41,074 bases of DNA. Origin: Prevotella sp. (GTDB taxonomy: Bacteria; Bacteroidota; Bacteroidia; Bacteroidales; Bacteroidaceae). The position numbers and the translations under genes were made by a program. Location: positions 1-41,074 of the forward strand of contig JAFPME010000025.1 of assembly GCA_017402445.1 (NCBI GenBank), given 5' to 3'. Below, piece by piece: positions 1 through 41,074 of this stretch; within the stretch, counting starts at the first letter, position 1; every line of letters starts with the position of its first letter. Under the pieces are notes generated by a model that saw only the letters and a program-made list of their open reading frames with translations, was not told the DNA's origin and did not search any database.

Positions 1-22
1 CACTATGCTTCAGACTGCGGGG

Positions 23-54
23 CAAAGGTACTTCATATCAAACAGACTGCCAAA
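23..54 (-). promoter_or_regulatory. Leftward Bacteroidetes-type promoter
   Basis: Read on the minus strand, 30-23 is TACCTTTG, a perfect TAnnTTTG -7 box, and 54-51 is TTTG, placed 20 bp upstream as a -33 box. It points out of the window to the left, so the gene it serves is not visible. Prediction from consensus only. Confidence 0.6.
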
Positions 55-70
55 AATAAAGCAACTAAAG

Positions 71-132
71 TCATCCTGCAATTTGAGCTATTGAGTACCA
101 ACTACTCAAAATCATCCTGCAAAATGAGCTAT
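71..132. repeat. 21-bp direct repeat pair flanking a small hairpin
   Basis: Two 21-bp copies (71-91 and 112-132) both begin TCATCCTGCAA and end GAGCTAT, with two mismatches, 41 bp apart start to start. Between them TTGAGTA (91-97) and TACTCAA (103-109) form a perfect 7-bp inverted repeat with a 5-nt loop. The pair lies between the leftward promoter at 23-54 and the rightward promoter at 280-312, so it could be a regulator-binding region. The rest of the 340-bp gap holds no gene I can support. Confidence 0.6.
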
Positions 133-279
133 ACGCCAAAACTTGCAACAGCAAATCCTAACTTTATATATCAGTGTTGTTAAGATGGGGACATGTCTTT
201 ATAGTAAAGGCATGCCCTCCCTTTTTGTATGAGTATTACGTCAAGTGAAGGTAGGTCTTGTTCGGTTTTTATCAGTTCG

Positions 280-312
280 TTGCGGTCTTTTAAAAAGAAA
301 GCCGTACCTTTG
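280..312 (+). promoter_or_regulatory. Promoter of the TtcA-type gene
   Basis: TTG at 280-282 and TACCTTTG at 305-312, 22 bp apart, match the Bacteroidetes -33/-7 pattern. Transcription would begin near 318-320, so an ATG at 320 would have no leader. This favours the next in-frame ATG at 341. Confidence 0.65.
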
Positions 313-340
313 CGGCTGAATGAAAAAAGGAACCAGGGAT

Positions 341-1078
341 ATGGAAAAGAACAAAGTGACGAGACTGTTCAACGAGGCGTTGCAACGTTATGGGTTGATT
401 GCCGACGGCGACCGCGTGTTAATTGGGCTGTCAGGCGGAAAGGATTCGATGGCTCTGCTGGAGTTGCTGGCGCTACGTTCGCGCATCTTTGTGCCTCGTT
501 TCGAGGTGGAAGCAGCCTTTGTGCGCATGAACGATATTCCATACCAAAGCGATGAAGATTATCTGAAAGCTTTCGCCGCTTCACATGGCGTCACTTTGCA
601 TGTCGTGGAGACGTCGTCGCTGGATGCGAGAGAGAGCAGAGAAAAGCATGTCGCAGGTATCCCGACAGACGGAGAGCAGAAAAAACCTGTCTGTTTCCAA
701 TGCTCCTGGCAACGGCGTAAGAAGTTGTTTGAAACGGCGAAGGAACTGGGATGCAACAAAATCGCTCTGGGGCATCATCGTGACGACCTGATGGAGACGG
801 CTCTGATGAACCTGACATTCCAAGGACAGTTCTCCACGATGAGGCCGATGATGCCGATGGACCGCTTCCCGATGACCATTATCCGCCCGCTCTGCCTGAT
901 CAGGGAGCGGGAGATGGAACAATGGGCTGCGAGTCACGGCTATAAAAAACAAATCAAGAATTGTCCGTTCGAGTCGGCTTCGAAGCGTTTCAACATGAAA
1001 CAGGTCGTAGCGGAGCTGGAACAGATGAATCCTGAGTTCGCCTACACGTTCTATCGTGCCATTGAACGCACGTTCTGA
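341..1078 (+). CDS. ttcA: TtcA-type tRNA 2-thiolation ATPase (PP-loop)
   Basis: A PP-loop ATP pyrophosphatase of the TtcA/TilS superfamily, expected to activate a tRNA base by adenylation for sulfur insertion (2-thiocytidine at position 32 in the known TtcA). The P-loop SGGKDS is at residues 31-36. A CxxC pair (Cys118, Cys121) and a later Cys208 match the three cysteines that hold the [4Fe-4S] cluster in TtcA. GHHRDD follows the CxxC pair, as in the family. At 245 aa it is shorter than E. coli TtcA (about 310 aa), the missing part being terminal. I chose ATG 341 over the in-frame ATG at 320 because the promoter box ends at 312. It stands alone and converges on the ACT gene. Cytosolic; the exact modified base is inferred from the family. 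Confidence 0.8.
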   Translation: MEKNKVTRLFNEALQRYGLIADGDRVLIGLSGGKDSMALLELLALRSRIFVPRFEVEAAFVRMNDIPYQSDEDYLKAFAASHGVTLHVVETSSLDARESREKHVAGIPTDGEQKKPVCFQCSWQRRKKLFETAKELGCNKIALGHHRDDLMETALMNLTFQGQFSTMRPMMPMDRFPMTIIRPLCLIREREMEQWAASHGYKKQIKNCPFESASKRFNMKQVVAELEQMNPEFAYTFYRAIERTF

Positions 1079-1120
1079 GAGTGTAGGCGAACTACGGGGA
1101 ATCTGTGGATAATAATGGAC

Positions 1121-1549
1121 TTAACCTAAGTTCTCGAGTGCTTCTTCCTTGATGTAGCTCAGTCCCTTCTCCTTGATGGTGAGCTGGGCTTGTTCGGCGT
1201 CGTCGGTTCGGAAGATGAGAATGCCCTTGCCGTTGAAGGTGAATGAGTACATGTAAGTGATGGCGATGTTGGCATCGCTGAACACCTCGATGGCATCGGC
1301 TGCGCGACCGGGCAGATTGTCGAGTTCTATGGCGAAGACATCTGAGAGAGCAACGGCGACGCCTGCTTTTTGCAATTCGTCGTAAGCGCGCATGGGTTCG
1401 CTACAGATGAGTCGGTAGATGCCGTACTCGGCGGTGTCGGCAATGGTCGATGCGATGATCTGTATGTTTGCTTGCTTAAGAAGCTTGAGCACCTTGACGA
1501 GGGTTCCCGCGCGGTTTTCAATGAAGATAGATAGCTGATGGATGGTCAT
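1121..1549 (-). CDS. Tandem ACT-domain protein
   Basis: A 142-aa protein made of two ACT-like regulatory folds (about residues 1-66 and 70-142) and no catalytic domain. The first begins with the ACT pattern IFIENRAGTL, the second with ELDNLPGRAADA. Stand-alone ACT proteins usually bind amino acids and modulate enzymes. It is the last gene of a leftward operon behind two phenylacetate-CoA ligase genes, an arrangement I recognise as common in Bacteroidetes and archaea; this suggests it senses an aromatic or branched amino acid for that pathway. No promoter box is visible in the 74-bp gap upstream, so cotranscription is likely. The ligand is unknown. Confidence 0.8.
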   Translation of the reverse strand: MTIHQLSIFIENRAGTLVKVLKLLKQANIQIIASTIADTAEYGIYRLICSEPMRAYDELQKAGVAVALSDVFAIELDNLPGRAADAIEVFSDANIAITYMYSFTFNGKGILIFRTDDAEQAQLTIKEKGLSYIKEEALENLG

Positions 1550-1595
1550 AATTTATAATTTATAATTCATAATGCATAATTCATAAAGCATAATT
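1550..1595. repeat. AT-rich degenerate tandem repeat
   Basis: The gap between the ACT gene and the ligase gene holds imperfect tandem units of about 10 bp built on ATAATTTATA / ATAATTCATA. Such strings are common in Bacteroidetes intergenic DNA. No promoter box or stable hairpin was seen. Confidence 0.55.
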
Positions 1596-1623
1596 GTGTC
1601 TTGTCGTTAGAGGGACATGGCGA

Positions 1624-2937
1624 TCAGAACAGCTTGCGCAGGTCGTTCACGCGGACGGCCTTCTTCTCGTCGGAAGTCTTCAGGGTTCCTTTGGGAACGA
1701 GTCGTACCTTCGGCGTGACGAGGATTTCGTCTTTCAGCTGGCGCGTGATGTCGCGCTCGAGCTGTCGAAGCTGAGGGAAGTCGTCTGTGAAGAGGCTGTT
1801 CAGTTCGACGTCGATGGTCATCGTGTCACCATTCTCTTTTGTTTCGAGCGTGATGAGGTAGTCTGTGCTAAGCTGTTTGAACTTCAGCAGGATCTTTTCC
1901 ACCTGAATGGGGAAGATATTCACGCCTTTGAGAATAATCATATCGTCGCTGCGGCCCTGCAGTCGGTCCAGACGGACGTGGTTGCGGCCGCAAGGACAGG
2001 TTCCCGGAAGGATGCGGGTGAGGTCGCGCGTGCGGTAGCGCAGCAGCGGCATGGCCTCGCGGTTGATGGTGGTGAGCACAAGCTCGCCCATCTGGCCGTC
2101 GGGAACGGGCTCAAGTGTGACGGGGTCGATGATCTCTACGATGAAGTAGTCTTCCCAGATGTGTAGTCCGTTCTGCTCGGGACATTCGAAGGCAACGCCT
2201 GGTCCCATCATTTCGGAGATGCCGTACGAGTTGTAGGCCTTCACGCCAAGGTTCTGCTCGATGCGTTTGCGCTGCTCTTCGCTGTGAGGCTCGGCTCCGA
2301 TGCATAGAACACGCAGCTTGGTGTCCTTTCTGGGATCGACTCCTTCCTCCTTCATTACTTCGTAGACGCGCGAGGCGTAGCTGGGAATGGCGTGCAGGAC
2401 GGTGGTTCCGAAGTCGCGGATGAACTTGATCTGACGCGTAGTGTTGCCTGCTGCAGCCGGAACGGTGAGCATTCCCACACGCTCGGCACCGTACTGGAAT
2501 CCAAGTCCGGCAGTGAACATGCCGTAACCGGCGGAGTTTTGGAAAACATCCTCGGGCCGTGAGCCCACCATCCAGAGGCAACGGGCCACGGCTTCGGCCC
2601 ATTCGTCGAGGTCGCGCTTGGTATGCAGCACCACGGTGGGATTACCGGTTGTTCCGCTCGACGAGTGCAAACGGGTGCAATCCCTCAGCGGTACGCAGAC
2701 CAGGCCGAAAGGATAGTGCTCACGCAGGTCATCTTTCGAGGTGAAGGGCAGTTTCCGCACGTCGTCGAGCGTACGTATGTCGTCAGGAGTGATTCCCATT
2801 TCGCTGAACTTCTTCCTGTAGAACTCTGCGTTCATGCAGTGGCGTACGGTCTTCTGTAGCCTTTCGAGCTGAAGGGCTTGCAGTTCGTCGCGTGACATCG
2901 TTTCCAATTCTGGATTCAGATAGTTTGAATATTCCAT
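1624..2937 (-). CDS. paaK: Phenylacetate-CoA ligase family protein (copy 1)
   Basis: A 437-aa adenylate-forming enzyme of the PaaK family, which joins arylacetates to CoA with ATP and can run in reverse. The nucleotide-binding signature SSGTTGNPT lies at residues 93-101; SYGISEMMGPG, the YRTRDL motif and GRSDDMIILKG follow in family order. The C-terminal segment reads GTLKTSDEKKAVRV, whereas copy 2 has the more canonical IERSQGKSAHVID, so the two paralogues may differ in substrate or activity. It lies 119 bp after copy 2 and 74 bp before the ACT gene, all leftward; no TAnnTTTG box is seen in between. In anaerobes such pairs often accompany indolepyruvate oxidoreductase (iorAB), which is absent here. 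Physiological direction is inferred. Confidence 0.85.
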   Translation of the reverse strand: MEYSNYLNPELETMSRDELQALQLERLQKTVRHCMNAEFYRKKFSEMGITPDDIRTLDDVRKLPFTSKDDLREHYPFGLVCVPLRDCTRLHSSSGTTGNPTVVLHTKRDLDEWAEAVARCLWMVGSRPEDVFQNSAGYGMFTAGLGFQYGAERVGMLTVPAAAGNTTRQIKFIRDFGTTVLHAIPSYASRVYEVMKEEGVDPRKDTKLRVLCIGAEPHSEEQRKRIEQNLGVKAYNSYGISEMMGPGVAFECPEQNGLHIWEDYFIVEIIDPVTLEPVPDGQMGELVLTTINREAMPLLRYRTRDLTRILPGTCPCGRNHVRLDRLQGRSDDMIILKGVNIFPIQVEKILLKFKQLSTDYLITLETKENGDTMTIDVELNSLFTDDFPQLRQLERDITRQLKDEILVTPKVRLVPKGTLKTSDEKKAVRVNDLRKLF

Positions 2938-3056
2938 TTTCTATTGTTGTTGTTTGCTCTTTTCGGTGTGTGTTTCTTGTTTACTTGAGTGTATTGAGAT
3001 TTCCCTGGGGGGGATTCGTGGGTGTGCAAGAACACTTTGATATGTCCTGTCAGGAG

Positions 3057-4364
3057 TTATAATTGGCGCTTGTCGATGACATGAGCGCTCTTTCCTTGGC
3101 TTCGCTCGATGGTGTTGGGGGCTTTCAGTTGTACTTTGGCAGCAATGCTGAGCACACTCTTCAGTCTTCCGGCCAGCCGTTTCTCGAGGGCGGCGATGGC
3201 GGCAGGCGTATCCATGGTAGCATTGAAATATTCCTGTCGGAGTTCCACCTGCACTTGCAAGGTGTCGAGGTTGTTTACACGGTCAACAACGAGCATGTAA
3301 CGCGGTGCAAACTCCTTCATGCTGAGTACGACGCTTTCTACTTGCGACGGGAACACGTTGATACCGCGGATGATGAGCATGTCGTCGCTGCGACCTTGGA
3401 TGCGGGTCATGCGTACGTTGGTGCGTCCGCAGTCGCATTGGCCTTCCATCAGAGAGCACAGGTCGCGCGTACGGTAGCGCAAGACGGGCATGCCTTCCTT
3501 GGTCAGCGTGGTGAAAACCAGTTCTCCTGCCTGTCCGTTGGGTAGTTTTTCCAGCGTGACGGGATTGATGATTTCGGGGTAGAAGTGGTCTTCGCAGATG
3601 TGTGAGCCGTGCTGCATCTGGCATTCGTAGCTCACGCTTGGTCCCATGATTTCACTCAGTCCGTAGAGATTGAAGCCCTTCAAGCCGAGACGCTCCTGTA
3701 TTTCTTCGCGCATGTGTTCAGTCCAGGGCTCTGCTCCGAATGCTCCCACGCGCAGTTTGATTTGGTTTTTCGTAATACCCATCTTGTCCATGGTCTCGGC
3801 CAGATAGAGTGCATACGACGGTGTGCAGGCAATACCAGTGATGCCAAGGTCGCGGATGAGCTTGAGATGTTTCTCGGTGTTGCCTGTTGATGCAGGAACG
3901 ACCGATGCCCCAATCATCTCCACGCCGTTGTGCGCACCCAGTCCGCCGGTGAACAGTCCGTAGCCATAGCTCACGGAAAAAATGTCGTTGCGCCCAACAC
4001 CGTATGCCGTGAGACAGCGAGCCATGCATTCGCTCCAAATGCCGATGTCCTTACGTGTGTAGCCGACGATGGTCGGATTGCCTGTTGTGCCGCTGGAGGC
4101 GTGTATTCGGATGATTTCGCTTTGTGGTGCTGCCTGAAGTCCGAACGGATAGTTGTCGCGCAGGTCCTTCTTCGTGGTGAACGGCAGCTTTACGATGTCG
4201 TCAATGGTGCGGATGTCATCGGGTGTGATGTCCATTTCTTGCAGCTTGTGTCGGTAGAAAGGTACGTTATGATAGACGTACTTCACGATTTTGTGCAGTC
4301 TCTTTCCTTGCAGCGCGCTCATCTCGTCGCGGCTCATGCATTCTTTGTTAGGGTTCCAAATCAT
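3057..4364 (-). CDS. paaK: Phenylacetate-CoA ligase family protein (copy 2)
   Basis: A 435-aa PaaK-family adenylate-forming ligase. SSGTTGNPT is at residues 90-98, followed by LYGLSEIMGPSV, YRTRDLCS, GRSDDMLIIRG and a canonical C-terminal IERSQGKSAHVID stretch carrying the expected lysine. It is the promoter-proximal gene of the paaK-paaK-ACT operon, with a TATCTTTG box about 45 bp upstream. Phenylacetate or indoleacetate and CoA are the likely substrates. In a fermenting Bacteroidetes the reverse reaction, making ATP from arylacetyl-CoA formed from aromatic amino acids, is plausible but not shown by the sequence. The paralogues appear to be an old duplication because similarity is spread along the whole length and many residues differ. 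Confidence 0.87.
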   Translation of the reverse strand: MIWNPNKECMSRDEMSALQGKRLHKIVKYVYHNVPFYRHKLQEMDITPDDIRTIDDIVKLPFTTKKDLRDNYPFGLQAAPQSEIIRIHASSGTTGNPTIVGYTRKDIGIWSECMARCLTAYGVGRNDIFSVSYGYGLFTGGLGAHNGVEMIGASVVPASTGNTEKHLKLIRDLGITGIACTPSYALYLAETMDKMGITKNQIKLRVGAFGAEPWTEHMREEIQERLGLKGFNLYGLSEIMGPSVSYECQMQHGSHICEDHFYPEIINPVTLEKLPNGQAGELVFTTLTKEGMPVLRYRTRDLCSLMEGQCDCGRTNVRMTRIQGRSDDMLIIRGINVFPSQVESVVLSMKEFAPRYMLVVDRVNNLDTLQVQVELRQEYFNATMDTPAAIAALEKRLAGRLKSVLSIAAKVQLKAPNTIERSQGKSAHVIDKRQL

Positions 4365-4406
4365 GTGTTATTTCTGTTTTTAATTTTGTTTTCCTGCAAA
4401 TCGGCA

Positions 4407-4414
4407 CAAAGATA
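4407..4414 (-). promoter_or_regulatory. -7 box of the paaK operon
   Basis: The minus strand reads TATCTTTG here, giving a leader of about 35-40 nt before the start at 4364. I could not find a clear -33 TTG at the expected distance. Confidence 0.5.
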
Positions 4415-4563
4415 AGCATTATTCTGATAATAATTCATGAATTTTAATAAATTAACGTCATATTGAAAGGGATTTAGGACGTTTCCGAACAAATGAAAAC
4501 AAAACAGACTTTTTGAGTCACCATTAGACATGAAAAGGCAGATTCTTTTCGATGGTCGTTTTT

Positions 4564-6570
4564 CTATATGAAAAGCTTGCCGTTTTTGATGTGGACCAAT
4601 TCCTCGTTGATGAGGTTTTCGATAGCGATATCCATCAGGCTGGTGGGCAACATGATAGAATTGAGCTCACGGACCGGATGCTGATTACCGTCAGAAAGCA
4701 GGTCGAGGATAGCCTGACGGGCATCCGATATTTTGGCTTCCGGTTGTTCGGGAGAGTGATGAGAGAGGCAGACGTCACATTGTCCACAGTCGGTGGAACG
4801 TGTTTCGCCGAAATAGCGAAGCAGCTGTCGACTGCGACAAACGGCATCATTGGTGGCATATCTAAGCACTTGTTCGATGCGTTTTGCATACAGGTTCTTC
4901 CTTTCTTCGTATACTGAAGGGGGAAAAATGAGGCGTTCCCCGTCTTCCCTGCTTTGCGAATAAGTGACATAAGGCGTTTTTCGCTGTGGAATGAAGTGCA
5001 GGATGCGTCGGTCGGAGAGATTTTTCAGAATCATGTAAACCTGTTGTTGGCTCTGAAGACCTGCCTGCTGGCCTACGAAAGCGAGATCGATGTAACTGTA
5101 ATCGGAGAACAGACCGCCATAGTTGCGTAGCAGAGCCGTGATGACATTTGTCTCGTTGGTGGACAGATGGTTAAGAATGTATAACTGGTCGCGTGTCAGC
5201 AGAAAGTGCACACGGGCTTGCGTGTCCCGTTCTTCATCATATTCAATGTATCCGGAGCGTGTCAGTATGTGGAGGGCTGAATGCACTTGAATAGGGAAAT
5301 GGTGGAAGGCGTGGCAGAATTTGTCGATGTTGAATTCGAAAGTTGCGCCGTGTCCGCTGCCCACTCCTATCTGATAGAAGTAGGCCAATTGGTTATACAC
5401 CTCGCGAATGAAGTCTTTTTCCGGAAAAGTGTCGTCGATTCGCTTGCGCAGTTTGTGCTCGTCGCTATTGTTATAGAGCAGGACGGCGTACGATTTCAGA
5501 CCGTCGCGACCGGCACGTCCTGCCTCTTGGAAATACGCTTCGAGCGAATCGGGGCAGTCCATATGTATAACCAGCCGCACGTCTGGCTTGTCAATGCCCA
5601 TGCCAAACGCGTTTGTTGCCACCATGACGCGTACGCGGTCGTCGTACCATTCGCGTTGTCGCTCGTCGCGCACCACGCTGTCCAGTCCGGCATTGTAAGC
5701 TAACGCGCTGATTCCGGCGTGCATCAGAAATTCCGTCAGTTCCTTTGTACGCTTCCTGCTGCGTACATAAACAATGGCAGACCCGCTTACTGATTGAAGA
5801 ATATGCAGCAACTGCTGATCTTTGTCGGCAGTATGACGAACGATATAAGCAAGGTTTTTGCGCTCGTAGCTCATGCCGAAGACATTTTTCTCGCTGAATT
5901 CCAAACGCTCTTGAATGTCATTCACCACTTGTGGTGTTGCCGTTGCCGTTAGTGCCAAAATGGGAATGCGTCTGTGATCATTGCGTGGACTCTTCTCCAA
6001 CAGGTGCCGGATCTTGGCGATGTTGAGGTAGGAAGGTCTGAAATCGTAGCCCCATTGGCTGATGCAATGGGCTTCATCCACAGTGATGAAGCTGATGAGC
6101 ATGTGGCTGAGCTTCTTCTGAAAGAGTTCCGAGGCAAGGCGTTCGGGAGAAATATAGAGTATTTTTACCCCTCCTAAGACGGCATTTTCAAGCGTAACGA
6201 GAATCTCTTCGTGTCTCATGCTGCTGTAGATGGCGGCCGAGCGGATGCCTGTCTTGCGCAGATGGGCTACCTGATCCTTCATGAGTGCAATCAGCGGAGT
6301 GACGACAATACACACACCTTCCATTGCCATTGCGGGCACTTGGAAGGTGATGCTCTTTCCACCTCCTGTAGGCATCAGTCCGAGTGTGTCGCGTTCTTCG
6401 TAGATACTCTCGATGATTTTACGCTGTATGCCTCTGAAGTCGGAATAACCCCAGTACTTTCGTAGTATGCTGATGAAAAGGTCTTCTTTCTTATGGGTCG
6501 GATTATCATCAAGCCTTTCCTCTCCAGAACGGAGAGGAAGGGAGCTCGATGTAGGAGGTTCATGTTCCAT
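4564..6570 (-). CDS. recQ: ATP-dependent DNA helicase RecQ
   Basis: A 3'-5' DNA helicase for recombination and repair. Walker A TGGGKS is at residues 68-73 and the DEAH box at 165-168, followed by the aromatic-rich loop region and a second RecA-like domain with the QEAGRAGRDG motif. The RQC zinc site is present as a cysteine cluster ending CGQCDVC. The C-terminus ends in a short winged-helix-like segment rather than a recognisable HRDC domain. Residues 1-27 form a low-complexity extension before the conserved core, so the true start could be somewhat downstream. It follows recJ by 44 bp on the same strand, and the two probably form an operon. Confidence 0.95.
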   Translation of the reverse strand: MEHEPPTSSSLPLRSGEERLDDNPTHKKEDLFISILRKYWGYSDFRGIQRKIIESIYEERDTLGLMPTGGGKSITFQVPAMAMEGVCIVVTPLIALMKDQVAHLRKTGIRSAAIYSSMRHEEILVTLENAVLGGVKILYISPERLASELFQKKLSHMLISFITVDEAHCISQWGYDFRPSYLNIAKIRHLLEKSPRNDHRRIPILALTATATPQVVNDIQERLEFSEKNVFGMSYERKNLAYIVRHTADKDQQLLHILQSVSGSAIVYVRSRKRTKELTEFLMHAGISALAYNAGLDSVVRDERQREWYDDRVRVMVATNAFGMGIDKPDVRLVIHMDCPDSLEAYFQEAGRAGRDGLKSYAVLLYNNSDEHKLRKRIDDTFPEKDFIREVYNQLAYFYQIGVGSGHGATFEFNIDKFCHAFHHFPIQVHSALHILTRSGYIEYDEERDTQARVHFLLTRDQLYILNHLSTNETNVITALLRNYGGLFSDYSYIDLAFVGQQAGLQSQQQVYMILKNLSDRRILHFIPQRKTPYVTYSQSREDGERLIFPPSVYEERKNLYAKRIEQVLRYATNDAVCRSRQLLRYFGETRSTDCGQCDVCLSHHSPEQPEAKISDARQAILDLLSDGNQHPVRELNSIMLPTSLMDIAIENLINEELVHIKNGKLFI

Positions 6571-6614
6571 ACCTTATTATTATATATAAGGTGTGACGTT
6601 GACAAAATGATTGT

Positions 6615-8345
6615 CTATTCTGTTTCTTCCTCTGCAGGTCGGATGTCTTCTATCTGCAGCTGCACGTCGTTATGCTTGAAGATGTTCTCTTCTATGGTAT
6701 AGGCAATGTCGAAGGCGCGCTTACTTTTGATGTAGCGGGCAGATGCACTCTGTCCGAAGGCGATGCCGTTCATCACGTTGTTCGACTTCGAGTCCACCAG
6801 TTCCAGCTTGATGTGTTCTTGTTCACGGCCTACCACTTTGCTCGTACCGAAGTCGTAGACGCCTGTTGTGCAGAAAACGGGCTTCTGGTTCATGGGCCCG
6901 AATGGTCCGAAACGCTTCAGCTCGTTGTGCATTTTGCGTGTGATGTCCTTGAAGTCTATGTGCGCGTCAATGCTCAGATTGGCTTCTGTCTGTTCGGGTT
7001 GTATGTGTTCTTCAACATATTTCTGGAATCGACGGCGGAACTCTGGGATGTCGTCCCAGCGCAGGGTGAGTCCTGCGGCATAGGTATGGCCGCCGAAATT
7101 GACCAGCAAATCGCGACAACTCTTGATGGCAGAATAGATGTCAAAGCCCGTTACGCTGCGAGCTGAGCCTGTCGCAAAGTCTTCTTCGCGTGTCAGAACG
7201 ACCGTAGGACGGAAGTAGATCTCGGTCAGACGCGAAGCAACGATGCCGATGACGCCCTTTTTCCAGTTCTCGTCGTATAGCACGATGCTCGAATGCCGCT
7301 TCTGGCTCTCGATGCGCGCTACAATCTGGTTGGCCTCTTCGGTCATCTGCTTGTCGATGTCCTTGCGTTGCTCGTTGTAAGTATTGATGTGTCTGGCTTT
7401 GCTTAGGGCTGTGGCAAAGTCGCGTTCCACCAGCAGGTCAACGCTCTCCTTGCCGTTCTCCATGCGTCCCGAGGCGTTGATACGCGGTCCTATCTTGAAG
7501 ATGATGTCGCTCATCGACAGGTCGCGTTCGCTCAGACCGCAAATCTCGATGATAGCTTTCAGCCCGATGCTCGGGTTTTGGTTCAGCTGTTTCAGGCCGT
7601 GGAAGGCCAGAATGCGGTTCTCGTCGATGACGGGAACGATGTCGGCCGCTATGCTCACGGCGACGAAATCGAGCAACGGAATGAGTTGTGAGAACGGAAT
7701 ACCGTTGTTCTTGGCAAATCCTTGCATGAACTTAAAGCCCACCCCGCAGCCGCACAAGTGCTTGAACGGGTAAGAGTCGTCCTCGCGCTTCGGGTTGAGA
7801 ATAGCTACTGCGGGCGGCATTTCCTCGTCGGGCACGTGGTGGTCGCAGATAATGAAATCGATGCCAAGGGTCTTGGCATACTTGATTTCCTCTACGGCTT
7901 TGATTCCGCAGTCAAGAATGATAATCAGTTTAACACCTGTTTCCTGTGCATATTCCAGTCCTTTGCGGCTCACGCCATACCCTTCGTCGTAGCGGTCGGG
8001 GATGTAGTAGTCCACGTTGGAATAGAATTGCTGCAGAAACTTGTACACCAGCGCAACGGCTGTGCATCCATCTACATCGTAGTCGCCATACACCAAAATT
8101 CGCTCCTTGCGCCCCATGGCATCGTTCAAGCGGTCAACTGCTACGTCCATGTCCTTCATCAGGAACGGATTAATGAGGTCGCCCAGCTGTGGCCTGAAGT
8201 AACGCTTGGCAGCAGGCTCTGTGGTGATGCCCCTACGGACGAGTATCTGAGCCAGTATCGGGCTGATACTCATCTTGGCTCCGAGGGCCTCAGCTGTCTT
8301 CTTTTCTTCTGGTGTAGGTGGTACGTAATTCCATTTAAAATGCAT
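6615..8345 (-). CDS. recJ: Single-stranded-DNA-specific exonuclease RecJ
   Basis: A 5'-3' single-strand DNA exonuclease of the DHH family that works with RecQ in gap processing and recombination. Metal-binding motifs GDYDVDG (residues 87-93) and DHH (168-170) are intact, as is the DHHA1 motif GGHTYAAG. At 576 aa it is the usual length. It is directly upstream of recQ. The leader contains a 7-bp hairpin (8386-8405), and the closest promoter-like box (TAACTTTA at 8427-8420 on the minus strand) has one mismatch to consensus. Confidence 0.95.
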   Translation of the reverse strand: MHFKWNYVPPTPEEKKTAEALGAKMSISPILAQILVRRGITTEPAAKRYFRPQLGDLINPFLMKDMDVAVDRLNDAMGRKERILVYGDYDVDGCTAVALVYKFLQQFYSNVDYYIPDRYDEGYGVSRKGLEYAQETGVKLIIILDCGIKAVEEIKYAKTLGIDFIICDHHVPDEEMPPAVAILNPKREDDSYPFKHLCGCGVGFKFMQGFAKNNGIPFSQLIPLLDFVAVSIAADIVPVIDENRILAFHGLKQLNQNPSIGLKAIIEICGLSERDLSMSDIIFKIGPRINASGRMENGKESVDLLVERDFATALSKARHINTYNEQRKDIDKQMTEEANQIVARIESQKRHSSIVLYDENWKKGVIGIVASRLTEIYFRPTVVLTREEDFATGSARSVTGFDIYSAIKSCRDLLVNFGGHTYAAGLTLRWDDIPEFRRRFQKYVEEHIQPEQTEANLSIDAHIDFKDITRKMHNELKRFGPFGPMNQKPVFCTTGVYDFGTSKVVGREQEHIKLELVDSKSNNVMNGIAFGQSASARYIKSKRAFDIAYTIEENIFKHNDVQLQIEDIRPAEEETE

Positions 8346-8385
8346 TTATATTGTTTTTATTTTCCTTCGATGTAGATATGGATGG

Positions 8386-8405
8386 GCGCATTTTTACGAA
8401 TGCGC
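8386..8405 (-). other. Leader hairpin of recJ
   Basis: GCGCATT (8386-8392) and AATGCGC (8399-8405) form a perfect 7-bp stem with a 6-nt loop about 45 nt upstream of the recJ start. No known riboswitch is recognised; it could be incidental. Confidence 0.3.
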
Positions 8406-8445
8406 ACAATAATCCGCGGTAAAGTTACGAAAAAAAAATGAAAGA

Positions 8446-8483
8446 ATGGTGATTCCTGCACAAAAAAATGCAGAAACCACCAT
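8446..8483 (-). terminator. Terminator of the C1-peptidase gene
   Basis: On the minus strand GGTGGTTTCTGC pairs with GCAGGAATCACC over 12 positions, two of them G-U, extended by 2 bp, with a T-rich 10-nt loop. The tail is ATTCTTTCATTTTTTTTT. The wobble pairs exist only in the minus-strand RNA, which fits termination of the leftward peptidase gene. Confidence 0.75.
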
Positions 8484-8551
8484 CATTTTGTTCTTTATTA
8501 GTCTTTTTTTAGATTCCGATAGTGCCCGGACCTCTGTTTGAAACGGTCTTT

Positions 8552-9751
8552 TTAGATGCCGAGCTTCTTGCGGATGTCCTTAGGAATGGCGTTCTTGTTG
8601 ATGAGAAAGTCCATGGTATTGGCGGCAACGAAAGCCTTGGTCATGTACCATGTGCCCTTGTAGTCGCCATATTCGCCCCATGAATTCTTCACCATGTAGT
8701 ATTCCTTGCCGTTCTGATCCTTGGCCAAGCCGTATATATGCATGCCGTGGTCGTCGGTCAGTTCCCAGTTGTCGAAGCGCTGTTGGCGCAGCTCCTGTGT
8801 CGGAACAATTTCGGGAGCGGTGATGCCCAGCGAGTCGAGCTTGCTTTTCTTGTCTGTTGCGCTCAGCTTTAGCCAGCGGGCAGCGTCGCTGCCTGTGAGG
8901 CTTTGAGCCTTCTTCGTATCGTAGGCAATGCCGAGGCCCTTGCGTGTGAAGCCGTCTTCCGATACGTCGCCGCCCCAAGCCACGGTGTAGCCGTTGGCAA
9001 GCGCATTATCGATGATCTGCATCATCTCGTCCATGGGTACGTTGTACGAGCGGTCCCAGCGCCAGTTGTCCTGCACCTCCACGGGGAAAGCGGTGTAGAA
9101 CGGATGGTGCGTATAGCTGGTGATGCTAACGTAGTCGTCGAGGTTCAGCCCAAGACTGGCCATGAAGCTCTTCGGGGTGTATTTTTTTCCTTCATATACG
9201 AACTCTTCGGGGCACTTGCCCAGATAAGCGTCGATGATGCCCTGCAGTCCTGCCTTCCATTGGTTGCTTATCTTCTTAGCCGAGCTCTTGGCTACTGCAC
9301 CCACATACGGCTCCATGACGCTGAAGAACTCGTTAAAGTTGGCCAGCGAGTCGCCCTGCATGGTACCGGGCAGCGGCATGGCGTTCTCGGGGCAAATGCC
9401 GTGGTTCTTCATGATGATGAGCACGTCACCGGCGCTACCGCCTTGCGAAAACTGACTGTCTCCGTGCATGCGTACGGTCAGCTCAGCACGTTCCATGTAG
9501 TCCTTGTTAGCCACGAACATTTCGCAGAGGTCGTAGGTCTTGCCTGTTTTCTTCAGAATTTCGCTCTCGAAGAACGACAAGGTGGAGTAGGCCCAGCAGG
9601 TACCTGAGCGGTTCTGATCCTTGATGCTGGTGATGGGGAGCGACTTGATGGTAGTGAACACAGGCTTGTTCTTGTTTTCTTCCTTCTTGTCCTGTGCCAT
9701 TGCGCCTGTGGCAACCATGGCCAGCAGGGCGAGCGTTAAGATTTTCTTCAT
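8552..9751 (-). CDS. Secreted C1-type cysteine peptidase (aminopeptidase C / bleomycin hydrolase-like)
   Basis: A 399-aa papain-fold peptidase of the C1B type. Residues 1-20 are a signal peptide ending AMAQ, which is why I start at 9751 and not at the longer frame opening at 9910. The oxyanion Gln46 and catalytic Cys52 lie in KDQNRSGTCWAY; His335 in DDHGMH and Asn356 in KNSWGEYG complete the triad. Such exported PepC-like enzymes are common in Bacteroidetes, whereas the Firmicutes PepC is cytosolic; the periplasm is the likely site. It follows aminopeptidase P by 86 bp with no promoter box visible between, so the two may be cotranscribed and act together in peptide breakdown. Confidence 0.88.
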   Translation of the reverse strand: MKKILTLALLAMVATGAMAQDKKEENKNKPVFTTIKSLPITSIKDQNRSGTCWAYSTLSFFESEILKKTGKTYDLCEMFVANKDYMERAELTVRMHGDSQFSQGGSAGDVLIIMKNHGICPENAMPLPGTMQGDSLANFNEFFSVMEPYVGAVAKSSAKKISNQWKAGLQGIIDAYLGKCPEEFVYEGKKYTPKSFMASLGLNLDDYVSITSYTHHPFYTAFPVEVQDNWRWDRSYNVPMDEMMQIIDNALANGYTVAWGGDVSEDGFTRKGLGIAYDTKKAQSLTGSDAARWLKLSATDKKSKLDSLGITAPEIVPTQELRQQRFDNWELTDDHGMHIYGLAKDQNGKEYYMVKNSWGEYGDYKGTWYMTKAFVAANTMDFLINKNAIPKDIRKKLGI

Positions 9752-9837
9752 GTTTTTTTTCAGTTTATTTGTTTTAGGTCCTTTCTTTTGTAAACGGTTC
9801 GTGGCGTGCTTTCCTACCAAAACGGTTGGAATCGGGA

Positions 9838-11235
9838 CTAATTGTCGGCCATGAAAGCCTCGATGTCCTTCGGATGATAGGGGATGAGGTCCTTGCCGAG
9901 GAATCGGCAACCGTCCTTGGTGATGAGGATGTCGTCCTCGATGCGGATGCCTCCGAAGTCCTTGTAGGTCTCCAACAGATCGTAGTTCAGGAAATCCTTG
10001 TGCAGGCCTTGTGCGCGCCAGTCGTCGATAAGGGCTGGAATGAAGTAGATGCCCGGCTCGTCGGTCATGACGAAGCCTTCTTGCAGGCGCTTGCCGCAGC
10101 GCAGAGCGTTGGTGCCGAACTGTGTCGATGGCTGTATCTCGTCGTCGAAGCCTACGTAGTTCTGCCCTAAGCCTTCCATGTCGTGCACGTCCATGCCCAT
10201 CATGTGGCCCAGACCGTGGGGCAGGAACATGGCATGTGCCCCGGCTTGGACGGCTTCGTCGGTGTCGCCCTTCATCAGTCCGAGTTCTTTCAGGCGTTCG
10301 GTCATCAGTCGGCAGACGTTCATGTGTACGTCATACCACAGTACGCCGGGCCGTGCCACCTCGAGCGCATAGTCATGGCAGGCTTCCACGATGCTGTATA
10401 TCTCCAGTTGCCGTTGTGTAAACTTCCCGTTGACGGGGAACGTGCGTGTGTTGTCCGAGCAGTAGTTCTCTGCATTCTCCGCTCCCGCATCGCACAAGGC
10501 CAGTCTTCCGCTTTCGAGCAAGCTGTACGACGGGTTGCCGTGCATGATTTCGCCGTGCTGTGTGAAGATGGTTGCGAAGCTCTCGTGCTCGCCCAGCGAG
10601 TGGGCCATGCCGTCCACCTGTCCACCGACGTATTTCTCGGTCACACCCGGACGCGTCATCCTCATAGCGTGTGTGTGCATCTGGTAGCCGATGGCGCAGG
10701 CTTTTTCTATCTCTGCGACCTCAAGGTCTGTCTTGCATTGGCGCATCTTGACGATGGCCATGATGAGTTCCACCGATGCCGATTCTTTCTGCTGGCTGGG
10801 ATGGATGCCCAGCAAGTCCATAATCTGTATCTTCGTGTCGTGACGGTAGGGAGGAAGAAAGTGAATCTGCCGATGTTGACGAAGGGCTTCGTTGCAGATA
10901 ACCTGCAGTTGCTTCATCGGAGCGCTGTGTTCCACGCCCACTTGGCAGGCCAGATCCTTCACATTGTCCACTGAGCCGTACCATACGATATCCTCGATAT
11001 CGATGTCGTCGCCGACGAGCGTTTCCGTTCCGTTGTCCACGTCGATGACGCCCACAAGTCCGTCTCTGCGTTGGCCGAAGAAGTAGAGGAACGACGAATC
11101 CTGGCGGAACGGATAGTAGCCGTTGTTGGGATAGTTGCACGGCGACTCGTTGTTTCCAAACAAGATGATAACACCATTCTCAACCAGCTTGCGCAGCTGT
11201 TTGCGGCGTTCGATATAGACTTCTTTTGCAAACAT
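9838..11235 (-). CDS. pepP: Xaa-Pro aminopeptidase P family (M24B)
   Basis: A 465-aa metallo-aminopeptidase that removes N-terminal residues preceding proline. An N-terminal creatinase/prolidase-type domain (about 1-170) precedes the pita-bread catalytic domain. Metal ligands are visible: Asp249, Asp261, His344 in HGLGH, Glu393 in TDEPG and Glu433 in IRIEDD. The start at 11235 is preferred because a longer frame to 11265 would begin inside the TATCTTTG promoter box. No signal peptide is seen, so it is cytosolic. It lies upstream of the C1 peptidase on the same strand. Confidence 0.92.
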   Translation of the reverse strand: MFAKEVYIERRKQLRKLVENGVIILFGNNESPCNYPNNGYYPFRQDSSFLYFFGQRRDGLVGVIDVDNGTETLVGDDIDIEDIVWYGSVDNVKDLACQVGVEHSAPMKQLQVICNEALRQHRQIHFLPPYRHDTKIQIMDLLGIHPSQQKESASVELIMAIVKMRQCKTDLEVAEIEKACAIGYQMHTHAMRMTRPGVTEKYVGGQVDGMAHSLGEHESFATIFTQHGEIMHGNPSYSLLESGRLALCDAGAENAENYCSDNTRTFPVNGKFTQRQLEIYSIVEACHDYALEVARPGVLWYDVHMNVCRLMTERLKELGLMKGDTDEAVQAGAHAMFLPHGLGHMMGMDVHDMEGLGQNYVGFDDEIQPSTQFGTNALRCGKRLQEGFVMTDEPGIYFIPALIDDWRAQGLHKDFLNYDLLETYKDFGGIRIEDDILITKDGCRFLGKDLIPYHPKDIEAFMADN

Positions 11236-11262
11236 TTTGTTCTGTTTTACGTTTATTTTTTG

Positions 11263-11270
11263 CAAAGATA
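11263..11270 (-). promoter_or_regulatory. -7 box of pepP
   Basis: The minus strand reads TATCTTTG, about 28 bp before the chosen ATG at 11235. It rules out the in-frame upstream ATG at 11265. No clear -33 element was found. Confidence 0.6.
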
Positions 11271-11323
11271 CGCATTTTAATTCAGATTGTATTCTTCCGA
11301 ACTCTTAATTAAAAAAAAAAGAT

Positions 11324-11331
11324 TAACTTTG
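11324..11331 (+). promoter_or_regulatory. -7 box of the patatin-like gene
   Basis: TAACTTTG lies 23 bp before the ATG at 11355, preceded by a run of ten A residues (11311-11320) in the spacer. No clear TTG at the -33 position. Confidence 0.5.
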
Positions 11332-11354
11332 CCGGAAAATCAGTAATCAAAGTC

Positions 11355-12200
11355 ATGGTCATTAACAGAAACACGGGGTTGGTGCTTGAAGGAGGAGGCA
11401 TGCGCGGCGTCTTCACCAGCGGCGTGCTCGATGCGTTCATGAAGCACGAGGTGTGGTTCCGCTATGTCGTGGCTGTCAGTGCCGGAGCCTGCAACGGAAT
11501 GTCATACGTCAGCAGGCAGAAAAGGCGTGCCCGGCTGTCGAACATCGACATGCTGGCACACTACGACTACATCGGTCTGCGTCATTTGGTCACACAGGGT
11601 AGCATCTTCGACCAGAAACTGCTTTACGACGACTTCCCTAACAAGTTGCTTCCCTTCGACTGGGACACCTTCTTCAGTGGGGAAACTGTCTTCGAAGCGG
11701 TCACTACCAACTGCCTGACGGGGACAGCTTGCTACCTGTCTGAGACGAAAAACCGACAGCGTGCACTTGACATCGTGCGCGCCAGCAGTTCGCTGCCTTA
11801 CGTCAGCAAGATGGTTGAGGTGGACGGCATACCGATGCTCGACGGAGGCATCGTGGACAGCATACCTGTTCTGCATGCCATCGAGCAGGGCCATCCGACA
11901 AACGTCGTTGTACAGACACGTAACTACGGCTACCGTTCGTCCGAGAAAGACCACAAGATTCCCCCCATAGTCTACAAGGAGTATCCGCGCCTGCGCGTGG
12001 CATTGAGTCATCGTTGTGAGGTTTACAACCGGCAGCTGGAAATGGTCGAACAGATGGAGGGGCAGGGAAAAATTGTATGCATACGTCCGCAACGGCCTAT
12101 GGAAGTGGACCGTATCGAGAGGGATCTGAGCAAGTTGGAACGCCTCTACGAAGAGGGTTTTGAACAAGGAGAGGCGTTTGTTGCGCGTTACTGGAAGTAG
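11355..12200 (+). CDS. Patatin-like phospholipase family protein (YjjU/RssA-like)
   Basis: A 281-aa predicted Ser-Asp lipid acyl hydrolase. The oxyanion loop GGGMRG is at residues 13-18. The nucleophile elbow reads A-V-S-A-G (Ser42), so the first glycine of GxSxG is alanine. The catalytic Asp163 sits in the DGG motif (MLDGGIVDS). The best family resemblance by eye is the YjjU-type cytosolic patatins. There is no signal peptide. Flanked by its own promoter and a 13-bp terminator hairpin, it appears monocistronic. The substrate is not known. Confidence 0.85.
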   Translation: MVINRNTGLVLEGGGMRGVFTSGVLDAFMKHEVWFRYVVAVSAGACNGMSYVSRQKRRARLSNIDMLAHYDYIGLRHLVTQGSIFDQKLLYDDFPNKLLPFDWDTFFSGETVFEAVTTNCLTGTACYLSETKNRQRALDIVRASSSLPYVSKMVEVDGIPMLDGGIVDSIPVLHAIEQGHPTNVVVQTRNYGYRSSEKDHKIPPIVYKEYPRLRVALSHRCEVYNRQLEMVEQMEGQGKIVCIRPQRPMEVDRIERDLSKLERLYEEGFEQGEAFVARYWK

Positions 12201-12227
12201 CGGTGGCAGAATAGTAACATAAAGTCA

Positions 12228-12260
12228 ACGGGCATTCAGGTTGTTTTCCTGAATGCCCGT
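12228..12260. terminator. Terminator between convergent patatin and DUF805 genes
   Basis: ACGGGCATTCAGG and CCTGAATGCCCGT form a perfect 13-bp stem with a 7-nt loop (12241-12247). It sits between converging genes and could serve both strands; T-tracts are weak on both sides. Confidence 0.7.
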
Positions 12261-12282
12261 CTGTTATTGCACCGGATAGCGA

Positions 12283-12807
12283 TCAGTTGTTGTCCAGCAC
12301 ATACTTGGGTGACTCGCCGTATTTGTTTGGCTCCACCTTGCTGTCCATGCAGAAGAAGATGAGACAGGCGATGCCGAACACCATCGAGCAGAGCAAGGCG
12401 ACAATGCAGACGGGATTTGTGAATGCTGCAGCCATACCCGACAACAGCTGTTCGGGGTCTACGTCGGCGTTGTCCGACATTCCTATGATGGAAGAAAACA
12501 TGTTGTAGGAGATGATGGAGGTGTAGACCGTACTTGCAATCATCGCTAATCCGTACCACCATCCGCTGTGTCCTGTGTCGTGCAGGCGGCGGAACGAAAC
12601 AGGAATCATTGCCAGCATGATCAAAAACTGTGCAATAGCTCCGATTAATGGAATAAAATTGCACACGAACGATGCGATGAATCCCGCCAAAGCTACCCAC
12701 CAGAACTCGGAACGGCGCGAGCGGCCTCGGAATTGTGTCACTTTACTCCACGCTAAGCGCAGGGCTTCCTGAAACCCCAGCTGGGGCAATTCTTTGATTT
12801 GTGCCAT
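12283..12807 (-). CDS. DUF805 family inner-membrane protein
   Basis: A 174-aa membrane protein with about four hydrophobic segments. The family hallmark is visible: FRGRSRRSEFWW before the first membrane segment and RRLHDTGHSGWWYG in the loop after the second pair. The function of DUF805 proteins is not established. I start at the ATG at 12807, which begins MAQIKELPQLGF, because the longer frame has a low-complexity lead that overlaps the end of trmD. It follows trmD by 29 bp and is probably cotranscribed with it. Confidence 0.85.
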   Translation of the reverse strand: MAQIKELPQLGFQEALRLAWSKVTQFRGRSRRSEFWWVALAGFIASFVCNFIPLIGAIAQFLIMLAMIPVSFRRLHDTGHSGWWYGLAMIASTVYTSIISYNMFSSIIGMSDNADVDPEQLLSGMAAAFTNPVCIVALLCSMVFGIACLIFFCMDSKVEPNKYGESPKYVLDNN

Positions 12808-12836
12808 AGTGTATAATTTTAAGATGTGAATAATCG

Positions 12837-13514
12837 TCAGTCCTTCAGCAGGTCGGGGCGAAGACGGCGCGTGCGCTCCAGCGCCTGCTCCATTTCCCAT
12901 TCCTTAATCTTCGCCTCGTGGCCACTCAGCAAGATGTCGGGAACGCGCCAACCCTTGTATTCTGCCGGGCGTGTGTAGATAGGGGCAGCCAGCAGGTCGT
13001 CTTGAAAACAGTCGGAGAGAGCGCTCTGCTCGTCGCCCACCACGCCGGGGATGATGCGCACAATGGCGTCAGCCATGACAGCTGCTGCCAGTTCGCCACC
13101 CGTCAGCACGTAGTCACCGATGGATATTTCGCGCGTGATGAGGTGGTCGCGGATGCGCTGGTCGATGCCTTTGTAGTGGCCGCAGAGGATGATGATGTTG
13201 TTGAGCAGAGACAGGTCGTTGGCTACATGCTGGTTGAACTGCTCGCCGTCGGGACTGGTGAAAATCACCTCGTCGTAAGTGCGCTCTGCCTTCAGGGCCG
13301 AGATGCAGCGGTCGATAGGCTCTATTTGCATCACCATGCCGGCGAAGCCACCGTATGGGTAGTCGTCCACGCGGCGCCATTTGTCAAGCGTATAGTCGCG
13401 CAGGTTGTGCAGATGAATCTCTGCCAACCCTTTCTTCTCTGCTCTTGCCAGGATGGACTCGTGCACGAAGCCCTCAATCATCTCTGGCAAAACGGTTATT
13501 ATGTCTATTCTCAT
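12837..13514 (-). CDS. trmD: tRNA (guanine-N1-)-methyltransferase TrmD
   Basis: A SPOUT-class enzyme that methylates G37 of tRNAs using S-adenosylmethionine. The start [12 protein letters not shown] is the classic TrmD N-terminus; [10 protein letters not shown] (a G to F change in the usual YGGGAGM) and the trefoil-knot segment [14 protein letters not shown] with the following PGVVGDEQS identify it. At 225 aa it is of normal length. A TATATTTG box ends only 8 bp before the ATG, so the mRNA may have almost no leader. DUF805 follows 29 bp downstream. In many bacteria trmD sits with rpsP/rimM/rplS; it does not here. Confidence 0.95.
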
Positions 13515-13522
13515 TTCGACTG

Positions 13523-13530
13523 CAAATATA
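13523..13530 (-). promoter_or_regulatory. -7 box of trmD, almost abutting the start codon
   Basis: The minus strand reads TATATTTG with only eight bases between its last G and the ATG. No good -33 TTG was found, which lowers confidence. Confidence 0.4.
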
Positions 13531-13712
13531 TGAATAATATTTTATACCGCCATCGTTTTGCAAAAAAAATGCTCATGGGAATCATTCTAACCACGTTCAG
13601 GTACATGCCCACGTATGCTGAAAAAGAAAAAGGTGTAAAGCGAGAACTATTGTGAAATCTTTCAAATCTTATAAGTATGACTAAGCTTTTGAATAGATTA
13701 TGTATGATGCTT

Positions 13713-14044
13713 TGTAAATATTTCATACCGAAAAAACGGGTAAAGATTTTCTTTCATTCTACGAAGACGAAAGCGGTTGTTTTGTCAAAAGAATCGGACA
13801 AAATCGGAAAATTTTTCTTTCCGTTTTTCAAAATGGCCCATTTTACGACGCAAAATGGCCCGTTCTGCCGCGCAGAATGATTCATTCTGTCGAGCAAAAC
13901 GGGCCGTTTTCGTGTGCAGAATGAGTCATTTTGAAAGCCCGAAAAATGTAAAGAAAACACAAGTCGCTTTTTCCCAGTGCTTTAGAACTTTCTCATAATT
14001 CGCGCGTACGCGTCCGTCGGCTTTTTATTTTGGAAAGATGGCCT
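13713..14044 (+). repeat. 332-bp palindrome-array element, copy A
   Basis: Aligns without any gap to the reverse complement of 29072-29403; I count about 242 identities in 332 positions. Ordered parts: a variable A/T-rich left section, five 17-bp palindromes at 22-bp period (13829-13933), a perfectly conserved 20-bp box AAAATGTAAAGAAAACACAA (13943-13962), and a perfectly conserved 23-bp block (13998-14020) holding the palindrome CGCGTACGCG. Short open frames cross it on both strands, but their starts are not conserved between copies and the 22-bp period is not a multiple of three, so I regard it as non-coding. It fills most of the 796-bp gap between trmD and the xylanase gene. No terminal repeats or target duplications were seen. 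I do not recognise it as a named family. Confidence 0.85.
13829..13933. repeat. Five-palindrome array of copy A
   Basis: Palindromes at 13829-13845, 13851-13867, 13873-13889, 13895-13911 and 13917-13933, each 17 bp, with 5-bp unrelated spacers. Examples: CAGAATGATTCATTCTG and CAAAACGGGCCGTTTTC. Cores differ between units (TGGCCCA, TGATTCA, CGGGCCG, TGAGTCA) while symmetry is mostly kept. Confidence 0.85.
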
Positions 14045-14140
14045 GCATTTCGTATAATAAATGTTATTTTGTAAGCATAATTCAGCGTTTACAAAGCTAT
14101 CAACTGCAGAGGGAGGAAACCAAGTTCTTACACCACTTTC

Positions 14141-14165
14141 TTATTCCGAACTGGCGTTAGAATAA
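14141..14165. other. Inverted repeat upstream of the xylanase promoter
   Basis: TTATTC (14141-14146) and GAATAA (14160-14165) are separated by 13 bp, about 40 bp upstream of the -33 element. The spacing would suit a dimeric regulator, but six-base arms can arise by chance. Nearby 14189-14201 contains AAATGAGCTAT, also seen at 122-132. Nothing else is recognisable in 14045-14205. Confidence 0.3.
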
Positions 14166-14205
14166 CAAAAACCTTTTCAGCTGTTTCAAAAATGAGCTAT
14201 TATTC

Positions 14206-14234
14206 TTGTGTGTGTTCTAATTTTTGTACCTTTG
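14206..14234 (+). promoter_or_regulatory. Promoter of the xylanase gene
   Basis: TTG at 14206-14208 and TACCTTTG at 14227-14234, 18 bp apart, give a good Bacteroidetes promoter with a leader of about 70 nt. Confidence 0.65.
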
Positions 14235-14310
14235 CATGGGAAAAAGAGAAAAAAATCTCTTTTGTCAAGAATTAGAGTTTAGTCAGTTAGTAAGAGTTTA
14301 GAATTAAATA

Positions 14311-16566
14311 ATGAATAAACCAAGTCGTATGAAAAAGAATCTTTTAGCAACGCTATTCTTGGGCGTTGTAGCCATGAGCGCATCAGGCCAGGGACTGTCA
14401 GGCAACCCTTACAAGTTCCTGGGCAACATCACGACAAGAGGCAACGTGGACGCTGGTGGTGGCGTGCCACAGTATTATCAGCTGTGGAATCAGATTACCT
14501 GTGAGAACGAATCGAAATGGGCTTCCGTGGAAGGCAGCCGTGGCAATTTCAATTGGAGTGGGGCTGACCGTGCTTTCAACTATGCCAAACAGCACGACTT
14601 CACCTACAAGTTCCACGCGCTGGTGTGGGGTTCCCAGTATCCGAGTTGGTTGGACAATCTGTCGGCCGGTGAACGCCTGTCAGCCATGACCAATTGGTTT
14701 GACCATGCAAAGGCGCAGTATGAGGAGCTTCCCATGATCGACGTGGTCAACGAGGCCGTCGGCAACCATCAGGCAGGCAATCCCATGATCAAAGAGACGC
14801 TGGGTGGTGGTGGCAAGACGGGCTACGACTGGCTCATCAAGGCCTTTGAGATGGCTTACGAGCGCTGGCCGAATGCCATTCTTATCTACAACGACTACAA
14901 CTCTATTCAATGGGACATCGACAAGTACATTGACTTGGTGCGCACGTTGCGCGATGCAGGAGCTCCTATCGATGCCTATGGAAACCAGTCGCACGACGTG
15001 ACCAACATCAGCGAGAACAATCTGAGAAACGCATTGAAAAAGCAGCAAGACGCACTGCAGATGCCCATGTTCGTCACAGAGCTCGATATCGACATCTCCA
15101 ACGACGCACAGCAGAAAGCACAGTACGAGCGCGTGCTCCCAGCGATGTGGGAGGCACCCTATTGTGCAGGCGTCACCCTCTGGGGCTACGTCCATGGCGC
15201 CACCTGGGTCGACAACTCCGGACTCTACCGTAACGGCACCGAACGGCCTGCCATGACCTGGATAAAGCAATACATGCAGACCGATGCTGCCAAGAACGCT
15301 GTGGGACCGTTCCCCGGCACGAAGAAAGAGGCTTCGGTCTACATTCGCCCTGCTGCCCTGAAAGTGGCAAAGGACGACGTGCTGCCCATCAAGGTGCGTG
15401 CCAGAATGGCTACCAAGACCATCGAGAAAATAGATCTCTACGCGGATGACGAACTGGTTGCCACCATGACGGAGGAGCCTTACATCGCAGAGTACATGGC
15501 CAGTACTGTGGGACAGAAGACGCTGAAAGCTGTGGTCACTACCACCGACGGTTCCACCTACGAGCGACTGTCGAGAATCCAAGTGACACGAGGTACACTG
15601 CGCTCGCCTTACAATGGCGTGGTGGCAGAAGTGCCCGGCACCATCAATGTCGATGAATACGATGAGGGCCTTTCGGGTGTCGCTTATAGCAACGCAACCC
15701 GCAGCACTACCACAGCCATGAAAAACGGCCAATGGATGGAGTATACGGTCGACGTTAAGGAGGATGGACTTTATTCGGTTGAGGCAGAGGTGGCCTCGAC
15801 GACCGCTGACGGCATGTTCCACCTGTCGGAATACGGGTTCGACAATCTTACATTCTATACCAATATCACTAAGGTTCCAAACACAGGCAGCAGCTCTGCG
15901 TTCCAGACTCTGCGCATCCCCATGACAGAGCCGCTGACAGCAGGCCGTCATGTGTTCTGCCTGAACATTGACAAGGGCGGTTTCTTCATCAAGAGCTTGG
16001 CATTCAAGAAAGTTCCTACGGTCGAACTGCCTGGAACACTCGAAGTCGAGGATCTGGTGGAAGGCGAAGGCGCTGACTTTGCGAGCGGCAATGGCGGGAC
16101 GGTGCTCAGCAACACGACCGCCGGCGAGTGGATGGAGTATAATGTGGACTTCAAGGAAGGCGGCAAATACACGTTGGAGGCTACGGTGTCGTCGGCTGTT
16201 GACAATTCTGCCTTCAAGGTGTTCCTCATCGAAGCCGACGGAAACGAAAAGTCGCTCTGCACGGTCAACGTTCCCAATACCGGCAGTCTGGAAAATTACG
16301 AGGTGAAGTCGGTGAAGATCAGGAACGGCATCAAGGCTGGCAAGCAGAAGATACGCGTCGTCATCAATACCGGCGGTTGCAACATCGACAAGCTGCAATT
16401 CGTGTGCACCGAGTCCACAGGTATCGTCATGGCAACGGATGATGAGGTTACCGAGACGCAATGGTTCACACCTGACGGTCGCAAGCTGAGCGCTCCGCAA
16501 AAGGGTATCAACTTGGAGCGTGTGGTTGTCAACGGAAGTGTGAAAACACGTAAAGTCATTCGCTGA
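14311..16566 (+). CDS. Secreted GH10 endo-1,4-beta-xylanase with two CBM6-like domains
   Basis: A 751-aa modular enzyme that cuts xylan main chains. A signal peptide (about 1-27, ending SASGQ) precedes a GH10 catalytic domain (about 30-325) with acid/base Glu148 in DVVNEAV and nucleophile Glu257 in FVTELDI. An Ig-like linker domain follows (about 337-426), then two CBM6-like carbohydrate-binding domains (about 435-565 and 572-705), recognisable by the paired NGQWMEYTVDVKEDG and AGEWMEYNVDFKEGG segments. The last 45 residues (WFTPDGRKL ... TRKVIR) resemble the short basic C-terminal tails of exported Prevotella proteins, possibly a type IX sorting signal. ATG 14311 or the in-frame ATG 14329 could be the start; either leaves a signal peptide. 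It is not accompanied by SusC/SusD genes. Confidence 0.9.
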   Translation: MNKPSRMKKNLLATLFLGVVAMSASGQGLSGNPYKFLGNITTRGNVDAGGGVPQYYQLWNQITCENESKWASVEGSRGNFNWSGADRAFNYAKQHDFTYKFHALVWGSQYPSWLDNLSAGERLSAMTNWFDHAKAQYEELPMIDVVNEAVGNHQAGNPMIKETLGGGGKTGYDWLIKAFEMAYERWPNAILIYNDYNSIQWDIDKYIDLVRTLRDAGAPIDAYGNQSHDVTNISENNLRNALKKQQDALQMPMFVTELDIDISNDAQQKAQYERVLPAMWEAPYCAGVTLWGYVHGATWVDNSGLYRNGTERPAMTWIKQYMQTDAAKNAVGPFPGTKKEASVYIRPAALKVAKDDVLPIKVRARMATKTIEKIDLYADDELVATMTEEPYIAEYMASTVGQKTLKAVVTTTDGSTYERLSRIQVTRGTLRSPYNGVVAEVPGTINVDEYDEGLSGVAYSNATRSTTTAMKNGQWMEYTVDVKEDGLYSVEAEVASTTADGMFHLSEYGFDNLTFYTNITKVPNTGSSSAFQTLRIPMTEPLTAGRHVFCLNIDKGGFFIKSLAFKKVPTVELPGTLEVEDLVEGEGADFASGNGGTVLSNTTAGEWMEYNVDFKEGGKYTLEATVSSAVDNSAFKVFLIEADGNEKSLCTVNVPNTGSLENYEVKSVKIRNGIKAGKQKIRVVINTGGCNIDKLQFVCTESTGIVMATDDEVTETQWFTPDGRKLSAPQKGINLERVVVNGSVKTRKVIR

Positions 16567-16588
16567 CTTCGTTATGGATGAACGATTG

Positions 16589-16623
16589 GGACTTCGTCTG
16601 CATGAACGATGCTGACGAAGTCC
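16589..16623. other. 10-bp inverted repeat after the xylanase gene
   Basis: GGACTTCGTC (16589-16598) and GACGAAGTCC (16614-16623) pair perfectly around a 15-nt loop; TGAACGAT occurs at both ends of this small region as a direct repeat. It could add to termination ahead of the stronger hairpin at 16650-16683. Confidence 0.45.
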
Positions 16624-16649
16624 TGAATGACAAACTTTACAGAAACGAA

Positions 16650-16683
16650 AAATGCCAGGAGAATTTGACTTCTTCTGGCATTT
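16650..16683. terminator. Bidirectional terminator between xylanase and pheS
   Basis: AAATGCCAGGAGAA and TTCTTCTGGCATTT form a 14-bp stem with one G-T position and a 6-nt loop. The flank on the minus strand is TTTCGTTTCT, a T-rich tail, so it can serve the leftward pheS as well as the rightward xylanase. Confidence 0.75.
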
Positions 16684-16752
16684 ATAATATGAAATGTTGT
16701 TTGTCTTTTCTCGGGGAAGACCTCGATTTTTCCTTGGAAGGAAGACCAATGC

Positions 16753-17793
16753 TTAGTGGGCAGCTTCGAATTCGCGCAGGAAGCGGACATCGTTCTCCGA
16801 GAACAGACGGAGATCGCTGACCTGATACTTCAAGTTGGTGATGCGCTCAACGCCCAAACCGAAGGCGTAGCCGCTGTAGACCTTGCTGTCAATGCCGCAG
16901 AGTTCGAGTACGTTCGGGTCAACCATGCCGCAACCCAGAATCTCTACCCAGCCTGTATGCTTACAGAATCCGCAGCCCTTGCCGCCACAGATGTGGCATG
17001 AGATGTCCATTTCGGCACTCGGTTCGGTGAAGGGGAAGTAGCTGGGACGCAGGCGGATTTTCGTGTCTGCTCCGAAGAGCTCGCGAGCGAAGGACAGAAG
17101 CACCTGCTTGAGGTCTGTGAACGAGACGTTCTTGTCGATGTAGAGTCCTTCAATCTGATGGAAAAAGCAATGGGCGCGGGCCGTGATGGCTTCGTTACGG
17201 TAGACGCGTCCGGGGCAGATGATACGTATGGGCGGCTGTTGTTTCTCCATGACACGTGCCTGAACCGAGCTGGTATGCGAGCGCAGGAGAATGTTCTTCG
17301 TCACGTCACCCGTGGCACTTTCTTCCACGAAGAAGGTGTCCTGCATGTCGCGCGCGGGATGGTCTGCGGCGAAGTTCATTTTAGTGAATACATGAAGATC
17401 GTCTTCCACTTCGGGACCGTCGGCCAAGACGAATCCCATACGCTGGAAGATGTCGATGATTTCATTGCGCACGATGGTCAGCGGATGGCGCGTTCCAAGC
17501 TCGATGGGGTAGGGGGAGCGCGTCAAGTCGAGGTCGTCCTGCTTGTCGTCGGCTGAGCAAGCCTGCTCGCGCAGCGCGTTGATGCGCTCCGTCGCCGTCT
17601 GCTTCAGTTCGTTGATTTTCATGCCGACAGCCTTTTTCTGGTCGGCGGCGACGTTGCGGAACTCCTGCATGAGGGCGTTGATCTCGCCCTTCTTGCTGAG
17701 ATACTTCAGTCTGAGAGCCTCAATTTCTTCTGCGTTGGAAGCCGACATTTGGCTTACCTCTTTCAGCAGTTCTTCAATTCTTTCGAGTATCAT
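16753..17793 (-). CDS. pheS: Phenylalanine-tRNA ligase alpha subunit
   Basis: A 346-aa class II aminoacyl-tRNA synthetase subunit that charges tRNA-Phe with the beta subunit PheT. An N-terminal coiled-coil (about 1-85) leads to the catalytic domain, with motif-2-like RAHCFFHQIEGLY, a cysteine-rich insert CHICGGKGCGFC, then GWVEILGCGMV, and motif 3 in FGLGVERI. The length and start are standard. pheT is not adjacent, as in many Bacteroidetes. The gene has its own TACCTTTG box and a leader with a stable hairpin (17829-17852). Confidence 0.96.
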   Translation of the reverse strand: MILERIEELLKEVSQMSASNAEEIEALRLKYLSKKGEINALMQEFRNVAADQKKAVGMKINELKQTATERINALREQACSADDKQDDLDLTRSPYPIELGTRHPLTIVRNEIIDIFQRMGFVLADGPEVEDDLHVFTKMNFAADHPARDMQDTFFVEESATGDVTKNILLRSHTSSVQARVMEKQQPPIRIICPGRVYRNEAITARAHCFFHQIEGLYIDKNVSFTDLKQVLLSFARELFGADTKIRLRPSYFPFTEPSAEMDISCHICGGKGCGFCKHTGWVEILGCGMVDPNVLELCGIDSKVYSGYAFGLGVERITNLKYQVSDLRLFSENDVRFLREFEAAH

Positions 17794-17828
17794 CTTTACG
17801 GTTTGCTGATTTACTATTACTGAAAAGA

Positions 17829-17852
17829 GCCCGACGTGTTGTCGCGTCAGGC
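17829..17852 (-). promoter_or_regulatory. pheS leader hairpin, possible attenuator
   Basis: In the minus-strand RNA GCCUGACG pairs with CGUCGGGC over 8 bp including one G-U, with an 8-nt loop, followed by UCUUUUC and about 30 nt before the ATG. The shape resembles a weak intrinsic terminator in the leader. No T-box or leader peptide rich in Phe codons is seen. Confidence 0.4.
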
Positions 17853-17875
17853 CATGTTTCTTTCCTTTCGGGGTG

Positions 17876-17883
17876 CAAAGGTA
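17876..17883 (-). promoter_or_regulatory. -7 box of pheS
   Basis: The minus strand reads TACCTTTG, giving a leader of about 75 nt that contains the hairpin at 17829-17852. No clear -33 element. Confidence 0.55.
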
Positions 17884-17907
17884 GTGATTATTTTTGAATT
17901 ATCACGA

Positions 17908-18657
17908 CTAACGGCCTACAAATTTTGCTCCCGCTGTCAGCGTATAGCCTTTCACTGGTGCACAGTAGTTCTTGCCGAGAGCCTGTTCAGCCTTTTTCTC
18001 GAACGGCAGTTTGCCCTGTTTGATGCTTTTGATGACGACGTGGGTGTTCACGCGAGCGTAATTCTCCTTCAGATGTTTAATGTCGTTGTCGCGTAGACGG
18101 ATGCAGCCTTCACTGTCACGGCCCGGTACGCTGGCCTCGTTGCTGGTGCTTCCATGGATGCCAATGCCCGAATGGCCTGGTGTGACGAGCCGCAAGAACC
18201 ATGCTCCGTACGAAGGCACGCTGCCACGACCGTCCTTGAAGTCGTGCTTCCACGACGATGCCGGTTGTATCTGGCTGATGTAGAATGGCTTTTCCATGCT
18301 GCATTCGGGCGTTTTCATGTCGCCTACGCGCTGTTTGTTCTCAGGATTCAGGGCGTAGCAGACGGGGTAGTGGGCCACGAGCAGGGTGTCGCGTCCTGCC
18401 ACTTCGTAGACGTAGAGCCGGTATTCCTTCTTCGAGATGACGATGAAGCAGTTCTTGGCCACTACCTCCGACGGTTTTTTGTAGACGTGCATTTGGTCGG
18501 TGTAGTCGTAGACGTGATACGTCTTCTTGCCTACCTGTACGTAGGTCATGTCTTCGTCGGCGGGCTTGTTGGTTCCGTTGCCGTCTTTCGGCTGCGCATG
18601 CAGATTGAGAAATGCTCCTGCTGCCATTGCTGCCAGCAGGAGTTTAGGATGTTTCAT
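17908..18657 (-). CDS. Exported L,D-transpeptidase (YkuD-type), copy 1
   Basis: A 249-aa secreted protein with a signal peptide (about 1-22, ending LHAQ) and one YkuD-type domain (about 68-215). The catalytic His168 lies in GIHGST and the nucleophile Cys185 in DSEGCIRLRD; the usual SHGC is SEGC here. YkuD enzymes make or edit 3-3 cross-links in peptidoglycan or attach proteins to it. It is a paralogue of the lipoprotein at 19277-20107: both share FKDGRGS/FGDGRGS, NEASVPGRDSEGCIRLRDND and a C-terminal KLPFE-KA-QALG stretch. It follows the SH3 gene by 8 bp, last in a four-gene leftward cluster. Confidence 0.87.
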   Translation of the reverse strand: MKHPKLLLAAMAAGAFLNLHAQPKDGNGTNKPADEDMTYVQVGKKTYHVYDYTDQMHVYKKPSEVVAKNCFIVISKKEYRLYVYEVAGRDTLLVAHYPVCYALNPENKQRVGDMKTPECSMEKPFYISQIQPASSWKHDFKDGRGSVPSYGAWFLRLVTPGHSGIGIHGSTSNEASVPGRDSEGCIRLRDNDIKHLKENYARVNTHVVIKSIKQGKLPFEKKAEQALGKNYCAPVKGYTLTAGAKFVGR

Positions 18658-18665
18658 ATACGTTG

Positions 18666-19244
18666 TTATTTAGTGATGTAAGAGAATTTTTTGGAGATGT
18701 AAACAGTCTTTCCGTTGTACTCCACCTTGTAGAACTCACCTGATTCGCCCAGATGAGTGAGGTAGGTGCCTTTGGGAAGATAGCAGGGTGAGCCATCTTT
18801 CCATGTGTAGTAAACGTAATTGGTGCCGGGGCCGGTGCGCAGTCGCACGTTTGTTCCGTTCACCACGACGTAGAACTTGTCGCTCTTCTTAGTTGAAGTC
18901 TTGGCGGTGGCAGGGCTTTCGGTGGTCACGTAGGAGTAATCCTTGGAGATGTAGACCTTGTTTCCTTGGAATTCGACGTAGTAGAAACCGTCAGCTTCAC
19001 CGAGATAAGCCAGCTTGGTGCCTTTTTTGGCGTAGCGTGGGCTACCGTTGTCGTAGCACAGCCAGCTGGCGTCGAGGCTTGGCTCGAAGCGCAGTCGCAC
19101 ATTTGTTCCGTTGACCACAACGTATTTCTTTGTCTGTTGTGTTTCCATCAGGATGGATTCACTCGGGGAGTTGGCCGAAGCCATAGCTGGAATCGCTGTG
19201 CTAATGGCCAGCAACATGACGATTGATTTGAAAATCTGTTTCAT
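18666..19244 (-). CDS. Secreted protein with two SH3-like repeats
   Basis: A 192-aa exported protein (signal peptide about 1-24) composed of two copies of a bacterial SH3-like repeat, residues 40-107 and 124-191. Both begin YVVVNGTNVRLR and end VYISK-YSY[VI]T, so they arose by duplication; the linker is Ser/Thr/Lys-rich. Bacterial SH3 repeats often bind peptidoglycan or cell-surface ligands. Set between two L,D-transpeptidase genes, it may be a wall-binding partner of those enzymes; this is inference. No enzymatic motif is present. Confidence 0.8.
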   Translation of the reverse strand: MKQIFKSIVMLLAISTAIPAMASANSPSESILMETQQTKKYVVVNGTNVRLRFEPSLDASWLCYDNGSPRYAKKGTKLAYLGEADGFYYVEFQGNKVYISKDYSYVTTESPATAKTSTKKSDKFYVVVNGTNVRLRTGPGTNYVYYTWKDGSPCYLPKGTYLTHLGESGEFYKVEYNGKTVYISKKFSYITK

Positions 19245-19276
19245 TTTGGTTAGTTTTTATAGGGTTAATGATAAGT

Positions 19277-20107
19277 TTATTCCATGACTACGGTGCGCTC
19301 ACCGGAGCCGGAGGTAACGTTCTCGGAAGTGCTCAGCGTGTCGGTTGCGGTCTGCCCTGACAGAGGATTGCCCACACGTGCTGCGCGGTAGCGGGCACCC
19401 AACGCTTGCTGTGCTTTCAGCTCGAAGGGAAGCTTCTTTTCGTTGGCTCCCTTGATAATGACTTTCTGGCCTACTTCTGCGAAGCGGTCGTGGAGCACGT
19501 TCAGGTCGTTGTCGCGCAGTCGGATGCAGCCTTCGCTGTCGCGTCCGGGCACGCTGGCCTCGTTGTTGGTGCTGCCGTGGATGCCGACACCAGTGAACCC
19601 AGGTGTCTCCAACCTCATGAACCAATCGCCGTATGACCGGATGGAGCCGCGTCCGTCGCCAAAATCGTGGTGCCAGTCGGTGGCGTTCTGTATCTGTTGG
19701 ATGGTGAATGGTTGCAGCATGGTGCTCTCTGGCGTTCGCATGTCTCCGCTCTTGGTCTTTGCTTCTGGGTAGCGTGCGTAGCAAACGGGGAAGTGTGCAG
19801 CCAGAATGGTGTCGTGCTGTTCAGGACGTGCCTCGTAGACGTAGAGTCTGAACTCGCGTTTGGAAATGACCATGAAGCAGAGCTCGCGCTTTACCTCCTG
19901 CGTATACACCTGCATGCTGTCGTTGATGTCGGCCACGTTGTATGTCCTTCCGGCTTGTCCGACGTTGCACATCGCAATGGCCGAATCCTCGTTGACGAGC
20001 GAGTCGGTACGCTCGGCCGTAGGTTGACTGTCTTTTCCCGAACCACATCCGGCGAAGATGCCCGTCAGGAGGGCGATGGTCCATGTCGTTATAGTTTCTT
20101 TCTTCAT
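19277..20107 (-). CDS. Lipoprotein L,D-transpeptidase (YkuD-type), copy 2
   Basis: A 276-aa protein with a lipoprotein signal (lipobox IFAGC, Cys21), which sets the start at 20107 and not at the longer frame. The YkuD-type domain (about 75-225) carries His177 in GIHGST and Cys194 in DSEGCIRLRD, with SEGC as in copy 1. A Ser/Thr-rich tail (about 245-276) is absent from copy 1. Membrane anchoring versus free secretion suggests the two paralogues act at different envelope sites. It lies 28 bp after the SpmAB-like gene and 32 bp before the SH3 gene. Confidence 0.87.
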   Translation of the reverse strand: MKKETITTWTIALLTGIFAGCGSGKDSQPTAERTDSLVNEDSAIAMCNVGQAGRTYNVADINDSMQVYTQEVKRELCFMVISKREFRLYVYEARPEQHDTILAAHFPVCYARYPEAKTKSGDMRTPESTMLQPFTIQQIQNATDWHHDFGDGRGSIRSYGDWFMRLETPGFTGVGIHGSTNNEASVPGRDSEGCIRLRDNDLNVLHDRFAEVGQKVIIKGANEKKLPFELKAQQALGARYRAARVGNPLSGQTATDTLSTSENVTSGSGERTVVME

Positions 20108-20135
20108 CTGTTCTTTTCGTTTGTCTGAGTGATGG

Positions 20136-21368
20136 TCATCCCCAGAAATAGTAGCTGAAAAGCACGGCAGCAATCATACCAGCAAAGTCGGCCGCCAAAC
20201 CGCAGCCAACGGCGTTGCGGTAACGCTTCACGCCTACGCTGCCGAAGTAAATGGCAAGGATATAGAACGTAGTGTCGGTGCAGCCCTGCAGCACACCTGC
20301 CAGGTGACCTACGAACGAGTCGGGACCGTAGGTGGCCATGCATTCAAGCATCATGCCGCGGGCTCCGCTGCCGTTGAGAGGCTTCATCAGTGCCACGGGG
20401 ACGGCTGCCACGAAGTCGGTGTCCAGCCCGCAGGCTGCAACAACGTGGGTCAGACCGTCTTGAACGAGTCCGAGAGCACCGCTGGCCTTGAACACGCCGA
20501 TGGCTGCCAGGATGGCAACACAATACGGTATGAGGCTGACGGCAACGCTGAATCCGCCCTTTGCCCCCTGTATGAACGAGTCGTAGACGTTCAGACGCTT
20601 GTACCAACCGGAGCAAATGAACAGCACAATGGCCCCGATGATGAGGCAGCTGGTGAGCAGACGGCAGAATGCCTGCACTTGTGTGTTGTCCATGCCGTGC
20701 ATAGCCCAGAACAAGCTGCCCACCAATGCGGCTACGATGGCGAACATGATGAGGAAAGCGCGGCGAAACAGGTTAATACGCTGCGAGATACTGACAACGA
20801 TGAGACCTACGATGGTGGAGACCATTGTTGTCAGCAGGAGTGGAATAAATACGTCTGTGGGGTCAGCGGAACCTGCTTTGGCCCGGTAGGCCATGATGGA
20901 AACGGGGATGATGGTGAGTCCCGACGTGTTGAGCACGAGGAACATAATCATCGAATTGGTTGCCGTGTCTTTTTTCGGATTCAGTTCTTGCAGCTCCTGC
21001 ATGGCTTTCAGGCCGCAGGGGGTGGCTGCGTTGTCGAGTCCGAGCATGTTGGCAGAGATGTTCATGAAGATGCTGCCGAGCGCAGGATGGTTCTTTGGAA
21101 TTTCGGGAAAGAGCTTGGACAGGACCGGACTAAGCCCCTTCGCGAGCTTGGCGACAAGGCCGCTGTCCTCGCCGATTTTCAGGATGCCCATCCATAGCGT
21201 GAGTGTTCCGGTGAGACCTAATGTCATTTCAAAAGCCATCTTCGACATTTCGAAGGTAGAGTCCATCATGGATGGCAACGCTTCGGTGTCTCCCATGAAG
21301 ACAAGACGTATCACACCGACGATTGTACCAATCAGAAATAATCCTATCCAGATATAGTTGAGTGCCAT
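20136..21368 (-). CDS. Fused SpmA-SpmB-like nucleoside-recognition membrane protein
   Basis: A 410-aa polytopic inner-membrane protein uniting two nucleoside-recognition (Gate) domains. The N-terminal half carries the SpmA-like GLDNAATPCGLKAMQEL; the C-terminal half carries the SpmB-like GCTDTTFYILAIYFGSVG. In Bacillus SpmA and SpmB are separate proteins needed for spore core dehydration; Bacteroidetes do not sporulate and keep the fusion for an unknown purpose. The start at 21368 is supported by a TACTTTTG box at 21395-21388. It heads a cluster with two L,D-transpeptidases and an SH3 protein, which hints at a link to the cell wall. Confidence 0.88.
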   Translation of the reverse strand: MALNYIWIGLFLIGTIVGVIRLVFMGDTEALPSMMDSTFEMSKMAFEMTLGLTGTLTLWMGILKIGEDSGLVAKLAKGLSPVLSKLFPEIPKNHPALGSIFMNISANMLGLDNAATPCGLKAMQELQELNPKKDTATNSMIMFLVLNTSGLTIIPVSIMAYRAKAGSADPTDVFIPLLLTTMVSTIVGLIVVSISQRINLFRRAFLIMFAIVAALVGSLFWAMHGMDNTQVQAFCRLLTSCLIIGAIVLFICSGWYKRLNVYDSFIQGAKGGFSVAVSLIPYCVAILAAIGVFKASGALGLVQDGLTHVVAACGLDTDFVAAVPVALMKPLNGSGARGMMLECMATYGPDSFVGHLAGVLQGCTDTTFYILAIYFGSVGVKRYRNAVGCGLAADFAGMIAAVLFSYYFWG

Positions 21369-21387
21369 AGACCGTTTTTTATTGCTG

Positions 21388-21419
21388 CAAAAGTACTTAT
21401 TTAAATTGAGACAACCAAA
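21388..21419 (-). promoter_or_regulatory. Promoter of the SpmAB/transpeptidase cluster
   Basis: The minus strand has TTTG at 21419-21416 and TACTTTTG at 21395-21388, 20 bp apart. The leader would be about 13 nt. It is back-to-back with the promoter at 21459-21466. Confidence 0.6.
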
Positions 21420-21458
21420 TAATTTGGGGATTCTTTCGTTTACTTCAAAAAAAGTGTG

Positions 21459-21466
21459 TATCTTTG
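21459..21466 (+). promoter_or_regulatory. -7 box of the lipoprotein-murB-MBL operon
   Basis: TATCTTTG about 40 bp before the ATG at 21507. It places the earlier in-frame ATG (21456) upstream of transcription, supporting 21507. No clear -33 element. Confidence 0.55.
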
Positions 21467-21506
21467 CCACAATTTTGAGAGAAAGCTCATTTTATGGTTT
21501 ATTAGT

Positions 21507-22355
21507 ATGAGAAAAGGATTTTATGTGGTCTTTTTTGTCTGCGTCGGTATGGTGTTCTTCTCGACAGGATGCACCGATAAAAAGCCTGCAGCCGCCGATT
21601 CCACTGAGGTGGTGCAGCCTGATACCGACACAACGGCTCTTGACACGCTGGAGGAAATCATGGCGGAAACGCCGATTCCGAAAGCGGCCGATGAACTCTT
21701 CGACGACTTTATCTATAACTTTTTGGGCAACAGGAAGTTTCAGAAAAGCCGCATCAAGTGGCCTCTGCCTGTCGTCTCGGGCTCACGTACAAACCTTGTG
21801 CAGGCAAAGAAATGGTCGCAGGAGCAGCTATTCCTGCCGCAGAGCTATTACACCTTGATTCTCGACAGCCGCAAGGAGCTGAAACTCTCAAAGGATACGA
21901 GCGTCAACCATGTTGTGGTGGAGCAGATACATTTGGAGGAAGATAATGTGAAGTCGTTCGTCTTTGACCGTTTGGAAGGACAATGGCAGCTCACAAAAGT
22001 GACTAAGACTCCGATGGAACAGAATGTGAATGCTTCGTTCCTGTCATTCTATAACAAGTTCTCGGTCGATTCCGCTTTTCAGGCAAAGAGCTTGTCCGAG
22101 TCTATTTCCTTCTCAGGACCTGATCCTGACGATGAATACAAGGACGTTCATACCAGCATTTCGCCTGAAGATTGGATGTACTATGCTCCCACGGACCTGC
22201 CACAGGGAACCATCTACAACATCATCTATGGAAAAAAGACCACTTCAGGCAAGAAAAAATACTTTTTGTTGAGGGGCATAGCCAACGGTCAGGAGATGGA
22301 AATGACCTTCCAGCTCGTGGAAGATGAATGGAAACTAACAGGCGTAAAAGAATGA
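21507..22355 (+). CDS. Putative lipoprotein, possibly DUF4348 family
   Basis: A 282-aa lipoprotein with a clear lipobox FSTGC (Cys22), followed by an acidic, threonine-rich linker and a folded domain of about 225 residues with many alternating hydrophobic and polar strands ending WKLTGVKE. I think it belongs to DUF4348, a Bacteroidales lipoprotein family of unknown function, but that assignment is from memory and tentative. The stop overlaps the murB start in ATGA, so translation is probably coupled. Confidence 0.6.
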   Translation: MRKGFYVVFFVCVGMVFFSTGCTDKKPAAADSTEVVQPDTDTTALDTLEEIMAETPIPKAADELFDDFIYNFLGNRKFQKSRIKWPLPVVSGSRTNLVQAKKWSQEQLFLPQSYYTLILDSRKELKLSKDTSVNHVVVEQIHLEEDNVKSFVFDRLEGQWQLTKVTKTPMEQNVNASFLSFYNKFSVDSAFQAKSLSESISFSGPDPDDEYKDVHTSISPEDWMYYAPTDLPQGTIYNIIYGKKTTSGKKKYFLLRGIANGQEMEMTFQLVEDEWKLTGVKE

Positions 22356-23365
22356 AGGACCTGAGTGACTATAGCCTGAAGGAGCACAACACGTTTGGTA
22401 TTGAGGCTCGGTGTCAACGCTTTCTTGAATATGTCGACGAAGCAGAAGCCCGGCAAGTTGCCGCTTTGCTACGCGACACAGCCTCTCCTCATATAATAAT
22501 AGGTGGAGGAAGCAATCTCTTGTTGACGAAGGATTTTGCCGGAACGGTGGTCCATTCTGCCGTGAAGGGCATCCGATTGGAAACCCGGCAGGACGACAAC
22601 ATCGTCAGTTGTGGCAGCGGAGAACTGTGGGACGATGTCGTCGCTTGGTGTGTGTTGCATGGGATGGGCAGTCTGGTGAACCTCTCGCTCATACCAGGTG
22701 AGGTGGGTGCTTCCGTGGTTCAGAACATCGGGGCATACGGTGCTGAGGTGTCACAGTACGTTCAGGAGATCCGAGCCGTAGAGATTTCGACGGGCGAAAC
22801 CGTTTCTATTACTCCTGACGAATGCAGGTATGGTTATCGTGACAGTCGTTTCAAGCACGAATGGCGCAACCGTTTTCTGATTACACTCGTGCGCTATCGG
22901 CTTCCCAAACACGAGGAGCTGAATGTTGAATACGGAAACATCAGGGCTGAACTGCAGCGAAAAGGCATTGTGAAAGCAACGGCCGGAGAACTGCGGCAGA
23001 CCATCATAGACATTCGGAATGCCAAACTTCCCGACCCGAAAGTAGAAGGGAATGCCGGCAGCTTTTTCATGAATCCCATTGTCGGACGCAAAAAATACGA
23101 TGAACTGTCGGTGCTATATCCTGACATGCCACATTATATGGTTGACGAGGACCACGTGAAGATTCCTGCCGGATGGATGATTGAACAGTGTGGCTGGAAA
23201 GGACGGACGCTCGGACATGCAGGCGTTCATTCAAAACAGGCACTTGTTCTTGTCAACAAAGGAGGAGCAACGGGCCTGGAGATTGTGCAACTTTGTGAGG
23301 CTGTCAGGCAAGATGTGAAGGTAAAGTTCGGCATCGACATTCATCCTGAAGTAAACATCATCTGA
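22352..23365 (+). CDS. murB: UDP-N-acetylenolpyruvoylglucosamine reductase MurB
   Basis: A 337-aa FAD enzyme that completes UDP-MurNAc synthesis for peptidoglycan. The FAD-binding IGGGSNLL is at residues 50-57; RYGYRDSRFK, GNAGSFFMNP with the proton-donor serine, and the terminal HPEV with Glu333 are all present. ATG 22352 is chosen over the in-frame ATG at 22328 because it makes a 4-bp ATGA overlap with the lipoprotein gene and gives the typical MurB N-terminus SLKEHNTFGI. The MBL-hydrolase gene follows 5 bp later. Confidence 0.95.
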   Translation: MKDLSDYSLKEHNTFGIEARCQRFLEYVDEAEARQVAALLRDTASPHIIIGGGSNLLLTKDFAGTVVHSAVKGIRLETRQDDNIVSCGSGELWDDVVAWCVLHGMGSLVNLSLIPGEVGASVVQNIGAYGAEVSQYVQEIRAVEISTGETVSITPDECRYGYRDSRFKHEWRNRFLITLVRYRLPKHEELNVEYGNIRAELQRKGIVKATAGELRQTIIDIRNAKLPDPKVEGNAGSFFMNPIVGRKKYDELSVLYPDMPHYMVDEDHVKIPAGWMIEQCGWKGRTLGHAGVHSKQALVLVNKGGATGLEIVQLCEAVRQDVKVKFGIDIHPEVNII

Positions 23366-23370
23366 AAGAA

Positions 23371-24135
23371 ATGCAGCTTACATTCTTAGGAACGGGAACT
23401 TCGGTGGGCGTGCCCGCCATCGGATGCACCTGCAAAGTGTGTCGAAGTCAGGACCAACACGACAAACGCCTTCGCTGCTCGGCTCTGATTGAAACGGAGG
23501 CGACGAGGATTCTCATCGACACGGGGCCCGACTTCCGGCAGCAGATGCTTTCGCAGCCTTTCAGGAAGATCGATGCCGTGCTGATGACACATATTCACTA
23601 CGATCATGCTGGCGGTATTGACGACCTCCGTCCGTTCTGTCAGTTCGGCGAAGTGAACGTCTATGCCAATGAAGGAACGGCCCACGGACTCATGCAGACG
23701 GTTCCTTATTGCTTTGCCGAACATCGCTATCCAGGTGCACCTTCCATCAATCTGCATGCCATTCCGGCTCACCGGCCGCTGCAAGTCAACGAACTGACCG
23801 TCGTCCCCTTTGTCGTCAATCACGGAAAACTGCCCATCTTCGGCTTTCGTATCGGTCCTTTGGCCTACATCACGGACATGAAGACCATCGATGACGAAGA
23901 GCTCTCTTATGTGCAAGGCGCCCAGACACTTGTCGTGAACGCCCTTCGCTTTGCCCCCGACCACCACGCCCATCAGAATGTTGATGACGCCATTCGTTTT
24001 GCAAGAAAGGTCGGAGCGCGTAAAACATGGCTGGTTCATTCCTGCCACGACATTGGTTTGCACGAAGAAGTAAACCGCCAATTGCCTCCCGACATACAGC
24101 TTGCGTACGACGGTCAGGTGATTGAAATTGTATAA
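23371..24135 (+). CDS. MBL-fold metallo-hydrolase (PhnP-like)
   Basis: A 254-aa metallo-beta-lactamase-fold protein with the metal motif THIHYDHAGG at residues 73-82 and further histidines in VNHGKLP and VHSCHD. The N-terminal GTGTSVGVP and the CxCxxC cysteine cluster (residues 19-24) resemble the PhnP group of cyclic phosphodiesterases. No phosphonate genes are nearby, so the substrate is open. It is cytosolic and translationally close to murB (5-bp gap), ending at a hairpin terminator. Confidence 0.85.
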   Translation: MQLTFLGTGTSVGVPAIGCTCKVCRSQDQHDKRLRCSALIETEATRILIDTGPDFRQQMLSQPFRKIDAVLMTHIHYDHAGGIDDLRPFCQFGEVNVYANEGTAHGLMQTVPYCFAEHRYPGAPSINLHAIPAHRPLQVNELTVVPFVVNHGKLPIFGFRIGPLAYITDMKTIDDEELSYVQGAQTLVVNALRFAPDHHAHQNVDDAIRFARKVGARKTWLVHSCHDIGLHEEVNRQLPPDIQLAYDGQVIEIV

Positions 24136-24142
24136 AAGCATT

Positions 24143-24170
24143 TTCCCTTCCCGAAAAGCAGGGAAGGGAA
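24143..24170. terminator. Terminator between the MBL and small-protein operons
   Basis: TTCCCTTCCC (24143-24152) and GGGAAGGGAA (24161-24170) form a perfect 10-bp stem with an 8-nt loop between converging genes. The minus-strand tail is AATGCTTTTA. Confidence 0.65.
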
Positions 24171-24175
24171 GAGGG

Positions 24176-24433
24176 TCATTTCTTGAACTTCCGATAGAGT
24201 TTCCACACCAAAATCAAACCGTCGAGAACGCCAGCTCCCGTGCTCATCAGGCCTTGCATGCGCAAACCCTTGTTCTTGCGAGTGGTCAGAGCCGTCGGCT
24301 TGCTGAAAAGCTGCTGCCGCAGTTTCGTTATCTGTGTGCTGTCTTTGCGTATCTCCTTCAGCAACTGTGCCTTGCGGTCACTGATGGCTTGCAGGGTAGT
24401 GAAGGTCGCTCGTGTCTGCGTGTCCTCTGTCAT
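24176..24433 (-). CDS. Small basic protein of unknown function
   Basis: An 85-aa protein with a helical, charged N-terminal half (possible coiled coil) and a glycine-containing hydrophobic patch GLMSTGAGVLDGLILVWKLY before a basic end. I do not recognise a family. It is the last gene of a leftward operon with YtxH and a holin-like membrane protein, an order seen repeatedly in Bacteroidetes, so it is probably real. A membrane-associated role is suggested by the context only. Confidence 0.6.
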   Translation of the reverse strand: MTEDTQTRATFTTLQAISDRKAQLLKEIRKDSTQITKLRQQLFSKPTALTTRKNKGLRMQGLMSTGAGVLDGLILVWKLYRKFKK

Positions 24434-24488
24434 AAGCGGTAGTCTTTTCTTCGTCTGCGTGCAGTGCAGCCCTGTCTGTCCCTGCGTG

Positions 24489-24836
24489 TCATTCCATCAG
24501 CATGCTCGCCAGGAAGCGAACCAGCGGCTTTTCCACCCAACTCTTGCGGAAGGCCAGGAACAACAGGAACACCAGGACGTAGAATGCAGCCACAATCAGG
24601 AAAGCGACGGGGTAGCCCAGGGCAGGAGCCATGGCATAGGCTGCTGCAAACGAAATGTAGATGAAAATGATAATGATAATCAGGAAGGTGACAGCAGCCA
24701 TGATCAGAGCGGTGATCAGGCGCACCACTTTCTCGATTACATCGAGCCGCAGATACTCGTTCTGCAGCCCGACGTAATGTTTGAGCACCTCAACGAGCTG
24801 CCCGATGGTCTCTATGTTCTTGTCGTTTGAAAACAT
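24489..24836 (-). CDS. Phage-holin-like (Holin-X/DUF) membrane protein
   Basis: A 115-aa protein with a short amphipathic N-terminus and two long hydrophobic segments (about residues 38-62 and 68-95) before a basic tail. The pattern fits the putative Holin-X family found widely in non-phage loci. It lies 8 bp after the YtxH gene. Nothing else phage-related is nearby, so a stress or envelope role is more likely than lysis. The function is unknown. Confidence 0.7.
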   Translation of the reverse strand: MFSNDKNIETIGQLVEVLKHYVGLQNEYLRLDVIEKVVRLITALIMAAVTFLIIIIIFIYISFAAAYAMAPALGYPVAFLIVAAFYVLVFLLFLAFRKSWVEKPLVRFLASMLME

Positions 24837-24844
24837 CAGAGAGC

Positions 24845-25063
24845 TTAATCAATAGCGTCCTCAACGGTTTCCTTGATATCGTCAGCCAGATCGCCGATTT
24901 CTTTCTTTGAAAGATTGATGTTGTGCTTCTTGCAGAAGTCGTCGATAGCGTCCGAAATCTTTTCACGTGTGTCCGTTCCCTTTTCAGGTGCCAACAGAAT
25001 TCCTAATGCAGCGCCGGCGATTGCTCCGCCGAGGAAAGCGCCAATGTAACCGATTGTCTTCAT
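24845..25063 (-). CDS. YtxH-domain small membrane protein
   Basis: A 72-aa protein with one glycine-rich membrane segment (IGAFLGGAIAGAALGILLAP) followed by EKGTDTREKISDAI, the YtxH hallmark, and an acidic amphipathic helix. YtxH proteins are general-stress-associated in Bacillus. It is first in the three-gene leftward operon, with a good promoter upstream at 25107-25136. Confidence 0.85.
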   Translation of the reverse strand: MKTIGYIGAFLGGAIAGAALGILLAPEKGTDTREKISDAIDDFCKKHNINLSKKEIGDLADDIKETVEDAID

Positions 25064-25106
25064 AATTGCTATTTGTTGAATTTATAGATAATGTCTACTT
25101 GCAGCG

Positions 25107-25136
25107 CAAATTTAGGCATTTTCAGCGAGAAACCAA
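25107..25136 (-). promoter_or_regulatory. Promoter of the YtxH operon
   Basis: On the minus strand TTG at 25136-25134 and TAAATTTG at 25114-25107 are 19 bp apart, with a leader of about 35 nt. Confidence 0.6.
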
Positions 25137-25230
25137 CAAAAAAATGGCACATTTTTTGTTAAAATGCAGCTATTTCTTTCATTTAACAAACTTTATGTGC
25201 GCTTTCCTGCTGTTTTTCAGCTATTTTGTG

Positions 25231-25238
25231 TAATTTCG
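25231..25238 (+). promoter_or_regulatory. Possible -7 box of the SPOR lipoprotein gene
   Basis: TAATTTCG, one mismatch from TAnnTTTG, lies 50 bp before the ATG at 25288. Weak evidence. Confidence 0.3.
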
Positions 25239-25287
25239 CACAAAATTCAGAATAACAAGTCTAATTCTAAAATAAAGATTATTCATT

Positions 25288-25785
25288 ATGAAGAAGTACA
25301 TGGTAGTATGCGCAGGTTTGGCTGTGGCATTGGCATTGACAAGTTGTGGATCAGGCAAAGAGAGCGCTTATCGCAAGGCTTACGAGAAAGCAAAAGCCCA
25401 GGAAGCTGCCCTTGCTCAGAATACGACAGCAACCGAGGAACCCGCTGTGGTCGCACCTGTCACCACACGTCCTGCAACAGAGACCGTCGTTACTGACAAT
25501 TACGACAACGTGTCCGTGCGTCAGGAGAGTCTTCAGGTCGTCGATGGTTCCGGATTGCGGAACTATAGCGTCGTCGTCGGTTCTTTCTCTGTGAAGGCCA
25601 ACGCCGAGGGACTCTGCCAGCAGCTCCGCAACGCCGGCTATCCTGCTCAGATTGCTTATAATAGTGGCAACAACATGTTCCGTGTGGTTGCTTCGACCTA
25701 CGACGACAAGGCCAGCGCCGTGCGCAGCCGTAACGAGTTCCGCAATCAGTACGAAGGAGCCTGGCTGCTCTTCAACAAGCGCTAA
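25288..25785 (+). CDS. SPOR-domain lipoprotein
   Basis: A 165-aa lipoprotein (lipobox LTSC, Cys20) with an Ala/Thr/Val-rich linker (about 40-80) and a C-terminal SPOR domain (about 90-163) beginning YSVVVGSFSVKANAEGLC. SPOR domains bind glycan strands lacking stem peptides, typically at the division septum. A role in envelope maintenance or division is expected; the specific partner is unknown. The ruvX gene begins 9 bp after its stop. Confidence 0.85.
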   Translation: MKKYMVVCAGLAVALALTSCGSGKESAYRKAYEKAKAQEAALAQNTTATEEPAVVAPVTTRPATETVVTDNYDNVSVRQESLQVVDGSGLRNYSVVVGSFSVKANAEGLCQQLRNAGYPAQIAYNSGNNMFRVVASTYDDKASAVRSRNEFRNQYEGAWLLFNKR

Positions 25786-25794
25786 CGACGGGTC

Positions 25795-26217
25795 TTGGCG
25801 AGAATCCTCTCCATCGACTACGGTAAACGACGTACAGGTATAGCAGTCACCGACCCATTGCAGATTATTGCCAATGGGTTGGCGACTGTTTCTACGTCTG
25901 AGCTGTTCAGCTTTCTGAACGACTATCTGTCGCACGAACAGGTGGAACGCATCGTCATCGGAAAGCCGATGCAGCCCAATGGCCGACCCAGCGAGAACTT
26001 GCAGCGCGTGGAGCAGTTCGTGTCACGTTGGCGGAAAGCCAGGCCCGACATTCCTATCGAGTACGTTGACGAACGCTACACGTCGGTTCTTGCCCATCAG
26101 GCCATGCTTGCAGGCGGACTTCGCAAGAAAGCGCGTCAGGACAAAGCCCTGGTCGACGAGATCAGTGCTACGATTATCCTGCAGAGCTACATGGAAAGCA
26201 GGCGTTTTTCGCTGTGA
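25795..26217 (+). CDS. ruvX: Putative pre-16S rRNA nuclease / Holliday-junction resolvase-like RuvX (YqgF)
   Basis: A 140-aa RNase H-fold protein of the YqgF family, implicated in 16S rRNA 5'-end maturation. Catalytic acidic positions are visible: Asp8 in SIDYGKRRTG, Glu93 in YVDERYTS and Asp121 near the end. The start codon is TTG at 25795, which yields the typical MARILSIDYG N-terminus; no ATG is available close by. It is tightly linked to the SPOR gene (9-bp gap) and followed 83 bp later by def. Confidence 0.9.
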   Translation: MARILSIDYGKRRTGIAVTDPLQIIANGLATVSTSELFSFLNDYLSHEQVERIVIGKPMQPNGRPSENLQRVEQFVSRWRKARPDIPIEYVDERYTSVLAHQAMLAGGLRKKARQDKALVDEISATIILQSYMESRRFSL

Positions 26218-26300
26218 AACGAAGCCGCGGCCGCACTCGCTTCCACTTTGCATAGCGACGAGCGGACGTGGTACAACGTAAGATATAATTTTTTATTGAA

Positions 26301-26861
26301 ATGATTTTACCTATTTATATATATGGTCAGGGAGTACTGCGCAAGGAGTCGCAGGACATTCCTAAGGACTATCCAGGACAGAAAGAGCTCATCGACAATA
26401 TGTTCGACACGCTTGATGCGTCGGAAGGTATCGGTTTGGCTGCACCTCAGGTCGGGCTGAACATCCGCGTTGTCGTCATCGATCTCAATGTGCTCGCCGA
26501 CGATATGCCCGAGTATAAAGGCTTCCGTAAGGCGTTCATCAACCCCCACATCGTGGAGGTGGACGACACGCACACCGAGTCGTTGGAAGAGGGTTGTCTC
26601 TCACTGCCGGGCATTCACGAGAAGGTGACGCGCCCCACGCGCATTCACGTTAAGTACGAAGATGCCGACCGTACGGAGCACGACGAATGGGTGGAGGGCT
26701 ATCTTGCCCGTGTCATGCAGCACGAGTTCGACCATTTGGATGCTCATCTCTTCATCGACCGTATCACTCCCTTGCGCCGTCAGCTCATCAAGAACAAGCT
26801 GAAGTCGCTCACCCTGGGCAAGTACCGCTGCTCTTACCGCACGAAGGCGGCCCGAAGATAA
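26301..26861 (+). CDS. def: Peptide deformylase
   Basis: A 186-aa metalloenzyme that removes the formyl group from nascent proteins. All three motifs are intact: GIGLAAPQ at residues 43-50, EGCLSLP with metal-ligand Cys99, and HEFDH at 141-145. The length is typical of type I enzymes. ruvX lies upstream on the same strand, an association common in Bacteroidetes, and the TPR gene follows after 52 bp. Confidence 0.96.
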   Translation: MILPIYIYGQGVLRKESQDIPKDYPGQKELIDNMFDTLDASEGIGLAAPQVGLNIRVVVIDLNVLADDMPEYKGFRKAFINPHIVEVDDTHTESLEEGCLSLPGIHEKVTRPTRIHVKYEDADRTEHDEWVEGYLARVMQHEFDHLDAHLFIDRITPLRRQLIKNKLKSLTLGKYRCSYRTKAARR

Positions 26862-26913
26862 AAAACAAACCATCAAGGTAAGGAAGAAAAAGGCATAAAG
26901 ACTGGAGCTGATC

Positions 26914-28941
26914 ATGAACGGAACGGCATTCAGCAAGACCCATACGTTTACGAAGAAGAAAAGATGTCCTCTTCTTCCACGAGCCTTTTGGGTCGTCTTT
27001 TTCCTCCTTACTTTTTTTAGACTGCACGCTCAGTACAACATCGACCGAGTGCTGATGGCCGGTCGGAGCGCCCTTTACTACGAGGACTACGTCCTCTCCA
27101 TGCAGTACTTCAATCAAGTCATCAACGCCAAACCCTATCTTTATGAACCTTGGTACTTTCGTGCCGTGGCCAAGTACAACCTCGACGACTATGTAGGAGC
27201 CGAGAGCGACTGTAACGAAGCCGTCAGGCTGAACCCCTATATCGTCGGACTCTACGACCTTCGGGGCATCTGTCGCATCAGGCAGAAGAAGTTCGTGGAG
27301 GCTGCTGCCGACTACGACAAGGCCATCGCACTCGATCCTACAAGCCAGGGCTTCTGGTACAACCGTGCCTTATGCCGCATCCAGAGCAAGGACTACGACA
27401 AGGCCAACTTCGAGCTCGACTCGATGATGGTGCGATGGAGCAAGAACGCCAAGGTCTACCAGCTGAAGTGCGAGGTTTGCCTCCAGCAGAAAGACACCGT
27501 GGCCGGTGCGAAGTATCTGGACAAGTCGCTTGAGCTGGACCCCTACGACGGCGATGTGTGGACGCTGCGCGCCATGTTCAGCCTGGCTAACAAGAAGTGG
27601 AAGGACGCTGACCAGCAGCTCAGCCGTGCCATTCATCTGAAACCCAGTGTGGCCAACAACTACGTGAACCGGGCATTGGCCCGCTACAACTTCAACAACC
27701 TGCGCGGAGCCATGGCCGACTATGACAAGGCCATCGAGCTCGATCCCAACAACTTCCTCGCTCACTATAACCGAGGCCAGCTGCGTGTGCAGGTGGGCGA
27801 CGACAACAGAGCCATCGAAGACTTCGACTTCATCATCCAGCGTGAACCCAACAACATCATGGCCATCTTCAACAGGGCGCTGTTGCGCGACCGGACGGGT
27901 GACATCTACGGTGCCATTGATGACTATACTAAGGTCATCGACCAGTACCCGAACTTCTGGACCGGACTGCAGTACAGAGCTATCTGCTACCGGAAACTGG
28001 GCATGACGGCGAAAGCCGAGATGGACGAATTCCGCATCTTCAAGGCGCAGATGGATAAACACCTGGGCCGCCAGCAACGCTGGAGCAGTAAGAAAAAACG
28101 TGAGACGCGCAAGCTGAGTGACATCGACCTGGACAAGTACAACCAACTGGTCGAGGCCGATGAACAGGAAGTGGAGCACGAGTACAGCAGCGCCTACCGC
28201 GGACGCGTGCAGAACCGCAAGGTCGAGGATGAGTACATGCCGATGTATGTCCTTTCCTACAGCAGGTCCGACTCTGATGTGAAGTCCTATACGGCTTTCG
28301 ACAGCGAGGTGGAACACTTCAACCAGACAGCATCCCCGCGTCGGCGTATCAACATCGTCTGCAGTCCCAAGACACTCTCCGAGGGTGAAACCAAGGCCTA
28401 CTTCGCGCTGATTGATTCTCTCTCGGTACGTATCGACGCCATCAAGGACCTCAACCGCGAGAAAGGGCTGCTCGTTCAGAGGGCCGTGGCCTACACGGTC
28501 ACACAGAATTTCGATGCAGCCATCAACGACCTGACGGCCTACGTCCAACAGGACAGCACGCTGGTCATGGCCTATTGGCAACGCGCTGTCTGCCAGTCGC
28601 TCATGAACGAGTTCGCACAGTCGCAGGGTGTGGAGAGCAAGTTGAAGGCGCTGAGCGCCATCGACGACTTCAGCCGTGCCTTAAAGCTGAACCCTGCCAA
28701 CGCCTACATTCTCTACGACCGCGCCAACGTCTACGCTGCACGCAAGGAATACAAGAAGGCCGTGGACGACTATACGCAGGCCATAGCCCTCGATACCAAT
28801 CTCGCGGAAGCCTACTACAACCGCGGACTGGTCTTTCTCTACTCGGGCGAGCATGACAAAGGCATTGAAGACCTGAGCAAAGCAGGTGAGTTGGGCCTTT
28901 ACGATGCGTACAGCGTCATCAAGAAATACCGCAAGAAATAA
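26914..28941 (+). CDS. Exported tetratricopeptide-repeat protein
   Basis: A 675-aa protein with a basic N-terminus and a hydrophobic segment ending LHAQ (about residues 24-40), probably a signal peptide. At least ten TPR units follow in two blocks (about 45-385 and 510-670), with many recurrent D-YDKAIELDPNN or DYTQAIALD cores. Between the blocks, about 385-500, lies a charged, non-repeat insert rich in Lys, Arg and Glu. Such proteins act as periplasmic scaffolds; no partner can be named from sequence. It may be cotranscribed with def. Confidence 0.85.
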   Translation: MNGTAFSKTHTFTKKKRCPLLPRAFWVVFFLLTFFRLHAQYNIDRVLMAGRSALYYEDYVLSMQYFNQVINAKPYLYEPWYFRAVAKYNLDDYVGAESDCNEAVRLNPYIVGLYDLRGICRIRQKKFVEAAADYDKAIALDPTSQGFWYNRALCRIQSKDYDKANFELDSMMVRWSKNAKVYQLKCEVCLQQKDTVAGAKYLDKSLELDPYDGDVWTLRAMFSLANKKWKDADQQLSRAIHLKPSVANNYVNRALARYNFNNLRGAMADYDKAIELDPNNFLAHYNRGQLRVQVGDDNRAIEDFDFIIQREPNNIMAIFNRALLRDRTGDIYGAIDDYTKVIDQYPNFWTGLQYRAICYRKLGMTAKAEMDEFRIFKAQMDKHLGRQQRWSSKKKRETRKLSDIDLDKYNQLVEADEQEVEHEYSSAYRGRVQNRKVEDEYMPMYVLSYSRSDSDVKSYTAFDSEVEHFNQTASPRRRINIVCSPKTLSEGETKAYFALIDSLSVRIDAIKDLNREKGLLVQRAVAYTVTQNFDAAINDLTAYVQQDSTLVMAYWQRAVCQSLMNEFAQSQGVESKLKALSAIDDFSRALKLNPANAYILYDRANVYAARKEYKKAVDDYTQAIALDTNLAEAYYNRGLVFLYSGEHDKGIEDLSKAGELGLYDAYSVIKKYRKK

Positions 28942-29071
28942 CTCATTTCCTGTCTGTAGCCATGTGCTCGTGTCCCGGTCAGGAGGCGCATTCATCGCTG
29001 ACTTTCTCTTATTTCTGCTGTTACAGATTTTTGAATTTATCGGACAAAAAGTGCGATTTTGGCCTCTGAGA

Positions 29072-29403
29072 AGGCCAACATTCTGAAATAAAAATCCGAC
29101 GGACGCGTACGCGCGAATCTCGCGAAAGTTCCAATCCTTTGAAAACGAAGCAGTTGTGTTTTCTTTACATTTTCGGCGCTTTCAAAATGGCTCATTTTAC
29201 GCTTCAAAAAGGCCCTTTTCGGCGCGCAGAATGATTCATTCTGACAAGCAAAACGGGCCATTCTGCGATGCAAAATGGCCCATTTTGAAAAACGAGACGA
29301 TTTTTTGAGTCGCAATGTCCGAATCTTTTACCTGAACAACGGCTTTTTCTTTCGTAGAATTGAAAAAAAATCCTACACGATTTTTAGGAATAAAATGTTT
29401 ACA
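29072..29403 (-). repeat. 332-bp palindrome-array element, copy B
   Basis: The reverse complement aligns to 13713-14044 end to end with no gap (about 73% identity by my count). The shared order is kept: A/T-rich left section (29403-29288), five palindromes (29287-29183), the identical 20-bp box at 29173-29154, and the identical 23-bp block at 29118-29096 with CGCGTACGCG at 29104-29113. It sits between convergent genes (TPR protein and buk), whereas copy A lies between divergent ones. In the 641-bp gap 28942-29582 I see no gene; short open frames through the element have non-conserved starts. Confidence 0.85.
29183..29287. repeat. Five-palindrome array of copy B
   Basis: 17-bp units at 29183-29199, 29205-29221, 29227-29243, 29249-29265 and 29271-29287, separated by exactly 5 bp. 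Examples: CAGAATGATTCATTCTG (identical to the third unit of copy A) and CAAAATGGCCCATTTTG. The unit at 29205-29221 has a changed core (AAAAGGCCCTTTT) that remains nearly symmetric. Confidence 0.85.
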
Positions 29404-29429
29404 GATGAGTGTGAACTGACAGGAAACAA

Positions 29430-29496
29430 GCATCTCCTGCAACTGTCATCCCTTCCCAAACAGCTTTCGATGAGGGCGGGCAGTTGCAGGAGATGC
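29430..29496. other. 16-bp perfect inverted repeat beside copy B
   Basis: GCATCTCCTGCAACTG (29430-29445) and CAGTTGCAGGAGATGC (29481-29496) pair perfectly across a 35-nt interior. It lies between the repeat element and the 3' end of buk. It could be a terminator for one of the converging genes, though no T-tract follows, or the mark of another small element. Confidence 0.65.
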
Positions 29497-29582
29497 CGTG
29501 TATGAACGGAGATGAAGACGAAATGATGCGGTTGCTTCACCTTTATGATGGCAAGAGAGGCTGCATGAGGTCAGCAACCCCC

Positions 29583-30647
29583 TTATTTATACTCTTTGAT
29601 TTCCTGCTGACCGGTCATGGCGCGGTAGGCATTATGAGCCAAGGCTGTGAGCTCATCTTCGCCCGGATAGACGAAGACAGGAGCCAGATACTCCAGCCGT
29701 CTGCGCAGTTCGTCGGTGACATACTTGCTGTGGGCAATCGCTCCTGTGAGCAAGATGGCATCAATCTTGCCGCAGTTGACCGGAGCCAGCGAGCCGAGGT
29801 AACGTGCCGTCTGGTAAATCATCGCGTCGTAGACCAGCTTGGCGTGCTTGTCGCCAGCAGCAATGCGGCGCTCCACTTCGATGCAGTCGTTCGTTCCCAG
29901 ATGTGCGGTGAGCCCGCTGTGCCCGTTGAGCTTGCGCAGCATCTCCTTCTCGGTGTATTTTCCGCTATAGCAGAGCTGTACCAACTGTACGGAAGGCAGC
30001 ATGCCGGCACGCGAAACGCTGAAGGGGCCGTCGCCGCTGAGCGCATCGTTGCACTCCACGGTGCGTCCGTGCTTGTGCAGTCCGAACGACATGCCGCTGC
30101 CCATGTGGCAGACAATGAGGTCCTGTTCCTCGTATTTCACGCCGTGCTCGCGGCAGTAGCGCTTGGCAATCTCGCGCTGGTTCAGAGCGTGCCAGATGGT
30201 CTGGTGCGGCAACTCGGGCAGACCGGTGATGCGCGCCACGTCGTCCAGCTCGTCTACCACGCCGGGATCGACGGTGAAAGCCCGGCAGTTGGGAATCTCC
30301 TTGGCGATGCTGAGCGCGATGAGCGATCCCAGGTTGCAGGCATGATGCAGTCGCGGGTGCATGGTGTCTTCGATTACCTTGTCGTTCAGCTCGTAGACAC
30401 CACTTTCGATAGGCTTCACAAGTCCTCCTCTTCCTACGACCACGTCGAAGTCCTGCATCTTGTATCCGTTTTTTTCGAGCGCTTCGACGAGCTTCTTTTT
30501 TCGGTAGTCGAACTCGTCCATGATGAAAGGATATTGACACAGTTCCTCGTAGGGATGGTTAATGGTGGAATGCCAGTCGAGCTCTTCGTCAATGAAGACA
30601 CCCACCTTGGTTGAAACCATACCAGGGTTGATAGCTAAGATTTTCAT
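29583..30647 (-). CDS. buk: Butyrate kinase
   Basis: A 354-aa acetate/butyrate kinase-fold enzyme (ASKHA superfamily) that makes ATP from an acyl phosphate. N-terminal ILAINPGMVSTKVGVF, the GRGGLVKPI motif, HMGSGMSFG and GAIAHSKYV match the butyrate kinase family rather than acetate kinase. The start at 30647 gives the family N-terminus; a longer frame is an extension through the gap. It follows ptb by 53 bp. In Bacteroidetes the pair often serves branched-chain acyl groups (isobutyrate, isovalerate) as well as butyrate; the sequence alone does not settle which. Confidence 0.93.
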   Translation of the reverse strand: MKILAINPGMVSTKVGVFIDEELDWHSTINHPYEELCQYPFIMDEFDYRKKKLVEALEKNGYKMQDFDVVVGRGGLVKPIESGVYELNDKVIEDTMHPRLHHACNLGSLIALSIAKEIPNCRAFTVDPGVVDELDDVARITGLPELPHQTIWHALNQREIAKRYCREHGVKYEEQDLIVCHMGSGMSFGLHKHGRTVECNDALSGDGPFSVSRAGMLPSVQLVQLCYSGKYTEKEMLRKLNGHSGLTAHLGTNDCIEVERRIAAGDKHAKLVYDAMIYQTARYLGSLAPVNCGKIDAILLTGAIAHSKYVTDELRRRLEYLAPVFVYPGEDELTALAHNAYRAMTGQQEIKEYK

Positions 30648-30700
30648 AGATGTATAAGGATTTTTAGTTGTTTGTTCGGGATGAACAGTCGCTGCGGTTG

Positions 30701-31549
30701 TCAGACTACCTGCAGACAGGCCATGGCGAGGCTGTTGTACTTCGTCTCGGCCGAGTCGCTGCGCGAGGTGAGCGTGACGGGGCAGCTTGTTCCCTGTAGC
30801 CCTACGGCCAGCTTGGTGTCGGTGAAGGCGGTGATGGCCTTGTAGAACACGTTGCCGGCCTCGATGTCGGGCATGACGATGACATCGGCATTGCCCTCGA
30901 GTGGGCTTTTGATGCCTTTGATGTCTGCCGATTCCTTGTCCACGGCGCATTTCAGGTCGGTTGGTCCGTCGACGATGGCTTTGCCGAATTCACCTGCCCG
31001 GCACATTTCTACGAGTTTCTCGTAGTCGAGTGTAATGGGGAATTTGGGTGAAACCTTCTCGGTGCAATGTACGAGTGCGATGCGTGGTTCCATGATTCCG
31101 TAGGCGGCGCAGAGACGTATGCTGTATTGAATCTGCGCGATGCGCTGTTCGAACGTCGGGTTCGGAATGACGGCGGGGTCGGTCATGAACAGCAGTTTGT
31201 GGTAGGTGGGGATTTTCATGGCCGAAACGTGTGAGAGCACGTTGCCGACGGGCAGCAGTCCTTCGTCGCGGTTTTCCTTGTTGATGATGGCGCGCAGCAG
31301 GACGTCTGTGTTCAGAATGCCTTTCATCACAACCTGAGCCTCACCCCTATGCACCATGCGGACGGCCTCACGGGCCGATTCTTCGGGCGTGTCGAGGTGA
31401 ACGACGGTGATGTCAGCCCATCCTTCGCTGGTGGCCCGTTCGATGGCTTCGCTTGAATGATCGTCGATAGCCTCAACTGCAACAACCTTGCATGGCTTTC
31501 GGGTCATGAGTCTCTGCGAGATTTCACTAAAGTCTTTTATTTGTTCCAT
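30701..31549 (-). CDS. ptb: Phosphate butyryltransferase
   Basis: A 282-aa phosphate acyltransferase converting an acyl-CoA to acyl phosphate, paired with Buk. Recognisable pieces are VMKGILNTDVLLRAI, LPVGNVLSHVSAM, and the C-terminal GPTDLKCAVD, VIVMPDIEAGN. The chosen start gives MEQIKDFSEI; a consensus TTTG-N18-TAAATTTG promoter lies just upstream. With buk it forms a two-gene leftward operon for substrate-level ATP formation. No crotonase or acyl-CoA dehydrogenase gene for butyrate synthesis is in the window. Confidence 0.93.
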   Translation of the reverse strand: MEQIKDFSEISQRLMTRKPCKVVAVEAIDDHSSEAIERATSEGWADITVVHLDTPEESAREAVRMVHRGEAQVVMKGILNTDVLLRAIINKENRDEGLLPVGNVLSHVSAMKIPTYHKLLFMTDPAVIPNPTFEQRIAQIQYSIRLCAAYGIMEPRIALVHCTEKVSPKFPITLDYEKLVEMCRAGEFGKAIVDGPTDLKCAVDKESADIKGIKSPLEGNADVIVMPDIEAGNVFYKAITAFTDTKLAVGLQGTSCPVTLTSRSDSAETKYNSLAMACLQVV

Positions 31550-31567
31550 GGTATAACAGATTTTCCG

Positions 31568-31597
31568 CAAATTTACGGTTTTTCTCGGAATCCACAA
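31568..31597 (-). promoter_or_regulatory. Promoter of ptb-buk
   Basis: On the minus strand TTTG at 31597-31594 and TAAATTTG at 31575-31568 are 18 bp apart. The leader would be about 10-13 nt. Confidence 0.65.
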
Positions 31598-31906
31598 AAT
31601 AAAAGAAGAAGAAATGCACAAATATGCAAAAAATGTGCCGTCATGGAACAGTCGTAGATGAAAAACGGCCCGTCATTTGCTTTTCTGGCGAGCTGGCTGT
31701 TTGTTAACTCTCCTGTGTCCGCTTCCTGAGGCGGGGAGATAGAGGCATGACAACATAAAAGCACGGCCTTTTTGATGTCCGTCTCGCTGATATCCAGCAG
31801 AAACATTCCATCTCAATGGTCGTGCGTTTGGTCAGACAAAGTCTTTTCACCTTCCGCTATGGTCAGAAAGGCTGCATGAAGTGGTGGCATTGAGGTGCCC
31901 CTGGGT
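31598..31906. other. Gene-free stretch between ptb and cmk
   Basis: Apart from the ptb promoter I see no convincing gene. A 77-codon leftward frame exists, but it lacks recognisable features and runs through the promoter. The stretch 31660-31678 (GAAAAACGGCCCGTCATTT) is reminiscent of one unit of the palindrome arrays but stands alone. Confidence 0.4.
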
Positions 31907-32599
31907 CTATTCCGTGGTTCTCTCGAGATAGCGCTCGTAGAGCCATTCGTTCTGTTCAGGAATGGTCATGTGGCTGTTGTCGAGCAGAAGTGCATCGTCT
32001 GCCTGCCGTAAGGGCGACACTTCGCGGTGCGAGTCGATGTAGTCGCGCTCCTGGACATTTCGTAGAATCTCATCGAAGTCGGCTTCCATTCCTTTCCCTT
32101 TCAGTTCGTCGAAGCGGCGCTGGGCTCGCACTTCGGCCGTGGCTGTGACGAAGACTTTCAGTTCGGCATCCGGGAAAACGACGGTCCCAATGTCGCGTCC
32201 GTCCATGACGATGCCCTTTTCCTGACCCATTCGCTGCTGTTGGGCCACCATGGCTTCGCGCACGAAGGGCAGCGCAGCAACGGGCGATACGCGGTTGGAG
32301 ACCTCCATCGTGCGGATGTCGTTCTCCACGAGCTCACCGTTCAGATAGGTGTCGGGTCGTTGCGTCTCCTGGTTGAAGCGGAAAGAAATCTGAATGTTGT
32401 CCATGTGTTGCTGCAGGGCGTCCGTGTCGATGGTGTCGTCGTCGCGGAAGAGGCCGTTTCGCAAAGCATAGAGCGTTACGGAACGGTACATGGCCCCTGT
32501 GTCTACGTAGACATAGCCGATGCGGCTGGCCAAAGCTTTGGCCATGGTGCTTTTTCCACATGACGAATGGCCGTCGATGGCGATAGTTATTTTTTTCAT
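31907..32599 (-). CDS. cmk: (d)CMP kinase
   Basis: A 230-aa nucleoside monophosphate kinase making CDP/dCDP from CMP/dCMP. The P-loop GHSSCGKST is at residues 10-18, followed by [12 protein letters not shown] and the [12 protein letters not shown] motif of cytidylate kinases. The length is standard. It starts 12 bp after porQ, a conserved pairing in Bacteroidetes. Confidence 0.95.
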
Positions 32600-32611
32600 T
32601 TCTGATATGTG

Positions 32612-33562
32612 TTAGAGGTTGATGGTGACATTTACCATGAGTGAATGCGAGGAGATGTGATACTTCGCGTAGGCGAGGTTGAGCTTGAAACGCTCCAGCT
32701 GAAGACCGGCCCCGAAGGAGAGACCGGCCCCGTGGCTGCTTCCGTTCTCTTCGCCTACGGCCGTTATCTCCATTTCGTGTGCTCTTCGGAAGTTGTATCC
32801 TGCTGCCACGTATATCTGATCGCTGAGAATCAGGTCTACACCAGCCACGAGATGATCGATGAATTTGTAGTCAAGATGGTTCAGGTCGACCAGTGTTGCT
32901 GACAGTCTGAGTGGCGACCCCACGAGCCGCTTGGAGACACCCGCCTGCAGGTCGATGGGCAGCCGCGTGTAGTCGTCGTTGTAGGCATTCACTTCACCGC
33001 CGAGGTTTTTCACTACTGCCGAGAAAGACCATTCGCTCTCGGGGAGATAGTAGTTGAGACCGAGGTCTACACCGACGGCCATGGCATTGTAGTCGCCGAT
33101 GTATGAATTGACGATGCGCGCGGTGATGCCTCCCACGAAATTGGTCCCAAGTTGGTAGGAGAGTGCGCCTGCCACGGATATGTCCTTGGCTGAGAACTCA
33201 CCAGTCTGCACATGGTTTTCGTCCATTTGCTTCATGGTTCCGTAGTTGATGTATTGTGCCATGACGCCGATGGTTCCTTTCTCGCCGAAGAGCGTGGCGA
33301 AAGAAGCACTGGCGAGATTGGCACCTTCCATATAATTCATATAGTTCAGGTTGACGGCCTTTCCTTCGACCGAACCGAGCAGTGCCGGATTGGCAAACAT
33401 GAGCGAAGGGTCGTCTTCAATGATGGTGATATTGTCTCCCCCCAGTGCTCCTGCATGTGCACTGACAGGCAGTCTGAGAAAATTGTATCCAGTCTGGCTT
33501 TCTTGGGCGCACGCTATTGTAGCGACCAAGGCCAACATGACTGAAAAAAACACATTTTTCAT
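32612..33562 (-). CDS. porQ: Type IX secretion system protein PorQ
   Basis: A 316-aa outer-membrane beta-barrel protein with signal peptide ending ACAQ. The N-terminal GYNFLRLPVSAHAGALGG and DDPSLMFANPALLG are hallmarks of PorQ, and the rest is a run of amphipathic strands ending in an aromatic-poor but hydrophobic VNVTINL. PorQ is linked to attachment of type IX cargo in Porphyromonas gingivalis. Adjacency to cmk supports the call. It implies the organism exports proteins by the type IX route, possibly including the xylanase of this window. Confidence 0.9.
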   Translation of the reverse strand: MKNVFFSVMLALVATIACAQESQTGYNFLRLPVSAHAGALGGDNITIIEDDPSLMFANPALLGSVEGKAVNLNYMNYMEGANLASASFATLFGEKGTIGVMAQYINYGTMKQMDENHVQTGEFSAKDISVAGALSYQLGTNFVGGITARIVNSYIGDYNAMAVGVDLGLNYYLPESEWSFSAVVKNLGGEVNAYNDDYTRLPIDLQAGVSKRLVGSPLRLSATLVDLNHLDYKFIDHLVAGVDLILSDQIYVAAGYNFRRAHEMEITAVGEENGSSHGAGLSFGAGLQLERFKLNLAYAKYHISSHSLMVNVTINL

Positions 33563-33583
33563 TAATTTCTAATTAATTTCTTG

Positions 33584-33591
33584 CAAAGATA
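33584..33591 (-). promoter_or_regulatory. -7 box of porQ-cmk
   Basis: The minus strand reads TATCTTTG, about 21 bp before the porQ ATG at 33562. Back-to-back with the tonB promoter. No clear -33 element. Confidence 0.5.
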
Positions 33592-33614
33592 AATCTTTTT
33601 CCAAATATCTATGC

Positions 33615-33622
33615 TAATTTTG
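33615..33622 (+). promoter_or_regulatory. -7 box of the tonB operon
   Basis: TAATTTTG, matching TAnnTTTG, lies 47 bp before the TTG start codon at 33670. No clear -33 element. Confidence 0.45.
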
Positions 33623-33669
33623 CATGCGAATTAATATGATAACGGAAAAAAAGGTTTTTTTAGTGTAGA

Positions 33670-34389
33670 TTGGAAATAAAGAAATCATACGCTGCCGATC
33701 TGGAGCATCTGCGTCCGCGACTCTTCTTGCTGGGACTGGTGGTGGCCTTGTCGCTGCTGGTGGTGGCCTTGGAGTTTTCAGTCGGTCCGACTTCGGACGA
33801 CTACGACGAAGAGCTGCTTGAGGATCTGGCGGAAGAAATCGAGCTGATGCCTTCTACGCCCAAGAACGACGTGGAAACCGTTGCCACGCAGGCCGAACCT
33901 CCCACACAACAGGCGCGGTTGAATCCCGTGGAGAAAGTTCAGCAGCCCTCGGCTCCAGAACACCTGCCCGACCGTATTGCCGACTGGCAGCCCGCGTTGG
34001 AGCGTGCCATAGCAGACGCGATGAACGACAGCGACAAGCCTGTGCCGCCAGTGGCCGTGAACAGTGAGAATCAGGTGCTCACCCTGCGCGAAGTGGAGCG
34101 CTTGCCCGAGTTTCCCGGGGGCATCCCTGCCTTTGTACAGTGGCTGACTAAGCATCTGAAGTATCCAGACTACGCTCGCAGCCAGAAAATACAGGGTAAG
34201 GTAATCGTCTCTTTTGTCATCGAGCGCGACGGAACCACGGATATGGCACGGATTATTGAATCGCCCAATCCGCATCTGTCAAGCGAGGTGATGCGTGTCA
34301 TCCGCATGATGCCAAAGTGGAAAGCCGGTCAGGACCACGGCAAACCCTGCCGCACGATTTTTGTCGTGCCCGTGAACTTTAATTTGTAA
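33670..34389 (+). CDS. tonB: TonB family energy transducer
   Basis: A 239-aa inner-membrane protein that passes proton-motive energy to outer-membrane receptors. It has a single membrane anchor (about 17-38), a proline- and glutamate-rich periplasmic linker, and a C-terminal TonB domain (about 150-239) with PDYARSQKIQGKVIVSFVI and the final VPVNFNL strand. The initiation codon appears to be TTG at 33670, because it yields the typical Bacteroidetes start MEIKKSYAADLEH and no ATG is near. A polyprenyl synthase gene follows 15 bp later. Dedicated exbB/exbD genes lie 2 kb downstream. Confidence 0.88.
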   Translation: MEIKKSYAADLEHLRPRLFLLGLVVALSLLVVALEFSVGPTSDDYDEELLEDLAEEIELMPSTPKNDVETVATQAEPPTQQARLNPVEKVQQPSAPEHLPDRIADWQPALERAIADAMNDSDKPVPPVAVNSENQVLTLREVERLPEFPGGIPAFVQWLTKHLKYPDYARSQKIQGKVIVSFVIERDGTTDMARIIESPNPHLSSEVMRVIRMMPKWKAGQDHGKPCRTIFVVPVNFNL

Positions 34390-34404
34390 CTTTCATCAAC
34401 CATT

Positions 34405-35379
34405 ATGAAAACGTCAAAAGAAATACTCGGAATGATTTCCGACTATCTGTCAAGTCTGCCCTACGACCGGCAGCCGTCCGGCCTGTATGAGCCCATTCGC
34501 TATGTCCTTTCAATGGGTGGCAAGCGCATCCGGCCGTCGCTGATGCTGATGGCGTACAACTTGTACAAGGAAAATCCGGAAGCGGTGCTGCCGCAGGCAT
34601 GCGCTTTGGAAACCTATCATAACTTCACATTGTTGCACGACGACCTGATGGACAATGCCGACATGAGGCGTGGACACCAGACTGTTCACCGCAAGTGGAA
34701 TGCGAACACGGCCATTCTGTCGGGCGACACGATGCTGATCCTGGCTTTCCATCGCATGATGCAATGTCCGGAGCACACGTTGAAGGCCGTCATGGAGACG
34801 TTCACGGAGACGACTCTGGAAATCGACGAAGGACAGCAGATGGATATTGATTTTGAAACACGCGACGACGTACAGGAAGAAGAGTACATCGAGATGATTC
34901 GTCTGAAAACCAGTGTGCTGCTGGCATGCGCCCTGAAGATTGGTGCCATCATGGCAGGAGCGCCCAAGGAGGATGTAGACAGGCTCTATCGCTTCGGTGA
35001 ACGCATGGGACTGGCCTTCCAGTTGCAGGACGACTATCTCGATGTCTATGGCGACCCGGCTGTCTTCGGCAAAGCTATCGGTGGCGACATCCTCTGCAAC
35101 AAGAAGACGTATATGCTCATCAATGCGCTGAATGCAGCCGATGCGAATCAGAAAAAAGAGCTGCAGGCATGGATTGATGCCGAGCATCCGGATGCCCAGC
35201 AGAAGATAGCGGCCGTGACAGCCCTATATAATAAAATAGGTGTAGACAAAATGGCGCAGGCGAAGATAGAACAGTATTTTGCCGAAGCGCGTGCTTGTCT
35301 GGAAGAGGTGAACGTGGAGAGTGGCCGCAAGCAGGTGCTGCGCGACTATACCGATGCCATGATGCACAGAAATAAATGA
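34405..35379 (+). CDS. Polyprenyl (farnesyl/geranylgeranyl) diphosphate synthase
   Basis: A 324-aa trans-isoprenyl diphosphate synthase. The two aspartate-rich motifs are DDLMD (79-83) and DDYLD (209-213), with GGKRIRP near the N-terminus for substrate binding. A phenylalanine (Phe74) five residues before the first motif suggests a short product (C15-C20) rather than a long quinone chain; this is inference from known chain-length rules. It is the middle gene of tonB-synthase-tatD, spaced 15 and 3 bp. Confidence 0.9.
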   Translation: MKTSKEILGMISDYLSSLPYDRQPSGLYEPIRYVLSMGGKRIRPSLMLMAYNLYKENPEAVLPQACALETYHNFTLLHDDLMDNADMRRGHQTVHRKWNANTAILSGDTMLILAFHRMMQCPEHTLKAVMETFTETTLEIDEGQQMDIDFETRDDVQEEEYIEMIRLKTSVLLACALKIGAIMAGAPKEDVDRLYRFGERMGLAFQLQDDYLDVYGDPAVFGKAIGGDILCNKKTYMLINALNAADANQKKELQAWIDAEHPDAQQKIAAVTALYNKIGVDKMAQAKIEQYFAEARACLEEVNVESGRKQVLRDYTDAMMHRNK

Positions 35380-35382
35380 GAC

Positions 35383-36219
35383 ATGACGTTGAACTACATT
35401 GATACGCACGCACATCTCGACGGAACAGAATTCGAGGCGGACCGTGATGAGGTCGTTGCACGTGCCCGTGAAGCTGGCGTCAGCCGCATTTTCGTGCCTG
35501 CCATCGATTTGCCGTCGGTCAAGACGGTCATGGAAACATGTGGCCGCTATCCCGGCTATGCCTTTCCGATGATTGGTTTGCATCCGGAAGAGGTGAAGGC
35601 AGACTGGAAAGATGTGCTGACGGAGATGAAAGCGCTGCTGGATGCTTCGCTGAAAGGGGAAGGCAGCATCGATGGAACCCCGTTGTTGCGACCGATTGCC
35701 GTCGGCGAGGTAGGGTTGGACTATTATTGGAGCCGTGAGTTTGAGAAAGAACAGCTGGAAGTGTTCGAACAGCAAGTCTGCTGGAGTGTGGAGACTCGCT
35801 TGCCTCTGATGATTCATTGTAGGAAAGCGCAAAACGAATTGGTGCATATCCTGAAACAGTATGAGCACGATTTGCCCGGCGGTGTGTTCCATTGCTTTAC
35901 CGGAAACGAGCGTGAAGCAGAAGAGCTATTACAGTTCGATCGGTTTGTCTTGGGCATTGGCGGAGTACTGACGTTCAAGAAAAGCCATCTGCCCGACGTT
36001 TTGCCAGCCGTAGTGCCGCTCAGCCGCATCGTGTTGGAGACAGACGCACCCTATATGGCGCCCGTGCCGCAGCGTGGCAAGCGCAACGAGAGTGCTTTTG
36101 TGCTCCATGTCCTGCAGAAACTGGCCGACAGTTACGGCGTCAGTCAGCAGCAAGTAGCCACGATGACGACGGCGACCGTGTCGAGAGTCTTTCATTTAGC
36201 AGCCGAAATCTCTGCCTAA
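35383..36219 (+). CDS. TatD family metal-dependent hydrolase
   Basis: A 278-aa TIM-barrel hydrolase of the TatD DNase family. The metal motif THAHLD gives His9 and His11; GEVGLDYYW, MIHCRKA, FHCFTG and ETDAPYMAP follow in order. Family members have 3'-5' DNase activity and have been linked to tRNA or protein quality control; substrate is uncertain. It begins 3 bp after the synthase stop, so cotranslation is likely. The next feature is a tRNA gene with its own promoter. Confidence 0.92.
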   Translation: MTLNYIDTHAHLDGTEFEADRDEVVARAREAGVSRIFVPAIDLPSVKTVMETCGRYPGYAFPMIGLHPEEVKADWKDVLTEMKALLDASLKGEGSIDGTPLLRPIAVGEVGLDYYWSREFEKEQLEVFEQQVCWSVETRLPLMIHCRKAQNELVHILKQYEHDLPGGVFHCFTGNEREAEELLQFDRFVLGIGGVLTFKKSHLPDVLPAVVPLSRIVLETDAPYMAPVPQRGKRNESAFVLHVLQKLADSYGVSQQQVATMTTATVSRVFHLAAEISA

Positions 36220-36261
36220 AAAGATGAAAAACCGTTATTAAACTTAAAAAAACGGATGGAG

Positions 36262-36295
36262 TTGACGACTTTCTGAACGAGAAATTGTATCTTTG
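36262..36295 (+). promoter_or_regulatory. Promoter of tRNA-Ser (and possibly the exbB operon)
   Basis: TTGAC starts at 36262 and TATCTTTG is at 36288-36295; the tRNA begins 11 bp later. No other TAnnTTTG box lies between the tRNA and exbB. Confidence 0.6.
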
Positions 36296-36306
36296 CACCC
36301 GATTTT

Positions 36307-36394
36307 GGAGAGATGCTCGAGTGGCTGAAGAGGCACGCCTGGAAAGCGTGTATACGTCAAAAGCGTATCCGGGGTTCGAATCCCCGTCTCTCCG
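36307..36394 (+). tRNA. tRNA-Ser (anticodon GGA)
   Basis: An 88-nt class II tRNA. Acceptor GGAGAGA pairs with TCTCTCC, the anticodon loop CTGGAAA contains GGA, a long variable arm follows (GTATACGTCAAAAGCGTATC region), and the T arm is GGGGTTCGAATCCCC. The discriminator is G; CCA is not encoded. It reads UCC and UCU serine codons. Confidence 0.95.
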
Positions 36395-36440
36395 CAGGAG
36401 GAAAAGGGGTTCAAAGCCGAAAGGCTGAAAGCGATTCGCA

Positions 36441-36463
36441 CGAATCCTTGTCTCTCCGCAGGA
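36441..36463 (+). repeat. Duplicate of the tRNA-Ser 3' end
   Basis: 23 bp here match 36377-36399, the end of the tRNA plus five flanking bases, with two mismatches (CGAATCCTTGTCTCTCCGCA against CGAATCCCCGTCTCTCCGCA). Between the copies lie a hairpin with a GAAA tetraloop (AGCC-GAAA-GGCT, 36415-36426) and GATTCGCACGAATC (36433-36446). It may be a decayed second tRNA-Ser or a scar of site-specific integration. Confidence 0.7.
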
Positions 36464-36504
36464 ATCAACCGCTTCATTCCCGCATTTTTATTCCTTATTT
36501 CAAG

Positions 36505-37356
36505 ATGAAAAATCTGATTGCACGTTGCGCAATAGCTCTTATCCTTTTTGCTTGTTTTTCTTTTTCAGCACAAGCGCAGAACGATTCTGTGACGACTCCG
36601 TCAGCATCTGGCGATGTCTCCGCCGTTGAAGATACGCTCAATCCGGACTCGCTCGTGTTCGACGATGCAGCCTTGGCTGCTGCCGACAGCCTGTTGATGG
36701 CAGAAGAAAACCCTGGTTTGCACCAACAGTTGAAAACGAAATTTGTGGAAGGTAACCCTGCCTTCATGTCCTTAGTTGCCCTCGTATTGGTGCTGGGACT
36801 CGCATTCTGTATCGAGCGCATTATTTATCTCACGTTGAGCGAAATCAATGCCAAGAAGCTGATGGCCGATGTTGAAGAGAAGGTGATGAAGGGCGACATT
36901 GACGGAGCAAAGACTATCTGCCGAGAGGCACGCGGCCCCGTGGCCAGCATCTGCTATCAGGGGCTGTTACGCATACAGGAATCCATGGAAGACATAGAGC
37001 GGAGCATTGTCAGTTACGGCTCCGTGCAGAGTGCGAACCTCGAGAAAGGATGTTCGTGGATTACGCTCTTCATCGCAATGGCGCCCTCCTTGGGATTCCT
37101 CGGGACAGTGATAGGTATGGTGATGGCCTTCGACCAGGTGCAGCAAGCTGGCGACCTGAGTGCTACTGTAGTGGCTGCTGGCATGAAGGTGGCGCTGATA
37201 ACCACTATTTTCGGTATCATCGTAGCCCTCATCTTGCAGGTCTTCTACAATTACATTCTTACGAAAATAGAGCATCTCACCTCACAGATGGAAGAGAGCG
37301 CCATCTCTTTGCTTGACACCATCATGAAGTATAAGCTGCTGACCAAGAACCGTTAA
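36505..37356 (+). CDS. exbB: MotA/TolQ/ExbB proton channel family protein
   Basis: A 283-aa inner-membrane channel subunit powering TonB. A signal-peptide-like segment (1-25, ending SAQAQ) and an acidic periplasmic stretch precede three membrane helices (about 86-105, 183-207, 226-250). The signature APSLGFLGTVIGMVMAF is at 193-209. A longer frame that begins inside the tRNA gene is artefactual; ATG 36505 gives a proper signal segment. It opens an operon with a small membrane protein and two exbD genes. No promoter box lies between it and the tRNA, so readthrough from the tRNA promoter is possible. Confidence 0.92.
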   Translation: MKNLIARCAIALILFACFSFSAQAQNDSVTTPSASGDVSAVEDTLNPDSLVFDDAALAAADSLLMAEENPGLHQQLKTKFVEGNPAFMSLVALVLVLGLAFCIERIIYLTLSEINAKKLMADVEEKVMKGDIDGAKTICREARGPVASICYQGLLRIQESMEDIERSIVSYGSVQSANLEKGCSWITLFIAMAPSLGFLGTVIGMVMAFDQVQQAGDLSATVVAAGMKVALITTIFGIIVALILQVFYNYILTKIEHLTSQMEESAISLLDTIMKYKLLTKNR

Positions 37357-37368
37357 ATCGCAACCACC

Positions 37369-37722
37369 ATGGTAGATTTGTTGCTTGTCGTTCTCTACAT
37401 CACCCTGTTCGCAGCAGTTGTCCTGACGCTTTGGTCGGCCGTGAGGAGCATTCGTATGCGCGGACCCTTCAGGCAAGTTGTCAACAACATACCTGCTACC
37501 AGGATTGCCTGTGCCGCAGCCCTTCTTTTAGCTGTCACCATGCTGCTGACCTTCCTTCTTGGCAGCAGCTCTCCAATGCTCATCAATGGCACGAAGTATT
37601 CTCAGACGTTCTGGCTCAAGGCCTCAGACATGTTCATCAACACCGCTGCTCTACTGACGGCTGTCGCCATCATCGGCGTTATTTTCGGCGTGAGTGGCTT
37701 TAACAGAAAGCTGAAACGATGA
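37369..37722 (+). CDS. Small membrane protein of the exbB-exbD operon
   Basis: A 117-aa protein with three predicted membrane segments (about 2-24, 45-66, 85-110) and a short basic tail FNRKLKR. I do not recognise a named family. It starts 12 bp after exbB and its stop overlaps the first exbD start by 4 bp (ATGA), so it is an integral part of the operon. It may be an accessory subunit of the proton channel; that is inferred from position. Confidence 0.75.
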   Translation: MVDLLLVVLYITLFAAVVLTLWSAVRSIRMRGPFRQVVNNIPATRIACAAALLLAVTMLLTFLLGSSSPMLINGTKYSQTFWLKASDMFINTAALLTAVAIIGVIFGVSGFNRKLKR

Positions 37723-38276
37723 TCTTCAGACGTAAACGACGCAGCATACCCACACTCAACACAACATCTACGGCCGACATTTCGTTCATGTTGCTCATCT
37801 TTTTCCTTGTCACTACCTCGATGGATATGGACAAAGGACTCAGTCGGCAGCTGCCTCCTGTCGACAAGAAGCAGAAGGAGGAGCGCACCATCGATGTCGA
37901 CAGAAACAACTTGCTCAGCGTCAGCATTTCCGCAGACAACGTTTTTTCCGTCAACGACAGCATTGTTCCGCCTGAGACACTGCGGCGGCGCTTTATAGAA
38001 TTTGTTGCACACTGTCCCGACCGCGAAGCACACATCATATCTGTGAACGCCGATAGGGCCGCAAATTACGACAGTTACTTCTTCCTTCAGAACGAAATAG
38101 TCGCAGCATACAATACATTGCGTGAAGCAAGAGCCCGAAGGACGTACGGACATACCTTCAGCGAATGCACACAGCAACAGCAGCAGGCACTCCGCGAATA
38201 CTATCCGCAGCGCATTGCTGAAGACTACGGAACGGCAGCAGACGATGCCCGCAGCCAGAAAGGAGGCCGACCATGA
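37719..38276 (+). CDS. exbD: ExbD/TolR family biopolymer transport protein (copy 1)
   Basis: A 185-aa protein with one N-terminal membrane helix (about 20-37) and a periplasmic domain. The conserved proton-path aspartate is Asp20 in TADISFMLLIFFLV. It is longer than typical ExbD (about 140 aa) because of a C-terminal extension rich in Gln and Arg (about 145-185). It overlaps both neighbours by 4 bp, implying coupled translation and fixed stoichiometry. Confidence 0.9.
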   Translation: MIFRRKRRSIPTLNTTSTADISFMLLIFFLVTTSMDMDKGLSRQLPPVDKKQKEERTIDVDRNNLLSVSISADNVFSVNDSIVPPETLRRRFIEFVAHCPDREAHIISVNADRAANYDSYFFLQNEIVAAYNTLREARARRTYGHTFSECTQQQQQALREYYPQRIAEDYGTAADDARSQKGGRP

Positions 38277-38761
38277 GCATCATCCGCCGCCATCACGAAC
38301 AGTCAGTACCGGGGTTGAACATGTCGTCCATGCCCGATCTCATCTTCACTGTCCTCTTTTTCTTCATGATCGTAACCCACATGCGCAGCGTGCCCGTGAA
38401 GGTGAAGTATCAGGTTCCTGCAGGAACAGAGCTGACAAAGCTCACCAGGAAAACAGCCGTCACATACATCTATATCGGAAGACCGTTATCCGAAACAATC
38501 AACGGCGACTCATCCCGCACATGTATCCAGCTCAACGACAAGTATGCCGACATTGCAAGCATCGCGCCATATGTTCGCGGAGAGCGTGCAGCCATGACTC
38601 CCGAAGACAAGAAAATCATGACCGTAAGCCTGAAGGCCGATCGAAACACCCCCATGGGACTCATCACGGACGTGAAGCAGGAATTGCGCCGTTCAGCTGC
38701 TTTCAGGGTGAATTATTCTGCTGTTAACCGACAGAATAGTTTTAATTTGAAACAAAACTGA
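38273..38761 (+). CDS. exbD: ExbD/TolR family biopolymer transport protein (copy 2)
   Basis: A 162-aa ExbD-type protein with Asp22 in MPDLIFTVLFFFMIV and a periplasmic domain ending in an Asn/Lys-rich tail. It is clearly diverged from copy 1. Two distinct ExbDs with one ExbB are usual in Bacteroidetes and suggest a mixed ExbD dimer inside the ExbB pentamer; this is inference. It is the last gene of the operon, and no hairpin terminator is seen before the Lrp gene. Confidence 0.9.
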   Translation: MSIIRRHHEQSVPGLNMSSMPDLIFTVLFFFMIVTHMRSVPVKVKYQVPAGTELTKLTRKTAVTYIYIGRPLSETINGDSSRTCIQLNDKYADIASIAPYVRGERAAMTPEDKKIMTVSLKADRNTPMGLITDVKQELRRSAAFRVNYSAVNRQNSFNLKQN

Positions 38762-38803
38762 AAATTATCGCTATCAAACGATGGTCAGTCGGTTTTTTTT
38801 TTA

Positions 38804-38811
38804 TATCTTTG
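38804..38811 (+). promoter_or_regulatory. -7 box of the Lrp-family gene
   Basis: TATCTTTG lies 24 bp before the ATG at 38836, directly after a run of ten T residues (38793-38802). No TTG at the -33 position. Confidence 0.55.
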
Positions 38812-38835
38812 CAAACATAAATTATTCTTTTATTT

Positions 38836-39318
38836 ATGGCACAGCATCATTTAGATTCTTTAGACAAAAAAATTCTTCGCATGATTGCAGAAGATGCGCG
38901 CGTCGCCTTCCTCGAAGTCGCACGGGCATGCAATGTGAGTGGAGCTGCTATACATCAGCGCATTCAGAAACTTTCCAATCTCGGCATACTCAAAGGCTCA
39001 CAGTTTATCATTGATCCTGAAAAAATAGGATATGAAACGTGCGCATACATCGGACTCAACCTTAAAGACCCCTCCAGTTTCGATAACGTTGTCGATGCAC
39101 TGCGCAAAATTCCAGAAGTCGTAGAGTGCCATTATACCACAGGAGACTACGACATGTTTATCAAAATATATGCATTGAACAACCACCATCTGCTCAACAT
39201 CATACACGATAAACTGCAGCCGCTCGGACTCTCCCGAAGCGAAACCATCATCTCCTTTGGCTCAGCTTTCACGCGGCGCCTGCCCATCGTCGATTTGCCA
39301 TTCGACGAAGAAGAATAA
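38836..39318 (+). CDS. Lrp/AsnC family transcriptional regulator
   Basis: A 160-aa regulator with an N-terminal helix-turn-helix (about 5-65, LDKKILRMIAEDARVAF ... GAAIHQRIQKL) and a C-terminal RAM/ligand-binding domain (about 70-150, CHYTTGDYDMFIKIYA). Lrp-family proteins respond to amino acids and form octamers on DNA. The acidic end FDEEE is unremarkable. It is monocistronic, with its own promoter and a strong terminator. Targets are unknown; the amino-acid-linked paaK/ACT and ptb-buk operons of the window are conceivable. Confidence 0.92.
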   Translation: MAQHHLDSLDKKILRMIAEDARVAFLEVARACNVSGAAIHQRIQKLSNLGILKGSQFIIDPEKIGYETCAYIGLNLKDPSSFDNVVDALRKIPEVVECHYTTGDYDMFIKIYALNNHHLLNIIHDKLQPLGLSRSETIISFGSAFTRRLPIVDLPFDEEE

Positions 39319-39367
39319 AAACGAAGAAAGGGGTTTTAGCATGAGGCTGAACCCCTTTCTTCGTTTT
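39318..39367 (+). terminator. Strong terminator of the Lrp gene
   Basis: AAAACGAAGAAAGGGGTT (39318-39335) pairs perfectly over 18 bp with AACCCCTTTCTTCGTTTT (39350-39367), with a 14-nt loop. The T-run is the end of the stem. It overlaps the last base of the stop codon. Confidence 0.85.
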
Positions 39368-39492
39368 CAATACTGCTTCTTATTGCCATCTTATCCGTGC
39401 TTGGTATACATCGTTTGGTTTTACCTTCAAATCACTCTTCAGAGACTTCTTGGCATTGGTAGAAACTCCGTAAGCATTCGATAAAATACACG

Positions 39493-39523
39493 TTGTAACA
39501 GTTGTAGTATAGTTGTACCTTTG
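39493..39523 (+). promoter_or_regulatory. Promoter of the IS66 tnpA-tnpB genes
   Basis: TACCTTTG at 39516-39523 with TTG at 39493-39495, 20 bp upstream. The TTG spans the presumed element boundary, so two of its bases belong to the target DNA. Confidence 0.5.
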
Positions 39524-39557
39524 CAGTCGCAATAGTGCACCCAACTACAACTGTTAC
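39495..39557. other. 14-bp inverted repeat around the IS promoter
   Basis: GTAACAGTTGTAGT (39495-39508) is perfectly inverted as ACTACAACTGTTAC (39544-39557), ending 6 bp before the tnpA ATG. The first arm is the putative terminal repeat itself. The promoter lies inside the loop, so only read-through transcripts from outside could fold both arms and hide the tnpA start. Confidence 0.65.
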
Positions 39558-39563
39558 TGTATC

Positions 39564-39884
39564 ATGACAAGAGAAGATTTTGTAGTATTACAATCAGACC
39601 TACCAAAGAGTGGTATGTCCATCACAAAGTACCTACAACATGTAGGCATTAATTACAACACTTATAACTACTGGCGTAAGAAACTGCAGGATAAAGAGTC
39701 CGCGAATCCCGAACTTGCTCCCATCCGTTTCACCCGTCTGTCAGATCCAGCGTTTACAGGCCCCGTTCCCTCCGGTGCCACCCTTCTGTTCCCCAACGGC
39801 CTCCGCGCCCACTTCGGCAGGGACATGGAAGATGTGCTACGTGAATTGTTGGATAAGAGCCTTATGAGCCATGTTCTGCCTTAA
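39564..39884 (+). CDS. tnpA: IS66 family accessory protein TnpA
   Basis: A 106-aa IS66 OrfA-type protein with a helix-turn-helix-like N-terminus (SITKYLQHVGINYNTYNYWRKKL) and the C-terminal pattern LLFPNGLRAHFG found in this family. ATG 39564 follows the promoter at 39493-39523; an upstream in-frame ATG at 39513 lies inside the -7 region. It overlaps tnpB by 14 bp. Confidence 0.85.
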   Translation: MTREDFVVLQSDLPKSGMSITKYLQHVGINYNTYNYWRKKLQDKESANPELAPIRFTRLSDPAFTGPVPSGATLLFPNGLRAHFGRDMEDVLRELLDKSLMSHVLP

Positions 39885-40239
39885 CGACACGATGCGCTAC
39901 TTCCTGTGTCCAGGTAAGACCGACATGCGCAAGGGCATCAGTTCCCTCTGCGGTGTGGTACACGAGAAGATGAGGAGCGACGTGCGCAACGGCGATGTGT
40001 TCATCTTCATCGGTTCCAGCCGCAAGCTCATGAAACTGCTTCATGCTGAGGACGGTGGTATGGTGATGTATGTGAAGCGCCTGGAAGCCGGACGCTTCAA
40101 GTTACCTGAGTATGACGAGAATACACAGAGCTACCAGATGGAGTGGCGCGATCTTGTAGTAATGGTCGAGGGCATACAGGAGTCTCCGGATCAGCGACTC
40201 AGGCGCCTTATGGCACAACGGAGGGAGTATGTGGTTTAG
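39871..40239 (+). CDS. tnpB: IS66 family accessory protein TnpB
   Basis: A 122-aa IS66 Orf2-like protein. The hallmark TDMRKGISSLCGVV (residues 17-30), FIFIGSSRKLMKLLH and YVKRLEAGRFKLP are present. ATG 39871 gives the usual short lead MFCLNDTMRYF before the motif; ATG 39892 is an alternative. TnpB is needed with TnpA for efficient IS66 transposition. The gene appears intact. Confidence 0.92.
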   Translation: MFCLNDTMRYFLCPGKTDMRKGISSLCGVVHEKMRSDVRNGDVFIFIGSSRKLMKLLHAEDGGMVMYVKRLEAGRFKLPEYDENTQSYQMEWRDLVVMVEGIQESPDQRLRRLMAQRREYVV

Positions 40240-40317
40240 GCATGGGATTCTATACATATATTACTGATTGTTAGTGTTTTATAGCACGTAACATTCTTTA
40301 TTCTCAGATATTTTTCG

Positions 40318-40325
40318 TACCTTTG
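40318..40325 (+). promoter_or_regulatory. -7 box before tnpC
   Basis: TACCTTTG, 24 bp before the tnpC ATG, in the 110-bp gap after tnpB. It suggests that the transposase gene has its own promoter. No clear TTG at -33. Nothing else is seen in the gap. Confidence 0.5.
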
Positions 40326-40349
40326 CACTATATTAAAAAGGTACAAAGA

Positions 40350-41074
40350 ATGACTCAGGAAGAGATGCTTTCACAGATGGAATCTATGCTGCAGCCCCTG
40401 CAGCAAGTGAACGCATCCCAGACTGAGACCATCAGGAAGCTGACCCTGCAGAACGAGTCGCTACAATCCCGAATCAAGGAGCTGACGGCACAGGTCGCAT
40501 GGCTGAACCGCCAGCTCTTCGGTCGCAAGTCCGAGAAGCTCCCCATCATCGATCCAAGCTATCCAGACCTCTTTGCAGGAATGCTCCCTGATAATGCACA
40601 GCAGATTTCCGATTCCCGTGACCAGGCAGTGGAGAAAATCGTCAAGACTAAAGAAGAACGTCGTCAGGAGAAGAAGAACCGCATTATGATGGAGGACCTT
40701 CCTGTACTGGAGCAGGTGATTCTTACTCCCGATAATCTCGACGAGACACTATACAAGAAGATCGGCCAAGAGGTGACCCGCATCGTGGAGCACAAGCCCG
40801 GCCAGCTGTACATCAAGGAGATTATCCGTGAGAAGTGGGGCCTGAAGGACAACACCTTGACGGCTCCCGAGGGTATGAGCGGCGTGCTGATTGCCCCGAT
40901 GCCCCTGCTGCCCATCTACAAGGGTATCGCCGGAGCCAGCCTGCTGGCCGAGATACTGCTCCAGAAGTATGAGTACCACATGCCGTACTACCGCCAGATC
41001 AAGCAGTATAGCCACCTTGGCATGAAGGGTCTGACAGAAAGCACCGTGGACGGCTGGTTCAAGCAGACGATGGA
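40350..41074 (+). CDS. tnpC: IS66 family transposase TnpC (N-terminal part, cut by window end)
   Basis: 241 codons of an open frame that continues past the window. An N-terminal leucine-zipper-like helix (about 1-55) leads to FGRKSEK (57-63), the zinc-finger/linker region and the beginning of the DDE domain (PYYRQIKQYSHLGMKGLTESTVDGW). The KPGQLYIKEIIREKW segment is typical of IS66. No frameshift is visible in this part, so the element may still be active. Confidence 0.93.
   Translation, partial: MTQEEMLSQMESMLQPLQQVNASQTETIRKLTLQNESLQSRIKELTAQVAWLNRQLFGRKSEKLPIIDPSYPDLFAGMLPDNAQQISDSRDQAVEKIVKTKEERRQEKKNRIMMEDLPVLEQVILTPDNLDETLYKKIGQEVTRIVEHKPGQLYIKEIIREKWGLKDNTLTAPEGMSGVLIAPMPLLPIYKGIAGASLLAEILLQKYEYHMPYYRQIKQYSHLGMKGLTESTVDGWFKQTM

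Follow-up and report, generated by a model that had tools for sequence, protein, structure and literature searches.

Introduction

Intergenic palindromes of the REP/BIME kind are single 20–40 bp palindromes that occur in many copies and are species-specific, and Mu and Tn7 carry 22-bp transposase sites, which are not palindromic, together with TGT...ACA ends, and their insertions keep clear of any end already present. In P. intermedia, a 188-bp intergenic repeat named PINSR occurs in 177–184 copies, one of them downstream of tnaA; it was described as having no terminal inverted repeats and no known function, and was held to be limited to one clade, with P. falsenii PCR-positive (Naito et al. 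2015, PMC4755523). Palindromes, pitch, spacing and genus-wide kin are not mentioned in section 3.4 of the paper. BrickBuilt of Porphyromonas gingivalis, as characterised in PMC4596501, is an intergenic, dispersed element with terminal inverted repeats and internal 23-nt repeats, which number 1 to about 23. REP/BIME palindromes with RAYTs served as a further comparison system (PMC3733652).

Here we analyse a 41,074-nucleotide stretch of Prevotella sp. DNA (contig JAFPME010000025.1; hereafter the window) that holds two copies of an internally repeated element, together with the genome from which it comes (G000, a draft metagenome assembly of 1.87 Mb, 51% complete) and further genomes of the genus.

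Results

The element in the window

A preliminary description of this DNA had reported a 332-bp unit present twice, gap-free at about 73% identity by hand count, with five palindromes at a 22-bp pitch, an invariant 20-bp box and an invariant 23-bp CGCGTACGCG block, in one divergent and one convergent gene context. Both copies are present, the five palindromes had been located correctly, and both gene contexts are as described: copy 1 has a tRNA (guanine-1)-methyltransferase gene on one side (minus) and a GH10 gene on the other (plus), and copy 2 is flanked by two convergent genes. The extent given for the unit, however, was short. Alignment of 60 copies yields an element of 373 bp (Table 1), and the 332-bp stretch is a part of it, because similarity continues past its 3' end. 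By blastn, which placed gaps in the pair, the two copies are 76% identical across the 332 bp, whereas a MAFFT alignment of the 60 copies contains no relative gap between the two window copies. The box and the block had been placed correctly, but across the family they are strongly conserved rather than invariant.

Table 1. Coordinates of the element copies and their parts in the window.
Feature	Position	Strand	Basis
Element copy 1, A type, 373 bp	13712..14084	+	nhmmer/R1 match, model positions 1-373
Element copy 2, B type, 373 bp	29032..29404	-	R1 match, model positions 2-373; row in alignment
5' end motif TTGTAAATATTTCAT, approximate extent	13712..13726	+	conserved end in aligned copies
Palindrome 1, copy 1	13829..13845	.	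alignment columns 118-134
Palindrome 2, copy 1	13851..13867	.	alignment columns 140-156
Palindrome 3, copy 1	13873..13889	.	alignment columns 162-178
Palindrome 4, copy 1	13895..13911	.	alignment columns 184-200
Palindrome 5, copy 1	13917..13933	.	alignment columns 206-222
Conserved box AATGTAAAGAAAACACAAGT	13945..13964	+	columns mostly nearly invariant
Conserved block ATTCGCGCGTACGCGTCCGTCGG	13998..14020	+	columns about 287-309
3' end motif TTGTAAGCATAATTCA, approximate extent	14069..14084	+	conserved end
Terminal inverted repeat, surrounding MITE-like unit	14141..14158	+	56 bp 3' of core
Palindrome 1, copy 2	29271..29287	.	copy 1's alignment columns
Palindrome 2, copy 2	29249..29265	.	copy 1's alignment columns
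Palindrome 3, copy 2	29227..29243	.	copy 1's alignment columns
Palindrome 4, copy 2	29205..29221	.	copy 1's alignment columns
Palindrome 5, copy 2	29183..29199	.	copy 1's alignment columns

A search for a 5' partner of the terminal inverted repeat at copy 1 found none. Single palindrome units can be inverted or swapped in place with the register kept: by eye, palindrome 3 and its spacers (13868-13894 versus 29222-29248) are reversed between A-type and many B-type copies, and units 2 and 3 are swapped in two PINSR-type copies (L297, L299). Elsewhere in the window, ARAGORN places a tRNA-Ser (gga) at 36307-36395, overlapping the start of a 347-aa ORF at 36313.

Copy number and fixed geometry

The preliminary description had proposed a profile search for further copies. 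With a sequence-only profile model of the 373-bp element (R1), we found at least 79 copies in G000 among the best 150 of 526 candidates, the lower ones being mirror matches of palindromes, and one further copy is cut by a contig start; a number this high is well outside what chance would give. The copies sit mostly between ORFs. End-to-end alignment was obtained for 77 of the 79 (60 copies first, 17 of the 19 remaining later), at lengths of 373 bp (59 copies), 372 bp (14), 371 bp (2) and 374 bp (2). Ends missed by the local match were filled from the locus up to the model ends, and therefore the equal lengths speak for the interior and not for the last few bases. Copy C39 has a longer array (384 bp by R1), and copy C9, near a contig end, is missing the first ~104 positions.

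Pairwise identity among the first 60 copies averages 72%, with a lowest value of 58%, and a minimum spanning tree over their MAFFT alignment contains 3,631 substitutions versus 19 gap openings; a global pairwise aligner placed 342 gaps over the 59 tree edges, which we take as artefacts in diverged copies. The lengths of 371–374 bp and the few gaps agree with the earlier proposal that divergence without length change points to a constraint on geometry. The palindromes have the consensus CARAAYGRNYCRTTYTG, at the alignment columns given in Table 1. The full motif has 0 matches in 310,906 non-element bases of fetched loci, and its 11-base core has 2 versus 4.2 expected; the palindrome motif is confined to the elements. 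Mutual information over the alignment columns is dominated by a split into A and B types, and, as regards a coding reading, the pitch of 22 bp is not a multiple of three.

In three pairs of copies that lie in equal orientation between the same genes in G000 and its sister genome G224, the element carries 1 gap and 225 substitutions versus 12 and 204 in 250-column flanks (P 0.0013); a fourth such pair, in opposite orientation, was left out of this comparison. When 133.7 kb of G000 and 80 kb each of G194 and G084 were scanned for remnants, every copy encountered was full-length, and four partial matches in G224 are contig ends or runs of N. The same-gene comparison and the remnant scans suggest that the geometry constraint acts on copies in place. 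Damaged copies do occur in G194, where 3 of the 148 listed are without one end and a 90-bp element remnant (L343 1153-1242) lies 160 bp past a full copy.

Relatives and species codes across Prevotella

R1 matches at E 1e-3 or better were found in 124 of 398 Prevotella genomes when the best three candidates of each were scored; with a single copy as query, plain blastn reached 2 of 150 genomes, its own included. Scoring the best 150 candidates in each of eight selected genomes yielded 5 to 149 matches, a count that includes both strands of the palindromic part. Models of copies in other species were built from few loci. In 31 loci from 16 further genomes, the best palindrome-chain period was strictly 22 in 22 loci, tied in 7 and different in 2 (L088, L116), a result favoured by the choice of loci, since these were picked with R1, whose own basis is a 22-bp array. 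A general palindrome-chain detector, applied to 80 named tnaA loci, gave 17 matches at period 22 versus 2 to 16 at 29 other periods; most of these loci show no clear array by this detector, and the excess at period 22 is modest.

The dyad core is species-specific, while the pitch and the AAA/TTT shoulders are constant. The cores read AATATGGCCCATATT in G299, AAAGCATAGCTTT in G012, AAAACnnnGTTTT in G262, CAGAAAGGCTTTCTG in G077 and G038, and AAACGGnCCGTTT in G194, and a centre ACG (on either strand) is found in 0 of 300 palindromes in G000 versus 62 of 175 in G224, A-type copy L081 being excluded from the G224 count. The G194 element measures ~196 bp: of the 20 copies with the best scores, 19 have 195 or 196 bp, and the remaining one has an extra 22-bp unit plus a few bases. 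Loci L083 and L107, from other genomes, carry a long inverted repeat in the arm beside the array, for example GCGTATTTGCG...CGCAAATACGC, which the window copies are without.

Positions are rarely held in common between species. Both flanking genes are equal in 5 pairs of copies (4 between G000 and G224, 1 between G038 and G077) and one flank only in 45, the G000/G224 comparison having set 60 of G000's 79 copies against 40 places in G224; among the four G000/G224 pairs with both flanks equal, one looks like a recent transfer and one is in opposite orientation. Since few positions are common to sister species, copies move or are replaced. At C40:13720 (L066) and L129 the same genes surround the element in G000 and G224, and its orientation is opposite.

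One locus looks recently exchanged between the two genomes (C30:20108/L102). Its 500-bp flanks are ~98% identical (7 and 11 mismatches), and the element itself differs at 25 positions without a gap. Of these mismatches, five fall in the six positions at the centres of palindromes 2 and 3, at which one host has the G224 code and the other the G000 code. This centre excess, at a single locus, has P 5e-6 for these six positions, chosen after seeing the alignment, and P 0.002 for all 15 centre positions.

PINSR-type copies

The genome G084 (two contigs, 1.97 and 0.71 Mb), which is probably P. intermedia or a close relative, carries a 188-bp element downstream of tnaA. At least 150 copies of it are present, and all 21 that were aligned are 188 bp long; a homologue lies less than 10 kb from tnaA in P. 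falsenii, and P. aurantiaca also has one, both of them again 188 bp. We take the G084 element to be PINSR because it agrees in length, place and copy number and has its homologue in P. falsenii. Its copies have TGTAAA-type ends, akin to the 5' end motif of the window genome and present also in G194, and four AAA...TTT dyads at 22-bp pitch. Judged by this sequence architecture, PINSR is almost certainly a member of the element class. The ends read TGT...ACA in PINSR-type copies, whereas those of G000 and G194 are without ACA. A weak consensus (c.ttTattgt.tt.Ttttcg) continues past the 3' end of the 188 bp in G084, so the PINSR-type unit may exceed its described length.

The preliminary description had found no described family that matches. 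This is overtaken by PINSR itself, but section 3.4 of PMC4755523 leaves its palindromes, its spacing and its kin undescribed.

Spacing along chromosomes

Copies keep a distance from one another. In G000, the shortest of the 49 within-contig intervals is 6.6 kb; below 5 kb there are none versus 12.05 expected (none as low in 20,000 uniform placements), 30 fall at 10–18 kb versus 11.1 expected, and spacing varies less than under random placement (coefficient of variation 0.58 versus 0.93). These values come from contigs of known length, with uniform placements as nulls. Both types obey the spacing, with minima of 7.7 kb between A-type neighbours, 8.6 kb between A and B and 6.6 kb between B-type neighbours. 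With a null limited to intergenic sites in element-dense stretches, intergenic placement alone does not yield the exclusion.

The sister genome G224 has 15 intervals with a minimum of 8.2 kb: none is below 7.5 kb versus 3.6 expected (P 0.01), and none below 5 kb versus 2.4 expected (P 0.06). A model of its own (R2) finds at least 148 copies in G194, whose 141 listed intervals on three contigs have a minimum of 5.95 kb and include none below 5 kb among the copies listed, versus 25.2 expected (5,000 placements). An 80-kb scan of stretches from its dense part recovered the 10 copies listed there and turned up none beyond them; the 90-bp remnant lies inside the exclusion zone and breaks the exclusion. 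In G084, with the PINSR-type model R3, 0 of 111 listed intervals on contig 1 are shorter than 3 kb versus 17.5 expected, an 80-kb scan found one extra copy 2.5 kb from its neighbour, and listed intervals on contig 2 go down to 1.7 kb. In both G194 and G084 the best 150 candidates were scored, and copies missing from these would add short intervals.

The exclusion distance is thus ~6 kb in G000 and G194 and 2.5 kb or less in G084. Long element-free stretches are present, and ruler-like evenness is seen in G000 only, because in G224, G194 and G084 the coefficient of variation is no lower than random placement gives. Short-range exclusion is the general feature of copy spacing.

A-type copies, terminal inverted repeats and gene context

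The A type is the younger and makes up 22 of the 60 first-aligned G000 copies. Many A-type copies are framed as a MITE-like unit by an 18-bp terminal inverted repeat, AACGYnAGTTCGGnATAA. With up to 3 mismatches, a TIR-like 18-mer stands on at least one side of 17 of the 60 copies (15 of the 22 A-type copies and two others) and on both sides of 5; most B-type copies have none, and the core ends themselves are without terminal inverted repeats. The pattern occurs at 24 places in G000 versus 7 for a reversed control pattern, and no autonomous parent or parent insertion sequence is apparent among the 24. Of 13 copies with a repeat on the 3' side, nine have it 56 bp from the core and the other four at 53–58 bp, and on the 5' side (nine copies) the distance ranges from 74 to 193 bp. 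A comparison of A-type arms gave 97 versus 21 gap openings, but it used the global pairwise aligner named above and doubtful arm homology, and we give it no weight. In G084, the PINSR-type copy at tnaA also has a sequence resembling the 18-bp repeat upstream of it. At the ends of four sets of copies we found no clear excess of matching 3–9-mers as a sign of target-site duplication. A MITE as the full explanation was set aside: the repeat goes mainly with A-type copies, and no parent is apparent.

Element sites lie in convergent intervals in 25 of 51 cases versus 11 of 53 other intervals (P 0.004), as judged by crude ORF calls in the fetched loci only; 12 of the 51 are divergent and 14 tandem. 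If shorter ORFs are counted, 26 of 55 are convergent, 12 divergent and 17 tandem, here without a background count. By a runs test, orientation is random along the long contigs of both G194 (z 1.4) and G084 (z -0.2). Plasmids gave no element match, and viral contigs gave four exact matches to a 20-mer, none of them holding an element.

Double-stranded DNA versus RNA

Among 2,100 pair cells of the G000 palindromes, G-T pairs number 155 and A-C pairs 157 (122 and 107 with the outermost pair left out), and among 1,080 pairs in G224 the counts are 63 and 85. Since RNA hairpins would tolerate G-U and not A-C, the palindromes act as double-stranded DNA. Consensus folding by RNAalifold yields hardly any structure (-10.19 kcal/mol; 60 sequences, 377 columns), and Rfam at gathering thresholds gives no match within the window. 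A structured RNA family with covarying, wobble-tolerant stems is not supported by these three results, and the structured RNA gene put forward in the preliminary description falls with the equal G-T and A-C counts and the weak consensus folding.

Discussion

We tentatively prefer, at rather less than even confidence, to read the element as a chromosome-architecture element, a docking array for a putative dimeric chromosome-organising protein; we infer both the protein and the function of the arrays. A dimer-site array is the most economical account because it covers the fixed pitch, the double-strand symmetry, the species code and the random orientation together, and because 22 bp is about two helical turns, four or five dimers would lie on one face of the helix. 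A sequence-specific dimeric protein would bind each dyad, and the resulting nucleoprotein nodes, about one per 10–25 kb, would anchor, bridge or insulate supercoiled domains. Placement between convergent genes, where transcription-driven supercoils meet, would be favoured. The specificity of the protein would drift between species and the arrays would follow, giving each species its own code. Selection on architecture would explain the intact copies, the spacing kept by A and B types and the convergent preference; against it stand the turnover of positions, the damaged copies, the variable exclusion distance and the element-free stretches. A wider form of the proposal, possible and somewhat more doubtful, is a genus-wide system that spaces and organises chromosomes, in which phased-dyad arrays kilobases apart stay almost free of indels, a fast-evolving protein reads them and transferred arrays are rewritten to the code of the host.

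The preliminary description had offered a protein-binding array, a structured RNA gene and a non-autonomous mobile element, and of the three the protein-binding array fits best, with its 22-bp dyads, absence of wobble bias, random orientation, few indels and exclusion. The mobile element retains part of its case in the turnover of positions and in the young A type (22 of 60 copies), with the terminal inverted repeat at 15 of 22, and loses part of it to the missing target-site duplication and the rarity of damage. The main rival reading, mobilisation in trans by a target-immune (Mu/Tn7-like) transposase, is a possibility we doubt and hold somewhat less likely than the docking array; the dyads would then be transposase sites that co-evolve with the enzyme and the spacing an insertion-immunity footprint. 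Short-range exclusion in four genomes, species-specific sites, the TGT...ACA ends of PINSR-type copies and a few truncated copies with one remnant agree with it, as do turnover between sister species and the young fraction of copies. Set against these are the lack of a flanking direct-repeat excess in four copy sets, ends without ACA in G000 and G194, damaged copies that are rare overall and absent from the 293.7 kb scanned (the four partial G224 matches being contig ends or runs of N), and the scarcity of indels in place after insertion. Target immunity would explain the spacing and the turnover and would permit the few damaged copies; it would not explain the scarcity of in-place indels.

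The remaining candidates account for less. Enrichment in convergent context (25 of 51 versus 11 of 53) and dyads shaped as A-rich, GC core and T-rich would suit a transcription-related element, a bidirectional terminator or insulator between genes, which we consider unlikely given that 12 of 51 sites are divergent and 14 tandem, that the stems have 7 bp and 3-nt loops with A-C as common as G-T, and that spacing and species code are left unexplained. A structured small RNA gene family could draw on several hairpin-capable units and the conserved boxes, but the lack of an Rfam match in the window, the consensus energy of -10.19 kcal/mol and the lack of wobble asymmetry make it very improbable. 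Slimmer still are the chances of REP/RAYT-like palindromes kept by a Y1 (HUH) transposase: the many intergenic palindromes are indeed species-specific in sequence, but of the 15 element-matching genomes just 6 have a Y1_Tnp (PF01797) match at E 0.001, with none in G084, G299, G012, G237, G262, G102, G350, G378 and G224. Since 9 of 15 genomes are without a match, a Y1 transposase is unlikely as the general partner, and we rejected this candidate. As readings of the core, RNA, REP/RAYT and MITE all fit poorly.

Bacterial chromosomes are organised in domains of roughly ten kilobases, and to our knowledge the sequence elements that place such domains are mostly unknown. The present findings open two questions to direct tests: whether dispersed repeats shape the architecture of chromosomes in Bacteroidota, and how the specificity of a DNA-binding protein can change in step with that of more than 100 sites. 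If the element is a target-immune mobile element instead, it is an unusually orderly one. A repeat class known since 2015 as clade-specific (PINSR, in the account of PMC4755523) now has kin across the genus, with copies kept apart on the chromosome in several genomes and a code that is species-specific.

Compared with the systems described before, the Prevotella element resembles BrickBuilt, as portrayed in PMC4596501, in being intergenic, dispersed and internally repeated, and differs from it in its pitch of 22, its palindromic units and its nearly constant unit number and length. With REP/BIME it has in common intergenic, many-copy, species-specific palindromes, but here these form phased arrays inside a long module. 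It recalls Mu and Tn7 in its 22-bp site arrays, the TGT...ACA ends of PINSR-type copies and the exclusion of neighbours; in contrast to theirs, its sites are palindromic, and it has no target duplication, no genes seen and little decay. PINSR differs in its unit of 188 bp, versus 373 bp in G000 and ~196 bp in G194, and in having four dyads, versus five in G000, with other palindrome cores. Like PINSR in its published description, the G000 element is intergenic, of fixed length, without terminal inverted repeats on its core and present in more than 100 copies (~180 for PINSR, at least 79 in about half a genome here), and both are built on the same architecture of TGTAAA-type ends and a 22-bp dyad array.
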